From Acidithrix ferrooxidans (GTDB taxonomy: Bacteria; Actinomycetota; Acidimicrobiia; Acidimicrobiales; Acidimicrobiaceae): a stretch of 57,400 nt of DNA. Location of the stretch: the NCBI RefSeq assembly GCF_000949295.1, contig NZ_JXYS01000070.1, positions 34 to 57,433 of the forward strand, given 5' to 3'. The position numbers and the translations under genes are program-made. The notes beneath the pieces were generated by a model that searched no databases, was not told the origin of the DNA, and saw only the letters and a list, made by a program, of their open reading frames with translations. Positions 1 through 57,400 of the stretch are shown in pieces. Numbering within the stretch: position 1 is the stretch's first letter; every line of letters begins with the position of its first letter.

Positions 1-500
1 GAGACGCTTTGACAAAGTAATCAATCTCACTATTACAGAAAAAACCCACTAAAGCCAAAGATGATAATCTCCAAGGAGCCTACGTCATAGACACCAGCCA
101 TAGCGAGCTAGATGCAGGTGAGATCTGGAATATCTATACGACTCTCACTAAAGTAGAAGATGCCTTTAGATCCCTCAAGAGTGATCTTGGACTTCGACCG
201 GTCTATCATCAACTAGCTAGCCGAACTGCTGCTCACCTCTTCATCTCAGTACTTGCCTATCACCTCCTTAGTGCCATTGAGCTGACCTTGAGGCAAAATA
301 ACGATAAGAGAAGATGGTCAACCATCAAAGAGCAACTCAACAGTCACCGCCGAGCCACCATAGTTCTTACATCAGATAAAGGCGTTGTCTATCACATCCG
401 CACTAGTGGTGTTTCTGAGCCGGTTCACAAAGAGATCTACCGTCTCTTAGGAGTTAGTGATCCCCTTAAACGGATAAAGACCATTGCGACGCATTTGTAG
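1..500 (+). pseudogene. IS1634-type transposase, C-terminal remnant
   Basis: The forward strand encodes the C-terminal part of a DDE transposase of the IS1634 group of the IS4 superfamily. From about base 75 the reading frame is continuous to the TAG at 498-500 and carries the family's E-containing helix, with the stretches VEDAFRSLKSDLGLRPVYH and AAHLFISVLAYHLL. Upstream of a run of A at 44-49 the matching sequence (RRFDKVINL) lies in a different frame, so there is a one-base shift near base 45. The 5' part lies outside the window. The frameshift suggests a dead copy, although a sequencing error in the A run would look the same. Confidence 0.75.
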
Positions 501-1140
501 TGTCCCAACGTAAGACCACATACTCAACTAGCTGGGAGAATAGGTTGATTTTCGGAAAGATGGGTTGGCGGATTTGTTAAATTAAAGAGCCATTACTTGA
601 TGGCTTCCTGAGGAAACTTTTAGTTCGAGGTAGATATTTTGGCGGATCTGTAGATCCTTTAATTTCACTTCCCCACACGGGGTCAACCCATTTATTAAAG
701 TCAGATAAATCGCATCTGATTGGCTTTTGGTAAGTGTTGGTTTTTGGGTTCCTTAGAAAGGATGCAGCTCTTTGGGCGACAGGAGACGCTCGGCGCTGAG
801 ATATCAAATCCTCTGTCGCCTTGGGTGAAGCCTTTATCAAGTCCTCTTCGGCTTCGACTACCTGAGCTTTATCATATCGAAATGGACGTTCAAGAAGGAA
901 GGTCTCATCTGCTATCGCGTCTTTGCCTATATTGGCGACATTTGGATCGCTAAAGTATCCAATTGAAACTAGCGAGTCACCGTTACGCTAGTTAGTAGCG
1001 TAACGGAAAATGGTTGACAGTCGGTTATGGATGAAGAGTATCTTGTGGTCACTGGCCCTAGGCGTCGCAACTTTGGGTAACTTTGTAAAGGTGGTCAAAG
1101 ATACAAAGATAAGGGCGTGGAGTCTCCTGGAATAGGTGAA
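501..1140. other. Intergenic region, no gene recognised
   Basis: About 640 bases between the transposase remnant and menE. Short open frames exist on both strands but none has a credible ribosome binding site or family resemblance. The only clear structure is the hairpin at 980-1006. Confidence 0.5.
980..1006. repeat. Perfect 10-bp inverted repeat
   Basis: The arms CCGTTACGCT and AGCGTAACGG are perfect reverse complements around a 7-base loop. There is no T run on the plus side, only AAAA followed by TGG. It lies 135 bases beyond the end of menE, which is on the minus strand, so it could help terminate menE transcription or be an old mobile-element end. Function unknown. Confidence 0.5.
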
Positions 1141-2277
1141 TTAATCGGTATTCGCCAGAATTTCGCTGACTATCTCCCTGACCTGATTTTTCTTTATCTT
1201 GCCAAGTGCTGTCTTGGGGAGGCTTTCTAAAATTACAATCTTGCGTGGAGCGTAATACCTTGGGAGTACCTCTCGGACATGATCTTTGACTTGTGATAGG
1301 GAGATCGGTCCATTTGTTATGAGTGCGGCAACCGTGATTTGGCCAAAGTCCTCGTCGTCTATGCCTACAACCGCAACGTCTAGCACTGCATCGAGGGTTC
1401 GAATTCGTTCTTCAAGGAGAGATGGCACAACCTTTTCGCCTCCGGTCACAATCATCTCGGCCGCTCGTCCCCAAACCGTCAGTTTTCCATCTATCATTGC
1501 CCCTACGTCGCCACTGTGGAAAAATCCATCCGAGTCGGTTAGAGGACTACTGTCTCGATAGCAACTAGCGAGCATCGGGCCGGCTATTAATATTCCTCCG
1601 TCCTCTTTGATCTTCACCTCTACGCCATCGAGGGGGACTCCGTCATAGACGCATCCTGATCCGGTCTCGGTCAGTCCATAGGTAACAGAGGCGTTTCTGG
1701 GTACATTTTCAGGAGGTATTCCGGCTCCCAGGATTAGACATTCAAAGTCGCCCGGATTGATTTGAGAGAGATTGGCTCGCACGATAGACATGTAGACCTT
1801 GGTTGCCTTGGCAATCTCGGTGAATCTATCGTATTCAAATCTCTCAAATGTTTGAAGTGGCATCTGTGAGTATTGAGCTTTTGTGATCGTAGAGAAGCCA
1901 CCTATGTGGCTAATAGGCAAAGCGTTGAGCCAAAGGCCATCGCCTATTTGAGCTCCAATTCGCTTGAGAGTGGCATGGGCTGAGGCTTCCATTGCCAAAT
2001 GACTATGTTGAACGGCTTTTGGATGGCCCGAGGTTCCCGAGGTTGTAGCCACCAAAGCACAATTTTCGATTAAATCGTGGATTCTTTCCCGCCTTTGAAT
2101 CGATCCATCAGCCCGCACGACCTGATCCGGGTCGATTGTAGAGATCAATTCATCAAGAAATGGAGCAGGTGCCCTCGGATCTAGAACGCAGACTGCATCT
2201 CCTTTGTCCCAGCATCTATGAATTTCATCGACTAGAGCATTTGATTGCGACTCTATAAAGGTGATAAGACGTGCCAC
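1141..2277 (-). CDS. menE: O-succinylbenzoate--CoA ligase (MenE)
   Basis: This ANL-superfamily adenylating enzyme activates o-succinylbenzoate with ATP and CoA in the cytosol, making the thioester that MenB cyclises. It shows the P-loop-like TSGTSGHPKA near residues 79-88, the YGLTETG motif at 200-206, SGDVG near 255-259, and the C-terminal KTALGKIKK with the late catalytic lysine near 360. At 378 residues it is short for an acyl-CoA synthetase, which is usual for actinobacterial MenE. The start is GTG with a weak ribosome binding site. It is divergent from menB with 239 bp between. The assignment rests on motifs and on the menB/menA neighbourhood; other small acyl-CoA ligases would look similar in isolation. 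Confidence 0.88.
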   Translation of the reverse strand: MARLITFIESQSNALVDEIHRCWDKGDAVCVLDPRAPAPFLDELISTIDPDQVVRADGSIQRRERIHDLIENCALVATTSGTSGHPKAVQHSHLAMEASAHATLKRIGAQIGDGLWLNALPISHIGGFSTITKAQYSQMPLQTFERFEYDRFTEIAKATKVYMSIVRANLSQINPGDFECLILGAGIPPENVPRNASVTYGLTETGSGCVYDGVPLDGVEVKIKEDGGILIAGPMLASCYRDSSPLTDSDGFFHSGDVGAMIDGKLTVWGRAAEMIVTGGEKVVPSLLEERIRTLDAVLDVAVVGIDDEDFGQITVAALITNGPISLSQVKDHVREVLPRYYAPRKIVILESLPKTALGKIKKNQVREIVSEILANTD

Positions 2278-2516
2278 AAAAACTAAGGTTATAAGTAAAA
2301 GTTGCTTTTGACGGCCGATTCAAAGCCTCTTTGCTCCAAATAAGAGATGGATCAATTAGAGTTGGATCAAAACAGATTTGTCTTAGAAGGCCTGAGTCAA
2401 AGTCATAAAGTAGCTATGTTGTTGCCAAAATGGGCTGGCTCGGAATGCTGAGTTGCCCCTAAAGCGTTATTGATAGCTGCCGGGTTGGCAGTTGTTGAAT
2501 TTGAAGGGTAGTTATC

Positions 2517-3359
2517 GTGGGTTCATCTTTGTTTGGCTGGGTTAGCGCAGGCGACTTCGTAGACATCAAGTATGAACATTTGGATGGGATCGCTAAGATC
2601 ACCATAAATCGCCCTGAGGTTCGGAATGCATTTAGACCTCAGACATTGGTGGAGCTGGCAAAGGCCTTCGAAGATGCAAGAAACGATCCGAGCGTTGGCG
2701 CGATAATTCTAACTGGCGAAGGGGATCTGGCCTTTTGTTCAGGTGGTGATCAGAGGATCCGGGGCGAGGATGGATATATCGGGAGTGATGAGCTTGGAAA
2801 AGCGGGTATCGGACGGCTAAACGTCTTGGATCTTCAAGTTCAGATTCGAAGACTTCCTAAACCCGTCGTTGCCATGGTTGCAGGCTATGCCATTGGTGGT
2901 GGCCACGTCCTTCATCTGGTATGTGACCTCTCGATTGCAGCTGAGAATGCTAAGTTTGGCCAGACTGGGCCAAGAGTCGGTAGCTTTGACGGTGGCTATG
3001 GCGCTTCATTGCTGGCTCGAACGATCGGGCTAAAGCGTGCCAAGGAGATTTGGTTCCTCTGTCGTCAATACGACGCACAGACAGCTTTTGATTGGGGCCT
3101 TGTAAATGCGGTTGTACCTCTAGAGAACCTAGAGGCGGAGACTGTCAAGTGGTGTCGAGAGATGCTGGATCTTTCGCCTTTGGCTCTAAGAATGCTCAAA
3201 GCTTCATTCAACGCAGCTGACGATGGTTTAGCCGGGGTTCAACAGTTGGCCGGCGACGCCACTTTGCTCTTTTATATGACCGAAGAAGCCCAAGAGGGAC
3301 GGGACGCCTTTAAAGAGAAGCGAAAGCCGGACTTTGATCAATTCCCAAGGAGACCATAA
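2517..3359 (+). CDS. menB: 1,4-dihydroxy-2-naphthoyl-CoA synthase (MenB)
   Basis: This crotonase-family enzyme performs the Dieckmann-type ring closure of o-succinylbenzoyl-CoA. Visible are the crotonase start SGGDQ (75-79), the oxyanion-hole stretch GYAIGGGH (123-130), and the MenB-specific stretch [16 protein letters not shown] (147-162). The C-terminal tail ending in [15 protein letters not shown] is also typical. Length is 280 residues, within the usual range. The start is GTG, preceded by GAAGGG at a suitable distance. menA follows after 123 bp on the same strand, so co-transcription is possible. The product of MenE is its substrate, and menE lies divergently next to it. Confidence 0.95.
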
Positions 3360-3482
3360 CTTTTCATCGTGGATTGCAGGGTTTTTGTACATTTATCAAA
3401 TGTGAGAATTTTTCTTCGGGCTATGGTGCTATTGGTGTCTTTTTCTAGTTTCGATTACTCACAAGTCAGGTTGGTTAGCTAA

Positions 3483-4346
3483 GTGGCTACTACTAAGGAA
3501 TGGGTTGCAGGAGCTCGTCCCAGGACTCTACCCGCTGCTCTGGTACCAGTTGCCATTGCAAGTGGTGCAAGTGGCAGTCATTTTGTTTGGGATAGAGCAG
3601 CTTTGGCTCTTGTGGTTTCTTTGGCGATTCAAATTGCGACGAACTACGCAAACGACTATTCCGACGGTAAGCGGGGCACTGATGACGTTAGGGTTGGCCC
3701 AATGCGTCTTGTCGCGAGCAAGAAGGCAACTCCAAAGCAAGTTCTATTGGCAGCGATGGTATTTTTTGGCGTAGCAGGTGTTGCGGGCGGCGTCTTGGCG
3801 CTGATAGCTGCTTGGTGGCTTTTGATCGTGGGGGCTTTGGCGATTTTGGCTGGGTGGTACTACACCGGTGGCAAACATCCTTATGGCTACCTTGGCTTGG
3901 GCGAGGTCTTTGTCTTTGTCTTTTTCGGGCTGGTTGCTGTTCTGGGCACCTACTACGTGCAGGTATCCAAGGTTGATTTGACTTCAGTGGTCTTGGGATG
4001 CGCTTCGGGGTTTTTGGCAGTTGCTCTGCTGGTGATAAATAACTTGCGCGACATCCCAACAGACAAAGCTTCTGGCAAGGCGACCTTGGCCGTGCGGATG
4101 GGCGACACCAGAACACGAAAGTTCTACGTCGGGTTGATGGTAATGGCAGTACTGCTTCCTCTTTTGCTCGTTGGGACCTTTCCCTATCTTTTGATACTTT
4201 TGATACTTTTGATTCCCCTTTGGGATCCTATCAATTCGGTACTAAATGGAGCCAAAGGAAGAGATCTCATTGCAGTTTTGGGTAAGACGGGTCGGCTTCA
4301 AATTCTCTTTGGTCTCTTGGCTACTCTTGCTCTTGCTCTCAAATAG
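3483..4346 (+). CDS. menA: 1,4-dihydroxy-2-naphthoate prenyltransferase (MenA)
   Basis: An integral membrane prenyltransferase of the UbiA family that attaches the polyprenyl tail to 1,4-dihydroxy-2-naphthoate, giving demethylmenaquinone. The first Asp-rich motif is NDYSDGKRGTD (57-67) and the second is NNLRDIPTDKASGK (186-199); both bind Mg-diphosphate in the family. The rest is made of hydrophobic helices, about eight or nine. Length 287 residues is typical. The start is GTG, with no strong ribosome binding site. The stop codon lies in the first unit of a 14-bp tandem repeat, so the 3' end of the gene was duplicated into the flanking DNA. Confidence 0.93.
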   Translation: MATTKEWVAGARPRTLPAALVPVAIASGASGSHFVWDRAALALVVSLAIQIATNYANDYSDGKRGTDDVRVGPMRLVASKKATPKQVLLAAMVFFGVAGVAGGVLALIAAWWLLIVGALAILAGWYYTGGKHPYGYLGLGEVFVFVFFGLVAVLGTYYVQVSKVDLTSVVLGCASGFLAVALLVINNLRDIPTDKASGKATLAVRMGDTRTRKFYVGLMVMAVLLPLLLVGTFPYLLILLILLIPLWDPINSVLNGAKGRDLIAVLGKTGRLQILFGLLATLALALK

Positions 4347-4376
4347 CTGCTCTCAAATAGCTACTCTCAAATAGCT
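4335..4376. repeat. 14-bp tandem repeat, three copies, over the menA stop
   Basis: Three consecutive copies of a unit reading GCTCTCAAATAGCT at 4335-4348, 4349-4362 and 4363-4376; the last has one change (A for G at its first base). The first copy contains the menA TAG stop. The others look like duplicates downstream. Confidence 0.9.
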
Positions 4377-4658
4377 ATCTGTTGAGATCAAATTGTTGAA
4401 CGAAGATCCAGTTTCCATAGCGAGAATTTCTTTGCAACCTCTGAGTTGTCGAGTAAGGGTTTGACCTGACGCCTTTACCCATCTATATGGTCTATTTTGA
4501 CGGGGTCTTTTCAATAAATGTTCCAAAGGGCTCTTGGCGTTATGGGTTCTTCGGTGAATTTATGGTTCTCATGGGCAGTGAGCACGGGGACAATTGCGCA
4601 ATTCGTAAATCAACTCTTTCAGGTGGTATTTTTTGACTCAGAATGCAGGTACTATGCC

Positions 4659-5146
4659 TTATTCGACATTAAGTGCGGAGCTTAAAATCCAAAACGGGTA
4701 AAAATCCACTTTTGCAATTGTCTCCTTGGGAGTTTCTGGTACCTTATGTACTTTCTCACCGTACTTCTTCACTTTCTCTAATGGGGCCCCACTACAACAC
4801 ACTATCGACTATGAGGGTGACCAGAAGTGGTTCCCCCCACAAAGCATCTTGGGCTTCCGGCCAGTTCTTTGGCTTGCTCTCATGGCCGATAGCGTGTTCA
4901 TAGACATCACCAGTCTCGATAGAGCAACTTTAGCTGCGTTGGTTATCGACAGGTGAGCATGATCACCGTCTGTCTCAAAAGCATCGGAGATGGAATCAAA
5001 ACGAGTACACACTTCAATGAGAGCGGATTTGATCTCGTCACTTACTCTGTTCGTCATTACATAACGGCGATATTTAGGAACCAGTACAATGTGGGCATGA
5101 AATTGATATAGACCACATGCCTTGGGTTACGCCAATCATCGATCAT
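4659..5146 (-). pseudogene. IS200/IS605 TnpA (HUH, Y1 transposase), broken
   Basis: The minus strand encodes a nearly full-length single-strand transposase of the IS200/IS605 type. The HUH motif is in GDHAHLSI, followed by KVALSRLV, then GGNHFWSPS and SGAPLEKVKKYGEKV, where the Tyr is the expected nucleophile position. Two lesions break it. The N-terminal part (WRNPRHVVY) is in another frame than YQFHAHIVLVPKYRR, so there is a shift near 5109. An in-frame TAG at 4809-4811 sits where family members have Tyr or Phe after WSPS. After that TAG the frame stays open to a TAA at 4659-4661. Known family members are about 140-155 residues, which matches. Confidence 0.8.
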
Positions 5147-5386
5147 ATAATGGAATATAGAACCTAGTAAATAATGATATTTCAGATGTAGAAATGGTTA
5201 GTAAAAGCCCACAATACACAACAGCAATCGTGGCCATCTTCTTGATAGTCGAATCCGATCGCCTAGTTCACGACTCATGCCATAGTCATGCCATAATCAA
5301 GACATAGCGCAGCACTGTCATGGAACCAAGGCGTCGATTGGGTTCATGGCCCTAGGTGTCAAGGAGAGTGAAAAGCCAAGCGCTCT

Positions 5387-5838
5387 GCGAATAAGTACGA
5401 CATCCAAAGGTTTCTCAACTCGCTAGACCGCCAAGATCGTCCACTACACGCCCATGCCACTGAAATAATCGCACATGATTTACACGAGGTCATAACCACC
5501 TTTAGGACGAACAGTAAAAGAGCTATGAAAGTTCGGTCTCCTTGGCACAAGAAGAACTACCGCCCTCTATCGTTCTCAGCTCTGTGGTTCTCACCTCTAT
5601 CGTGCTTAAGGGGGTACGGTTGGCGTATCTCCAAAGGCCAACTCCACCTATCACTAGGAAGAGGCCGTCCACGTATTGACGTAGCGATTCCAACTGTTTT
5701 GGACTCTTACATCTAACAAGAATGTTGACCCCGAGCTGTTAACCCTAGCTATGGGGGGTGAGATTCAACTGTGTTGGGATCAAGATCACAGACGCTTCAG
5801 CCTCCATATCCCTTACAAGACGGTGCGTGACGGCTCTT
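5387..5838 (+). pseudogene. TnpB (IS605 OrfB), N-terminal remnant
   Basis: The plus strand encodes a piece recognisable as the N-terminal region of TnpB, the RNA-guided nuclease carried by IS605-type elements: PWHKKNYRPLSF, then GYGWRISKGQLHLSLGRGR, then RPRIDVAIPTVLD. After a frame change near 5716-5757, GEIQLCWDQDHRRFSLHI continues the same family. A TAG follows at about 5836. The RuvC catalytic region cannot be followed beyond this, so the gene is dead. Its arrangement, divergent from the tnpA remnant on the minus strand, is the classic IS605 layout. Confidence 0.72.
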
Positions 5839-6809
5839 AGTCTGATAAGTTGTCCTGAGCGTTGGTGATTCTCCGGTTTTGGTATCAGTAAAATCTCTTT
5901 CGAGACACTTGGTGTAGTCAATGAAGACGGTTAGTTCTCACTCGTCTTTCAACTCTCACTTGAAAGAGTCTTTTCTCTAACTTTTTAGTACCGTTTTGGA
6001 CAACGCTCTCTGGCTAGTGTTCCGTATTGTAATCGATATAGTGGCGGCAATTTCCTCCCTAAAGGCGATTCCAGAGGGCGAAGGTCCGTCGCTTATCATC
6101 AAAATTGCACTGCGATTTCTATCGCCTTGTAGGGGATTTACAACCTCTTTCGTTCATGACGCACGACCAAGTTCGGTCTAATTCGCTGGGCTAGACGGCA
6201 ATAGAAAGGATTCATTACCAGCATCTCGTTGACCTTGTAATGGGTGAGTGGTGCCGAAACAGATTCACTTATCTTAGCTGTCCACTAGTGGATTGTCTTG
6301 TGAGATCTCTGAGCTCTCAATGTTTTGAGTCGGACCACCAGAGGTTTTTACGTACGAATCTTCAAGGATGGAGGTAAGGACTTTATTTGGCTGATCATCT
6401 CGATAGCCCTACCTCCAGCTCGAATGGGCCATAACCTTCATCAAAGACCGCAATGACTTTCTAATCCTATTATGGGATGATTATGGCTAAATAAATCTCA
6501 TAAAAAGAGGCGCCTGGTAGTAAACTTCTGGTACATTAGCGAGGAAAGCAAGGTTCAATAACGAGTGATTACGAATTGTGTGACTTAGGTTCGTGAAGCT
6601 AGCTCCATAGGTGCTCTAGTGATTCTAACAATAGGAGAATATGGATATGGCTCCCGACTCGATGGAAGAGGATCTATTCGAGAATTACAGCCAACGAAAA
6701 CCTGACAGTCGAGGCCTATATCTTTGCTTTGGTCGGTAATGATACGCCGTTCTTACCGTAGCTTAGAGGAATTACTTTTTGTGATCTCAGGAGCGGTTGG
6801 TAATCGTAA
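5839..6809. other. Decayed intergenic DNA
   Basis: No intact gene. Scattered short stretches around 6000-6350 (for example RFQRAKVRRL, and a Cys/His-containing piece near 6320) could be the degraded rest of tnpB, but frames are broken every few dozen bases and this is a guess. No RNA gene was recognised. Confidence 0.4.
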
Positions 6810-6863
6810 AGGGGACTTACGAAAATTAAATTACGTGATTTTATTCCCGTTATCATACTTTTA

Positions 6864-7160
6864 GTGTTGGTAGCTTGTGTCGTTGATGATATTCGGTTGC
6901 ACCATCCGCTTGGAATGATTGTCTCGCCGATATTCGTTTCAGTCTTTTTGTCTAATTACTACTGGGGATCCCCACGCGGCGAGATCCACTTACTGTGGTT
7001 GAGCGTCGGATTAGTAGAGATCTCGGTGGCTTATACTTTTCGCCACGAGGGGCTAAACGTTGTTGCATTTCCATTGGCGGCGATAGGAATAGTCACCATG
7101 ATAGGGGCGGTAGTCGTCTATCGCAAGAAAACACGCTATCACTCGGAGATATTAAATTGA
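6864..7160 (+). CDS. Small putative membrane protein, family unknown
   Basis: An open frame of 98 codons from GTG. It is hydrophobic over about four segments (roughly residues 1-8 with upstream extension, 18-34, 43-58, 67-86), ending in a basic tail RKKTRYHSEILN. The frame is open upstream to 6810, where AAAGGGG forms a possible ribosome binding site; a start in that upstream stretch would complete the first membrane helix with VIILLVLVACVV. No ATG is available there, only weak codons such as ATT at 6825. It may be real or a decayed membrane gene; it stands alone in a gene-poor stretch. I do not recognise the family. Confidence 0.45.
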   Translation: MLVACVVDDIRLHHPLGMIVSPIFVSVFLSNYYWGSPRGEIHLLWLSVGLVEISVAYTFRHEGLNVVAFPLAAIGIVTMIGAVVVYRKKTRYHSEILN

Positions 7161-7404
7161 TTCTCGAATAACGGACTACCTAAACATTAGCGGAACCAGT
7201 AGATCAGCAGCCCTTTATCTTGAACGGACAACAAGGTGCCATCTCTAGAGACTAACCATCACTAATGGTGAAAGATAAGCAGAGAGATAGACGTGGGTCA
7301 TCTCATTAATCTTTTATCATCAAGTCGATCTACATGGTTGTGCACTAGCTTTTGTATAACCGTTAGCAGCTTTTTTTATGACTTGGCCCTATCCATTGCA
7401 AAAT

Positions 7405-7436
7405 ATATCCATTAGAGAACATATCCATTAGAGAAC
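7405..7436. repeat. 16-bp tandem duplication
   Basis: ATATCCATTAGAGAAC occurs twice in direct succession at 7405-7420 and 7421-7436 with no differences. The region around it (7161-7965) has no recognisable gene. Confidence 0.85.
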
Positions 7437-7721
7437 TAAGCACACGAATAAACACAGACCCACTCTGAGGGCTAGGGCTCGGGGGCACAATGCTTTGAGC
7501 TTTCATCGCTGTTGGTGCTAGGCGGTTCTGGCTAGAGATATTAAATGGCTTGTGGAGTTCACCACAAAAGTGACTTTAGGCAACGAGCAAATGTCATCCC
7601 AATTTGAGAACGGAGAAGAAGCTTATGATAGAGCGACACATTGAGAGCATTGTGGTAAATAATTACGAGCGAATAACGGTTACCCCGCAATTGCTCATCA
7701 TACTGGCGGGTCCCCATTTAA

Positions 7722-7762
7722 TGGTCCAAAATTAATGTGATTTTTGGATCGGGTTATTTTTA
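7722..7762 (+). repeat. Dispersed repeat, copy 1 (pair at 55786)
   Basis: These 41 bases match 55786-55826 with a single difference; the first 34 are identical. Weaker similarity continues for roughly another 40 bases. The element begins TGGTCCAAAATTAATGTGAT. It is intergenic in both places and could be the end of a mobile element or a small non-autonomous repeat. Confidence 0.7.
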
Positions 7763-7965
7763 CATGTTAGCGACTCTAAGGAAAATTCATAGAGCCTTTT
7801 GCGTTTTGTTTGTACTTGTTCAGCACGCGGCTTCGATCGTGGATGCAAGCTAATACGTTTGCGCCACGGTCATCAAAAGTAGCGCCTTACGTGCGTGAAG
7901 CTCTTCGGAATACGTCGGGTGAGCCAATGTACCTAGATTCGGAGACTTGGTTAGCTGGGTAAAAG

Positions 7966-8175
7966 TTGTTATATAAAATACGGTCAGGGCAGTTTCTGAA
8001 GCTTGTGGCGGTCATGGTTTTCGTGGCCATTGTGGTATCGCCGAGAAGAACCCCTGCTGGTTTCGCACTGGCTTTCGGGATGGCAGGCGTTATCTCCTTC
8101 GTTCTTCTTCCTGTGGATCAGTTGTTTAAACTGTGCATCAAGCGTAATTTAAGTACAGCCAATGGTACGGATTAG
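7966..8175 (+). CDS. Small putative membrane protein, family unknown
   Basis: A 69-codon frame from TTG. After a short basic N-terminus (LYKIRSGQFLK) it has two hydrophobic segments, about residues 11-25 and 31-48, separated by SPRRTPAG, then a tail with charged residues. The composition is that of a two-helix membrane protein with positive-inside ends. There is only a weak upstream GGGTAAAAG as ribosome binding site. Together with the frame at 6864 it is one of two candidate genes in an otherwise decayed 4.7-kb stretch. No function can be given. Confidence 0.42.
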   Translation: MLYKIRSGQFLKLVAVMVFVAIVVSPRRTPAGFALAFGMAGVISFVLLPVDQLFKLCIKRNLSTANGTD

Positions 8176-9137
8176 CCGACATTGATCGAGGCAAAACAAG
8201 GGATGAAGGTGAACGTGGGTCATTTTGCCGTCCATTTCGTTACCAGGTAGGCATCTATGGCTTTTAGCTAGTTTCACTATAGGCGGAGCAGATTTTTATG
8301 ACCTGACTTTGCTGTGACCTCGGATTCAACTGTAGCTATGGGCCAAAAGTTCCTCCAATGAAGTCACTTTTGGCTTGGTATCGAGGTCCAGTCAGAATTG
8401 GACTTGGCACAACTCGCGCTCGAGATTCTCTCTCTGGAGCGAGAACTTAAAGTTGTGGCTTCGATCTCGCTTGGCCATAGTTGAGATTAGTTTGATTCGT
8501 CTCGGAGAAAGGATCTACCAAGGGTTGCATCCTCACGTTGACTGCTTAATCGTCTCTGGCTCGGCCTTTTAAATTTGCAAATACTGTTCTTTACCAAGCA
8601 TGGCTAAGTTCACCATAGTGGCCTAAGGGTTAGTGAATTATAAATCTGGCGACTATGGGTTAAAGTGTCGTTCTTTTTTGTCTTATCCCAGATGTCGATG
8701 CTCACAAGCGCAGTGGAAATAGAGGTTCATTGGTGACGATAATCCTAGGATCGATCCACATCAAAAAACCAAAAGGTCGCGATGGTCTAAATGATCAAAC
8801 GGGACCTTTTATCTTTAGTACCAGGGACTTTTGGAGCTGGTGTCTATTTTGACTGTTGGCCATAGGCTCTTTGGTCGGGACTGATTAGATAGGAATCTAC
8901 TCTATTGACCCCTATGAGGGTTGAGAGATTGATCAGTTAACCGGATGCGAGAGGCACAAAGATCTCGAATAGGGGCCTTTGTCACAAGAGAAACCAAAGC
9001 TAGCCCCTAATCAATGCATCGGAATTATGGTTGGGTTATGTAGGGAGCGTTCGGTGCCGATTCGCTTTTGGTTGTTGCTAAGACGCAACTAGAGCTGGAT
9101 AAATGGTGTCACCCATCGACTCCAAAGGAAGGCAGTC
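8176..9137. other. Intergenic region, mostly featureless
   Basis: No gene recognised. At 8385-8490 the plus strand encodes a heptad-like stretch (ELDLAQLALEILSLERELK) that soon runs into a stop and may be debris of an unknown gene. At about 8778-8815 the arms AAAAGGTC and GACCTTTT flank a 25-base loop and end in T-rich sequence, so a weak terminator is possible although no gene ends nearby. Confidence 0.4.
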
Positions 9138-10190
9138 ATGAAAGCACTTATCTATAGAGGTCCTGGCAAAGTTAGCTGGGACACGGTTCCAAACCCTGTA
9201 ATTCTGCAGCCGACCGATGTAATTGTAAAGATGGTCGCCACCACTGTTTGTGGTACGGATCTTCATATTCTAAAGGGCGACGTCCCTGAAGTTAAACTTG
9301 GTCGGATTCTTGGACACGAGGGAGTTGGTGACATCGTTGAGGTAGGAACTGACGTTGAGCGATTTAGCGTTGGGGATCGAGTAATTTTGTCGTGCGTAAG
9401 CTCTTGCGGCAAGTGCTCCAACTGTCGACAGGGTCTTTATAGCCACTGTCTTGATACAGAGGGACTCGCGGGGATTGGCTGGATCTTTGGGTATATGATC
9501 GACGGGACTCAAGCCGAGTATGTTCGAGTTCCCTTTGCTGAGAATTCGCTCTATAAACTTCCAGAGGGCGTATCGGTAGCTGAGGGCATCTTATTGTCGG
9601 ATATTTTGCCAACGGGATTTGAGATTGGAGTTCAGTACGGCCATGTGAGCCCTGGCGATGTAATTGCTGTGATCGGATCTGGACCTGTCGGATTAGCTGG
9701 GGTTATCACCGCTCGTCTTTATGGCCCCTCAAAGATTATCGCTATTGATCTAGATGAATCTCGCCTAAAGCGTGCATTGGAGTTCGGCGCGACTGAGACG
9801 GTGAACTCAACCGATGCTGATTGGAAGGAACAAGTCTTAGCGTTGACCGATGGAGCGGGAGTCGATGTCGCCATCGAAGCCGTTGGGCTTCCTGGCACAT
9901 TTACCATGGCCACGGAGATCGTTCGCCCTGGTGGTAGTGTTGCTAATATTGGTGTGCATGGCAAGGCGGTCGAGTTTGCGCTTCAAGATTTGTGGATCAA
10001 GAATATTGATATTTCGATGGGCCTTGTGAATACGAACACCCTTGGTATGTTGTTAAAGCTCGTAAGCCAGCACATCTTGCCGATCGATAAGTTCATTACC
10101 CATGAATTCTCGTTCGATCAGATGTTAGAGGCCTATGACGTCTTTGCGAACGCTTCGCAACACGACGCGCTGAAGGTCATGATTTCATAG
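9138..10190 (+). CDS. Zinc-dependent alcohol dehydrogenase (MDR family)
   Basis: A medium-chain dehydrogenase/reductase that interconverts an alcohol and an aldehyde or ketone with NAD(P). The catalytic zinc ligands are visible as Cys38, His60 and Glu61 (CGTD and GHEGVG). The structural zinc site is formed by Cys90, 93, 96 and 104. The nucleotide fold has GSGPVGLAG near 180-188, and an acidic residue follows in IAIDLDESR, which favours NAD over NADP. Length 350 residues is normal. The start ATG is preceded by AAAGGAAGG. The substrate cannot be read from the sequence. A fused ETF gene follows about 820 bp downstream on the same strand, but the gap speaks against one operon. Confidence 0.9.
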   Translation: MKALIYRGPGKVSWDTVPNPVILQPTDVIVKMVATTVCGTDLHILKGDVPEVKLGRILGHEGVGDIVEVGTDVERFSVGDRVILSCVSSCGKCSNCRQGLYSHCLDTEGLAGIGWIFGYMIDGTQAEYVRVPFAENSLYKLPEGVSVAEGILLSDILPTGFEIGVQYGHVSPGDVIAVIGSGPVGLAGVITARLYGPSKIIAIDLDESRLKRALEFGATETVNSTDADWKEQVLALTDGAGVDVAIEAVGLPGTFTMATEIVRPGGSVANIGVHGKAVEFALQDLWIKNIDISMGLVNTNTLGMLLKLVSQHILPIDKFITHEFSFDQMLEAYDVFANASQHDALKVMIS

Positions 10191-11009
10191 GTTGCATTTA
10201 AGGCCGAGATCTGCTGTCGAGTTGGCTCTATTGCCCTTTGACTAACAGGGCTTGGCTAACATCCGATGGCTAGCGCCAATCGGTGGGCGAGGGTCTCGAA
10301 TGAAAAAGTTTTGAAACTCTCGCTCACCAGGTGGCTTTTACACAAACTTGAATGTTTGACGGTGTAGCTCACATGGTCGTCATGAACTTCAAATTGATGA
10401 TCCCTAGATCACCAGATTCACTCACTACGCGAAAGTGAGAAAGATCCCTGAGGCGAGGTTTCTACCCTAAATGCAAGCCAGAGATGTGGCGCTTCGGGGA
10501 GGACTCCAAGCAAAGCACGACCAACCCATGTTGGATGGAGGCGATGGGCAACCATCGACCTATTTAGATTGCATCTCTATGGATAGGAGCTCAAGCACTG
10601 AAGCTGCGATTTAGCGATGACTGATGAGACAAAGAGTACCTATAAATACGTAGGTATTTTGGAGGGGATTAACTCTCGGTTATCCAGATAACGATCGGGA
10701 TAGACCAATTGTCAGGTTCCTCATGACTATTAATAAATTTAAATTTATGAAGTTGTTCACCAGATCGCTGGATGAAGTTGTCTCATTGATCCACCGACAT
10801 TCAACTGCGATCTATACCATCTTGGCTAATGGTATCACTTGTGCTTTTGTGACCTGTTTCGCCTTCATGGATGGTCGATCTAGATCTTTCTATCTTACTG
10901 GGATTGGGAGATTGGCTAGTTGTCTCGGGTAATCGTGACGGTTGGAGAATTGGGCAGAAAGTGCAGGCAAAGATGTGTACCCAATATTACAGGGAGATCT
11001 TTTAGCGAG
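10191..11009. other. Intergenic region with possible terminator
   Basis: A 69-codon frame at 10723-10932 (one hydrophobic stretch, no good ribosome binding site) is the only candidate gene and I would not count on it. The hairpin at 10282-10328 is the main structure. Confidence 0.4.
10282..10328 (+). terminator. Possible terminator after the alcohol dehydrogenase
   Basis: The arms GGTGGGCGAGGGT and ACTCTCGCTCACC pair at 11 of 13 positions around a 21-base loop, 92 bases after the stop codon. Only a short CTTTT follows about 6 bases later, so an intrinsic terminator is plausible but weak. Confidence 0.35.
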
Positions 11010-12869
11010 ATGAAGATAGCCGTTTTGATAAAGCAAGTCCCAGCAGTTTCTGAACTGGCTATGGGTGAGGACGGTCGTATTCTTCGTGATGGTATCGCCT
11101 CAGAGATGAACCCATATTGCCGCCGAGCCCTCTCCAAAGGGCTAAGCATGGTTGAAGAATATGGTGGCACCTGTTTAGTCTTTACCTTTGGACCTACAAG
11201 TGCACTCGAAGTGCTTCTTGAGGCGCTTTCAGCCGGGGCAAATTGGGGCTACCATATAACCGATCCTTCCTTTAGGGGCAGCGATACATTGGCGACATCG
11301 AAGATCATTGGCCGGGCCCTAGAGAAGCTCGGTCCATTCGATATCGTTCTTACTGGGAGAAACTCGATCGATTCAGATACCTCCCAGGTGCCCCCTCAGA
11401 TTGCCCAAGATCTGAAGCTTCCTTTTTTAATGTCTGCCAAGGAGCTAACCCTTCGAGGCAACCAGGTATTTGCATACCTAGAGGACGACGAGGGATATAG
11501 CGAGGTCTCGGTTGATTTGCCGGTAGTTATAAGTGCTGCAGAAAGATTATGCGAACCCACCAAGGTTCCAAAAGAGTTGTTCGATCCAACTAGCCACTCC
11601 AAGGTGACTGTGCTTGGCGCTGAGGAACTTGGCTTTTTTGAGAAAGAAGTTCCATCGTCAATGACAGCGGTAGTGGGGACCAAGGTTCATAGTTCGATTC
11701 GCATGCGGAAGCGCTTGATCGGATCTGTCGATGAAATTTCCATGGAACTCGCAAGCGAACTATACGAAAGAGGCGCATTTCGCTCTATCGTTGCTCGTTC
11801 GGGGTCACCGGATCTCGTTAAGAATTCTCTTGTTAGCGAATCTTCCCAGGATGATTCTTGTGAAGATGATTGGGACGAATTTTCTTTTGCCTTCGATGAT
11901 ATGAATTTGGATACGCAGCAGTCTCAGGATTACGTGGCGGTATTGATCCCCGGTGGTTTTGTCGAGCAATCACGTGCGCTCACTGCGCGTGCGGGTGAGG
12001 TTGCGACTTCCTTTGGTGCTTCATTGGTCGCCTTTGTCGTGGGTAATGTGACTCCTAGAGAGATCAGCCAGATAAACGCAGATGAAGTCTTTTTGTTAAA
12101 AGGCGGCTTCGCTCCCTTGGAATGCGCACAGTATCTGAGTCAATGGATGAGCCAACATCCAACGCGCGCACTTTTGGCCCTTTCGACCACTGCTACTACC
12201 GAAACTTTAGCCCGGGTGGGTGTTATCGGCTCGTATGGGATGATTGGTGACTGTATAGATCTTGAAGTAACAAACGGCCGAATAATTGGCCATAAGCCCG
12301 CCTTTGGTGGATCCACAATCGCATTGATTGAAGCGCTGTCACCCACAACTCTTGCAACATTGCGTCCGGCTCTAAGGGCCTTGGGGACCGCTCCAAGACG
12401 GATAGCCAAACGACATGTTGTGGAGAGTAAAGGGCTATCGTCGATTGTGTTTGGCGTACGTAGCCATCTTGATGACTACGGGGTTTTGGAAAATGCCCCC
12501 ATTATCATTGGCGTTGGTGCCGGTGTTGAAGGTGGAGACTACCTTAGCTTGGATCCAGTAATTGACCTATTGGGGGCATCAATTGGTGCGAGTAGACGCG
12601 TAACTGACAAGGGCCTGATGCCCAGAACCCGCCAGATCGGAATAACGGGATCTTTTGTTAGCCCTGATCTATATATGGCAATTGGTATTTCGGGTAAATT
12701 GAACCATATGATAGGGGTTGTCGGAGCTGATACGATAGTTGGAATTAATCCCAATCCTTCAGCGCCGATCTTTGACCATTGCGATTTTTCAGTGGTCGCA
12801 GACTTTCGTGTAATGATGCCAGCTCTTTATCGCGAGTTCTCGAGAGTGCTTATGGAAGGCCCGTTATAA
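11010..12869 (+). CDS. Fused electron transfer flavoprotein, beta-alpha (EtfBA)
   Basis: One 619-residue chain holds both ETF subunits, which normally are separate proteins that pass electrons from acyl-CoA dehydrogenases to the quinone pool. The N-terminal half starts MKIAVLIKQVP, the hallmark of EtfB, and has DSDTSQVPPQIA at 121-132, matching the beta-subunit signature. An acidic, Ser-rich linker spans about 277-305. The EtfA half begins near 308 (YVAVLIPGG) and ends with the FAD domain: SPDLYMAIGISG, then INPNPSAPIFDHCDF. The frame is open from 10920, but the ATG at 11010 is chosen because it gives the exact family start. It could hand electrons to menaquinone, whose late-pathway genes flank this region. 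Confidence 0.88.
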   Translation: MKIAVLIKQVPAVSELAMGEDGRILRDGIASEMNPYCRRALSKGLSMVEEYGGTCLVFTFGPTSALEVLLEALSAGANWGYHITDPSFRGSDTLATSKIIGRALEKLGPFDIVLTGRNSIDSDTSQVPPQIAQDLKLPFLMSAKELTLRGNQVFAYLEDDEGYSEVSVDLPVVISAAERLCEPTKVPKELFDPTSHSKVTVLGAEELGFFEKEVPSSMTAVVGTKVHSSIRMRKRLIGSVDEISMELASELYERGAFRSIVARSGSPDLVKNSLVSESSQDDSCEDDWDEFSFAFDDMNLDTQQSQDYVAVLIPGGFVEQSRALTARAGEVATSFGASLVAFVVGNVTPREISQINADEVFLLKGGFAPLECAQYLSQWMSQHPTRALLALSTTATTETLARVGVIGSYGMIGDCIDLEVTNGRIIGHKPAFGGSTIALIEALSPTTLATLRPALRALGTAPRRIAKRHVVESKGLSSIVFGVRSHLDDYGVLENAPIIIGVGAGVEGGDYLSLDPVIDLLGASIGASRRVTDKGLMPRTRQIGITGSFVSPDLYMAIGISGKLNHMIGVVGADTIVGINPNPSAPIFDHCDFSVVADFRVMMPALYREFSRVLMEGPL

Positions 12870-13081
12870 AGTTGTAGACCATTCGATCGACGTCAACTTA
12901 TTGAGCGCTTAGAACGGTATCTTTGCTGGTCTGCCTAACCTCTTCGATGAGATTTTTGTGTCCTGGTAGCCTAATTGCCGGCTAAAGCCATAAAGTCCTG
13001 CAATGTATTATTAACTATCGCATCCAAACGAAGTTTTGGTCGATTGTCACAACTCTTCAATAGTAGGGTTAGGCTGTTTTT

Positions 13082-13663
13082 GTGTCTTATCTGGGTATCT
13101 ATCTCACAAGTCTGGTAGTGATCTTCGTTGGAGAACTTCCAGATAAGACGATGATCTCGACGATTATTCTTGCTCGATCTTTTTCGCGCACCAAGCTATT
13201 TATAGGCGCAGGTCTAGCCTTTATCTCACAAACAATAATTTCGATCGTTGCTGGCCGATTGGTGGGAACGTTGGCTCGCACACTAGTTGTCGACGTCTCG
13301 ACTGCATGCTTTTTTATTCTTGGCGGAGTCGTATTGTATCGCGCGATCAGAAATAAAGAAGAGGATGCAACTTCAACCGCATGGGTTAGAGAAAAGGTGC
13401 GAGGCCAATCGCAACTAGTAGCGGCCTTTTTGATTGTTTTTATCGCTGAATTTGGCGACATCACTCAACTTGCCACCATAAGTTTGACAGCTCGATTCAA
13501 TTCGACACTTATGGTCGGCCTTGGTGCAGTTAGTGGGCTACTTCTTGCATTGTCGGTTGCCTTAGGGGCCTCGGTTGTATTGGATCGGATACCAGAGAGA
13601 AGGCTTGAAATATTCGCGGGTGGGGCATTGGTGGTGGCTGGTATTTTAAGTCTGTTTCAATAG
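13082..13663 (+). CDS. GDT1/TMEM165 (UPF0016) family membrane transporter
   Basis: A 193-residue integral membrane protein with the two repeated signature motifs of the UPF0016 family: VGELPDKT at 16-23 and IAEFGDITQ at 121-129. Family members export Mn2+ or exchange Ca2+/Mn2+ for protons, using the acidic residues of these motifs. About six hydrophobic helices form two halves joined by a charged loop near 89-108. The second motif has Ile where the family often has Lys or Arg after Asp, a small deviation. The start is GTG. It is transcribed alone. The likely role is Mn2+ homeostasis; the ion is inferred from the family. Confidence 0.85.
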   Translation: MSYLGIYLTSLVVIFVGELPDKTMISTIILARSFSRTKLFIGAGLAFISQTIISIVAGRLVGTLARTLVVDVSTACFFILGGVVLYRAIRNKEEDATSTAWVREKVRGQSQLVAAFLIVFIAEFGDITQLATISLTARFNSTLMVGLGAVSGLLLALSVALGASVVLDRIPERRLEIFAGGALVVAGILSLFQ

Positions 13664-14236
13664 TGGCGCTTCGGCTTCTATCTGATTGGTTATCCTATTC
13701 GACGGACTCCGCTAGTTAAGGCCCCACCACAGTCCCCGCCAGCTTGCCAATACCTACTTAGGTAGCTTTGTAGTTGGCATTACATCTGTTTTAACTTTTC
13801 GTCGCGAAACTAATCATTTAGCCACAGCGCCCACCTGTCCAACTGCATAGAAGCGAAGAGTTCGCCGCAACATGGACCATCTTTTGGAAGCGTGATTGCC
13901 TTGAATCGGCTATTGCTTAACTTGTGTATAATCTATTGGCGATAGGTTTTGTAATCTTTAGTAAAAGACAACCAAATGAGGTTGTTTGTAGTTCGAGACT
14001 ACAGGGCTTGCTTTGTCACTTTCCTCATAATCAGAATGATCTTGGCTAAGCAGATCATTAGAACTTTGCTGGCCTTGATTCATAGATTCAAGACAACGCC
14101 CTCTTTGTGAAATCACAGCAGGAAATCGAAACGGGAAAATGCAGTCAATGCCTAGATTAGGAGAGTTCTGTATTGTTTCCGGGCGGAATGCTATCTATTT
14201 TTTGGGATAGTTTGCTCTGTGGATTCAAATAAATCT
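13664..14236. other. Intergenic region, no gene recognised
   Basis: Only small inverted repeats are visible: ACAACC/GGTTGT near 13969-13985, and AATGATCT/AGATCATT near 14036-14060. Either could be a weak terminator for the genes converging here. Confidence 0.4.
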
Positions 14237-15619
14237 TCACATTTTCTTGTTGCCATACGGAAGATATATTGTCAGCACGGCCCCACCTGAGAGTTGGTTG
14301 CTTGCAACTATAGATCCGTTATGTAGCTTTACGATCATCTCGGCGATGGAAAGGCCCAGACCTGCAGTGTTGACTCCTCTGGTGTTGTAATCTTTGCTAA
14401 CGGCGCGGGAGAATGGCTTGAATGCTTCAGAGATGAATTCCGGTGGAAATCCAGGCCCCATGTCGCTGATTGAGATTGATATTTGATCGTTTGTGATTGC
14501 ACTTGAGATGGTGATGACTGAGTCATGAGGTGCGAAACGCAGAGCATTTTCCATCATATTTTCGATGACTCGTCCAAAGTGGGCCGGATCGACTTCAACC
14601 CTAATTTGCTCATCTAGATCCAAAACGAGCAGCACCTCTTTTTCTAGGGCAGCACTTTGATATGGGGTAATGCTCTCAATGATGACATCTCCAATTGGAA
14701 GCAGTCGCTTTTGAAGTTCTATCTCGTGTCGTTCGCCATTGGCTAACATCAACAGGCTATTACAGAGCAGATTCAAGTTCATGATTGAATTAGATGTGTG
14801 AGCGATCAACCTCGTAACCTCTTTGGGGTCTCGATTAGGAGTTAAAGCCAATTCCAGATCGGCCATTATTCTCGACAGAGGCGTTCGAAGTTCGTGACTA
14901 GCAGAGGCAACAAAGACTTTCTGCCGCTCTATAGACTCTCCTACGTCGGATAGAAAGTGATTGAGTGTGATCGCCAGAGAGGACAGTTCGTCTTTGGTCG
15001 CTGGGATGGCTAGCGACTTTGTGGATCCCTCATTTCGTAGTCGTTCCGCCTCCAATCGAAGACGCTCAACTGGCTTTAGAGCTCTGGTAGCTAGCCAAAA
15101 TCCCCCAAAGGCAGCCAATAGGACGAGCAGGGGTATCCCAAAGATGATTCTAGAGAAGATAGTTCCCTCTGAATCTGTTAGCTGATCGGTTCCAAGTCCG
15201 ATGAGGAAGATCTGTTTGGTTCTTTCGTATTGGATTGCCTGGGCGAGGTACCTTTTGCCGTCGCTTCTTTGGCCTAGAAGTAGATATGTCGGCGATGCAT
15301 CAACCTTGGACAATTGACTTTTTGAGAGTTGACTTGAACTTCCGGCTTCGATGGTTGAATAGAGCAATTGGAATTTGGCGTTGTAGATCTGGAGAAATTC
15401 GGGATCGCTATTCAATTTCGCCTTGAGAGCGGTAGCCGTCTGGGGGAAGATAAATTGGCTGGTTTGTGACTCCAAGATTGCAATGCGTGCATTTAGATTT
15501 GCCTTGATCGTTGATTTGATGGTATTGGCGTTGCTGACGTATAGGTACCAACCGCCAAGCGTCGTTAAAATAAGCGTGGCGATGGCGAAGACTATCGCCA
15601 TTCTCAATCTAATTGACAT
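14237..15619 (-). CDS. Sensor histidine kinase
   Basis: A membrane histidine kinase of 460 residues. It has an N-terminal membrane helix (about 7-28), an extracytoplasmic sensor region (about 30-153), a second helix (about 156-177), a HAMP linker, the dimerisation and phosphorylation site SHELRTPLSR with His242, and the ATPase domain with the N box around Asn358 (ENMMENALRFAP), DMGPGFP (386-392) and AGLGLSIA (416-423). It phosphorylates the response regulator encoded just upstream, whose 3' end it overlaps by 11 bp, so the two are translationally coupled. The signal is unknown; the sensor region shows no motif I recognise. Confidence 0.93.
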   Translation of the reverse strand: MSIRLRMAIVFAIATLILTTLGGWYLYVSNANTIKSTIKANLNARIAILESQTSQFIFPQTATALKAKLNSDPEFLQIYNAKFQLLYSTIEAGSSSQLSKSQLSKVDASPTYLLLGQRSDGKRYLAQAIQYERTKQIFLIGLGTDQLTDSEGTIFSRIIFGIPLLVLLAAFGGFWLATRALKPVERLRLEAERLRNEGSTKSLAIPATKDELSSLAITLNHFLSDVGESIERQKVFVASASHELRTPLSRIMADLELALTPNRDPKEVTRLIAHTSNSIMNLNLLCNSLLMLANGERHEIELQKRLLPIGDVIIESITPYQSAALEKEVLLVLDLDEQIRVEVDPAHFGRVIENMMENALRFAPHDSVITISSAITNDQISISISDMGPGFPPEFISEAFKPFSRAVSKDYNTRGVNTAGLGLSIAEMIVKLHNGSIVASNQLSGGAVLTIYLPYGNKKM

Positions 15620-16442
15620 TTTTAGAGGTGATGAGTTTGAGACGATAGCCTAAGCCGTGCAAGGTCTCGATCTCGATGTCACTGTTTACTCCGCAGATCT
15701 TTTTTCTTAGTCGTCGCATATATTGATCGACAATATTTGGAGCAACCTCTGTCGATTCGTGCCATATCGAATTTATTAAACTCTTTCTTGAGACCACAAA
15801 ACCAGCCCTTTGGATAAGGGTTTCAAGTAGCTGAAGCTCGCGGGGGGTTAGTGCGATTTCAATTCCGTTGCGACGCAGACTACGAGAGAGCGGATCTAAC
15901 GTCAATGAGCCAAAATATACCATTGGGGGACGAAGAGTTAAGCCTCTACGGCATAGAGCTTTGAGCCTAGCTGCGAGTTCCACTAGCGAGTAAGGTTTTA
16001 CCAGGTAGTCATCGGTGCCCGCATCAAACCCTAAAATTCGATCATTGAGGGTGGAAAGAGCCGTCACCATAATTATCGGTGTCCAGTCGTAATGTTCTCT
16101 GACGTACTGGCATATTTCAATCCCGCTTCCATCGGGAAGCATCAGATCAAGAATGACAGCATCGTAGCTAAAGCGCGATAGCGACTCTTTGGCCTGAACT
16201 AGAGTTGTCTTTACTTCGACGATAAAGTTATTCTCAGATAAAAATTGACTTACCGAAGATGCCAATTCGATGTCGTCTTCAATTAGTAGGATTCTCGATG
16301 GACCCTCAGGTCCAGCACTACCTTTTTTTTGGGGACCATATGCTAATAGTGGGACAGAATCGTCTTGTGATGAAATATCCTGTGAACTCAAGACAGATGC
16401 CTCATTTTGATTGTGCTTTCGAGCGATTTTTGTCGATGCCAA
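15609..16442 (-). CDS. OmpR-type response regulator
   Basis: Partner of the histidine kinase downstream. The receiver domain begins at RILLIEDD, has the phospho-acceptor Asp99 in ILDLMLPDG and Lys149 in DYLVKPYS; the C-terminal winged helix contains LTPRELQLLETL and the closing GLGYRLK. Numbering is from the TTG at 16442. That start lies inside a large palindrome and has no ribosome binding site. A TTG at 16391, preceded by GAGG at the right distance, is the better start and gives 260 residues; either way there is an unusual disordered N-terminal extension of 30-47 residues rich in Ser and Gln. It probably regulates its own operon. Confidence 0.92.
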   Translation of the reverse strand: MASTKIARKHNQNEASVLSSQDISSQDDSVPLLAYGPQKKGSAGPEGPSRILLIEDDIELASSVSQFLSENNFIVEVKTTLVQAKESLSRFSYDAVILDLMLPDGSGIEICQYVREHYDWTPIIMVTALSTLNDRILGFDAGTDDYLVKPYSLVELAARLKALCRRGLTLRPPMVYFGSLTLDPLSRSLRRNGIEIALTPRELQLLETLIQRAGFVVSRKSLINSIWHESTEVAPNIVDQYMRRLRKKICGVNSDIEIETLHGLGYRLKLITSKNVN

Positions 16443-16480
16443 AACCGATATGAACTAATTTCTAGTTTATATCGGTTTTG
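16440..16480. promoter_or_regulatory. 41-bp palindrome at the response regulator 5' end
   Basis: The arms CAAAACCGATAT and ATATCGGTTTTG pair perfectly, then one mismatch, then AACTA/TAGTT around a 5-base centre. It covers the apparent TTG start of the regulator gene and the bases just upstream. There is no T run suited to a terminator and no gene to terminate. The position suggests an operator or a leader hairpin controlling the two-component operon. If the real start is at 16391, the palindrome lies in the 5' leader or promoter. Confidence 0.6.
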
Positions 16481-17930
16481 TTGATGGGCGCGCTCGCGTG
16501 AAATTGCAGCTCCGATGAGATAGATCTAAAAGTACCATTCGGTATATTTCAATGCTTATCCTAGATATCCATCTTGGAATATGGCAATTGCAGTTCCGAT
16601 GAGATTCGACAAATGACATATCTTTCGCGATGGTTCATCTATTTGGAACCGAATCTAACGATTGCTGATTTGGTGGTAGCTCATCAAGATGATGGCTTGA
16701 GATGTTCGAAGTTTGACCTATTATACGAGCCACACAGTCACAGATAAATTTCAAATTAGATATGACTAAGGGGAGGATAATTTGAAATATCCTGACTTGG
16801 TCTTCTAAGAAATAATTGATCAGATGAAGATAAATCTCTCAGATCATTATTGTTAATTAGCCACGGCTAAAAAGGTGGAAATCTGCAGATCTATCACATC
16901 TAGTGGGTAGTCCTGATATTTAGTGAATCCCAAAACCTGGATTCTTTATGCACTCTCAGCTTGCGCAAGCCGTCGTTGTAGTCGTGGATTGTCCTTTGGC
17001 GATCTCTATCGTTTGCGGGTTGTGATAAGGATCGGACTCTAGCAAGGTTTATGACAGACAATATTACCGAACCCTGGCCTTTCCTTATTTACGATGATAT
17101 AGCGGGAGTTTTTTGTGATAATAGTTGGCAATGTCGAAATTATGATTTTGTTCGGATAGGATTCATATGTCGCTAGAAAATGAGGCTATTTGATTGAATT
17201 GAGTATTGACTGCTCACTTTGTGTACCTCGTTTATACATCGATAATTTTTGAATATGAGTGGTTAGGGAAATATTTTATTGTAGTAGGAATATGCTTGAT
17301 GTAGTCTATTGGTGATTTAAAATCTTCTAACTATAGTAATTTAGAATTATAATAATAAAGTATAAAAGCTTTTTGTTTCGGTTTATTACAGGTCATATTG
17401 ATTGGTACAACTGTAAAGCTGAATGCATATTCTAACAGTTGATCAATGTGTTTTACTTCATTATTAGCGTTTAGGTTGTTAAGAATTAGATTACTGTTAA
17501 GCCGGAGTTTACCTATGCGCCGGCTTTGATTCCAAAGTCGCGAAGGTATTTCCACTTTGGTCGTTATTTTCTTGCTGGCAACTCCCGAAGTTCGATTTCG
17601 ACACCTTTGAGATGAATCGGATTGGGGCGTCAATAGAGATGGCGCGGTGAATCAAGATCGAAAGTTTGATTCTTGGCAAGCTAGGCCGACCTATACAAAC
17701 TTAGAGGATGGTCATTATGCCCGAGGGGGATTTTGGTGGTAGAAATGGAATCAGAGCGCTCTGATTGTTACTTGTTTATTTAAGGTTGCTTGTATTACTT
17801 CTTTAGGGCTGCTTGGTGCGCACGAAAATAATCGACCCTCCTGCAGGATTCCTATAACTTTGTCTATCTCAACTCTTATACCCATTACGACTTCGACTAT
17901 GACGAAAAGAACTCGCAGCGGTAGTTGTCT
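16481..17930. other. Long A+T-rich intergenic region
   Basis: About 1.45 kb without a convincing gene. A 100-codon frame on the minus strand at 17331-17633 is in the most A+T-rich part and has no family resemblance. A perfect 18-bp palindrome stands at 17749-17766. Promoters for the two-component operon must lie in the left part. Confidence 0.45.
17749..17766. repeat. Perfect 18-bp palindrome
   Basis: AATCAGAGCGCTCTGATT is its own reverse complement without a spacer. It lies 165 bases beyond the 3' end of menH in otherwise featureless DNA. A dyad without a loop is more like a protein-binding site than a terminator. No regulator can be assigned. Confidence 0.6.
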
Positions 17931-18734
17931 TTATATGTTGGATACGGTGAGAAACTGGGATATGGCGATGGCGCATTCGTATGGGCGTTCGCCCAAGAGA
18001 TAGTGCCCGCTAGAGGCGACCTCAATGAGATCTAGGTTGTCTCTGAGGCGCTCTTTCATGAGGTGGCCGATTTGGCCGAATTTTGCGTCGTTTTGGCCAT
18101 AAAGATAAGCAAAGGGCACCTTTAGCGATGCTAGTTCTTCAAGAAGGTAGCTTTGTTCGGCTAAACCCGTTGATTTTAAAGACTGTGCCAGCTTTATGGG
18201 TTCATTCACAAGGCGTGATCCAATTTGAGCTTGATCTGGATGAATTCCTCCAAAGATTGGCGCAGAGAGCCATTTCATCAAGAACTTCCTGAGCTCTGCT
18301 TCGTTAGTGATTTGCGATAGTGATAGTGCTAGCTTCTCATCGCTTTCTCTGCGACTTTGGAGAGCACTTGAATCGATCAAGCCCGGATTTGCCCCTATCG
18401 CTATGAGGCCGGCTGCGGCTTCGGGTCGATGGATCGCTATGTGGTAGGCGATTCTACCTCCTAGGGAGTATCCGATGAAAACCGCGGAGCCGAAGGTGTC
18501 GCCTAGCATCTCCGCGATCTCTCTGAGATTTAGGTTTGGAGGGTTTTGGCTATTGTGGCCTGGTAAATCGACTAAGTGCAGGGGTCGATTTGTTAGCTTT
18601 GCGAGGAGGCGCGCAAAGGGAGTAAGGGTTTTTGCATTTTGGGTAAAACCGTGGATTAGCACGATTTTGTTTTCGTCTTGTAACTTTGTTGGAATCGCGC
18701 TTGGCGCTATTGTGTGGAAGAGTATCTTAGCCAT
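17931..18734 (-). CDS. menH: SHCHC synthase-like alpha/beta hydrolase (MenH)
   Basis: An alpha/beta-fold hydrolase of 267 residues. The nucleophile elbow is GYSLGG with Ser90, the acid is Asp216 in YGQNDAKF, and the histidine is His244 in SGHYLL. MenH removes pyruvate from the MenD product SEPHCHC to give SHCHC. The oxyanion motif HGFTQNAKT (28-36) matches MenH, where HGF is followed by a similar turn. The assignment is helped by menD being divergent next door with 189 bp between. The ATG has AAGG 9 bases upstream. Other small hydrolases share the fold, so the pathway role is inferred from context. Confidence 0.82.
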   Translation of the reverse strand: MAKILFHTIAPSAIPTKLQDENKIVLIHGFTQNAKTLTPFARLLAKLTNRPLHLVDLPGHNSQNPPNLNLREIAEMLGDTFGSAVFIGYSLGGRIAYHIAIHRPEAAAGLIAIGANPGLIDSSALQSRRESDEKLALSLSQITNEAELRKFLMKWLSAPIFGGIHPDQAQIGSRLVNEPIKLAQSLKSTGLAEQSYLLEELASLKVPFAYLYGQNDAKFGQIGHLMKERLRDNLDLIEVASSGHYLLGERPYECAIAISQFLTVSNI

Positions 18735-18923
18735 TTCCCGGGACCTTCGTTAAAGTCATTCTTGGTGATGGATGATAGCCTAGATATGTAAGGATAAATT
18801 TAGGGAACTTTTTCCTTATCTTAGAAGGTTGAATCTAATTTGAGGTTTTGGCGACTAAGAAGTGGCGGTTAAGTTCTCTTTCTTCGTTCTTGGTTGGAAG
18901 ATGTTTTGTAAATTGGGTGTAAG

Positions 18924-20687
18924 TTGACTTTCGAAATCGACGAGGCAGTTGGTAATCAGTTCGTGGCTATGACAATAGTGGATGAGCTCTATCGAAATGG
19001 AGTTCGCTATGTCGCCATCTCTCCTGGATCGAGATCTACTCCGCTAGCTTTGGCGTTCCTTGCTCACCATGGTATCTCTGCTCGAGTCATTTTAGATGAA
19101 CGCAGTTCATCCTTTTTCGCGCTCGGGCTAGCGAAGGCTTCTAATGCTCCCGTTGCTATTTTGACTACCTCAGGTACGGCATCTGTGGAGTTGAGCCCCG
19201 CCATAACCGAGGCTTACTACTCGGGTCTACCTCTGATCGTACTTAGTAGCGATAGGCCGCTTGAGCTCTATGGAACGGGATCTTCACAGACGATAAATCA
19301 GACTGAGCTGTATTCTGGTTTCGTGGTGGGGAGGATCTTGATTGATGCTGGCGCTAAAGGAGCTTGGAGCAGTATTCGATCATCGATCTCAAGGGCTGTC
19401 CTAGAGGCCAAGGGTCTATTTGGACCTGGAGGACCGTTTCATTTGAACGTCTCGTTTAGGGAGCCGTTGATTTCACCCCAATACGAACCAAACGGGCAGT
19501 TTCAGGGTAGGGGAAACGAGGAGCCTTGGTACGAAAAGATAGATCTCGCCTCGCACGACAAGACTTACGAGTTCGCGCGCACTCTATGCTCGGTCAGACG
19601 TGGTCTCATAGTGGTTGGAGAAGATCGTCAATTAGAAGCTATATTCGCGATCTCTGAACTACTTGGTTGGCCGACGCTAGTCGATCCTCGTGCTGGAATC
19701 GTGAGGCGTTCTCGTTTTGCCATTACCCACTTTGATTCAATTTTACGACAAGGAACCCTAACGGAGGCCTTGACTCCAGCGGTCATACTATATTTTGGAA
19801 TGCCATCTGCCTCTAAGGTGCTTTCGCAATTTATAGCGAGGGTCTCGTCGAATGACAATGGCCCACTGACCAAGGTCTTTCGATCTGGGCGTAGAGCATG
19901 GGATCCAGAGGGCACGGCTTCGGGGTTCATAGTTGGCAACCTTGAACGATTGGTAGCGCAACTTTCTGGCCAAGCAATCGAAGAGCCCTCTAAACATATC
20001 GAAGCCTTTACCAACGCCTTTTTGGACGCTGATGGCCGAATTGAAAAGGTTATCGAGGGCTCTTTGGACCTTGGCGTAGAGACTCGTTCGATTCGTGAGG
20101 TAGTTCGACATTTGCTCCCAAGTGACCTCTTGTTTGTATCAGCATCGATGCCAATTCGCGACCTTGAGAGTTTTGCCTCAAATGAGAATAGCTTTCCGGT
20201 GATCCTGGAGAACCGAGGCACCAATGGGATCGATGGGATTATCGCGACTTTTTCTGGAAGTGCTAGCCATCTAAGTGCGCTCTGTCCCGATACGATAGCG
20301 GTTTTGATCTTGGGTGACCTCTCGTTTCTATACGACGTCTCATTTTTAAGGGAGCTCTCCCGTCTTGATTTAGCAGCTCTAATCGTCGTTCTTGACAACA
20401 ATGGTGGAGGCATCTTCTCGTTTCTTTCACAAAAAGATATCGTCGATGAGAAGTCGTTTGAAACACTCTTTGGAACTCCACATAATAGTGACCTAGACCG
20501 CATTGCTAGAGGGTTTGGGATTGATGTAGAAACATCAAAAGATTCATCACGAATTCAAAGCGCAATTGAGGAGGTCAGAGGAAGCAGAAAGACCTCGCTC
20601 CTGGTGATCAAAAGCGACCGAGACGAAAATCTGGCGGCTCATAAAAAGATAAATGAGGCGATCGCAAAAGAGTTTTCCATCGATTGA
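18924..20687 (+). CDS. menD: SEPHCHC synthase (MenD), ThDP-dependent
   Basis: MenD is the first committed enzyme of menaquinone synthesis and adds a succinyl semialdehyde unit from 2-oxoglutarate to isochorismate, using thiamine diphosphate. The N-terminal motif AISPGSRSTPLALA and the DERSSSFFALGLAK stretch with the ThDP-activating Glu (about residue 59) are clear. The C-terminal half has LILGDLSFLYD and VLDNNGGGIFSFL, the family's cofactor and Mg site. Length 587 residues is slightly above the usual. The start is TTG at 18924, within MTFEIDEAVGNQF, with a weak GGGTGTAAG upstream. It is divergent from menH, likely sharing a regulatory region. Confidence 0.95.
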   Translation: MTFEIDEAVGNQFVAMTIVDELYRNGVRYVAISPGSRSTPLALAFLAHHGISARVILDERSSSFFALGLAKASNAPVAILTTSGTASVELSPAITEAYYSGLPLIVLSSDRPLELYGTGSSQTINQTELYSGFVVGRILIDAGAKGAWSSIRSSISRAVLEAKGLFGPGGPFHLNVSFREPLISPQYEPNGQFQGRGNEEPWYEKIDLASHDKTYEFARTLCSVRRGLIVVGEDRQLEAIFAISELLGWPTLVDPRAGIVRRSRFAITHFDSILRQGTLTEALTPAVILYFGMPSASKVLSQFIARVSSNDNGPLTKVFRSGRRAWDPEGTASGFIVGNLERLVAQLSGQAIEEPSKHIEAFTNAFLDADGRIEKVIEGSLDLGVETRSIREVVRHLLPSDLLFVSASMPIRDLESFASNENSFPVILENRGTNGIDGIIATFSGSASHLSALCPDTIAVLILGDLSFLYDVSFLRELSRLDLAALIVVLDNNGGGIFSFLSQKDIVDEKSFETLFGTPHNSDLDRIARGFGIDVETSKDSSRIQSAIEEVRGSRKTSLLVIKSDRDENLAAHKKINEAIAKEFSID

Positions 20688-21123
20688 TTTATCATTCAGC
20701 ACCGAAGATGAGCCAAAACCCATTAGAAATCGCCATCAAATAGTGACCAAGACTTTGAGAGATCTCTGCCTGTTTAGAACGCTTTAGTAGCGGCTGTCGT
20801 CACCTTGGTTTGGGGTTCATCAATTATGGGGCCATTGAGTGGGTAGCTACATGGGCGACGAAGAGTCAAAGAGGCAGAGTCGGCGAGGAAAGATCCCCAG
20901 GTGGGAGGTTTTAGGGTAGTGCTGGCTATCTGCAGTGCTGGCTATCTGCGGTTTTGGGAGGTTTTAGTTCCGATCGATTTGCTCTTTACATATTGACGAT
21001 ATTGACCAGGGATAGATTTAGATGGAAACGTCAAACAAAAAATAGAGGATCCATGCAATCCAAGGTGAGTGATGGTCCTCGAAGGAACAAATTCACATCG
21101 CTAGTGCCACTAGGATGATTGCT
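20688..21123. other. Leader region upstream of tyrS
   Basis: No gene recognised. It contains a 16-bp tandem duplication (20918-20949) and a longer direct repeat, TGGGAGGTTTTAG, at 20902-20914 and 20955-20967 that brackets it. I looked for a T-box tRNA-sensing element before tyrS and did not find its conserved bulge. Confidence 0.45.
20918..20949. repeat. 16-bp tandem duplication upstream of tyrS
   Basis: AGTGCTGGCTATCTGC occurs twice in direct succession, at 20918-20933 and 20934-20949, identical. It is nested between two copies of a 13-bp direct repeat. Confidence 0.85.
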
Positions 21124-22413
21124 ATGAGCGCTTCAAATTTCAGGGTTTCGGAAGATCTTAGATGGCGTGGTCTTATCTATCAAGTAAGTCACGACCAAGT
21201 TATAGATCTAATTGATAACGGCGAAGCGGTAGCTTATATAGGTTTTGATCCATCTGGGGACTCTTTGCACGTTGGCAACTTGATCCAACTGCTGAATCTG
21301 CGTCGTCTTCAACTGGCTGGTAATTCAGTTATCGCGTTAGCTGGTGGGGCCACAGGTATGGTCGGCGATCCATCGGGGCGCTCCCAAGAGCGCAATTTGC
21401 TTGATCAAGATGTCTTGGAGTCCAATGTGGCCAAGATTAGAGTGCAACTCGGCAAATTTTTAGACTTTGAATCCAAATCGGCTAAGGCACATCTCCTAAA
21501 TAACGCTGATTGGCTATCAAACTACAGCATCTTGAACTTTCTCAGGGATGTTGGCAAGCATATTACTGTAAATCAGATGATGATGAAAGATTCAGTACGA
21601 GTTCGTCTAGACGAACGCGATAGCGGCCTTTCCTTTACTGAATTTAGCTATATGCTCTTGCAGGCTGCCGACTTTGCTCATTTGAGTGATACCTATGGAT
21701 GTAATCTCCAAATGGGCGCCTCTGATCAGTGGGGAAACGTGGTCACTGGAATTGAACTGATTCGAAAGACCCGGCAACGTAGCGTCTATGGAGTAACTTC
21801 GCCTTTGTTACTGAAGGCCGATGGGACAAAGTTTGGAAAGAGCGTAAACGGAGGTGTCTACTTAGACCCAGAACGCACTTCTGAATATGAGTTCTATCAG
21901 TTCTTTCTTCGTTCTCCAGATCAAGAGATGAGCCAACTCCTAAAGTTCTTTACCTTTTTTAGCCGTGATGAGACTCAAGACCTAATCGATAGTTCCATTC
22001 AGCGACCAGAAGAACGCGAAGCTCAGCGGGCATTGGCTAGCTCTATGACCGAATTGGTCCACGGAAGCGATGGTCTAGCGATGGCTGTCAATGCCTCCGA
22101 GGCTCTCTTTAGCGACGACCTCTACTCGGTGGATGACAGGGCGTTATCGATGGCCTTGGCAGGTGCGCCTCGAAGTGTAATTGCTCGAGATCTCTTGATT
22201 CAGACGGCTAATATCGTCGAATTTATCCTTGGTGCTGGATTGGTGACATCCAAATCAGAGGCAAGGAAATTGATTCAACAGGGCGGACTCTATCTCAATA
22301 ATCGTCGAATTGAAGATGATCAGAGAGTCGTTACTCTGGATGATTTGCTCGGAATTGGAGCGGTTCTACTTCGAAAGGGAAAGCGAGACTATCTTCTGGT
22401 GGATGCCAAATAG
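21124..22413 (+). CDS. tyrS: Tyrosyl-tRNA synthetase
   Basis: Class I synthetase charging tRNA-Tyr. The HIGH-like signature is HVGN in FDPSGDSLHVGN and the KMSKS-like loop is KFGKS. The tyrosine-binding stretch YGCNLQMGASDQWGN is typical of bacterial TyrRS. The C-terminal S4 RNA-binding domain starts near SKSEARKLIQQGGLYLNN. The ATG at 21124 is preferred over the in-frame ATG at 21115 because AGGA lies 8 bases before it; this gives 429 residues. It is a single-copy housekeeping gene here, converging on the HIT gene with only 18 bp between stops. Confidence 0.96.
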   Translation: MSASNFRVSEDLRWRGLIYQVSHDQVIDLIDNGEAVAYIGFDPSGDSLHVGNLIQLLNLRRLQLAGNSVIALAGGATGMVGDPSGRSQERNLLDQDVLESNVAKIRVQLGKFLDFESKSAKAHLLNNADWLSNYSILNFLRDVGKHITVNQMMMKDSVRVRLDERDSGLSFTEFSYMLLQAADFAHLSDTYGCNLQMGASDQWGNVVTGIELIRKTRQRSVYGVTSPLLLKADGTKFGKSVNGGVYLDPERTSEYEFYQFFLRSPDQEMSQLLKFFTFFSRDETQDLIDSSIQRPEEREAQRALASSMTELVHGSDGLAMAVNASEALFSDDLYSVDDRALSMALAGAPRSVIARDLLIQTANIVEFILGAGLVTSKSEARKLIQQGGLYLNNRRIEDDQRVVTLDDLLGIGAVLLRKGKRDYLLVDAK

Positions 22414-22431
22414 TTAATCAAGCAGTTGAGG

Positions 22432-22869
22432 TTAGATTGAGGCCCCTAGAATCTCGCGATAGTATTGCATCTGCTGCTGCGACTCGTACTTCAACGAGGG
22501 ACTAGACGACGCCCGATAGCCATCGTGGTTGCTTCTTGGCACTACGTGAAAGTGTAGATGTGCAACGCTCTGGCCAATAACGTTGTTGTTGAATATCAGA
22601 TTGCCGCTTGCTTTTAGAGCTGCACGTTGACATTGGGCAACTTTTTTTACTACCACCACCAACGAACCAAGGGTTTGTGGGTCGCACTTGGTTTTCTCTA
22701 AGATGTGAGCATTTGGGACTACTAGGACGTGACCTTTTACGACAGGTGATCGATCCAGAAAGGCGGTAGTCTCTAAATCTTGGTAGATGATATATCCCAT
22801 CGAGTGTTCCTCGATGATATCGCAAAATGTGCAGGTCACTTTGTTGATACTATCAATTAGGCTCGACAA
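22432..22869 (-). CDS. HIT-family nucleotide hydrolase
   Basis: A histidine-triad protein of 145 residues. The triad is HLHFHVVPR near 104-112, whose middle histidine forms the nucleotidyl intermediate. The N-terminal CTFCDII and GHVLVVPNAH stretches are typical of the HinT/bacterial HIT branch, and the two Cys may bind zinc. Members hydrolyse AMP conjugates such as adenosine phosphoramidates; the natural substrate is usually unknown. The first possible start is TTG at 22869; GTG at 22839 would remove ten residues and begin right before CTFCDII. It is divergent from the flavin reductase gene. Confidence 0.88.
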   Translation of the reverse strand: MSSLIDSINKVTCTFCDIIEEHSMGYIIYQDLETTAFLDRSPVVKGHVLVVPNAHILEKTKCDPQTLGSLVVVVKKVAQCQRAALKASGNLIFNNNVIGQSVAHLHFHVVPRSNHDGYRASSSPSLKYESQQQMQYYREILGASI

Positions 22870-22923
22870 ATAGGGAAAGTTTTGCGACTTAGTTAAGGTT
22901 GCACCAGAGGTATTGGATACGCA

Positions 22924-23487
22924 TTGAAATTTGAGTCACCGATGGAACAAAGTGAGCCATCGAAAGAGACCTCGAGAGATCAAGAGGAGTTGACATATTT
23001 GCGTGACCAAAGGCGCCTTCTGTGGTCCTTGCCCACCGGGCTGTATCTGTTGGGAACCAATTACGACAAAGCACCTCATTTGATGACGACCTCATGGGTT
23101 AGCCAGGTGGCGACTTCTCCAAAGATTTTGATGTTTTCGGTAGAGGCCTCTTCGAAGACGGCTCGAAATCTGGACCATACAAAGACATTTGCGCTTTCAA
23201 TATTAAAGACCGCTCAACGTTCATTGATTAGGCGATACGTAAAAGGCGACCAAGTCGTTAATTTTACAGAAGATCTTTTGGAGATTGAGGGGAATACTTT
23301 TTCTCTAACCTCTAATTTCGATCCATTTGTTCCAGATGGCGTTGGAATGATAGAGGGAAAGATTCAATCGAAGGTAACTTTCGAGAGTCATTTCGTGTTT
23401 TTTGGCGAGGTCACTAATATGGCGCTCTTTGACAGTGAGTGCGATGTATTATCCATGGCCGATACAAAGATGAATTATGGAGGTTAG
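22924..23487 (+). CDS. Flavin reductase-like FMN-binding protein
   Basis: A 187-residue protein of the flavin-reductase-like split-barrel family. The characteristic start of the domain, LPTGLYLLGTNYDKAPHLMT, is followed by TTSWVSQVATSPKILMFSVE, where the family binds FMN. It may reduce flavin with NAD(P)H for a partner monooxygenase, or use FMN itself. The start at TTG 22924 is the longest; ATG at 22942 would shorten it by six residues. There is no strong ribosome binding site for either. RNase D follows 68 bp downstream on the same strand. Confidence 0.82.
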   Translation: MKFESPMEQSEPSKETSRDQEELTYLRDQRRLLWSLPTGLYLLGTNYDKAPHLMTTSWVSQVATSPKILMFSVEASSKTARNLDHTKTFALSILKTAQRSLIRRYVKGDQVVNFTEDLLEIEGNTFSLTSNFDPFVPDGVGMIEGKIQSKVTFESHFVFFGEVTNMALFDSECDVLSMADTKMNYGG

Positions 23488-23555
23488 CAAAGGAAAGACA
23501 ACTCCTTTGCTAGCGCTAAGTGAGAAGCTAGGTTTCTTAGGAAGGTTTGAATTAG

Positions 23556-24719
23556 GTGGCACATCGCTATATTGAACACGTTAGAACACTGGAGGAGGCT
23601 GTTAGGTTCCTTTCGCGCGCTGAATTGGTCGCTATCGATACGGAGTTTCACAGAGAACGAAGCTACTTTGCCAAATTGGCGCTTGTACAAATTGCAGCTG
23701 ACGACGAGGTATTTTTAATCGATCCGTTGCGAGTAGACTTGGCTCCACTGGCAGAGGTGTTTGAATCCGATGCTGAGGCGGTTTTCCATGCCGCTAATCA
23801 AGATTTGGAGATTTTAAATCGTAAGGTTGGAACTGTTCCAAATAAGTTTTTCGACACGCAAATCGCATCCGGTTTTCTTGGTTATTCAACGCCTTCGCTT
23901 GGATCACTGGTGGAACAATTCTTAGGAATTGAGTTGGATAAATCTGATCGTTTGAGTGACTGGTTAGTTCGGCCACTCGAGGAGAATCAGCTCAAATATG
24001 CGGCTCAAGACGTACTTTATTTAGCTGATTTGCGCGATGCCATAGTGGATGCCGTTGTAAATTTGGATCGTTTGGATTGGTTAGTCGAGGAGTTGGGTGA
24101 CTACATTTCACAGGACTTTTCGGGGATGATGGAGCCAAATCGTGCCTGGCAAAAAATTCGGGAGATACGGGGCCTAAAGGGTAGAAGTAAACAAGTAGCT
24201 ATAGCGGTAGCGGCCTGGAGAGAGACAAGAGCTATCGAAGAGGACCGCCCGCCTAGGTTTATCTTGGCTGACCTAGCAATTGCTACCATCGCTCAAAACT
24301 TACCCAAAAGGGTCTCCGAGCTCAAAGCCCTTCGAGGAGTGGATTCTCGAAGTTTATTAAATGGGGCGGATATCGAGATAATCTCTGTAGTTGCAAAGGC
24401 GCTAGAGGCACAAGGACTGTCCGATGAGGAGATGTCTATGCCAGATCCGATTGAGCTTCCCGGTGGCGCTGCGGTATTTTTGAACACTTGGTTGACGAGC
24501 AGAGCTAAGCAGCTCAAGATCGACGCCAATCTTTTGGGGAGTCGCAGCGACATCATTGAGCTATTTGGTAGTGTTCCTCAAGGTAGGTTGTCCAAGGGGT
24601 GGAGAAAGTTGGTTGTTGGTGATTACGTTGACCGACTGATGAAGGGTGAGATAGCGCTAGCCCTTGGGGCGAACGGTGAAATTGAAATGGTAGAGAACTC
24701 TGGAGAAGTAATACATTAA
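23556..24719 (+). CDS. rnd: Ribonuclease D
   Basis: A 3'-5' exoribonuclease that trims tRNA and other small RNAs. The DEDDy exonuclease motifs are complete: Asp28 and Glu30 in AIDTEFHRE, Asp83 in AANQDLEIL, and Tyr148 and Asp152 in YAAQDVLYL. An HRDC domain follows from about 205 to 300. Length 387 residues is normal. The start is GTG, preceded by GGAAGG at about 13 bases. It follows the flavin reductase gene but need not be co-transcribed with it. Confidence 0.93.
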   Translation: MAHRYIEHVRTLEEAVRFLSRAELVAIDTEFHRERSYFAKLALVQIAADDEVFLIDPLRVDLAPLAEVFESDAEAVFHAANQDLEILNRKVGTVPNKFFDTQIASGFLGYSTPSLGSLVEQFLGIELDKSDRLSDWLVRPLEENQLKYAAQDVLYLADLRDAIVDAVVNLDRLDWLVEELGDYISQDFSGMMEPNRAWQKIREIRGLKGRSKQVAIAVAAWRETRAIEEDRPPRFILADLAIATIAQNLPKRVSELKALRGVDSRSLLNGADIEIISVVAKALEAQGLSDEEMSMPDPIELPGGAAVFLNTWLTSRAKQLKIDANLLGSRSDIIELFGSVPQGRLSKGWRKLVVGDYVDRLMKGEIALALGANGEIEMVENSGEVIH

Positions 24720-24809
24720 ATTCTCAGAGCGGAAGATAAATTTCTTCTCCAGAGGTTTCATGGTAGATTGAGTGTCGATTTTGAGGTCGACAATGAACAT
24801 AGTTGGTGA

Positions 24810-25031
24810 TTAGTTAGGTCTAAGGTCGATGCGAAAGACTAGGATTCCGTCCTCTAATGACGCGTTAGCGTCACCGAGCATAGCAAAGTCCATATAGTCG
24901 TCTTTGGCTTGTTGGATAAATCTCTGTCTTTCGGGTCCCTCTACTGGGGGAATTCCTCGAGCTTTAACGGCGCGAGCGCGGGCTTGGAATCTTTTAATCA
25001 TCTCTTCGGGACTAAACTCAGTGTTACTCAT
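24810..25031 (-). CDS. Small conserved protein of unknown function
   Basis: Start taken at ATG 25031, giving 73 residues; the open frame continues 13 codons upstream. The protein has a helical, charged N-terminal half (FSPEEMIKRFQARARAVKARG), a PPVEG turn, then ERQRFIQQAKDDYMDFAML and a strand-like LEDGILVFRIDLRP end. I believe similar short proteins occur next to unrelated genes in other actinobacteria, but cannot name a family. No catalytic motif is visible. It converges with rnd. Confidence 0.65.
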   Translation of the reverse strand: MSNTEFSPEEMIKRFQARARAVKARGIPPVEGPERQRFIQQAKDDYMDFAMLGDANASLEDGILVFRIDLRPN

Positions 25032-25270
25032 AGTTAATAAGTTATCTTGAATGCAAAGTATTGCAAGCACCGTTAACGATGCGCTACTAGGCTGTTTTGG
25101 GTAAAATTGGCATCTTGAATAGACAGATGGTCACGACAAGCTTGTACCCGTCGGTGACGGCGAAGGTAGCGGATTTGGGATTGTTGCGGTTTTGAGTTAT
25201 CGGCGATGTGCATCGCCTTCCGCGACTGGAAGTTTGGCTCCTTCGCTCGAAGTATTAAGGGGAGTAATAG

Positions 25271-25573
25271 GTGAAAAAAGGACGACATAGGCGTTACGAA
25301 GAGGCACGGATGGCCAAGCGAGCCTTTGTCAAACCTGTCGTTCGTTGTGTTGAATGTAATGGTGACTCGGTGCGCGGGCATGCAGATTGGTGCATGGCCG
25401 CCTCAGAGGAAGAACAATTGCTCGAAGAAGGGGAACTGTATTCCAGCGGTGCCCTGGACGACGATGATGATGATGACGAAGATGAAGAAGATGAAGAAGA
25501 TGAAGACGACGATGATGATGAATATGACAGAGACGTCAAGGGTGTTCATCGCATTATTGACGGACGTCATTAG
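25271..25573 (+). CDS. Small CxxC zinc-finger-like protein with acidic tail
   Basis: A 100-residue protein with three parts. The basic N-terminus (KKGRHRRYEEARMAKR) is followed by a possible zinc site, Cys-x2-Cys-x7-His-x3-Cys, at about residues 26-42 (CVEC, then H and C in GHADWC). The C-terminal half has an almost pure Asp/Glu run of about 26 residues at 64-89, encoded by a GAT/GAC/GAA/GAG microsatellite. It ends with KGVHRIIDGRH. The GTG at 25271 has AAGGGGAG 8 bases upstream; ATG at 25310 is an alternative. The mix of basic head, metal site and acidic tail suggests nucleic-acid or protein binding. I do not recognise a family. Confidence 0.72.
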   Translation: MKKGRHRRYEEARMAKRAFVKPVVRCVECNGDSVRGHADWCMAASEEEQLLEEGELYSSGALDDDDDDDEDEEDEEDEDDDDDEYDRDVKGVHRIIDGRH

Positions 25574-25587
25574 TTGAGATTTGATGC

Positions 25588-25617
25588 TGCAGTATCTTAT
25601 ACAGTGCAGTATCTTAT
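25588..25617. repeat. 17-bp-period duplication after the acidic-tail gene
   Basis: TGCAGTATCTTAT occurs at 25588-25600 and again at 25605-25617, separated by ACAG, starting 15 bases after a stop codon. Confidence 0.75.
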
Positions 25618-25789
25618 CGAGCGCCAGACTTGACGGGTTGGCTTATATGGGTGCTTAGTCGCTTTTATAGGTCTTCCCATGGACGGCCCTGAGGTGATCT
25701 TTGTTGCCTCTTTCGGACTAGATTCAAATGGGCTCACTTTCAATTAGTCTTGCCCAATTGGATGATGGTCGCTGAGATTTGTATTTTGA

Positions 25790-26599
25790 TTGGTTTATGA
25801 AAGCGTAGAATTGCTCCGAGCTTTTGATGATGGAAAGATATTCGCAAAGATTGATGGCCATGGCCCTCAACTTGTTGTAGCGCTTCATGGTTGGTCAAGA
25901 ACTTCAAATGATTTTTTGAAGTTGGTGTCAACTTTGGACATGAATCGTTTCAGGTTAGTTCGTTTTGATCTACCAGGTTTTGGCGAATCTGCCCCTCCGG
26001 ACGAGCCGGTGGGAACACAATATTATGCGAGTGCTATAGATCGCGCGATCTGTGAACTCCTTAGTGGCGATGACGCCTTTGGAGAGGATTCCAGGGTTAT
26101 CTTAGTGGGCCATTCTTTTGGTGGCCGGATCGCGATTCGAATCGGGGCCGCTCGTCCGAAGTGGCTTGGGTCGCTGGTTGTATCTGGAGTTCCTCTCTTT
26201 CGAGGTGGCTCGTCTCGCTCTGTGCCTCTTTCTCTATCGATCGCCAAATTCCTAGCATCGAAGGGGATAATTGGAGCGCCTCGGCTGGATAAGATCAAGT
26301 CAAAACACGGCTCGTTGGACTATCGAAATGCTCAAGGAGTGATCCGAGATATCCTTGTCAAGTCGGTCAATGAAGACTACTCCGATGCTCTAAGTATGAT
26401 CGAAGTGGATACATTTTTGATCTGGGGCGCCCTAGATAGTGCTGCCCCAATAGATATGGCACGGAGGGCGCTTGAGATCTTGCCGCGTGGAAAGTTGGAT
26501 GTGATAGCTGATGGTGACCATTTTGCCATCTTTAGTGATCGCTCTAGCCTCTCGAAAACGATTGACGAAATAAGCAATAATCGCTTAGGAACCCTTTGA
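25790..26599 (+). CDS. Alpha/beta hydrolase
   Basis: A 269-residue alpha/beta-fold hydrolase. Its triad is visible: Ser109 in GHSFGG, Asp216 in GALDSAAP and His244 in DGDHFAIF; HGWSRTS (33-39) supplies the oxyanion loop. It lies 22 bp before the MurF-like ligase on the same strand, so the two almost surely form one operon. Substrate unknown: the context suggests a peptide, D-amino-acid or wall-precursor ester or amide, which is inference. The start is TTG at 25790, directly after a stop codon, with no clear ribosome binding site, so a shorter start is possible. Confidence 0.85.
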   Translation: MVYESVELLRAFDDGKIFAKIDGHGPQLVVALHGWSRTSNDFLKLVSTLDMNRFRLVRFDLPGFGESAPPDEPVGTQYYASAIDRAICELLSGDDAFGEDSRVILVGHSFGGRIAIRIGAARPKWLGSLVVSGVPLFRGGSSRSVPLSLSIAKFLASKGIIGAPRLDKIKSKHGSLDYRNAQGVIRDILVKSVNEDYSDALSMIEVDTFLIWGALDSAAPIDMARRALEILPRGKLDVIADGDHFAIFSDRSSLSKTIDEISNNRLGTL

Positions 26600-26621
26600 A
26601 AGGAATCGGCGAGGGCCAAAT

Positions 26622-28214
26622 ATGATTCTGTCGCAAATTAATGTCGCAACTTCGCCGATCTTCCTCGTGGTGGCATTTGCTATCTCTGGAGCATCGGCAA
26701 TTCGATGGATACGTGTGGCTCAACGCGAGCACTATGTGCCAGGATATGTCTTTCGATTCATGCTTCGGTGGTACTTTGCTCGCGACAACGCTTGGAATTT
26801 CTCTCTTTCGTTTGTCATGATACTTTTGCTCTTTGCAACCACATCAAGACCGGCAGTTGTCTCTTCGTCGGTCTTTTGTTTCATTTCGATCGGCATCTTG
26901 ACATTGGTTTTGCCTTTGGGACTGGGTATCAAAGGTCGAACTTCGCCTTTAAAGTGGACCCGTCGTGCGCGATTGCTCTTTGGCGTGACTCTCGCTATAA
27001 ATTTCGTCATATCGGTTGCCTCTTACTTTTTTGGTTTGGCATCTTCAGTTGGTGCTGTTGAGATGGCAATTGCATCTTTGGTAGTAGAGTTAGGTACCTG
27101 GATTACCGCCCCTCTAGAGGAGCGTTCGATAGCCCCTTTTGTAGCGTCGGCAACTTCGAAACTTAATTCGATCAATCCAAAGAGGGTTGCAATCACTGGC
27201 TCCTTCGGAAAGACTTCGACCAAGGTCTATTTGGCTCAATTGTGTCGGGAGTCGATATCAACTCTGGCTTCTCCTGCTAGCTACAACAACCGAGCTGGAT
27301 TGGCTCGTACAGTTAATGAGAATCTCCTTCCAGGTACTGACCTCTTTATAGCTGAAATGGGCACTTTTGGGCCTGGTGAGATTGCCGCTCTTGTTGAATG
27401 GGTGCGCCCAACTGTGGTCGCGATTACTGCCATTGGCCCTGTTCATCTTGAGCGTTTTGGCTCTGAGGAGAACATACTCAAGGCAAAGACAGAGATAGCC
27501 AAGTATGCAGAGGTCGTGGTGTTGAATGTCGATGACCCCCGCTTGATGGTTTTGGCGAGCGAGCTTGAGCGTCAAGGCAAGAAGATCTGGCGGGTTTCTG
27601 GCGTGGAACTTGCACGCAGTGTCGCAGTATTGACAGATGACGACGGTCGTAACGTCGTCTACCACGATCAAAGGCGCATAGGTTCGACTATGACACCCGT
27701 TGCCAAGACCAATTTGGCAGTCGCGGTGGCTATGGCTTTAGAGCTTGGAGTCACTGAAGCTGCAATTGGGAGCGCTCTTACATCTCTAGAGCCTGCCAAG
27801 AACCGTATGAACATAGCCAAACTTGAGAGTGGGGCATCGGTAGTTGACGATACCTACAACTCAAATCCTTCTGGTGCGCGAATGGCTCTTTCGCAGGCGG
27901 CAACGATGTTATTTGCCGGTTCTAAGCTGATCGTGGTTACCCCAGGAATGGTAGAGCTAGGAGATCGTCAGTACGATGAGAATCGACTTTTCGGCGAAGA
28001 GATCGCCTCAGTCGCGACCGATTTGGTTATCGTGGGACTAACCAATAAACGAGCTCTACATCGAGGAGCACTTGGCGAAGTCCAATCGGGACGTTCTAAG
28101 GTGCGAATCACATATCAACCCACCAGAGATGCAGCGGTCAAATGGATCAAAGCTAACTCAACCTCCGGTGATGTTGTTTTGTATGAGAATGACTTGCCTG
28201 ACCACTATGCCTGA
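26622..28214 (+). CDS. MurF-like Mur ligase with N-terminal membrane domain
   Basis: A 530-residue protein in two parts. Residues 1-160 have about four membrane helices (near 9-28, 58-74, 78-104, 118-145), which ordinary MurF lacks. The rest is a Mur ligase: ATP loop TGSFGKTST (192-200), ASYNNRAGLARTVNENL, the Mg-binding AEMGTFGPGEI stretch, AKNRMN and DDTYNSNPSGARMAL. Standard MurF joins D-Ala-D-Ala to UDP-MurNAc-tripeptide in the cytosol; membrane anchoring hints at a lipid-linked or distinct acceptor. The ATG has GAGGG 8 bases upstream. Its last codons lie in a 13-bp tandem duplication. Paired with an alpha/beta hydrolase and facing a D-Ala-D-Ala-ligase-like gene. Confidence 0.85.
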   Translation: MILSQINVATSPIFLVVAFAISGASAIRWIRVAQREHYVPGYVFRFMLRWYFARDNAWNFSLSFVMILLLFATTSRPAVVSSSVFCFISIGILTLVLPLGLGIKGRTSPLKWTRRARLLFGVTLAINFVISVASYFFGLASSVGAVEMAIASLVVELGTWITAPLEERSIAPFVASATSKLNSINPKRVAITGSFGKTSTKVYLAQLCRESISTLASPASYNNRAGLARTVNENLLPGTDLFIAEMGTFGPGEIAALVEWVRPTVVAITAIGPVHLERFGSEENILKAKTEIAKYAEVVVLNVDDPRLMVLASELERQGKKIWRVSGVELARSVAVLTDDDGRNVVYHDQRRIGSTMTPVAKTNLAVAVAMALELGVTEAAIGSALTSLEPAKNRMNIAKLESGASVVDDTYNSNPSGARMALSQAATMLFAGSKLIVVTPGMVELGDRQYDENRLFGEEIASVATDLVIVGLTNKRALHRGALGEVQSGRSKVRITYQPTRDAAVKWIKANSTSGDVVLYENDLPDHYA

Positions 28215-28221
28215 CCACTAT
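28196..28221. repeat. 13-bp tandem duplication over the Mur ligase stop
   Basis: GCCTGACCACTAT occurs at 28196-28208 and 28209-28221. A third partial copy (GCCTAAA) follows. The gene's TGA stop is in the second copy. Without the duplication the same frame would end at TAA after the same residues, so the duplication does not change the protein. Confidence 0.88.
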
Positions 28222-29063
28222 GCCTAAATACCCAGACGCCTAAATGCCTCTTTGGTTAGATAAAAACAGGCCTTGAAATGCCTATCGGCTATAGGTAAAC
28301 AATGGTATTTCTTGGGCGCAGCCTATGGCGTCTTTGGCCGCCCCTTCACAGATCTATGAGTGCCTATAATAGAACGCCCGAACAATGGTACAGGCTATTT
28401 TACTGGACCCAAATTCTATTCCATAACGTGCCCGCCCTGCCTTCTGAGGGCTCCTTCGGCGCCCAAGGAGAGATGTGCACCATCTGGCTTACGAGCCAAG
28501 TGTGCCCCGTGCCATCACGAAAGAGAGCTTGACCATTGTTTCTCTTACTGTCGGCTGACCAGTAAATCTCCGTGGGGTGTTGCGGTTCACTCACTGGGTG
28601 GCTTTAGGGTTGAGGCGGTCGCTATCTATCTCGATAGCGTGACTTTCTTCGACTTCGACCACCTCGCGGCCAGAGGTGTTCAACAAGTCATCTATACAAC
28701 TGACTATTCCACAACTTGCGACCACGCATAAGTGGAGCTTGCTACCACCATCAACGTATCTGAAATTCGATACTAGATGTCTCGTTTTTCGAGATTTATT
28801 ATGGATAAACCTCCCTTTATTGGATTAGAAAGTCACTTTCGTCTTTCCGCAGGGTTGTGGAGAACTCCTTTGGTGCCTAGAACAGGCGCCAAAGTCACTA
28901 AAGGATTTTGGCGACTTTGTCATGTCCAATATTACTAAGACGCTAAGTGAGCGTGGTAGTAAATCTATTGAGATGAATGATACGGCCACTTTGAAACGAT
29001 GGGGGCCGTATCGTTCATCTCTTATTTCAAAAGGCAACGTGGCAAATCAACCAGCAGTGAAAT
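28222..29063. other. Intergenic region with hairpins, possible gene debris
   Basis: About 840 bases between convergent genes. A Cys-rich frame at 28360-28731 (CPPCLLRAP, then CAPCHHE) recalls zinc-binding parts of some transposases but is not conclusive. Several inverted repeats lie at 28830-29021, the largest annotated separately. Confidence 0.4.
28970..29021 (-). terminator. Large hairpin between convergent Mur ligase and Ddl genes
   Basis: The arms GAGATGAATGATACGGCC (28970-28987) and GGCCGTATCGTTCATCTC (29004-29021) pair at 17 of 18 positions around a 16-base loop. It starts 43 bases past the stop of the minus-strand Ddl-like gene, as a terminator would, but there is no long U run after it. 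Confidence 0.5.
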
Positions 29064-30182
29064 CTATCCTAATTTAGATGCGATAGTGCCAGCGGATGAG
29101 AGCGCCGATCCATCAGCTCCTGCGGTGGTAGGTGCGAAGGTGCTAACTTCGGTTGCTTCAGCAATTAGGTCTAGGAGTAGATTTTCAAATGGAATCATAG
29201 GTTCTATGAATAGATACTTAGAGAGACTTCCAGGTATGGTATTTATCTCATTGACATAGAGTTCATCGACTCCGTTTGAGAGGAAGTCAATTCGGGTTAT
29301 TCCTCTCAGCGGCACCGCATCTACAAGGCGGTTGGCGTAGTTGTAGATTGACTCCCTGATGACATCCGATAGTTTTGCTGGAAGTTCACGAGGAGCCTCC
29401 ACCATGCCTGTGCCGCCTACGTACTTGTCCTTGTAAGTTAAAAATTCCCCGCCAGACTTGTCTCGTAGCGGTCGTTCAATGGCCGACAGAACTAATTTAG
29501 GGAATGTTTTTACCGCAATTTGTAGATCGAAAAGATCGCTTCTAAATGGTTCGATTACTGCGCCCAGTTTTAGATGAACATTAGTTCGCAATCTAGCCTT
29601 AGCGGTTTCGAGATCGCTAACCACGTCAATTCCGATGGATGAGCCCCCGTACCTAGGTTTTAGGATAAATGGTGAACCGAAGGTGATTGTTTGTGGTTGG
29701 GTCGTATGGCTCAGGAGGTGCCGGTCTAAGTGGGCTATTCCCAAGTTTGCGCATAGGCCAGCGAATGCGAGCTTGTCCATTCCTAAACTAGCACCTAAGG
29801 CGCCCGGGCCGCTGTATTTGATTCCCGCAAGATTTAGAAGGGCTTGTAAGCTACCATCTTCGCCGGGTCCGCCATGTAAGGCATTCAAAACCACGTCAAT
29901 CTCAAGTTTTTTTGGCTTAGAGAAGCTCTTGCCGCCCTGATAGAACCCAGGAGAATCCCCGAGGTGAATTGTAAGTTTTTCTACCTTTGCTGGTAATCCG
30001 CTTGCGAAAGAGGAGGCCTCACAGCCATTTGGAAGTAGAAAAAAGTCCCCACCTTTTGACCAATAAATACTAGACACCTTGTGGATGGAGTTCAAAAGAC
30101 CCCGTTCCGCTTGGAGGCCTGTCAGGATGGAGATGTCGTGCTCTGGTGATATGCCTCCAAAGAGAACAGCGACGTTTGCCAT
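29064..30182 (-). CDS. D-alanine--D-alanine ligase-like protein
   Basis: An ATP-grasp ligase of 372 residues. It has the Ddl N-terminal motif GGISPEHDIS (9-18), NALHGGPGEDG for the first substrate, a glycine-rich KPRYGGSSIGID loop, and the Mg-binding YVNEINTIPGSL near the end. Such enzymes join two D-alanines, or D-Ala with another D-amino or hydroxy acid. The C-terminal 20 residues after the fold are Ala/Ser/Thr-rich. The ATG has AGGAG 7 bases upstream. It faces the Mur ligase gene; together they would make and attach a dipeptide. Whether it is the organism's housekeeping Ddl or a second, specialised one cannot be told from this window. Confidence 0.87.
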   Translation of the reverse strand: MANVAVLFGGISPEHDISILTGLQAERGLLNSIHKVSSIYWSKGGDFFLLPNGCEASSFASGLPAKVEKLTIHLGDSPGFYQGGKSFSKPKKLEIDVVLNALHGGPGEDGSLQALLNLAGIKYSGPGALGASLGMDKLAFAGLCANLGIAHLDRHLLSHTTQPQTITFGSPFILKPRYGGSSIGIDVVSDLETAKARLRTNVHLKLGAVIEPFRSDLFDLQIAVKTFPKLVLSAIERPLRDKSGGEFLTYKDKYVGGTGMVEAPRELPAKLSDVIRESIYNYANRLVDAVPLRGITRIDFLSNGVDELYVNEINTIPGSLSKYLFIEPMIPFENLLLDLIAEATEVSTFAPTTAGADGSALSSAGTIASKLG

Positions 30183-30476
30183 ATCTTTTCTCCTACTTCG
30201 TATTTAGTCATAAATTGTAATTAGTGCGCAAATGAACCCACTGGGGCATTTTTTAGATTTGCGCTACTTCAAGATGTCTAGCCTACCCGAAGATCTCTTT
30301 AGAGCCCATCTGAAATTTTTGCCGCCTAAGTAATTTAAGGTCTTTATTATTTGGAAGGAAAGTAGGGAAATTCACTCGGACCATCGATTGGTATCAAAGC
30401 CTTTCACGGATGCATCCTGGGGATATATCAATTTGACCATCAAATATTCGATCTTTGGTGATTTTATGATCTGACT

Positions 30477-31214
30477 TTGATCATATTGGCATCAAAACGA
30501 ACTCGAAGGGTTCCCTCAAAAGGCTACACTTTCCTATCAGTGCAAGATCATTTCGAAGACAAAGCCGAACAGCGCTTCACCGATGCGGGTGAAGAGGTCC
30601 TTTATGTGACCAATCCGCACTTTCTATACCTATTTCGAGCTATAGCGTCGGCCTTTATCATGGCGGTACTCTTTTTCACTTCGATATTTATCTTGCCTTG
30701 GCTGCCGATCCTGATTAAGTTTTTGCTTGGCTGTCTTTTGATTGTAGCGGTTTGCTACTTTGTCTTTAAATATCTTCAATGGAGGCGAATTGAGTGCGTA
30801 GTTACTCCAAGGAGGCTGATTACGGCGTCGGGAGTTTTTACGATCCGAAGTTCGGAGGTTCCACTTGAGAGAATCGGTGAGATAACACTCAATTCGCCTC
30901 TCTTTGAGAGATTGATCGGAGTCGGTAATCTGAGAGTCGCCTCCCTTGGCGAGGATTCAGATATTAACCTGCACTTTATCCCACAACCGGCCAAGCTAAA
31001 GGCTGCTATTAATAGAGCCAGAGAGGCACGTAACACCAAAGGGACAGGTGCTGCAGCGCCAGCGGCTCTCTTTTCGGCACTCGATGAGATAGTAAAATTG
31101 GGAGATCTTTTTGATAAAGGTCTAATAACTCGAAATGAGTTCGAGCGCTATAAAGCGATATTGTTTGCACGCTTCGAACGAGACCATGGTGCTCCTATGA
31201 GCGGTGACTCTTAA
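30477..31214 (+). CDS. PH-domain membrane protein with SHOCT tail
   Basis: A 245-residue protein with two membrane helices (about 46-67 and 74-92) following a cytosolic N-terminus. Then comes a bacterial PH-like domain (about 100-170), recognised by RIECVVTPRRLI and SSEVPLERIGEITL, as in YdbS/YdbT-type proteins. A C-terminal SHOCT motif, DEIVKLGDLFDKGLITRNEF, sits near 205-225. Such modules are membrane-associated with unknown roles. The start is uncertain: TTG at 30477 has no ribosome binding site, and GTG at about 30540 is possible. Its last 20 bases overlap convergently with the methyltransferase gene. Confidence 0.8.
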   Translation: MIILASKRTRRVPSKGYTFLSVQDHFEDKAEQRFTDAGEEVLYVTNPHFLYLFRAIASAFIMAVLFFTSIFILPWLPILIKFLLGCLLIVAVCYFVFKYLQWRRIECVVTPRRLITASGVFTIRSSEVPLERIGEITLNSPLFERLIGVGNLRVASLGEDSDINLHFIPQPAKLKAAINRAREARNTKGTGAAAPAALFSALDEIVKLGDLFDKGLITRNEFERYKAILFARFERDHGAPMSGDS

Positions 31215-32013
31215 AACTGATAGATACCACAGCAGTAGGCGCTGGCGGGTTTAGGCTCAGAAAGTGAGAAAGCTCCTCGTAGTGATCCTTGGTTATACAT
31301 GCTCGAGCAGCTATCCTACTTAGCTCTGTCGGATCGCGAAAGTCTCCACGAGGACGCTCCCATCGGTCGATCTTTGGTTCGAAACCCAATGCACGAACGA
31401 TTTCGACGATAATTTCGTAGTTGGGGTCGATGGGTCGTTCATAGTGATGAAATTTGGTCCAGATTTCACGCGTGCTGAAGTGTGGATGCATAGCAGTGAC
31501 TTCTATTACCACCTGAGCTGCAGAAGAGTCGACCAATGCTGATATGAACTCTACAGGCGATGCAATGTTATAAAGGACGTTCGCACAGACCACAACAGCG
31601 GCACTGACTGGTTGCGAAGTCGGCCACTTGCTCGTCAAGGTCGTGAGTTTTTGGTGCGGTATCTGAAGGGTGTCAGCGGCTATTTTCAGATGGGCAAGCA
31701 TCTCTTGGCTCGCATCGAGAGCTGTTAGATGGGAAAATGTCTGGTTCAGCAAGAGTGAAATGCCACCTGCTCCGGCCCCTACGTCAAGCAAGCTACGGTC
31801 GCTTGGGTCAAGTCGCTCGAGAGCCTCTCTGACTTCGCGAACTGTTGGTGTTTGGGCTCGTGAGAAGTCCGGATAGAAGAGCAAAGGATCCAAGCGGAAG
31901 GGTTCAAGGCCCTTTGCCTTGGTGAAGGAATCTGGAATCGCCCATCTCTCTAAGGACGTTGACCAAAATGAATTTAGCTTCTCTAATCGTGACTTCATAG
32001 ACTTTTCGTTCAA
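31195..32013 (-). CDS. Class I SAM-dependent methyltransferase
   Basis: A Rossmann-fold methyltransferase with motif I as LLDVGAGAGGISLLL (about 74-88) and ALDASQEML for the acidic residue that binds the SAM ribose. A post-motif stretch VVVCANVLYNIASP is consistent. Length is 272 residues from TTG at 32013 or 267 from ATG at 31998. The substrate cannot be told; no small-molecule or rRNA-specific motif is visible. Its 3' end overlaps convergently with the PH-domain gene by 20 bp, so the two are likely regulated against each other at the transcript level. Confidence 0.85.
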   Translation of the reverse strand: MNEKSMKSRLEKLNSFWSTSLERWAIPDSFTKAKGLEPFRLDPLLFYPDFSRAQTPTVREVREALERLDPSDRSLLDVGAGAGGISLLLNQTFSHLTALDASQEMLAHLKIAADTLQIPHQKLTTLTSKWPTSQPVSAAVVVCANVLYNIASPVEFISALVDSSAAQVVIEVTAMHPHFSTREIWTKFHHYERPIDPNYEIIVEIVRALGFEPKIDRWERPRGDFRDPTELSRIAARACITKDHYEELSHFLSLNPPAPTAVVSISFKSHRS

Positions 32014-32530
32014 GCAATTGGATCTTTATATCAAGACAATAGCCCCAAAAACTATTCCGAGCCACTCCAAGGCGACAACAAGATCATATTTTGCTTGCAT
32101 CGATCGACTAATTTCACCTTAGGTAATAGGCCAATCGTTTCACTCGCAATTGGGAGTGAAACTTGGACCATAGGATAAAGCCGCAATTCAAACGGCGCCA
32201 TTTAGGTTTGACCTAGGGTGGCCTTCTCGTCATAGTTAGTTTTAGCCGTCACCAAGGGAGTGCGCGCTTTTTCTTTTGCATCTACGACCTCGATCTAAAG
32301 TCCAAAGGATGAAACGCTTTCGAGGGCAAGATTGTTTAGAACAATTGAGATTAGGGCGATTGCAACTTTGATACTAGTAACCTTTTGAATCAAACGTGAG
32401 GTAACGTTTTGATACTGTTGAATCAACCCTGGGGCGCCGGCAAGCCATTTACTCCAAGGTAGGAGCCTCTAGAGATTGACTTTTGACCCCGAAAACATTT
32501 TATTAGGCTTATTAGAGAGGACTAAATACC
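32014..32530. other. Intergenic region upstream of the racemase
   Basis: No gene seen. A 9-bp perfect inverted repeat, GTTTCACTC/GAGTGAAAC, stands at 32137-32162 with an 8-base loop. Promoters for the methyltransferase and the racemase must lie here. Confidence 0.45.
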
Positions 32531-33748
32531 ATGGTTGGAAAGGGTGACGGCCAGAATGTATCTAATGTCGCTGTGCCTAATGACGCTTTGATCGCCTCGG
32601 GTAGCGGTGGCCAGGCGATGATAAGTAACTCTGCGCCGCTTTTAGGTTTTAGAGTGCTGGAGTTTGCCGGAATTGGTCCTGGTCCATTCTGTGGGATGCT
32701 CTTAGCAGACTTAGGGGCGACAGTCGTTAGAGTCGATCGAGCCATAGATGGTGATAAAAAAGATGACCGCGAACTTCAAGAGCGATACCTATCAGATGTG
32801 ATGGGCCGCTCTAAGTTGTCGATCGACCTCAATCTAAAGGACCCTGCCTCCCGTGGAGTCCTGGAGGAGTTGATTGCCAAGAGTGATGTGCTCTTAGAGG
32901 GATACAGACCCGGAGTGATGGAGCGTCTAGAGCTTGGCCCATTGGATGTCGAGAAGATAAATCCCACGATGATATATGCCAGAATGACTGGTTGGGGCCA
33001 AAGTGGACCATTGTCGGCACGTGCTGGTCATGATATGAACTACATCTCCCTTGCCGGTATCTTGTCGATGATTGGTCCGTTTGAAGCCGAACCTGTGATC
33101 CCTCTAAACCTCGTTGGTGACTTTGGCGGCGGTGGCATGTTTATGGCGTTTTCGATCGCTGCAGCTCTAGCTGGGCGTGCTTCAGAGGAGCGATTCATGG
33201 TGATTGACACCGCTATGTTTGAAGGGGCGGCGACGCTTGCATCGATGATCTTTGGTATGCGCTCGAATGGCTCTTGGATCGATGAACGCGATAGCAACCT
33301 GTTAGATGGCGGAGCGCCATTTTATTCAATCTATAGGTGCAAGGACGGAGGATATGTGGGGGTTGGAGCTTTGGAGCCTCAGTTCTATGCGACTTTGATT
33401 GATCGTTTGGGACAAAGTGAGAACGAACTTTTCTCAAAGCAGTACGATAAGGCAACTTGGCCGGCGATGCGAAGTGCCTTTAGCGAGATCTTCCTTGGTC
33501 AGAATCGGTCCTACTTTGAAGAGCTCTTGGGCGACATAGATGCTTGCACCTTTGGGGTTTTCACTCCTAGTGAAGCGATTGACCACCCCCATAGCCGTTT
33601 TCGTGGCTCATTTAGTGAAGTTGGAGGAGTGTCTCAACCCTCTCCAGGGCCAATCTTTAATGCGACACGTCCTAGTGTGCCAGGGTTGCCTCCTTATCCT
33701 GGACGTGATCGGGAAAAGATCATGGAGATCTTTCAAATTCAAAGGTAG
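32531..33748 (+). CDS. Alpha-methylacyl-CoA racemase (CaiB/BaiF family)
   Basis: A class III CoA-transferase-fold protein of 405 residues. The sequence fits the racemase branch: the early GPGPFCGMLLADLGATVVRV, then AGHDMNYISLAG and NLVGDFGGGG, which carry the His and Asp used as the acid/base pair by alpha-methylacyl-CoA racemases. It would invert the 2-methyl centre of branched acyl-CoA so that it can enter beta-oxidation. The ATG has AGAGAGG about 10 bases upstream, which supports this start although the first 30 residues are extra to the family. A Rieske oxygenase follows after 144 bp. Confidence 0.88.
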   Translation: MVGKGDGQNVSNVAVPNDALIASGSGGQAMISNSAPLLGFRVLEFAGIGPGPFCGMLLADLGATVVRVDRAIDGDKKDDRELQERYLSDVMGRSKLSIDLNLKDPASRGVLEELIAKSDVLLEGYRPGVMERLELGPLDVEKINPTMIYARMTGWGQSGPLSARAGHDMNYISLAGILSMIGPFEAEPVIPLNLVGDFGGGGMFMAFSIAAALAGRASEERFMVIDTAMFEGAATLASMIFGMRSNGSWIDERDSNLLDGGAPFYSIYRCKDGGYVGVGALEPQFYATLIDRLGQSENELFSKQYDKATWPAMRSAFSEIFLGQNRSYFEELLGDIDACTFGVFTPSEAIDHPHSRFRGSFSEVGGVSQPSPGPIFNATRPSVPGLPPYPGRDREKIMEIFQIQR

Positions 33749-33892
33749 CGTGACCGCTACAGAAGTTGTATCGGGGCCGTAGGAGATAAAATTGTGTAAC
33801 ATATCCGTAATCGAAAAACTGATCGGGTCTAGTTCTTGTATCAACTAGATTCATCGTATTCAATTGTGGGTGAAAGACCCAAATAGTGATGA

Positions 33893-34960
33893 ATGAATAG
33901 TCAAGCTAATGGAACCATCAGGGAGAATGCTGTGACGTCGCAAAGTCTCGACGTTTTGAAGAACGATGATCCACGGCTAGGCTATTTTTATCACCCTGTC
34001 GCTCTTGAGACGGAAATCACCGATGGATGGTTGAAGGCAACACTTCTGGATGTCGATTGGCTGATCGTCAAGACGTTTGATGGTTCCCTGGTGGCATATC
34101 GAGATAGGTGCCCTCATCGAAGCGCGCCATTGTCTACGGGCACTGTTTGTGATGGCATAATCAGTTGTGGCTATCATGGGCACCGCTTTGATGATAGCGG
34201 CAGATGCATAGAGATCCCAGCCATACAAGATCAAGCTCATATTCCACCCACAGCCCGTCTAGAGGTCGCATATGGAGTTATCTGCCGGTATGGAATAATC
34301 TTTCTCGCCCCCAAGGAGCCTAACGCACCGATAATTGAGATCTCTGAGGCGACAGATAGTGCCTTTATGGCAGGGTATCTGGTTCCAAAGAATGTCCGCC
34401 AGCACTGTGGTTATTTGGCTGACAACTTTCTTGATATGGCGCATTTCCCCTTCGTTCACACTCAAACTTTTGGCGACGAGGCGACGAGGCTGGTTGACAA
34501 TTATGAGATTATCTCCAAGTTGGGTGGTTTTACTGCGCGTTATGCACATCAATTTGCCAATCGTGAAGATCCAGGCGTTGCTTTGGGGGAGCGAGAGTTG
34601 ATTCAGCGACGTGAACTGATCTACACCTATGTGGCGCCTTTTAGCTTGAGCTTGCGTATATCATTTTTGGAAGCAGATGGCGTCAATATGATCGGATTTT
34701 TCATATCGCCGGTAAGAGATGGTGTCTCTCGCCTGTTTTGCATTCTCTGGCGAAATGATATGAATGGTACGCAAGCCGAGATGGATGAAGCGGTCGCTTT
34801 CGAGGAGCGTGTTCTTCAAGAAGATCTACTACTTCATGAGCAGTATAAGACAGATGGTTTCCCGCTGGATTTACGCTTTGAAGTCCATACCAAAGCCGAT
34901 CGTATTACGGTCGCTCTTAGGAATGAACTTCGACGCAGATTGAGTGAGGATGCGATGTAA
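33893..34960 (+). CDS. Rieske non-heme iron oxygenase, alpha-subunit type
   Basis: A 355-residue oxygenase. The Rieske 2Fe-2S ligands are Cys73 and His75 (CPHRSAP) and Cys92 and His95 (CGYHGHRFD). The mononuclear iron site shows Asn178, Asp181, His184 and His189 in DNFLDMAHFPFVH, with a C-terminal acidic ligand not located. This size and motif set is that of single-chain oxygenases such as vanillate O-demethylase or N-demethylases of methylxanthines, rather than two-subunit ring dioxygenases. No reductase or ferredoxin gene is next to it. The neighbour is an NCS1 permease, so the substrate may be a nucleobase-like or other small nitrogen compound (inference). Confidence 0.88.
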   Translation: MNSQANGTIRENAVTSQSLDVLKNDDPRLGYFYHPVALETEITDGWLKATLLDVDWLIVKTFDGSLVAYRDRCPHRSAPLSTGTVCDGIISCGYHGHRFDDSGRCIEIPAIQDQAHIPPTARLEVAYGVICRYGIIFLAPKEPNAPIIEISEATDSAFMAGYLVPKNVRQHCGYLADNFLDMAHFPFVHTQTFGDEATRLVDNYEIISKLGGFTARYAHQFANREDPGVALGERELIQRRELIYTYVAPFSLSLRISFLEADGVNMIGFFISPVRDGVSRLFCILWRNDMNGTQAEMDEAVAFEERVLQEDLLLHEQYKTDGFPLDLRFEVHTKADRITVALRNELRRRLSEDAM

Positions 34961-35053
34961 CCTCTAGGCCTCATGGCTACAACTAGCTTTGAATGTAAGT
35001 CACATATTTCATAGGAATGCACCCCATAATTAGTCTGTTTAGGAGAAAATTAA

Positions 35054-36511
35054 TTGGTAAAAGAAGCTTTTGAAATACCTATCGCGGAGTCTGGTCCCGT
35101 TGGTATTGAGCGGCGCGGTATTGACTATATACCTGCCCGTGAGCGCTGGGCTAAGCCGGTAAACCTCTTTTGGATGTGGGGAGGCGCGATATTCAATGTA
35201 GAGATATTGGTCTATGGCGCTGTCTTGATGAGCTTTGGCCTGTCGTTCGCTCAATCTGTAATAATCATTCTGGTTGGCAACCTCTCTTACTTTCTTTTGG
35301 GACTTACCTCTCTTCAAGGACCCGAAGCCGGGACGACGACCTTTACGATCAATCGGGCAAGCTTTGGACAAAACGGTTCTAAGTTAATAGCCTTCTTCAA
35401 CTGGCTGACGCAAGTTGGCTTTGAGACAGAAGGGCTGGCTCTGATCGTAATAGCGGGCATTGCCCTCTTGTCGAAGGCCGGAATTCATACATCGACTGGA
35501 GTTAAAGTTGCTATCTTGCTGGTAGCTGCTGCGATTCAGTTGCTTCTGCCGCTCTTTGGCCACCAGGCCATTTTGAAGGCGATGAAGATGCTGTTTTTGC
35601 CCTTTGTCCTATTGTTTATCGTATTTGCGATCTTAGGACTTGGCAAAGTCAATCTTCACTCGGTGGCACATGGAGCTAACTGGCAGACTATGACCGAAGG
35701 ACTTGCCTTTATCCTTGCCGCATCTGGCTTGGGTTGGACTGAAAATGGTAACGATTTCTCTCGTTATTTGCCTCGCGAGAGCTCGCACAAAAAGACAGTC
35801 GGCTGGGTCTTTCTTGGAACTTACATTCCATCGGTTGCACTTATGATTCTTGGCGCGGCCGTCGCTACTTATGTTGGCAGCGCATCGGGGAGCATCACCG
35901 GTATTGCTGAGAAGTTCACTCCTTGGTTTATATGGCCGTATTTGATCGTCTCCATCATTCAGTTGTTCGCGATCAATAGCTTGGACCTTTACTCCTCTGG
36001 AGTTACCTTGCAGGCGTTGGGGTTGAAGATCTCTCGTTGGCAGGCTGTTATCTTAGATACTATAATCTGTACTTCGCTGACGGCTTATGCTATCTTTTCT
36101 TCCTCCTTTAACACCCTATTGCAGGAGTTTATCCTCTTTATAATCGTTTGGGTTGCCCCTTGGACTGCTGTCTATCTGGTTGATTGGCTGCTTCGAAAGC
36201 GCCGTTATTCCGCTTTGGATCTGCAGCGATCAAAGGGAGGCATCTATTACCGTAATGGTGGTGTTCACTGGGTGGGTATCATCGCCCAGGTATTGGGTAT
36301 GGCGGGAGCTATGTTGACAATTGACGTTTACCCCCATTACGTCTCGATCTTTTCGAACGCGACCAACGGTGCGGATATCTCGGTGTTCGTAGGATTTTTT
36401 GTAGGCGGTATCTCTTACTGGCTGTTGGCGCGAAATCAGGTAACCAAGGAAGCTCTAGAGCAACCTCTAGAAATTGACGAGTTGGCTATTGCAAATATCA
36501 ATCCAAACTAG
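35054..36511 (+). CDS. NCS1-family nucleobase/cytosine permease-like transporter
   Basis: A 485-residue transporter with about 12 membrane helices. N-terminal GIDYIPARERWAKPVNLFWMW and GPEAGTTTFTINRASFGQNGS are typical of the cytosine/purine permeases of the NCS1 family. A central stretch GLGWTENGNDFSRYLP matches the family's substrate and sodium or proton site. It imports nucleobases or related compounds; allantoin, hydantoin and thiamine-pyrimidine importers belong to the same family, so the substrate is not certain. The start is TTG at 35054, preceded by AGGAGAA at 7 bases. A strong terminator follows, ending the racemase-oxygenase-permease gene row. Confidence 0.87.
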   Translation: MVKEAFEIPIAESGPVGIERRGIDYIPARERWAKPVNLFWMWGGAIFNVEILVYGAVLMSFGLSFAQSVIIILVGNLSYFLLGLTSLQGPEAGTTTFTINRASFGQNGSKLIAFFNWLTQVGFETEGLALIVIAGIALLSKAGIHTSTGVKVAILLVAAAIQLLLPLFGHQAILKAMKMLFLPFVLLFIVFAILGLGKVNLHSVAHGANWQTMTEGLAFILAASGLGWTENGNDFSRYLPRESSHKKTVGWVFLGTYIPSVALMILGAAVATYVGSASGSITGIAEKFTPWFIWPYLIVSIIQLFAINSLDLYSSGVTLQALGLKISRWQAVILDTIICTSLTAYAIFSSSFNTLLQEFILFIIVWVAPWTAVYLVDWLLRKRRYSALDLQRSKGGIYYRNGGVHWVGIIAQVLGMAGAMLTIDVYPHYVSIFSNATNGADISVFVGFFVGGISYWLLARNQVTKEALEQPLEIDELAIANINPN

Positions 36512-36578
36512 TGCCAGAGATTTAAGATTAATCTGTTGGGCTTATAGCCCCGATATGACTTGATGATCTAAAGATATG

Positions 36579-36625
36579 ATCCCTTTGGATCCTTTGATGT
36601 TCAAAGGATCTAAAGGGATTTTTTT
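36579..36625 (+). terminator. Intrinsic terminator after the permease
   Basis: A 19-bp stem, ATCCCTTTGGATCCTTTGA against TCAAAGGATCTAAAGGGAT, has one G-U pair and a 3-base loop, and runs straight into seven T. It starts 68 bases after the stop codon and is the clearest rho-independent terminator in the window. Confidence 0.9.
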
Positions 36626-36629
36626 ATCA

Positions 36630-37364
36630 GGGACCGCCGATAGGTGCTTGAAGATAGCGTAGATCTACATTATTTGGACTGTTATGCCAATGAGTTAGAT
36701 CTGGATAGAGCTATACCCACCCCTGTATTTTTAGCAATGCGACTCTAGTGATTAGTTTCGAGCAATTCGTTTCCAGCAATTGACCTTGAAGGGGCTTGGC
36801 AATTTCGATGCAGCAATAGTAAAGCAGCGTCAAAGCATTCTTTGATATTTTTACCTTCGATGAGCTTGAGCTCTTTAATAGAAAGAAATAGTCAATGGCG
36901 TCGATTGATCAATTGCAGGTGGTTGCGGAAATACAAAGAGCGTCAATACAAGGTAGTAGTGGGATATCTTTTGCATGAACTAATCTTCAATGGCTATCAA
37001 TAAATGGTGCTTTAGAATAAATGGGTGGCTCCACCCCTCACCGATGTAGTGGTGCTGGAGCTATTCCAATTTCGTTAATGGGGTTTTATGGGTGCATTAG
37101 CAGCGGCGTTAGTTGGGCGGTATCGAATCGGGAGCCAGGCCGATCGAGATGGGAATCGTTTGGATTTATCTATGTGAGGTTTCAAGTTGTTGATCGAGAT
37201 TGACCTAAAAGTCTTTATTGGCCAAGGCTACTTTGATTTTTTAGAGGGTTTTAATCGAATGAATCTAAATTTAATTGTCGCGTGGAAGGCCTTAATTCTC
37301 TTCTGTTGAGCAGATCTTTTGATTTTCATTAATTTTTATATAAGATAAAACTAAATTGTGATGA
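36630..37364. other. Intergenic region upstream of the TraG-like gene
   Basis: A 60-codon frame at 37021-37203 has no family resemblance and I do not call it. TATAAGATAA at about 37339-37348 resembles a -10 box close to the first possible start codons of the next gene. Confidence 0.4.
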
Positions 37365-38753
37365 TTGGTGCGGCAATTGTTTTACGTAGGTAAAGGTAAG
37401 CGCGGTGAAGTTCGCCTCTCGAGTGAATCCCATCTATTGGTTTTGGGTCCTCCTCGCTGTGGAAAGACTAGAAATATCGTCATGCCTAACTTGAATGAGC
37501 TCGATTGTGCTGTAGTGGTCACCTCGACCAAGGAGGATATCTTCAACGAGACCTTTCGCATACGCCAGAAACTTGGGCGGATTTGGATCTTTGACCCACT
37601 AGAAAGTGTGCCGCTGGACGACTCGCAGACGATTCGTCTCAACTTTTCGCCCGTTACTTCTACTTGTGACTTTGAGAGAGCAGTACTTATGGCACGTGCG
37701 ATGTTGGGTGCGAGCGTAACTGGTGCAAGGGGCGGCTCGCTATCTTTTTGGGAAGAGAGAGCCGAGGCGGTAATTGCTCCGCTGCTCTTGGCTGCCAATG
37801 TGGCAGGTTGGTCCATGGTCGAGGTGATGGATTCTATTGAAAATAAGGAATTAGAGTCCGCTATATCGATTTTGGAGGCTAATTCGCATCCAGAGGCGGC
37901 TCGGACCTTGGCCTCAATATCACTTTCGGCACCCAAGGAACTCTCGGGAATTACTTCAACTGCAGCGGGGATATTGTCGGGATATAGGACGCCGAAGGTT
38001 CTACGATCGGCAAAGATGGCTAACTTTTCTCCAAGTGACTTCGTTAGCTCCAAAGACACCGTATATATTGTCGCACCCTCAACGCATCAGGCTATTTTGG
38101 CACCGATTGTACTGGGTCTTCTTCAATCGATCAGAGAGGCTGCCTATAGCCAGGCTGCTTTAGACCAACGAATGGCCAAGTCTTCTCGACCTCGACCCTC
38201 AGTAGCTCTGCTTTTAGATGAGATGGCCAATATTGCGCCGATTAGAGATCTTTCTTCTATTCTCTCTGAGGGCGCATCGCAGGGGATTTTGGTGATGGGA
38301 ATTTTGCAGGATCTCAGTCAAGCCCGATCTAGATGGCCAGGTTTGAGCGATGGCTTTCTTACTCTCTTTGGTAACACAGCAATCTTTCCTGGGATAGCCG
38401 ATGTTCGCACCCTTTCGGATCTATCTATTCTCTCTGGTGAGCGAATTGTAGAGCTCCCTACGAAGTCTAAATCTACCAGAGGATATCGCCAAGAATCGCT
38501 CACATCTTCCTTCAAGCCCCTTTTGGCCCCTCACGAGATCTCGACTGGGATAAAGGGCGAACTCCTACTCTATGTGACGAGGAGTGGCTTTTCGAGAGTC
38601 CTAGTTGACAACCGTGACAGTCCGAGCTTCTCATTTCGAAAAAGGGGATTTGGTGATACGACGAGAAAAAGAGAGATCCGAGCGTCATTTTCTCGTCGAC
38701 TCTCCCAGGGCAATTACAAGGACAAGAAGAGGGATGACGGCCTTTCGATCTGA
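37365..38753 (+). CDS. TraG/VirD4-like conjugative coupling ATPase, orphan
   Basis: A 462-residue P-loop ATPase of the type IV coupling protein (TraG/VirD4) group. Walker A is GPPRCGKT (28-35) and Walker B LLLDEMAN (282-289) with Asp285 and Glu286; VVTSTKEDIFNET after Walker A is also typical, as is ASQGILVMGILQDLSQ. Full-length members have an N-terminal membrane domain; here the ATPase starts at once, so the protein is soluble or loosely membrane-bound. No relaxase or mating-pair genes are near. Start at TTG 37365 or GTG 37368, with no ribosome binding site, perhaps a leaderless message. The C-terminus is basic. Confidence 0.82.
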   Translation: MVRQLFYVGKGKRGEVRLSSESHLLVLGPPRCGKTRNIVMPNLNELDCAVVVTSTKEDIFNETFRIRQKLGRIWIFDPLESVPLDDSQTIRLNFSPVTSTCDFERAVLMARAMLGASVTGARGGSLSFWEERAEAVIAPLLLAANVAGWSMVEVMDSIENKELESAISILEANSHPEAARTLASISLSAPKELSGITSTAAGILSGYRTPKVLRSAKMANFSPSDFVSSKDTVYIVAPSTHQAILAPIVLGLLQSIREAAYSQAALDQRMAKSSRPRPSVALLLDEMANIAPIRDLSSILSEGASQGILVMGILQDLSQARSRWPGLSDGFLTLFGNTAIFPGIADVRTLSDLSILSGERIVELPTKSKSTRGYRQESLTSSFKPLLAPHEISTGIKGELLLYVTRSGFSRVLVDNRDSPSFSFRKRGFGDTTRKREIRASFSRRLSQGNYKDKKRDDGLSI

Positions 38754-38756
38754 GTT

Positions 38757-39308
38757 TTTCAATTTCACATATCCAAAGGGCCACCCTGGTAAATAAGATG
38801 CCGAGGGATCCTAGAGCCTCAGCGCTTGAATTTTTGCGATACTGGCGAACCCAATAGATAATAAAGCTAAGCGCTGTGGTGGATGCTTGGTTGGTTAGGC
38901 AAGCTAGAGAGGTATTTTGGAGTTAGGAGAACACTCGAATTTATGGGGGCACTCGACCTTGGCCGAAGTCGCCTTTTGAGCATGGATCGACGCGACTGGA
39001 AGTGATTTTGTGGAACTTATTTAGATTTCTGGAGTCGGCTTAGTGAGGATCGGTGTTAGCTTGTGTTGCTGAGACGATTGCCCTTTGGCGGCCAGGCCTA
39101 TTTTCTTGCATTCCGGGGGTGTGGTAGCCTCTATGAGAAAACAGAGTTTTTGGTGGCTTTAAGAGATCGACGAACCTTTTGGTATTTCATTTTTCCTTAT
39201 ATTCTTTGAGGTCTCTTTGGTCTGTCGACAATATGGTGGTTTGCTCTTACGACCCTTACGTCGATGAATATCGCTAGCGTGGATGCTAGGAGGTAGCAAG
39301 AGTAAATC
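38757..39308. other. Intergenic region, no gene recognised
   Basis: About 550 bases after the coupling ATPase with only short frames. AGGAGG at about 39290 is the ribosome binding site of the next gene. Confidence 0.45.
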
Positions 39309-39689
39309 ATGATAGTTGGATCAGTAACTAGCTTTCACGCGGCATGGGCTTGGATAGTCATTATAGGAAACGCATTGGCGGGGATTTGGACGCTTTTGGC
39401 GATTCGTTACCCAGCGCTACGAACGCGTGCGTTGTGGTGGTTTACTATCTTTGTCCAAGGCGCGATATATGTTCAAGTCCTTACAGGGATCTACTTGGTG
39501 GCTTCGGAGCACAAGAAGATGATTGCTTTTCATCCTTTTTATGGATTCGTGGCGATAATTGCATCGGGTTTTTTATTTGCATATCGCGATTCAATGCGCC
39601 ATCGACTCTACTGGCTATATGGCATCGGCGGCCTCTTTGTCTCAGGTCTTGGGATACGCGCATATCTCGTTGCCCAAAGTTTCCATTAG
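39309..39689 (+). CDS. Four-helix membrane protein, function unknown
   Basis: A 126-residue protein with four membrane helices (about 8-30, 41-62, 73-92, 101-121). Histidines near helix ends, in TSFHAAW and AFHPFYGF, are placed like the haem ligands of small cytochrome-like membrane proteins, but that is only a resemblance. The ATG has AGGAGG 13 bases upstream. I recall similar short proteins in actinobacteria but cannot name the family. It stands alone. Confidence 0.72.
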   Translation: MIVGSVTSFHAAWAWIVIIGNALAGIWTLLAIRYPALRTRALWWFTIFVQGAIYVQVLTGIYLVASEHKKMIAFHPFYGFVAIIASGFLFAYRDSMRHRLYWLYGIGGLFVSGLGIRAYLVAQSFH

Positions 39690-40406
39690 CTTGGTGCCTA
39701 GTTCATTTTCCGCTTTATTGAGTGGTCGGGTGACTTTGACGTTGCGCTTGGTTCGAACGATTGCCAGGGTTTTTGAACTGCTTATCGCTGACACTTACCA
39801 AATAAGAGCCCCATTTATTTCTTTTCGTCTAGGAATTATCTTTTCCTGAATTGTCGTTGATGGATTTTCTCTTTCTGAGGTGGCATTACAGGAACGTTTT
39901 TCCAACTGGCACTTTATGGTCGTAATGTTCTCGATCAACTAACTTTTGTGCGCTGACTATTTTTGGTTCTACATATCCAACTTTCCTTTCGCTCGTGTCG
40001 AATGACTACTATGTTAGGCTGGTGAGGTCAAAGAGATCTCTCCAGTATCAGATGATGGCGGAGAGCAATCCTATTTCATTTTGATTAACGTCAAGCCGTA
40101 ACTATTTGTGACTGCAGAGTTAGTTAAAGTCTTGGCGGAGTGTTTCGGCGAAACTCTAATCGCAAATGTGGATGGCAATATTGATCTGGCGAAAACTTCA
40201 ACCTTTCATTTATTTTCGATAGGTGTCTAGGACAATGTCTCTATAGCGTGGGTTGGTCATAGCGTCTCTTGGAGCTATGAATTTCATCTTTTTGAGGAGA
40301 CTACATTGAAGGGGTCTGATAGGCGGTTCTTTGGCCAGCTAGAGCTGATTCAGAAGTTTGTTTGCTCATGGTACAGTAGAAGATTTGACGGAGACTATGG
40401 ATATTT
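39690..40406. other. Intergenic region, no gene recognised
   Basis: About 700 bases with only short frames of no recognisable origin. Confidence 0.45.
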
Positions 40407-41039
40407 ATGACTGAATCAATGTTGCTTCTTGTTCTGAATCTAGCAGGAGTTTTTTTCTTTGGTCTCAACGGTTCACTGATTGCGTTGCGCCAGACCAGCC
40501 TTGACCTTATTGGTGTCGTGGTTGTTGGAATGGTGACTGCCCTCGGCGGGGGTACCATTAGGGACGTCTTGATCAATTCACTTCCACCGGCGACCTTCGC
40601 CGACTGGAGATATTTGGCTGTCGCTGCAGCGGGAGCCCTTATTGCCTTCCTCGTGGGCCATCATTTGGAGCGCTTTATCTCCGTCATTGACGTAGCTGAT
40701 GCTATTGGATTGAGCCTCTTTTGTGTGGCCGGTGCGGACAAGGCTATGGCCTTTGGCCTTGGACTCTCTCAGTCGGTTATTCTTGGTGCGATCACTGCGG
40801 TTGGAGGGGGGATGATTAGAGATGTGATCATCCGTCAGGTTCCTACCGTACTCACCAAAGGTCTATATGCGGTGCCCGCAATAGTTGGTTCGATCTTGAC
40901 TGTCGCCTCGATTCGCCTTGGCATTTATGGAACCTCGGCAATTGTCATCGCTGCTTTGAGTTGTTTTATAATTCGTATTCTTGGAATGTATTTCAATTTG
41001 AATGCGCCCAAGCCGCCTTTTAGAGACAAGATACAATAA
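40407..41039 (+). CDS. TRIC-type channel / UPF0126 membrane protein
   Basis: A 210-residue membrane protein of the UPF0126 group (YadS/YicG, bacterial relatives of trimeric intracellular cation channels). It contains two homologous halves of about three helices, each ending in the signature GGGTIRDVLI (near 48-57) and GGGMIRDVII (near 134-143). A seventh helix follows at the C-terminus. Relatives have been linked to K+ flux and to glycine transport, so the substrate is uncertain. The start is ATG. It stands alone. Confidence 0.86.
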   Translation: MTESMLLLVLNLAGVFFFGLNGSLIALRQTSLDLIGVVVVGMVTALGGGTIRDVLINSLPPATFADWRYLAVAAAGALIAFLVGHHLERFISVIDVADAIGLSLFCVAGADKAMAFGLGLSQSVILGAITAVGGGMIRDVIIRQVPTVLTKGLYAVPAIVGSILTVASIRLGIYGTSAIVIAALSCFIIRILGMYFNLNAPKPPFRDKIQ

Positions 41040-41584
41040 TGTGTGGCGACGGAGCTTTTGTTTATGCACATACCAATAGCTCTTTTAGCGTGGATAGGTG
41101 CCGCAAATTCGCATCTAGAACAAAGGATCTGATCTAGATATTAGAGGCTGGCACCGCTAGGTATCAACGGCAATTAGAAAATGCATGAATATCGCCATTT
41201 AGCATGAATAGTGCCACGTAAAATACATGCGCAATGACCGATAGAGAATGCCTCATATTGTTAGAAAAAGAAGAATTAAGGGCCTTGTCTACGGCAACGT
41301 TGAACTTTGACGACTCCTAATGTCTGGCGAGCCCAAAATTTAGGAATAGCTAGTTTGGGAATATCTCTCAAGTTTGACTTCCATTAGGGCTACTGGAGGC
41401 AATGTGCCTTGCGCTTAGGGGCTCGTAACTCGATAAATTGATATAACAAGATCACAGGCCCAGATCACAGGCCCAGATCACAGGCCCAGATCACAGGCCC
41501 AGAGTGGTTTTGCGATACGATAGGGGACCGGACTAAGGGATCTTTAAGTTTATAGCAGCTAGCCTCCGAGAAAGAGTAAATAAT
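41040..41584. other. Intergenic region containing a 13-bp tandem repeat
   Basis: No gene; contains the four-copy tandem repeat listed separately. Confidence 0.5.
41449..41500. repeat. 13-bp tandem repeat, four copies
   Basis: AGATCACAGGCCC occurs four times without gaps at 41449-41461, 41462-41474, 41475-41487 and 41488-41500, all identical. This is the largest and cleanest of the short tandem arrays in the window. Confidence 0.95.
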
Positions 41585-42154
41585 ATGGTGAAAGAGCGAG
41601 CCAGTCGCCTCGTAAAATTAAAACCCGACGATTTATCTCAAGATCAGGCGGTGCTCTACGATGAGATTGTATTTGGCCCAAGGTCAAAAGGATCCCAGCA
41701 ATCGTCCCTTGTCGATAGCGACGGAGCTCTAAGGGGACCGTTTAATGCAATGTTACTGGCGCCTAAGCTAGGTCATGCTCTTTCTCAGTTGGGCACGACA
41801 ATTCGCTATTTTGGTGAACTCTCTGGTCGAATTCGAGAGGCCGTAATATTAATGGTTGCCAAAAAGTGGGAGTGCGACTTCGAACGGAGCTCCCATGAAC
41901 CTTTGGCGCTAGAGGTCGGTCTCACCGACGAAGACCTCTCGGCGATCTCTCAAGGTGGCTTGCCATCGGCGAAGACTCCTTCAGAGGCAACAGCATTTTG
42001 GGCAGCAAGTTTGCTTTTGGGAGCTGCAGATTTGGACGATTTGGATTTTGAACGCTGCGTTAGAGATCTTGGTGAGAAAGGGATCTTCGAACTCACAACC
42101 TTGATTGGTTACTACTCGACTCTCGCTCTTCAAATGCGAATCTTTGGGATTTAG
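41585..42154 (+). CDS. Carboxymuconolactone decarboxylase family protein
   Basis: A 189-residue all-helical protein of the carboxymuconolactone decarboxylase (CMD) superfamily. Visible is GPFNAMLLAPKLGHALSQLG early, then LSGRIREAVILMVAKKWEC and FERSSHEPLALEVGLTDED. The His in that stretch fits the active-site position of decarboxylase members, and there is no Cys-x2-Cys as in the AhpD peroxidases, so a peroxidase role is unlikely. Substrate unknown. The start is ATG with a moderate GAGAAAG upstream. Confidence 0.82.
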   Translation: MVKERASRLVKLKPDDLSQDQAVLYDEIVFGPRSKGSQQSSLVDSDGALRGPFNAMLLAPKLGHALSQLGTTIRYFGELSGRIREAVILMVAKKWECDFERSSHEPLALEVGLTDEDLSAISQGGLPSAKTPSEATAFWAASLLLGAADLDDLDFERCVRDLGEKGIFELTTLIGYYSTLALQMRIFGI

Positions 42155-42544
42155 GCGACTCCAAAGTAAGCAGGTTAAAGCAATTGGACACCACCTCTAT
42201 ATCAAGTCGCATTCTGGGGATTGCATAATAATACGAGATATTGCGATGAATAGCCGCTATAGTTACCAGTGAGTCGGAGTTTCTGGCGTATTTTTATCGC
42301 GGTCGCTTTGGCTAGGGTATAAGCGCAATTACTCGGTGTGAATTGTTAAAGTGCACATATTTAACATGTGACTTTTTTGTGATTCAGTCAGTTGTGATTC
42401 AACATAAAGCAAGGTTGGCAAAATAATTTAGTAGCCTTCTTCTTGGCTATCACGATTGCGTCTGATTGGTATCTTGGTCAGATCTTCGTCTAGGCTAGAT
42501 CTTTAAGTGGGGTATTTTGTTTCATTAATGCCTTAGGTAATCTG
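42155..42544. other. Intergenic region, nothing recognised
   Basis: Short A+T-rich stretch between convergent genes; no gene and no strong terminator seen. Confidence 0.45.
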
Positions 42545-43816
42545 TCAATTTATTCTTTTATTGATGCAGCAACTTTTGAGCTTCTTGCGACTTCCGCATG
42601 GACATTGGTCGTTTCTTTGAGCATGTTTGATCGCTGTGCGAAACTCCTTTTCTCGCTGTGCGATTTGATCCATTATTTGGTGAATCGGTTGCGACCTTCT
42701 CTTTAGTACTACCATTTCGCTAATGTAAGGCAGGATATGGCTATAGGAGGAGAGATATCCTTCGCAGAGGTAGTTGAGGCCGCTTTGGCCATCTTTACTG
42801 GTTGCGAATCGATCCTTTGGGCATCCGCCGTTGCAAAGTTTTCGCACTGGGCAACTCTTACATTGGTCTGGTAGTCCCGTTGATTTAGTGGCTCCAAATT
42901 CGACTTGTCGGTCCGAGGTCAGGAGTAGTTCAAGACTATCTCTTTGGATATTTCCTAAGTAATGGTCGTTATTTACGAAGTGGTCGCAACTGTAGATGCT
43001 GCCGTCGTGTTCCATGGCTAAGACATTTCCGCACTTTGGGGCCATAACGCAAAGATTTGCGGGCTTATCGTCAACGACAAGGAGACATTCGAGAAAGTTT
43101 TGGATTCCGATTCGTTTTAGGTCGTATCGAACCCATTCATCAAAGACCTCATTTAGAAAGTCGCCCATCTTTCTTGGTTCGACTGATAACGGTAGGAGCG
43201 TTCCGGTTTCGTCCCTAGCGACTACCGGTAGGAACTGTAGCCAGCTCACTTTCAGATCTAGGAAGAAGTGATATACCTCTTGAGGGTGATTTACATTAGT
43301 GGAATTAAGGGTGCATAGGACGTCAGGTTCAATTCCATTGGTGCGAAGCTGGTTTAACCCTTGGAGCACCTTTTTGTGGGTTGGTCTATCAAGGCGGTCT
43401 TTCCGATTTATATCGTGGAGATGTTCGGGTCCATCGATGCTAATGCCGACACTGAATTTATTCTTCTTTAGAAGTTTACACAGAGCATCGTCGAGGCGGG
43501 TGCCGTTCGTTTGAAGATTGTTCCAAGCTGACCACCCCTTCGGAAGATGGCGCTTTTGAAGTTCGATGACACGCTCAAAGAACCCTTTACCGGCAAGGGT
43601 AGGTTCTCCTCCATGGAAGGCAAAGGGTACCACGGGGCCGCTACTTGCTGCGATAGTTGACTCTATGTAATGCGAAAGAACCTCGTCGGACATTCTAAAA
43701 GGTTCTCGTTTTGGAAAGAGTGAGCGTTTGTCAAGATAGTAGCAATAGTCGCACGAAAGGTTACAGACCGGACCAACAGGCTTTGCCATCACTAGAAATG
43801 GTGAAGATAGGGCCAT
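42545..43816 (-). CDS. Anaerobic sulfatase-maturase-like radical SAM enzyme with SEC-C tail
   Basis: A 423-residue radical SAM/SPASM enzyme. The SAM cluster ligands are Cys18, Cys22 and Cys25 in CNLSCDYCYY, and FHGGEPTLAG follows at about 68-77. The C-terminal half has the extra Cys-rich cluster region (CVMAPKCGNV, then CKSCPVRKLCNGGCP), as in anaerobic sulfatase maturases that turn a Cys or Ser of a sulfatase into formylglycine. A SEC-C-type metal motif, CPCGSRKKLKSCC, ends the protein. No sulfatase gene is in the window, so the target lies elsewhere or is different. The ATG has AGGAGC 7 bases upstream. Confidence 0.86.
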   Translation of the reverse strand: MALSSPFLVMAKPVGPVCNLSCDYCYYLDKRSLFPKREPFRMSDEVLSHYIESTIAASSGPVVPFAFHGGEPTLAGKGFFERVIELQKRHLPKGWSAWNNLQTNGTRLDDALCKLLKKNKFSVGISIDGPEHLHDINRKDRLDRPTHKKVLQGLNQLRTNGIEPDVLCTLNSTNVNHPQEVYHFFLDLKVSWLQFLPVVARDETGTLLPLSVEPRKMGDFLNEVFDEWVRYDLKRIGIQNFLECLLVVDDKPANLCVMAPKCGNVLAMEHDGSIYSCDHFVNNDHYLGNIQRDSLELLLTSDRQVEFGATKSTGLPDQCKSCPVRKLCNGGCPKDRFATSKDGQSGLNYLCEGYLSSYSHILPYISEMVVLKRRSQPIHQIMDQIAQREKEFRTAIKHAQRNDQCPCGSRKKLKSCCINKRIN

Positions 43817-44225
43817 CGTTTAGCTCCTGTACTGGATAAATTTGTAGGTTAGACCTCGATTAAAGGCTTACCTAGGTTTCCATAGAACCCTAGACCGTTT
43901 CTTGACCGAAGGATCAATTGTGATTTCGTTTAATATAGTTGGTGCCGCAATTTGTTTAATCAACGCCTCGTCGATGGCGATAGGGTTTCTTCGCCCTGGG
44001 GAACATTGTCCATCTAAATGGCGAAGGCTTGGCTCTTTAGGTTTTATTTTTTAAAGTGGTCGAAGTCATTTGGTGGAAATTCGAATCGAACCTGTCTGAG
44101 GTCACCAAGGTCTGATAAAAACCTAGATCTAGGAGACGTTCAAGGTTTATGGAGTCTTATAAAGGTCCCGGCATGACAATGCTTTAGGCGTACAACCCTA
44201 GTGTCTCTTCGAGGGTTGCAGGGTT
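43817..44225. other. Intergenic region, nothing recognised
   Basis: About 400 bases between the maturase-like gene and the AsnC-domain gene; no gene, RNA or strong repeat seen. Confidence 0.4.
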
Positions 44226-44504
44226 CTAAAGATCATTTTCTCGGTGGGGTGAAGGGTCTTCAGGAAGATTTAGATGACGTGTAGTCGGACACGTGAGGGT
44301 TCGCGTCACACCTGGGATCTTTTGGATTGCTCCTGTTACTGAACGTCCTAAGGTCAGCAGGTCGCTAGCGTGCACTTTAGCAATGATGTCATAGGGTCCC
44401 GTAACTTCATCTGCTGACTCTACTCCAGGTGCGTCCCTAAGGGCTTTTCCTACTTCGGCTACCCGTCCGATTTCTGTCTGTATCAACACAAATGCTGCTA
44501 TCAA
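44226..44504 (-). CDS. Stand-alone Lrp/AsnC ligand-binding (RAM) domain
   Basis: A 92-residue protein made only of the ligand-sensing domain of Lrp/AsnC regulators: AAFVLIQTEIGRVAEVGKALRD, then VTGPYDIIAKVHASDLLTL and VTRTLTCPTTRH. It has no DNA-binding part. Such stand-alone domains form rings that bind amino acids and may modulate full-length Lrp proteins. The start is TTG at 44504 with AGGAAG upstream. No regulated gene is evident nearby. Confidence 0.82.
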   Translation of the reverse strand: MIAAFVLIQTEIGRVAEVGKALRDAPGVESADEVTGPYDIIAKVHASDLLTLGRSVTGAIQKIPGVTRTLTCPTTRHLNLPEDPSPHRENDL

Positions 44505-45281
44505 GGTTGCTTCTTCCTAGTTTTTGCTGATCCATTAATGTAATGGCCAGATTGTAATCTAAGGCATGGATCTCATCTGCCTGCCTTTAGTTAACTCTCA
44601 GAGATTCCTAACAACCTGGTGAAAGGTAAGGCCAACACCCCATAGTAAGCGGGTTCGAATTTGAGCCTAGCTCAGAGGCAGATTAGTTTGTGCGAATTAT
44701 TTCTCGGGTTATCGTTGTTCGGAGAGCGATTGTCGGCGGCGGACTAGAAATTTTGCTCCGTTAAGGTTGATTTGTGCTCGGTATCGTATCAGAGATATCG
44801 GTACTCCAAATTGGCCTTTTGTCTCCAAGACGTTAGAGGGTGAGTTCATGGCGTAATATTTAGAGCGTTATCTTGGGCCTCCCATTAGCGTATTGGATTC
44901 GACTTTGGAAGTAATAGGATATTATTTTCCTGTTTTGGTTGATTTTGCGTTTTTTGCAAAAGTTGATAACCCTAGGTGTCGAAAGGTAAAACTTAGCTAA
45001 ATTTCTTTCGTGGATCTTGCTTCTTTGAATCAGTACTTGTTGGTGGATAACCTTTGATATTTTTGAAATATTCTTGATGTGGTAATTTCTAAAGGCTAAA
45101 ATAGTCTCAATTATTCAAAGGTATTTGATATCTTAGTTTTGAAGCCGCTCTGTGGTTTGAACTCAACGAATCAAGATCTGAGCGAATAGCTACGAACTAG
45201 CGTTCTTGAGTTGAAGAGGCGAGCAGTTATCATTTGGGTTAACCAAAGGCTGTTGGTCACTTTGGCCCAAGATTCGCAAAG
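44505..45281. other. Intergenic region, nothing recognised
   Basis: About 780 bases upstream of the hydratase gene, with a long A+T-rich part (44940-45130). No gene or clear repeat. Confidence 0.4.
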
Positions 45282-46190
45282 ATGGAGCAGTTGATGACGA
45301 TATCGTTTGAAATTAGCCAATCATATCCGACCCGAGACCAAAGTGATTTGGAGATCTTAGATCCGAGTCGGGTTCGCGCTCTCCATCGTCTCTTTGACCG
45401 AAGCGACGATGACTTCGACCTCGACGGTGGCCTTTGCATTCTCGATCATTGGGTCTATTTCTGGAACGATTTTCCCACCTCTCTAATTGGTGATGACGGA
45501 CATGAAGTGGTGGGCGATTTTCTTCGGGAATATAACTTCGCTAACCCTCGTCGTATGTATGCCGGTGGTGAGATCAGATCGCTCGAAAAGCTAGAGTTCA
45601 ATACCCAGACCAGGATGGTATCGAAGATTGAGGAAGTCGTCAATAAGAATGGACGTTCCGGGGCCATGGTCTTTGTGACTATTAGACACGAGATCTTTCA
45701 ATCTGAGAGGCTATGTCGAACGGAATCTCAACGTCTTGTCTACTTGGAAGGTCCGAGCAATGCTACTTATCCCGAAATTGTAAATATCGGTGCGCACTAT
45801 TTACCTAGGGCTCTAATTGACTATGGGGAGGTCTCTGAACAAGGAGATCTGCGTGCACATATGATAGCGTCAGCTTCAGCTCTATTTCGCTTTTCGGCGC
45901 TTACTTACAACTCGCACAGAATACACTTAGATCGTCAATATTGTCAAGAGGTTGACCATTATCCGGGGTTAGTTGTCCACGGTCCGCTCTTAGCGATGGC
46001 GGCTTTGGAGGTAATTTCACGGATGGATCCAAGTCGGCAGTTGCGTAGCTTTGACTTTCGAGCTCATGCTCCGGTCTTTGAGGGCGAGTCGGTGGAGCTT
46101 TGTGCAAAGAATGTTAATGATGACAATGTTGAGGTTCATCTTTTCAAAGGTGATTTAGGGGTGATGGTGGTTAATGGGCAATACTTCTAA
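45282..46190 (+). CDS. MaoC-type hydratase (FAS1-like dehydratase, mesaconyl-C4-CoA hydratase type)
   Basis: A 302-residue protein in the group of fused hot-dog-fold hydratases that includes mitochondrial HTD2 and bacterial mesaconyl-C4-CoA hydratase. The decisive stretch is FRFSALTYNSHRIHLDRQY near 204-222, with a catalytic Asp/His pair typical for hydratase-2 enzymes, followed by YPGLVVHGPLLAM. It likely hydrates an enoyl-CoA or 3-hydroxyacyl thioester. The start is ATG at 45282; ATG at 45294 is an alternative. Its 3' end overlaps the next gene by 17 bp, so the two are coupled. Confidence 0.8.
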   Translation: MEQLMTISFEISQSYPTRDQSDLEILDPSRVRALHRLFDRSDDDFDLDGGLCILDHWVYFWNDFPTSLIGDDGHEVVGDFLREYNFANPRRMYAGGEIRSLEKLEFNTQTRMVSKIEEVVNKNGRSGAMVFVTIRHEIFQSERLCRTESQRLVYLEGPSNATYPEIVNIGAHYLPRALIDYGEVSEQGDLRAHMIASASALFRFSALTYNSHRIHLDRQYCQEVDHYPGLVVHGPLLAMAALEVISRMDPSRQLRSFDFRAHAPVFEGESVELCAKNVNDDNVEVHLFKGDLGVMVVNGQYF

Positions 46191-46668
46191 TGAGAATATC
46201 CCAGATGCAGTCACTTCGCTGATGTCGATAATGGTAGGCATGGGTTATAGCGTTCCAGGTGACTCTCATCTGGCCGATGACTGTGTTGAGATAGCTCAAA
46301 ATAGTGATCTAAAGAGCTTCTTGAACGGTAAAGATGGGTGGATATTGCCCGACCCGTCGCGATTCAACTATCGCCGCAAGGATGCATATGTGGTCCTAAG
46401 GGCATTTATCGAGGCGGTCTCTAATGGATCTGGCCTCTATAGAGATCCTTTTTCTAAGTACCATACGATGACGCCATTGTTTCATATGAATCGCGGCTTT
46501 TGCTGTAAGAGTGTCTGTCGGCATTGTCCGTTTTTGACGCGGGTCGTCTATGACGACAAGACAGTGGGATTGATTGAATGTGCACTTCAGGGCGTGGTGT
46601 TGGCCTCAAAGACCCCAGTAAAAAGCCGAGTAAAGACTTCGACAAAGACTGCAGCCATGAAGTCCTAG
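46174..46668 (+). CDS. DUF5522-containing protein
   Basis: A 164-residue protein with a C-terminal Cys-rich segment typical of DUF5522: LYRDPFSKYHTMTPLFHMNRGFCCKSVCRHCP at about 89-120 in summary, with the FCCKSVCRHCP core. Its four Cys and one His could bind a metal or an iron-sulfur cluster. The N-terminal 85 residues have no recognised domain, and the C-terminus is Lys/Thr-rich. Start ATG lies inside the hydratase gene, 17 bp before its stop. This arrangement suggests a shared role, not known. Confidence 0.78.
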   Translation: MGNTSNENIPDAVTSLMSIMVGMGYSVPGDSHLADDCVEIAQNSDLKSFLNGKDGWILPDPSRFNYRRKDAYVVLRAFIEAVSNGSGLYRDPFSKYHTMTPLFHMNRGFCCKSVCRHCPFLTRVVYDDKTVGLIECALQGVVLASKTPVKSRVKTSTKTAAMKS

Positions 46669-46916
46669 GATGCAAAGATTTCCGCGTACAAGTGCTTAGA
46701 TTCTGTAAGTAGATTCTATACTAAGTGGATTTTCGAGTTGTTGATGGGGCACGCAGAGCGTGGTGGATAGTTCTGATTGACTTCTAGTTGTTTCAGCATC
46801 GAACTCTTCCTATATTCTCCTTTAGGAAATTGGTGATCAGGTGAATTTCGACTCCTTATCCATGATTCACAAGGAGTCTCGAACCTGATATCTGATGGTT
46901 TAACTTTGCCAGCAGG
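46669..46916. other. Intergenic region, nothing recognised
   Basis: About 250 bases between convergent frames; no repeat or terminator stands out. Confidence 0.35.
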
Positions 46917-47297
46917 TTATTCGAGGGGCTCTTGAAGTGACTTTTTGGGTTGTTGGCCTAGCGTTTGCGACAAAGCATTTGCGATAAAAGTTTTATCTCT
47001 TAATCCAGCATCCTTGTTGCTTGATAAAAGAGATCGAGTCAATTCGCTGGTTTTCATACTCAAAGTCTCACAGAGGGTCTCGGAGGCAAGGGATCGTTTT
47101 TCCTTTTGAGGGGGCACATGACATAGAGCAGACGACACAGAGTTAGGCGGCAAGCTATAGACAACCTTTGTCGAAGCTTTTGAACTTACTCTCTGGAGCT
47201 GTTTTTGGACATCCTTTGGTAGTCAGGTAAGTTTGGCCAGCAACAGGGCGAAATTTACCTTTTGCCGTGGTCGCAGGATTAGTTGAAGTGCTGCCAT
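46917..47297 (-). pseudogene. Possible small gene coupled to thiL, broken by a TGA
   Basis: On the minus strand an ATG at 47297, inside the last codons of thiL, opens a frame that would give 126 residues to the stop at 46917. The start overlaps the thiL TAA by 17 bp, as coupled genes do. Codon 25 is TGA (47223-47225), where a Trp (TGG) would fit (LAKLT-x-LPKDVQKQLQ). After it the frame stays open for about 100 codons and reads as a plausible Ser/Lys/Thr-rich protein (for example KASTKVVYSLPPNSVSSALC). No family recognised. It could be a decayed gene or chance. Confidence 0.33.
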
Positions 47298-48241
47298 CCT
47301 TTTGGCTGGTAGGTTTTTCCAAAGAGGTGACGCTGGTCTGGCATGGCCGTGCACTCTCCAATTAGATATGGTGCCGTAAGACCCGCTTTTTTAAAGGCCT
47401 CTAAGATTTGTTCTGGCATTGAGGCTGTAAATATCAACTCGTAGTCCTCGCCACCATTGAGGGCGTCAGATAAACTTGCTCCCCTGGCAATCGGTACGTC
47501 TGTGAGGTTGATGCCAACTTTTGATCCCTCTGCTATATGCTCAAGATCGCCTAGGAGGCCATCCGAAATATCAATGGCGCACCCAATACCTAAGGCGGAG
47601 ATCAAAAGTCCCGCTTTCAGAGCGGTGTTTGGCTCAAGATGGGCTCTTATGGCATCTTTTTCATCTGAACTTTGAGGAAGCGCTTGGTTTTGAAGAAGTT
47701 TAAGGCCCATGGACGCACCCCCGAGTGGTCCTGTGACAAATATTGACTCTCCAGCTATGGCTCCAGAACGAACCATGACGCGACGCTTGGAGTCGATCTC
47801 TCCAATTGCGGTGATGGAAATTGAAAAATCTTTACCAGAGGAGATATCTCCGCCAATTAGCCGAGCACCGAATCCCTTTGCAGCTAGGTCGAGCTCCGTA
47901 AGGAGTTGATTTAGATCTACGTCGCCTGGAGAGGTTATTACGGCGAGTAGATACTTAGGAGTTGAACCCATTGCGGCTAAATCCGAGATGTTGACCACAA
48001 CCGCCTTATTGGCGATCTGACTAAGGCTGAAATATTCACGGCTAAAGTGCACCCCCTCGACTACTATGTCCGCGCATACTACAAGCCGATTGGGTAATGA
48101 GATAACAGCTGCATCATCGCCGCCCGGAACGATAATTTCATCATTTGTCTCTTGGCGTGCCCTGTTGAAGGAATTTAGAATCTCGAATTCACTGAGTTTG
48201 ACTTTTGAACTATTATTTTTTCTTATCCCCTCAGATTTCAC
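47279..48241 (-). CDS. thiL: Thiamine-monophosphate kinase
   Basis: ThiL phosphorylates thiamine monophosphate to thiamine diphosphate with ATP, the last step of cofactor synthesis. The AIR-synthase-like fold is evident from GGDDAAVI near 40-47, the Asp-rich [10 protein letters not shown] and [12 protein letters not shown], then GGDISSGKD and [13 protein letters not shown] with the Mg-binding acidic residues. GEDYELIF near 274-281 is the family's later motif. Length 320 residues is normal. The start is GTG with TAGGG upstream. MenD, encoded in this window, needs the product. It is divergent from pckG. Confidence 0.93.
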
Positions 48242-48351
48242 CTAGTGCCCTATTTTCTGTAATAATAATTATTCATAACATTGTGGTAAACAGATATCAG
48301 TTTTCGACCATTACGAATCGTCTAAATCGATTCGAGAGAGAGGAATACCCG

Positions 48352-50145
48352 GTGAACTATCCTACTTCGAACAAGAAGCTTATCGATTGGGTGAATGAGA
48401 TAGCGGATTTATGCGAGCCTGACGCAATTCATTTTTGTGACGGCTCAAAGGAGGAGTTTGATAGCCTTGCAGGCGAACTAGTCAACAAAGGTACCTTCAA
48501 GAAGCTCTCGGATGTGCGTCGGCCTAATAGCTATTGGGCCCACTCGGACGCAAGTGACGTGGCTAGGGTGGAGAACCGTACCTTTATCTGCTCTAACGTT
48601 GCAGATGACGCGGGTCCTACCAATAATTGGATGGATCCATTTTCGATGAAATCGACGATGACAGAGCTCTATCGCGGTTCGATGGTGGGTCGGACTCTAT
48701 ATGTGATCCCATTCTCTATGGGGCCATTAGGATCGCCTTTTTCAAAGATCGGTATAGAGATAACGGATTCACCCTATGTCGTGACCAACATGAGGATCAT
48801 GGCCACCATGGGCACCGCGGTCTTGGAGGAGCTAGGCGCAGATGGTGATTTTATTCACTGCTTACACTCAGTTGGAAAACCTCTAGCTTCAGGCGAGCAG
48901 GATGTTGCATGGCCATGTAATCCGCAAAATATCTATATCTCACACTTTCCAGAGACGAGAGAGATCTGGTCATTTGGATCAGGCTATGGCGGAAACGCTC
49001 TTTTGGGCAAGAAATGTCTCGCTCTTCGGATCGCCTCAGTTGCGGCTCGGGACGAGGGGTGGCTCGCGGAGCACATGTTATTGTTGAAGTTAACTTCGCC
49101 TGCCGGAGAGGTTCATTACATGACTGGGGCCTTTCCATCGGCTTGCGGCAAAACTAATCTAGCGATGTTAGTGCCAACACTTGCGGGTTGGTCGGTTGAG
49201 ACATTGGGCGACGATATTTGTTGGATTCGAGTCGGAGAAGATGGTCGGCTTTGGGGACTTAATCCTGAAGCTGGGTTTTTTGGTGTCGCTCCTGGAACAA
49301 GCTATGCAACTAATCCTAACGCCATGGACACTATGGTTCGCGATACGATCTTTACCAATACTGCTCTCACCGCCGATGGTGATGTCTGGTGGGAGGGCAT
49401 CGACGGTGAGATGCCTTCGAGCCTGACCGATTGGCAAGGGAACCGCTACGATCCTGCTAGCTCTAAGCCGGCCTCTCATCCCAATGCTCGTTTTACCGTA
49501 GGCGCAGCACAGTCTCCGCACATTGCGCCAGAGTGGAACGACCCTAGAGGTGTTCCGATTTCAGCGATCTTATTTGGCGGTAGGCGACGATCATTAGTTC
49601 CGCTGGTTTCAGAGTCGAAGTCTTGGGAGCACGGCGTCTTTCTAGGTTCCACTATGGCGTCAGAGACGACTGCTGCTGCGGTTGGTGCCGTTGGAAACTT
49701 GCGTCGTGATCCTTTTGCCATGTTGCCATTCTGCGGATATCACATGGGTGACTACTTTGCACATTGGTTAAGTTTTGGGGATAACAAAGAGCTAAAACTT
49801 CCTAAGATATACCTTGTCAATTGGTTCCGAAAGGACGCTGACAATAAGTTCCTTTGGCCGGGTTACGGTGAGAACTCAAGAGTGCTAGCGTGGATCGTCG
49901 ACCGCCTTGAGGGACGAGCTCAAGCGAGTGAAACTCCATTTGGATACGTTCCAGTTAGCGACGACCCAAACTTTGATGGCTTATCTATAGATAAAGCCCG
50001 CCTAGAGCTCTTGAACCAGGTTGATTCGACAGAGTTGGCTAGTGAAATAGAGGCGATTTCGGCACACTTTGCAACCTTTGGCGATAAGTTGCCTGCTCAA
50101 CTTATCGATCAACTAAATGCGCTGATGGGATCCAACGGTAACTAG
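48352..50145 (+). CDS. pckG: Phosphoenolpyruvate carboxykinase, GTP-dependent
   Basis: PEPCK (GTP) interconverts oxaloacetate and phosphoenolpyruvate, with GTP/GDP, for gluconeogenesis or anaplerosis. The kinase loop [12 protein letters not shown] is at about 261-272. ENRTFICS near the start, and later GHHG-like MGDYF and WFRKD stretches, fit the GTP-type family. The frame is open from 48205, but GTG at 48352, with AGAGAGG 8-9 bases upstream, gives 597 residues, the family length, and matches the usual N-terminus. It is divergent from thiL with about 110 bp between starts. A tandem repeat and a hairpin follow its stop. Confidence 0.95.
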
Positions 50146-50216
50146 GGGCTAAATAGAGGCCATAGTTTGCCATCAAAGTTGCCCATAGTGCTGTGTGGAG
50201 CAGTATTAGGTGGAGT

Positions 50217-50264
50217 AGCACTGTGTCGAGCTAGCACTGTGTCGAGCTAGCACTGTGTCGAGCT
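50217..50264. repeat. 16-bp tandem repeat, three copies, after pckG
   Basis: AGCACTGTGTCGAGCT occurs three times without gaps at 50217-50232, 50233-50248 and 50249-50264. It starts 71 bases after the pckG stop. Confidence 0.92.
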
Positions 50265-50374
50265 CGCTGGGCCTAATTATGAAGACGCTATGAATAAGGG
50301 TTTATAGTAGGGAGCCTCTGGCGCAAGGGTTCTAATACAAGGGCTCTAGTGCACCTGTAGCGATTGTGGTTGAA

Positions 50375-50425
50375 GATCATTGAATTGCTTATGAACGCGA
50401 AGCGTTTAGAGGCAATTCAATGATC
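50375..50425. repeat. Hairpin with 14-bp perfect arms (GATCATTG type)
   Basis: The arms GATCATTGAATTGC (50375-50388) and GCAATTCAATGATC (50412-50425) are perfect reverse complements; the 23-base loop also contains a short pairing (AACGC/GCGTT). It lies 230 bases after pckG without a T run. Its outer arms resemble those of the hairpin at 55904-55953. Confidence 0.7.
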
Positions 50426-50547
50426 CCGTTCTAGCCAATCGTCTCTAGCTAATTGTCCACGAGAACCACAAGTTTTTGGTAACCCAGATACATCGGCGAT
50501 TGAATCAGCTTAAAAGGTCTGCCAAAAAAATGTTCGGAATCGTTCGG

Positions 50548-50910
50548 AGTTGCGCAATTTCCTCAACCATCCTGATCCTCACCGTAGTCAAAGAGAACTT
50601 GCCCAATCACTCAAATTGTTTTGTTGAGTGCTTATATCCTGATGCGAAGCTTACGAGAGACGGTAATCCAGGTTATGGAGCATGTGCCCAAAGAACTTGG
50701 ATTAGAGGATTCGATTACCCTATCAAAGGACGATACGTAAAATACAACATTTAAATGGATCAAGATCCTCAATGTGAAATTGCTAGAAATCTATCAAAGT
50801 GATCTATCACGGACACAGAGGAGCGTACCCAACTCATGCTTGGCAGAATTTCTATACCGATTTAACCGAATGCACTCTAAAAATTCATTGGCCAGCTACT
50901 TCTCAATAGA
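50548..50910 (+). pseudogene. IS1595-family transposase remnant (C-terminal part)
   Basis: Three frames together match the C-terminal half of the intact transposase that starts at 56618. Recognisable pieces are LYPDAKLTRDGNPGYGACA, then ELGLEDSITLSKDD, then TFKWIKILN and LAEFLYRFNRMHS. The frame shifts near 50691 and a stop interrupts at about 50739, so it is dead. It is not a recent copy of the intact element, since the proteins differ at many positions. Confidence 0.75.
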
Positions 50911-51103
50911 TGTGTCTTTGCTTTTTTGCATCCGTTACTTCGACTTCGAGAATCAGAGTTCAAATGGCTCCTGCTTGAGAAATTTGACAGGGATAATTTG
51001 TTATGACGGCTGGATTGGCAATTGTGGCATTTAAAGAGGGGTAGATTACGCCAAATGGGATGTGTGGTCTTTTGTCGTGGCTGGGGAAAGGTCATTCAAA
51101 ACG

Positions 51104-51175
51104 TTAATGAACTAACGAAACGATGAATAAGATCAGGATAATTAAAATTGCAATGCCAATTAGTCTGCGGATCAC
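51104..51175 (-). CDS. 23-residue hydrophobic membrane peptide
   Basis: A GTG at 51175 is preceded by AAAGGAGG at 7 bases, the best ribosome binding site in the area. It opens a 23-codon frame coding MIRRLIGIAILIILILFIVS plus three residues to TAA. The product is one membrane helix with a basic start, like the tiny membrane proteins that often accompany CsbD-type genes in Gram-positive bacteria. The CsbD-like gene lies 63 bp upstream on the same strand, so they may be one operon. It is short, so the call rests on the ribosome binding site and composition. Confidence 0.6.
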   Translation of the reverse strand: MIRRLIGIAILIILILFIVSLVH

Positions 51176-51238
51176 GACTCGTCCTCCTTTCTTCTTTGAA
51201 TGAAAGGATTTGACCTTAGGGTGCAATCATCAACTTGG

Positions 51239-51412
51239 TCAGGTCTTGAAGACATCTTTTGCCTTTTCGGCTATTCGTTTGAGGTTGGCTCGCGCCTGTT
51301 GGGACTTTCCATGCGCCTGTAGGCTTCTGTTACCGGTGATTTTACCGATCTTTGCCTTTACTTTGCCGATCAACTGCTGAACCTTGTTTTTGATTTTGTT
51401 TTTGGTGCTCAA
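51239..51412 (-). CDS. CsbD-family stress protein
   Basis: A 57-residue protein of the CsbD type. The family pattern KxxxGKxxGKxTGN is visible as QQLIGKVKAKIGKITGNRSL, then AHGKSQQARANLKRIAEKAKD. CsbD-like proteins are abundant, very hydrophilic proteins induced by general stress in many bacteria; their molecular role is unknown. Start TTG at 51412 is preceded by AAGGAG at 7 bases. The product is basic, whereas many CsbD proteins are more acidic. The tiny membrane peptide follows on the same strand. Confidence 0.78.
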   Translation of the reverse strand: MSTKNKIKNKVQQLIGKVKAKIGKITGNRSLQAHGKSQQARANLKRIAEKAKDVFKT

Positions 51413-51781
51413 AGCGTGCTCCTTAGATATGGGTTTGAGGGATTGACGTTGAGTTTTGAGACCGAGCGTGTCGATCTATTGTGGGTCAGGTAGGTCGGCG
51501 GTGAAGGATGATACTGGCCGCACAAGATCTGAGACCATTGCTTGGAAAAGTTAGCCTTTTGGGAGGGGTCGCATTGGCACCCTCACTTACGCTCTTGGGA
51601 AAGACTTTGATGCTGAATCCATTTTGCCTCCACTTCGACGTGCCTAGCCGTTGGCTGGGTCGAAGGAAGCAGGGTCTGGGCCACCTTCCATATTTATTTT
51701 AGCATAGAAAGTGGGAGATTGGCAATGATTCTCTAAAGAGTGCTGTTAGTGAGTAGTACTTGCCTTCCAACGCCTGCCAGG
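51413..51781. other. Intergenic region, nothing recognised
   Basis: No gene between the CsbD gene and the broken GAF gene; the promoter of the CsbD gene must be in the left part. Confidence 0.4.
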
Positions 51782-52253
51782 TCATGTGCTGCGGATACAA
51801 ACCTTGGCTCTCCTTAAACTCGCAGGTTCCGCATTTAAAAGGGTCAGAACGCCGATGACGGTGCCTCTGAGTCGCATTGGCAACGCGTGCACGGAGGCAA
51901 CCGGCATTAAGAGCTTGGTTCGAGAATTGGGGCCACCGCTTGCCGGTGAGTGCCAGTCCTGGTTTACGACCGGTAAAGCAGTTCAAAGGCAGTCTAGGCG
52001 GGTACCTTCCTCTGACTGCAGCTCCAACAGTGAATGGATTCCGATTAGGACGCCATCATCCTTAGGGTACGGTCGGGACCATTTGCATTAGCCCAGCAGC
52101 TGCGACTTCGATAACATCGACACAACGATGTGCCAAGACAGTCAACAGCTCGACGAAGTCGAATCCTACCATTAGTGTATCTGCTAGTTCTACTAGCGTC
52201 TGGGTTAACTTTGCCTCTCGGGAGGTAGTCACCTTCTCGCACTTCCTCTCCAA
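51782..52253 (-). pseudogene. GAF-domain regulator (GAF-ANTAR type), broken
   Basis: Minus-strand pieces in different frames match the GAF domain of actinobacterial GAF-ANTAR regulators: TQTLVELADTLMVGFDFVEL, then AHRCVDVIEVAAAGLMQM, then after a frame change LLELQSEEGTRLDCL, a TGA, and PVVNQDWHSPASGG, then MRLRGTVIGVLTLLN. In intact proteins these run in this order. The C-terminal RNA-binding ANTAR part is not seen; the sequence ends at a TGA near 51782. At least one shift and one internal stop make it a pseudogene. Confidence 0.72.
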
Positions 52254-52272
52254 GTGGGCTGGTTTGGTCCAT

Positions 52273-52758
52273 GGCGGTTAACCGTGGGCCAGAAACGAAA
52301 CGCGTTTGGCGTAACCTCTAAGGCCCGCTATTGGACGGTACAGTGCGAGAGCTCTGTGAAGGCGCACGATTTCTGCGTGAGATTTGCTGTGTCGGGCTGC
52401 TGGAAATTGAGAATCGTAAACAATGGAACTAAAGTGACCCACCTCCAACGATAAAAAATACCGTATAAATTAAACAATGCTCTTACGTGGAGAATGCAAC
52501 CAACGCGATCGCAGTCTCTTTCCGCTAGGGGAGGGCAAGCCGCCTCAGCCTTCTCGGCCCTATGGGAAATTGTAACACCGGACAGTGAAAATCTAATAGC
52601 GTTCGTAGTCCAGGGATGATGAATCTCATCATTACATTTAGGCCATGAAGGATAGATCGCCAATGTCTTTGGCTGGCGGTTTTCTAGTAGCTTGAAGCTT
52701 TGCATGTCTTTATTCGCATGTCTACAATTGGGTCTCAGCCTAGAGTTGCGGTGGTCGA
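52273..52758. other. Intergenic region, nothing recognised
   Basis: A 125-codon minus-strand frame at 52328-52705 has no recognisable motif and no ribosome binding site. The stretch may be debris from the same insertion that broke the GAF gene. Confidence 0.4.
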
Positions 52759-53343
52759 TTAAGGTTGGGAGCCACCATGGCGATGTAGGAGTTCGAGGGC
52801 ACCCCGGCGGGCATGACCCACGACGGTGGCGTCGTGGTCAAGGTATGCGGCAGCCATAGCGCCGTCGTATAAGGAAACGATCATGGCAAGGAGACCGGGG
52901 TCCCGGTTGGTTTCACCAATGAGTTCGGAGAAGGTCTCTCTGACACGTTGACGATGGGCAGCGACCTGCTCGGCGACTGGACCTTGATGAGGGAACTCTG
53001 CAGCTGCGTTGATGAATGGGCATCCGCGGTAACCAGGGCTTGCGGCTCGATCGGCGAGGAGATCGAAGGCCGCGATCACCATCGGGGTGGAGGAGGAAGA
53101 TGGCTTCATTCGGAATCGATCTACTCGCTCGCTCACTGCAGTGGTCCAAGCGAGGCTTCGGCGGGCGAGGTAGGCAGCGACGAGTTCGTCCTTGCTTGCG
53201 AAGTGGGCGTACAGGGTGGCTTTGGCGACGCCGGCTTCGGCGATGACCCGGTCGACTCCGATTGCATGAATGCCTTCGGCGTAGAAAAGGCGGCTAGCAA
53301 CATCGAGAAGCCGATCGTGAGCGCTTAATATTTTTACAACCAT
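52759..53343 (-). CDS. TetR-family transcriptional regulator
   Basis: A 194-residue TetR protein from ATG 53343. The N-terminal helix-turn-helix is LLDVASRLFYAEGIHAIGVDRVIAEAGVAKATLYAHFASKDELV in summary, with GVAKATLYAHFASKDELV as the core at about 37-54. The ligand domain has the C-terminal form seen in regulators next to redox genes (GYRGCPFINAAAEF with one Cys). It is divergent from the peroxiredoxin-like gene with about 100 bp between, and an operator-like dyad lies there. It likely represses that gene and itself. It looks richer in G+C than the surrounding genes. Confidence 0.9.
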   Translation of the reverse strand: MVVKILSAHDRLLDVASRLFYAEGIHAIGVDRVIAEAGVAKATLYAHFASKDELVAAYLARRSLAWTTAVSERVDRFRMKPSSSSTPMVIAAFDLLADRAASPGYRGCPFINAAAEFPHQGPVAEQVAAHRQRVRETFSELIGETNRDPGLLAMIVSLYDGAMAAAYLDHDATVVGHARRGALELLHRHGGSQP

Positions 53344-53371
53344 CTTTTTAATCTTATCTTGAGGAAATAAA

Positions 53372-53388
53372 TAGACAGATCGGTCTGT
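53372..53388. promoter_or_regulatory. Likely TetR operator
   Basis: TAGACAGATCGGTCTGT contains the inverted repeat AGAC/GTCT around six bases, the form of many TetR-family operators. It lies 29 bases before the regulator start and about 60 before the peroxiredoxin-like start. A second half-site, GTCTGT, follows at about 53395-53400. Confidence 0.6.
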
Positions 53389-53448
53389 TTTTTCGTCTGT
53401 ACGATGGATCGACGTGTGTGAACACAGATCAACAACAGGGGAGACAAT

Positions 53449-54099
53449 ATGACTATAAGTCTTGCGGAGCAGCTTAAGGCGCAGAACCAAGCAGGCAGGG
53501 CAAGGATTCCCACCGAGAAACTAGCAGTGATGGACCGGGCAACGGCAGATGTGGCCGCCTCGGGAATCGTGGGATCAAGCCTTGGGGTGGGTGCTATAGC
53601 TCCTGACTTTAGCCTGGCGGATGCTAATGGATCTAAAGTAGAGCTATCTTCCCTTCTTGCGAAGGGTCCGGTGGTGCTTGCCTTCTATCGGGGTGGTTGG
53701 TGTCCATATTGCTCAACTGAGTTGAGAGCGTTGCAGGCCAAGCTACCTGAGATTACTGCAGCAAACGGTACTTTAGTGGCGATATCGCCTCAGACCCCGG
53801 ACAATTCGTTGTCGACGGCGGAAAAACTTGAGCTCGCTTTTCCGGTCCTCTCCGATGAGGGCAACCGTGTCGCCGATTCCTACGGGCTTGTCTTCACACT
53901 CTCCGAGGATTTGCGAGAGGTCTATGCCGGTTTCGGCCTCGATCTTCCTAAAGCCAACGGTGACGATACTTTCCAGCTGCCTCTGCCGGCAACCTATGTT
54001 CTCCGTACTGACGGGACCATTGCATGGCGCTACGCGGACGCTGACTATACCAAGCGCGCCGAGCCCGATGAAGTTATCGCTGCTCTGAAAGCACTATGA
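53449..54099 (+). CDS. Peroxiredoxin-like (AhpC/TSA) protein
   Basis: A thioredoxin-fold protein of 216 residues in the peroxiredoxin-like group. It has APDFSLADANG (51-61) and the active-site region LAFYRGGWCPYC with Cys85 and Cys88. The CxxC arrangement makes it more like the peroxiredoxin-like thiol oxidoreductases than standard AhpC, which has one Cys in that place. It probably reduces peroxides or disulfides. The ATG is preceded by AGGGGAG. It starts a G+C-rich row with an Rv2466c-like gene and a dehalogenase. Confidence 0.88.
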   Translation: MTISLAEQLKAQNQAGRARIPTEKLAVMDRATADVAASGIVGSSLGVGAIAPDFSLADANGSKVELSSLLAKGPVVLAFYRGGWCPYCSTELRALQAKLPEITAANGTLVAISPQTPDNSLSTAEKLELAFPVLSDEGNRVADSYGLVFTLSEDLREVYAGFGLDLPKANGDDTFQLPLPATYVLRTDGTIAWRYADADYTKRAEPDEVIAALKAL

Positions 54100-54115
54100 G
54101 CCCAGCAATAAGGAT

Positions 54116-54162
54116 CTCGAATCAAGAACTCGTCGGCTAGGCCGGCGTGTTCTTGATTCGAG
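54116..54162 (+). terminator. Strong hairpin after the peroxiredoxin-like gene
   Basis: The arms CTCGAATCAAGAAC and GTTCTTGATTCGAG pair perfectly over 14 bp, and the interior continues to pair (CGTCGGC/GCCGGCG). It is 17 bases past the stop codon. There is no U run after it, so it would act as an end stabiliser or a partial terminator. Confidence 0.65.
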
Positions 54163-54286
54163 GGGATGATATCATCCATTTGTCTTTGATCAATTCAATG
54201 TTCTATTTCCGACCTTATGTTGAAGATTTGGTCGGGGCCGCCCAGTTCTTAGTTGAAGAGGGCCACTTACTTAGAGGAGAAGCATA

Positions 54287-55006
54287 ATGGCAGAACTTGA
54301 CTTTTATTTTGACCCTGTTTGTCCATTCGCGTGGATGACGAGCAAATGGGTTCGCGAGGTTTCGGGGCAACGCGATTATAGCGTTGAGTGGAAGTTCATC
54401 TCGTTGCGTCTCGTGAATGCCAAGATCGACTACGCGAGCCATTTTCCAGCTGGCTATGAGCGAGGCCACTCAGCTGGTCTAGAGTTGTTACGAGTCGCCG
54501 CAGCAGTTCGCAAGGAATATGGGAGTGAAGCGATTGGATCACTGTACGCGGCCTATGGGGCGGAGATCTTCGATTCGCCCCCCGGTCGTCAGGCTGACCT
54601 GCATCGAGACCCGGAGGGTTTTGCGGCGCCGATCCTCGAAGGACTCGGACTTCGCGTTGGGCTGGCGAGTGCGGTGTTTGACACCACCTTTGACCCTGAG
54701 ATCCAAGAAGAGACCGATCGAGCGCTAGCCTTGACCGGTCGGGATGTAGGCACTCCGATTCTGCATTTTGAGCCTCCTGAGGGTCCTGCATTTTTTGGCC
54801 CGGTTATTAGCCGACTTATGAACCCTAATGAAGCCGCGGAGCTATGGGACCACGTTGTTGCACTTGCACGTTTTGGTGGTTTTGCAGAGCTGAAGCGGTC
54901 ACTGCGCGAGACGCCACAGCTACGCGCATTCGGGATCGAAGAGGGAGTGGTTGGCGCCCAAGAGGATTGGCACCAAGGACATCGTCGCGACACTGCGGGA
55001 AGCTGA
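54287..55006 (+). CDS. DsbA-family protein, mycothiol-dependent nitroreductase (Rv2466c) type
   Basis: A thioredoxin-like protein of 239 residues with the active site DPVCPFAWMTSKWVREV, Cys12 in a CPFA context, as in mycobacterial Rv2466c, a mycothiol-dependent oxidoreductase. The long helical insert and the end region GTPILHFEPPEGPAFFGPV fit that group. The single active-site Cys suggests a mixed disulfide with mycothiol, the main thiol of actinobacteria. The ATG has AGAGGAGAAG upstream. It lies downstream of the peroxiredoxin-like gene and 39 bp before the dehalogenase gene. Confidence 0.85.
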   Translation: MAELDFYFDPVCPFAWMTSKWVREVSGQRDYSVEWKFISLRLVNAKIDYASHFPAGYERGHSAGLELLRVAAAVRKEYGSEAIGSLYAAYGAEIFDSPPGRQADLHRDPEGFAAPILEGLGLRVGLASAVFDTTFDPEIQEETDRALALTGRDVGTPILHFEPPEGPAFFGPVISRLMNPNEAAELWDHVVALARFGGFAELKRSLRETPQLRAFGIEEGVVGAQEDWHQGHRRDTAGS

Positions 55007-55045
55007 GGCTATGAATAGGACTCTCCTCAGTCGATTCGGTATATC

Positions 55046-55732
55046 GTGAGCGCGCCTGCACAACGACCATCGGTCGTAGTCTTCGATGTCAACGAAACCC
55101 TGTTCGACCTGTCCGCGCTCCGTCCTAATTTTGAGGCGATGGGTCTACCTTCTTATGCTCTTGATTGGTGGTTCGCGGTCGTGTTGCGTGATGGTTTCGC
55201 ACTCGCTGCTGCTGGGGACGCGTCAGCCTTCGTATCTCTGGTTGAGATTGCCTTAGATGAGGTCTTCGCCTCATTTGGTCGCAATCCTCCCACGGATGTG
55301 GCTGCCGGCCTGCTCGACGCCTTTAGGGAGTTACCGGCTCACGCTGACGTAGGGCCAGCCTTTAGACGATTGGTCCAAGCCAATATCCCCGTAGTTGCTC
55401 TTACCAACGGAAGCGCTTCGGTTACGGCTGGCCTGATCGAGCGGGCGAGCCTCTCCCATCTCGTCACCCACGTGCTCTCGGTCGACTCGGTAGGTTACTG
55501 GAAGCCACGGCCAGAGGCATACCACTTTGCTAGCAGGGAGGTAGGAGTTGAAGCGGGGCGACTCGCCATGGTTGCGGCACATCCTTGGGATCTCAATGGT
55601 GCTTCGCGGGCTGGTCTTGTTACCGGTTGGGTGAATAGAACAGAAAGACCGTGGCCCAGGGCCTTTACTCAGCCTCATGTTGAGACTTCAACGCTTGATG
55701 GTGTTATAGACCGACTATTGGCTTTGCCATAG
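55046..55732 (+). CDS. Haloacid dehalogenase type II (HAD family)
   Basis: A 228-residue HAD-superfamily protein of the type II dehalogenase branch. Nucleophile Asp14 is in FDVNETLFD; motif II is ALTNGSASV, motif III KPRPEAYHFA and motif IV AAHPWDLNGA. Family members cleave 2-haloacids or are phosphatase-like; the NETLFD form is usual for the dehalogenase branch. The start is GTG. It ends the G+C-rich row, just before a dispersed repeat. Confidence 0.87.
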   Translation: MSAPAQRPSVVVFDVNETLFDLSALRPNFEAMGLPSYALDWWFAVVLRDGFALAAAGDASAFVSLVEIALDEVFASFGRNPPTDVAAGLLDAFRELPAHADVGPAFRRLVQANIPVVALTNGSASVTAGLIERASLSHLVTHVLSVDSVGYWKPRPEAYHFASREVGVEAGRLAMVAAHPWDLNGASRAGLVTGWVNRTERPWPRAFTQPHVETSTLDGVIDRLLALP

Positions 55733-55785
55733 GCGTAGCGGTTGATGAAGCGGTCTTAAGCCTACTGTCGTGGGTCTCGATTGAC

Positions 55786-55826
55786 TGGTCCAAAATTAAT
55801 GTGATTTTTGGATCGGGTTGTTTTTA
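55786..55826 (+). repeat. Dispersed repeat, copy 2 (pair at 7722)
   Basis: Matches 7722-7762 at 40 of 41 positions. It begins 54 bases after the dehalogenase stop, at the edge of the G+C-rich row. Confidence 0.7.
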
Positions 55827-55903
55827 TATCAACAATTCTAAGCAAAATCCAAAGGGCTGTTTTGTCAATTAGTACCAGTTCCTTGTAAGAGCCCGTGGTC
55901 CCA

Positions 55904-55953
55904 GATCATTGGAGTGTGCCGAAAAGTGAAGCTTTTTGCGCACTCCAATGATC
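55904..55953. repeat. Hairpin with 13-bp perfect arms (GATCATTG type)
   Basis: The arms GATCATTGGAGTG (55904-55916) and CACTCCAATGATC (55941-55953) are perfect; pairing continues inward with GAAAAG against CTTTTT. There is no T run on either side. Its GATCATTG ends resemble those of the hairpin at 50375-50425. The surrounding stretch 55733-56119 holds no gene. Confidence 0.7.
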
Positions 55954-56119
55954 GCCAATTGTCGATTGGGTAGCAATGCTCGTAAATATCGTGCCTCGTG
56001 GTGTGCCATTGGGCAATGGCTTGACTTAAGTGCTTATTTTTATTGATAATTGCTTTATGCCGAGCTAGGTGGCTCCGTTTGCCATCTCTCCGCAAAAGAC
56101 TATTTCTGAATTAAAAGTT

Positions 56120-56440
56120 TCAAATGGCGCGAACTCGTACCGACGTTCCATATGCACAGATTTCAGTTCCCATGTTTGCCATTTCACAGGTGTCAAAGCG
56201 GAATGCAATTACTGCGTTGCCGCCTTTGGCCTCGGCTTCCTCAATCATACGCGACATGGCTTCGTTTCTGCTTTCGGTAAGATTTTTGGTGAGTCCCTTC
56301 AATTCTCCACCCACGATTGATTTGAGACCAGCTCCAAATTGTGAACCAATATTTCGCGAACGGACTGTCAGACCAAATACCTCTCCCAGTACCTCATCGA
56401 TCTCGTATCCAGGCAGATCATTCATGGTGGTTACAAGCAT
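56120..56440 (-). CDS. YbjQ (UPF0145) family protein
   Basis: A 106-residue protein of the YbjQ family, also called a heavy-metal-binding domain family: an early EVLGEVFGLTVRSRNI, a middle GGELKGLTKNLTESRNEAM, and the end AKGGNAVIAFRFDTCE. Members form a pentamer-like fold with unknown function. The ATG has GAAGG 8 bases upstream. It stands alone between the G+C-rich row and the transposase. Confidence 0.87.
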   Translation of the reverse strand: MLVTTMNDLPGYEIDEVLGEVFGLTVRSRNIGSQFGAGLKSIVGGELKGLTKNLTESRNEAMSRMIEEAEAKGGNAVIAFRFDTCEMANMGTEICAYGTSVRVRAI

Positions 56441-56617
56441 CTTTACCTTCTTAAGTTGTGTCTTAGTCCACTTGTCTTATAATTTAGCCCTAAAAATTCT
56501 CACTGCGCACTGAAGATTGGCAATTTAATACATACTTATCAAGTTTCGTAAGTTTCGCCTCCACCGAGACCAGATTGGAGCTAATCTTTAGTAGAACAGA
56601 TGTTCGATAAAGGAGGC

Positions 56618-57400
56618 ATGGTGGATATCTCAGGCTTTATGGTACGCTTCGCTTCAGAGGAAGCATGTGAAGATCATTTGATCAAATTGCGGTGGAAAGA
56701 GGGATTTAGATGCCCAAAGTGTGACTCTGACCAGTTTACCTTAATCAGGCCAAACCATCGAAGAAATGCAGCATCTCGAGCTCCACTTTTTCAATGTAAA
56801 TCTTGTCACCGTCAAACTAGCGTTACCTCCGGAACCATCTTCCATCGAAGCCATATCTCTTTATCCAAGTGGTTCTCCGCTATCTATCTATTGTCCAACG
56901 ACAAGCGTGGTCTTTCGGCTACTACCATTGCTAAATTCGTTCAAGTATCTTATTCGACTGGCTGGTTGATGCTAAATAAGCTACGAAAAGCAATGGCTGA
57001 CCGAAATGGTTTATATAAACTTGGAGGAAACGTCCAGGTAGATGAGTTCTTTTTAGGTGGTGAGAGCCATGGCGAAGGCAGAAGAGGAAAGGGAACAAAA
57101 CAAACCAATGTCCTAATTGGAGTGTCGATTAGCAATGGTGCTCCTACTCATTGCTTCATGGAAGTAATCAAAGATACCACTGCTAAATCATTCAAAGATG
57201 TTTTTGTGAGACGTTTAGATTCCGATACCAAGCTGATAAGTGATGGTAACCCAAGTTACGGGGTATGTGCTCGAGACCTTGGACTAGCGCACTGGTTCAC
57301 TCTATCCAAAGACGAACAAGCACATGTAACATTCAAATGGCTCAACATCCTGATAGGGAACTGCAAGAAATTTATCGACGGAACATACCACGGACGTGAG
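56618..57400 (+). mobile_element. IS1595-family (ISXO2-like) transposase, cut by the window end
   Basis: From ATG 56618, with AAAGGAGG directly upstream, the frame is open for 261 codons to the end of the window. It shows a zinc-ribbon start, CPKCDSDQF then CKSCHRQTS (about 33-70), and the catalytic ISXO2-like domain, with VDEFFLGGE (the first Asp) and LISDGNPSYG (the second Asp) near 206-215. The final Glu region is partly at the edge. No lesion is visible, so the element may be active. A dead relative lies at 50548-50910. Confidence 0.9.

Follow-up and report, generated by a model that had tools for sequence, protein, structure and literature searches.

The locus considered here raises the question of whether a hydrolase gene, the gene for a Mur ligase with a membrane-embedded N-terminus and a gene for a D-Ala-D-Ala ligase (Ddl), found close together in Acidithrix ferrooxidans, belong to the ordinary synthesis of peptidoglycan precursors or to a second, specialised set. 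All three lie in the window, the whole stretch of 57,400 nucleotides that was analysed. MurF is an old antibacterial target that has mostly been studied as a soluble enzyme, and the N-terminal region of classical MurF serves in UDP binding. If membrane MurFs that lack the UDP-binding region are in use in several actinobacterial lineages and in a phylum that contains human pathogens, inhibitors directed at that region should not fit them, and the order in which the precursor is assembled may differ.

Organisation of the locus

The first of the three genes, at 25,790-26,599 on the forward strand, encodes an alpha/beta (serine) hydrolase of 269 aa, as identified from the list of open reading frames and Pfam. 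It is followed after 22 bp by the gene for a membrane-type MurF-like ligase of 530 aa (26,622-28,214, forward strand), which was assigned from open reading frames, Pfam, a MurF profile and a tree, and the Ddl gene (29,064-30,182, reverse strand, 372 aa; assigned from Pfam and NCBIfam) faces the ligase from 849 bp beyond its end. The initial annotation had described this layout, and its upstream hydrolase, membrane N-terminus and facing Ddl all hold, while the four helices that it counted become five predicted ones. Compared with the gene order seen in relatives, ddl is inverted here; no inverted repeats of at least 14 nt flanking the gene were found in the region searched (28,000-30,700).

A MurF subfamily with a membrane domain

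The MurF-like ligase matches Mur_ligase_M (92.9 bits) and Mur_ligase_C (52.4 bits), both above the curated Pfam cut-offs, and it has the middle and C-terminal Mur domains, the P-loop and the DDxYNxNP-type motif of a classical MurF. The start of the Mur core, with the P-loop GSFGKTSTK, lies at 27,180-27,224 on the forward strand (residues 187-201), where G196, K197 and T198 are invariant in alignment A3. The MurF-type motif DDTYNSNP is at 27,846-27,869 on the same strand (residues 409-416), with D409, D410, N413 and N415 invariant in that alignment, and the solved MurFs that were compared have DDTYNASP, DDTYNANP or SDVYNANP as the equivalent motif.

The N-terminal region is different. The match to the MurF model TIGR01143 covers profile positions 59-402 of 418 in the window's ligase and scores 186.8 bits, below the curated cut-off of 288.6; in the membrane-type MurF this match starts at profile position 58-59, and the N-terminal UDP-binding domain of classical MurF (profile positions 1 to about 58) was not detected, with membrane helices found instead. 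No match to PF01225 was seen at E 0.001 in the ligase, a miss that is weak taken alone, as PF01225 is above cut-off in just one of three standard MurFs and not in MurD; the MurC and both MurE of the same genome retain a detectable N-terminal domain of this type.

The helices make up an N-terminal membrane domain (26,622-27,116, forward strand; residues 1-165), which is predicted from the alignment, from hydropathy averaged over 23 relatives and from the charge pattern to have five helices with the N-terminus outside, averaged profiles being used for the helix count because the hydropathy of single sequences is noisy. Two conserved loops are predicted to be cytosolic, both encoded on the forward strand. 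In loop 1 (26,703-26,771; residues 28-50; RW.RVAQREHY...RW), Q34, E36, H37, Y38 and W50 are invariant in the 23-row alignment, and in loop 2 (26,919-26,975; residues 100-118; GL..KGRTSPL.WT.R), T113 and R115 are invariant in the 23 rows and also in the window together with 41 Campylobacterota rows. An AlphaFold2 model has five long helices ahead of the core, partly at low confidence; pLDDT is below 50 throughout loop 1 and in part of loop 2. Its closest structure is the MurF 3zl8 (Z 25.9, 358 aligned, rmsd 5.0), and in a fold search with the whole model the Mur ligases found were matched through the core. The ligase is a member of a MurF subfamily in which the classical UDP-binding N-terminal region is replaced by a membrane domain.

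Sole copies of MurF and Ddl in the draft genome

PF08245 is carried by seven genes of the genome, namely two MurE, MurD, MurC, MurT, FolC and the membrane-type MurF, and the MurF model gives the last of these 187 bits, the next two scores being those of the MurE proteins (138 and 114). No second MurF was found in the draft genome by the PF08245 and MurF profile searches; Ddl gave one full-length match, and profile searches found no second Ddl. The division/cell-wall cluster of Acidithrix ferrooxidans reads murE-mraY-murD, without murF, unlike that of E. coli, in which murF sits between murE and mraY. The initial annotation had left the choice between housekeeping and specialised genes to a search for a standard murF and ddl elsewhere in the genome; since none was found in a draft that is 97.98% complete (183 contigs, so that an overlooked second copy of either gene is possible), the membrane-type MurF and Ddl are the housekeeping pair.

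The Ddl matches Dala_Dala_lig_N (77.5 bits) and Dala_Dala_lig_C (73.5 bits), both above the curated cut-offs, and although its score for TIGR01205 (190.4 bits) is below the cut-off of 245.65, this is the best-scoring family. The residues KY are conserved in all eight rows of the Ddl alignment A1, and this Lys-Tyr of the omega loop may point to D-Ala, rather than D-Lac or D-Ser, as the second substrate. The best solved relative is 2pvp (E 2.2e-32), presumably the Ddl of H. pylori, which is about 33% identical across the aligned stretch and has a similar end motif, NEIN.IPGSL..YLF. Because both MurF and Ddl fall below their NCBIfam cut-offs, we infer their enzyme activities from families, motifs and sole-copy status.

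Conservation of the three genes in two phyla

Sampling covered Actinomycetota and Campylobacterota. Among 119 genomes of the window's class, 55 have a membrane MurF, 60 a standard MurF, none both and four neither. A hydrolase orthologue lies directly upstream of the membrane MurF in all 55, and an equally strong hydrolase match occurs in none of the 60 genomes with a standard MurF. Ddl adjoins the membrane MurF directly downstream on the same strand in 32 of the 36 class loci fetched; it is visible in 34 of them and non-adjacent in two (L054 and L062). Membrane MurF is present in 149 of 150 Campylobacterota genomes sampled and the trio in 63 of 80 loci, while none of 20 genomes of this phylum gave a standard MurF above cut-off; relatives of H. 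pylori and C. jejuni (other Helicobacter, Sulfurimonas, Sulfurospirillum and more) have the trio with a membrane MurF. The gene order is ddl-hydrolase-murF in Campylobacterota and hydrolase-murF-ddl in Actinomycetota. These neighbourhoods, in which membrane MurF homologues of the window's class co-occur with the hydrolase and, in most loci, Ddl and the trio recurs in a second phylum, bear out the module that had been proposed from the window by itself: hydrolase, membrane MurF and Ddl are a conserved module.

In a tree built on the catalytic core alone, 33 membrane MurF rows form one clade with support 100/98 when compared with 16 standard MurFs and three MurEs as the outgroup. For this set, nine rows (three standard, six membrane) were dropped to shorten the run, and the additions were the three MurEs, the MurF of E. 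coli and four more standard MurFs; support for the standard MurFs as a group is weak (82/27), and a long branch (2.82) leads to the MurE outgroup. A profile-profile comparison of the membrane domains of Actinomycetota and Campylobacterota gave E 8.5e-9 and a probability of 95.7 over 87 columns that run from loop 2 up to where the core begins, with loop 1, whose sequence differs between the window's group and Campylobacterota, outside the alignment. Judged by these sequence comparisons, the membrane-type MurF is homologous to that of Campylobacterota, membrane domain included.

The hydrolase partner

The hydrolase matches Abhydrolase_1 (66.8 bits, above the curated cut-off), and S109 (in GHSFGG), D216 and H244 are invariant in the 27-row alignment A4; we take these residues to be the catalytic triad, with S109 as nucleophile. 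Within the window's class, 30 of 36 loci match a wider triad pattern; among Campylobacterota rows at least 215 aa long, 65 of 66 do so. The six class misses all show H outside the allowed pattern; L074, one of the six, lacks the GHS.GG pattern as well. When a profile of the Campylobacterota hydrolase was run against the whole genome, the window hydrolase was the sole match at E 0.001 (E 1.9e-20). Because the window hydrolase has no hydrophobic N-terminus, a cytosolic role is more likely, and the identity of a secreted wall hydrolase is disfavoured. Its model is closest to 3kxp (Z 24.3), and the 50 alpha/beta hydrolases listed by the fold search range from Z 22.4 to 24.3; with so many matching about equally, the search gives no hint of a substrate. 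The strict tie to MurF names a missing partner, and what was a vague 'putative hydrolase' becomes a cell-wall gene open to testing.

Proposed function and alternative readings

With a membrane-type MurF that is the sole copy in the draft, has its N-terminal domain replaced, keeps a strict gene partnership and falls in a single clade, the locus is very probably a membrane-type version of the housekeeping branch that supplies D-Ala-D-Ala to peptidoglycan precursors. In this branch, Ddl would make D-Ala-D-Ala, and the membrane-embedded MurF, working at the cytosolic membrane face, would join it to the stem tripeptide. The predicted five-helix membrane domain with its conserved cytosolic loops takes the place of the UDP-binding region, and the loops would hold the sugar-diphosphate end of the acceptor, which in the simplest case would be UDP-MurNAc-tripeptide, and the product would be handed to the neighbouring MraY. 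The hydrolase, as the constant partner of MurF, may act on this precursor too, or else on a by-product; with low confidence, we suggest that it trims or edits a D-Ala-terminated peptide.

It is a real possibility, though short of probable, that the membrane MurF works after MraY, with lipid I or lipid II carrying the tripeptide as its acceptor and the stem completed on the membrane. The loss of the classical UDP-binding region where membrane helices are now in place would suit such a substrate, as would the invariant polar loop residues of the membrane domain. MurT, which works on lipid II, also seems to be without that domain, and Mur-fold ligases without UDP substrates, FolC and cyanophycin synthetase, lack it too, whereas it is still detectable in the MurC and the two MurE proteins of this genome. 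MraY would, however, need to accept a tripeptide substrate, the PF01225 miss carries little weight for the reason given above, and the available text of PMC5530802 describes the reaction with UDP-MurNAc-pentapeptide as its product. By analogy with GatD for MurT, the hydrolase could further be the obligate second subunit of MurF, with the stem pentapeptide finished on a lipid-linked precursor throughout Campylobacterota and several actinobacterial lineages. This is rather unlikely; if true, lipid-linked completion would change the order of a textbook pathway in the group to which H. pylori and C. jejuni belong.

Improbable is a role of the helices as a mere anchor, beside MraY/MurG or shape proteins, with substrate binding wholly in the core. 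Such a role would agree with the placing of H. pylori MurF in a shape complex with Csd5 in the text available of PMC9507126, but each group has invariant loop residues, and T113 and R115 do not vary in the rows from both phyla, which argues against a mere anchor, as this would not need them. It is more doubtful still that the hydrolase is an operon passenger unrelated to MurF. Many generic hydrolases fit its fold about equally well, and an extra copy of Cj0796c left most C. jejuni transformants unchanged in shape, yet about 1 in 10 filamented and preliminary deletion attempts were unsuccessful (PMC5530802, in the part available); the adjacency in 55 of 55 genomes with membrane MurF, the absence at that level from 60 of 60 with standard MurF and the retention in two phyla despite different gene order also speak against a passenger. 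A specialised second pair that would serve resistance, a capsule or a peptide product while a standard murF and ddl exist elsewhere, the alternative offered in the initial annotation, is hardly credible and was rejected, for although it is unusual for a MurF to have membrane helices and a hydrolase as partner, no further murF or ddl was found in the draft genome and 0 of 119 genomes combine both MurF types.

Comparison with known systems

Transmembrane segments have already been reported for H. pylori MurF, which is described in the available text as an inner-membrane protein with four N-terminal transmembrane domains (PMC9448923) and elsewhere as an essential precursor enzyme (PMC9507126, text available in part). 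In C. jejuni, the hydrolase (Cj0796c) and ddl (Cj0798c) have been reported beside murF (PMC5530802), and murF (cj0795c) and ddl (cj0798c) are listed as essential on flux-balance prediction alone, unconfirmed by transposon mutagenesis, in the available part of PMC3229698, whose essential-gene text does not name cj0796c. Our searches found no literature on membrane-type MurF as such or on MurF in Acidimicrobiia, for transmembrane MurF in Campylobacterota they led to a paper on H. pylori shape, and neither the cross-phylum module nor the tie of the hydrolase to MurF was found in print. The systems of these two species, known here from papers with the exception of the 2pvp Ddl stretch, share with that of the window the membrane N-terminus of MurF, as reported for H. 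pylori, and the hydrolase and ddl neighbours, as reported for C. jejuni; the two sides differ in gene order, as given above, with ddl in addition inverted in the window.

Classical MurF (E. coli; Thermotoga maritima 3zl8) resembles the membrane-type MurF in its middle and C-terminal domains, P-loop and DDTYN.NP-type motif, and in the fold match to 3zl8; the membrane-type MurF differs by having helices for the N-terminal region, by lying outside the division cluster and by forming a separate clade. MurT, of the MurT/GatD pair for lipid II amidation, is named a lipid II isoglutaminyl synthase subunit in NCBIfam, and its chemistry differs from that of MurF; MurT models, which the genome's own MurT matches, are absent among the 18 families matched by the membrane-type MurF at E 0.001. 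The likeness to MurT is in architecture: solved MurT chains begin at the middle domain, aligning from their residue 2-3 to residues 168-170 of the model (Z about 20), and MurT has an adjacent partner enzyme, as in this genome, where a MurT-like gene lies beside an open reading frame that we name GatD-like.

Gene arrangement and membrane topology

The module comprises an alpha/beta hydrolase (25790-26599, + strand; an ORF with a family match), a MurF-like ligase (26622-28214, + strand) beginning 22 bp after it, and a D-Ala-D-Ala ligase (Ddl; 29064-30182, - strand) facing the MurF-like ligase, an arrangement described in the initial annotation and borne out by the ORFs. In the window MurF, the Mur middle and C-terminal domains are both present, a PF01225 search gave no match, and TIGR01143 (the MurF model) matches over positions 59-402 of 418 with 186.8 bits, below its cut-off of 288.6. 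The membrane helices noted earlier on this protein are present, but their count is five in hydropathy averaged over 23 relatives, rather than four, which has no effect on the overall argument. In the same relatives, Lys and Arg together number 5.5 per sequence in loop 1 (residues 28-50), 5.2 in loop 2 (residues 100-118) and 5.3 in the stretch after helix 5, whereas the turn joining helix 4 to helix 5 has only 0.1, a distribution that fits a topology with the N-terminus outside and the catalytic part inside. In an AlphaFold2 model (pLDDT 74.9, pTM 0.72) the first part of the MurF core is well modelled (blocks over residues 161-280 at 74-97), and pLDDT falls below 50 for residues 23-60, around loop 1, and for residues 105-111, inside loop 2; the solved structures nearest to the model are MurFs (3zl8, Z 25.9, rmsd 5.0, 358 aligned).

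Just before the hydrolase, a 100-aa ORF (25271-25573) carries a very acidic D/E run, with Cys/His near its start, and gave no match in family searches. The 849-bp gap separating MurF from the inverted ddl (28215-29063) has no clear gene, one unassigned 123-aa ORF lying at 28360-28731, and holds an 18-nt hairpin (94% complementary, 28970-29021) that may be a terminator. Upstream, ORFs resembling menaquinone-synthesis genes (MenE, MenB, MenA, MenH-like and MenD, named by sequence) lie at 1141-4346 and 17931-20687.

A housekeeping MurF and Ddl

It had been left undecided whether this MurF and Ddl are the housekeeping pair or a second, specialised set. A search of the organism's own genome (G000; a 97.98% complete draft of 4.02 Mb in 183 contigs) found no other murF or ddl, and by the test proposed in the initial annotation the window genes are the housekeeping pair, sole copies in the draft. 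The seven Mur_ligase_M genes of G000 are two MurE, MurD, MurC, MurT, FolC and the window MurF, which is the top match of the MurF model (187 bits), the next two being the MurEs (138 and 114 bits). In E. coli, murF sits between murE and mraY, whereas the division cluster on contig C1 (rsmH, putative ftsL, ftsI, murE, mraY, murD, ftsW; names besides the Mur ligases assigned from sequence) has no murF there, and murE overlaps mraY. The Ddl model gave a single near-full-length match (2-298 of 318, 190 bits) and seven partial ones of at most 56 bits; six of these seven, leaving aside a match on contig C75, look on inspection like biotin carboxylases, a carbamoyl-phosphate synthase and a further ATP-grasp protein.

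One MurE gene lies in the division cluster (C1:97681-99195, +) and the other on a different contig (C26:65810-67351, -); second matches of the MurF model indicate that a MurE pair may also be present in some standard-MurF genomes. Between ftsW and murG, about 14 kb (C1:103102-117435) interrupt the division cluster, and some genes there resemble an oxidoreductase set by eye. Since a MurT-like gene adjoins a GatD-like ORF (named from sequence) in the same genome (locus L085:1729-3791), lipid II amidation is likely also present in this organism.

Distribution of the membrane-type MurF and its partners

One set of 119 genomes from the organism's class, presumably Acidimicrobiia, was searched both with the window MurF and with the standard MurF model, and 55 had a membrane MurF, 60 a standard MurF over the cut-off, none both and four neither (G037, G093, G108 and G109; three at 77-90% completeness and G109 at 92%), where membrane MurFs were called from inspected N-termini in 36 fetched loci and from the match range in the remaining 19 of the 55. 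By these matches, the membrane MurF appears to take the place of the standard MurF within the class. One genus has both states: G009 (L077) has a membrane MurF and the hydrolase, and G080 (L180) has a standard MurF, which groups weakly, on a long branch, with E. coli MurF, and only a weak, partial hydrolase match. Exchanges between the two types therefore seem to happen, with this pair as a natural swap.

The idea of a module in the initial annotation depended on co-occurrence of the three genes, and this was found for both partners. In 55/55 membrane-MurF genomes, the best match of a hydrolase profile, A2, built from 20 Campylobacterota hydrolases, immediately precedes the membrane MurF in the same orientation (-3 to 432 bases between matches; E 7.5e-11 or better). 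No match as good occurs in the 60 standard-MurF genomes (39 with none at E 1e-5 and 21 with weaker ones, the best being a partial match at 7.1e-10 in G072), the separating level having been chosen post hoc from the match list and the adjacency count being independent of it; in the four genomes lacking both MurF types, all matches are weak (8.8e-7 or worse). Additional, non-adjacent hydrolases score well in some membrane-MurF genomes, up to 2.4e-20 (G012). In G000, A2 matches one gene at E 0.001, the window hydrolase (1.9e-20), and leaves unmatched an alpha/beta-hydrolase-like ORF (17931-18734) in the menaquinone gene run (named by sequence). Alignment shows that the hydrolase catalytic triad is retained, and a pattern for a cap motif with VNE or a similar ending occurs in 24/36 rows from the class and 66/66 from Campylobacterota. 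In a fold search with the hydrolase model (pLDDT 76), the 50 structures listed are alpha/beta hydrolases at Z 22.4-24.3, none preferred.

The 36 membrane-MurF loci all have the hydrolase upstream, and in 32 of them Ddl follows immediately downstream in the same orientation; in the other four, Ddl lies about 5.6 kb further (L054), is absent from the 13.5-kb stretch (L062), or the contig ends (L055, L079). In sister genome G014 (L046), hydrolase, murF, ddl, a PH protein gene and a methyltransferase gene share one strand, in that order; the same genes follow in the window, but ddl and the methyltransferase are on the opposite strand, so ddl has been inverted in place. A search of 28000-30700 for inverted repeats of at least 14 nt on the two sides of the window ddl found none.

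One subfamily in two phyla

The closest solved relative of the window Ddl is 2pvp (E 2.2e-32), which we take to be H. pylori Ddl. Among the best 80 loci of a genome scan with this Ddl, nearly all Campylobacterota by title and two titled just 'bacterium', the hydrolase occurs in 71 (three matches, L111, L147 and L163, being weak or cut) and MurF as well in 63; all 63 have the order ddl-hydrolase-murF on one strand, 62 of them with hydrolase and MurF at most 400 bp apart, and the remaining 17 of the 80 have a stretch that stops short or does not include the genes. On inspection, the 58 full-length MurFs from these loci share this N-terminal membrane architecture, and the averaged hydropathy profile of 24 of them agrees. 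A Campylobacterota MurF query matched from residue 1-19 in 149 of 150 Campylobacterota genomes (one match cut, G413, and one with internal stops, G414), and the standard MurF model exceeded its cut-off in none of the 20 tested. The one genome of the 150 left unmatched, G456 (1.4 Mb), gave no match with the window MurF either and is either a wall-less symbiont or an incomplete assembly. In Actinomycetota, 30/296 genomes matched the membrane MurF at E 1e-35 or better; of 14 such loci inspected outside the class, ten (L166-L175) have the trio, one from family f61 (L166) and nine from family f32, with their own loop 1. The other four (L176-L179) were rejected as standard MurFs.

A tree of the Mur core, built with the membrane domain excluded, has a 100/98 branch between 33 membrane MurFs (class, f32, f61 and Campylobacterota) and a set of 16 standard MurFs, among them that of E. 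coli, plus three MurEs, with the standard side weak (82/27) and the outgroup branch long; an earlier set of 39 membrane and 14 standard MurFs without MurE gave 100/100. Profile-profile comparison also aligns the membrane domain of one phylum with that of the other (E 8.5e-9, 87 columns, loop 2 to core start). In loop 1, Q34, E36, H37, Y38 and W50 are strongly conserved in the class (23 rows), with no confident alignment between phyla, and in loop 2, T113 and R115 do not vary in 42 rows drawn from both phyla. These comparisons indicate that the membrane MurFs of both phyla are one subfamily.

Proposed function and comparison with known systems

The window MurF retains the P-loop, and H275, K289, R395, D409, D410, N413 and N415, presumably the catalytic residues, are invariant in the alignment. 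By comparison, the N-terminal region of classical MurF has been lost, and in its place stands a membrane domain that is conserved, as are its loops; this reading draws on the helices and on the profile of full-length MurF, not on the Pfam miss. Ddl would supply D-Ala-D-Ala, which MurF would join to the stem tripeptide on the cytosolic side of the membrane, beside MraY, with the membrane domain probably holding the acceptor.

The simpler assumption is that the acceptor is UDP-MurNAc-tripeptide. A lipid-linked tripeptide, placing MurF after MraY, is a tentative and somewhat less probable alternative, favoured by domain logic: in MurT, whose substrate is lipid II, the chain begins with the middle domain, and MurT chains align with the MurF model (Z ~20) from MurT residue 2-3 at model residue 168-170 and so are without an N-domain, which is detectable in MurC and both MurEs of G000. 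Against this, the Pfam N-domain model is a weak test, passing its cut-off in only the E. coli protein of three standard MurFs and falling below it in MurD and in the other two, which were given as match segments with N-termini possibly cut. Whether MurF acts before or after MraY is a directly testable question. The module is real, conserved and of more interest than a lone odd gene, but it is a housekeeping system whose type is already known in part; the open-access literature yielded no paper on a cross-phylum module, standard-MurF exclusion or a strict hydrolase link.

In C. jejuni, we take cj0432c and cj0433c to be murD and mraY. Both stand in the same flux-balance-only column as cj0795c and cj0798c, predicted essential by flux balance and not by transposon mutagenesis (PMC3229698). 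This listing counts against simple essentiality of cj0795c and cj0798c and slightly lowers confidence in the overall explanation, a housekeeping D-Ala-D-Ala branch in membrane-type form, which we nevertheless consider highly probable. The four transmembrane segments of H. pylori MurF reportedly go back to Blair et al. 2018. They are given as predicted in one paper (PMC9448923), and another places this MurF in a shape complex (PMC9507126). In C. jejuni, the alpha/beta hydrolase Cj0796c lies beside MurF Cj0795c and Ddl Cj0798c, preliminary deletion attempts failed, most transformants given an extra copy did not change while about 1/10 were filamented, and the protein "could also be involved in PG biosynthesis" (PMC5530802).
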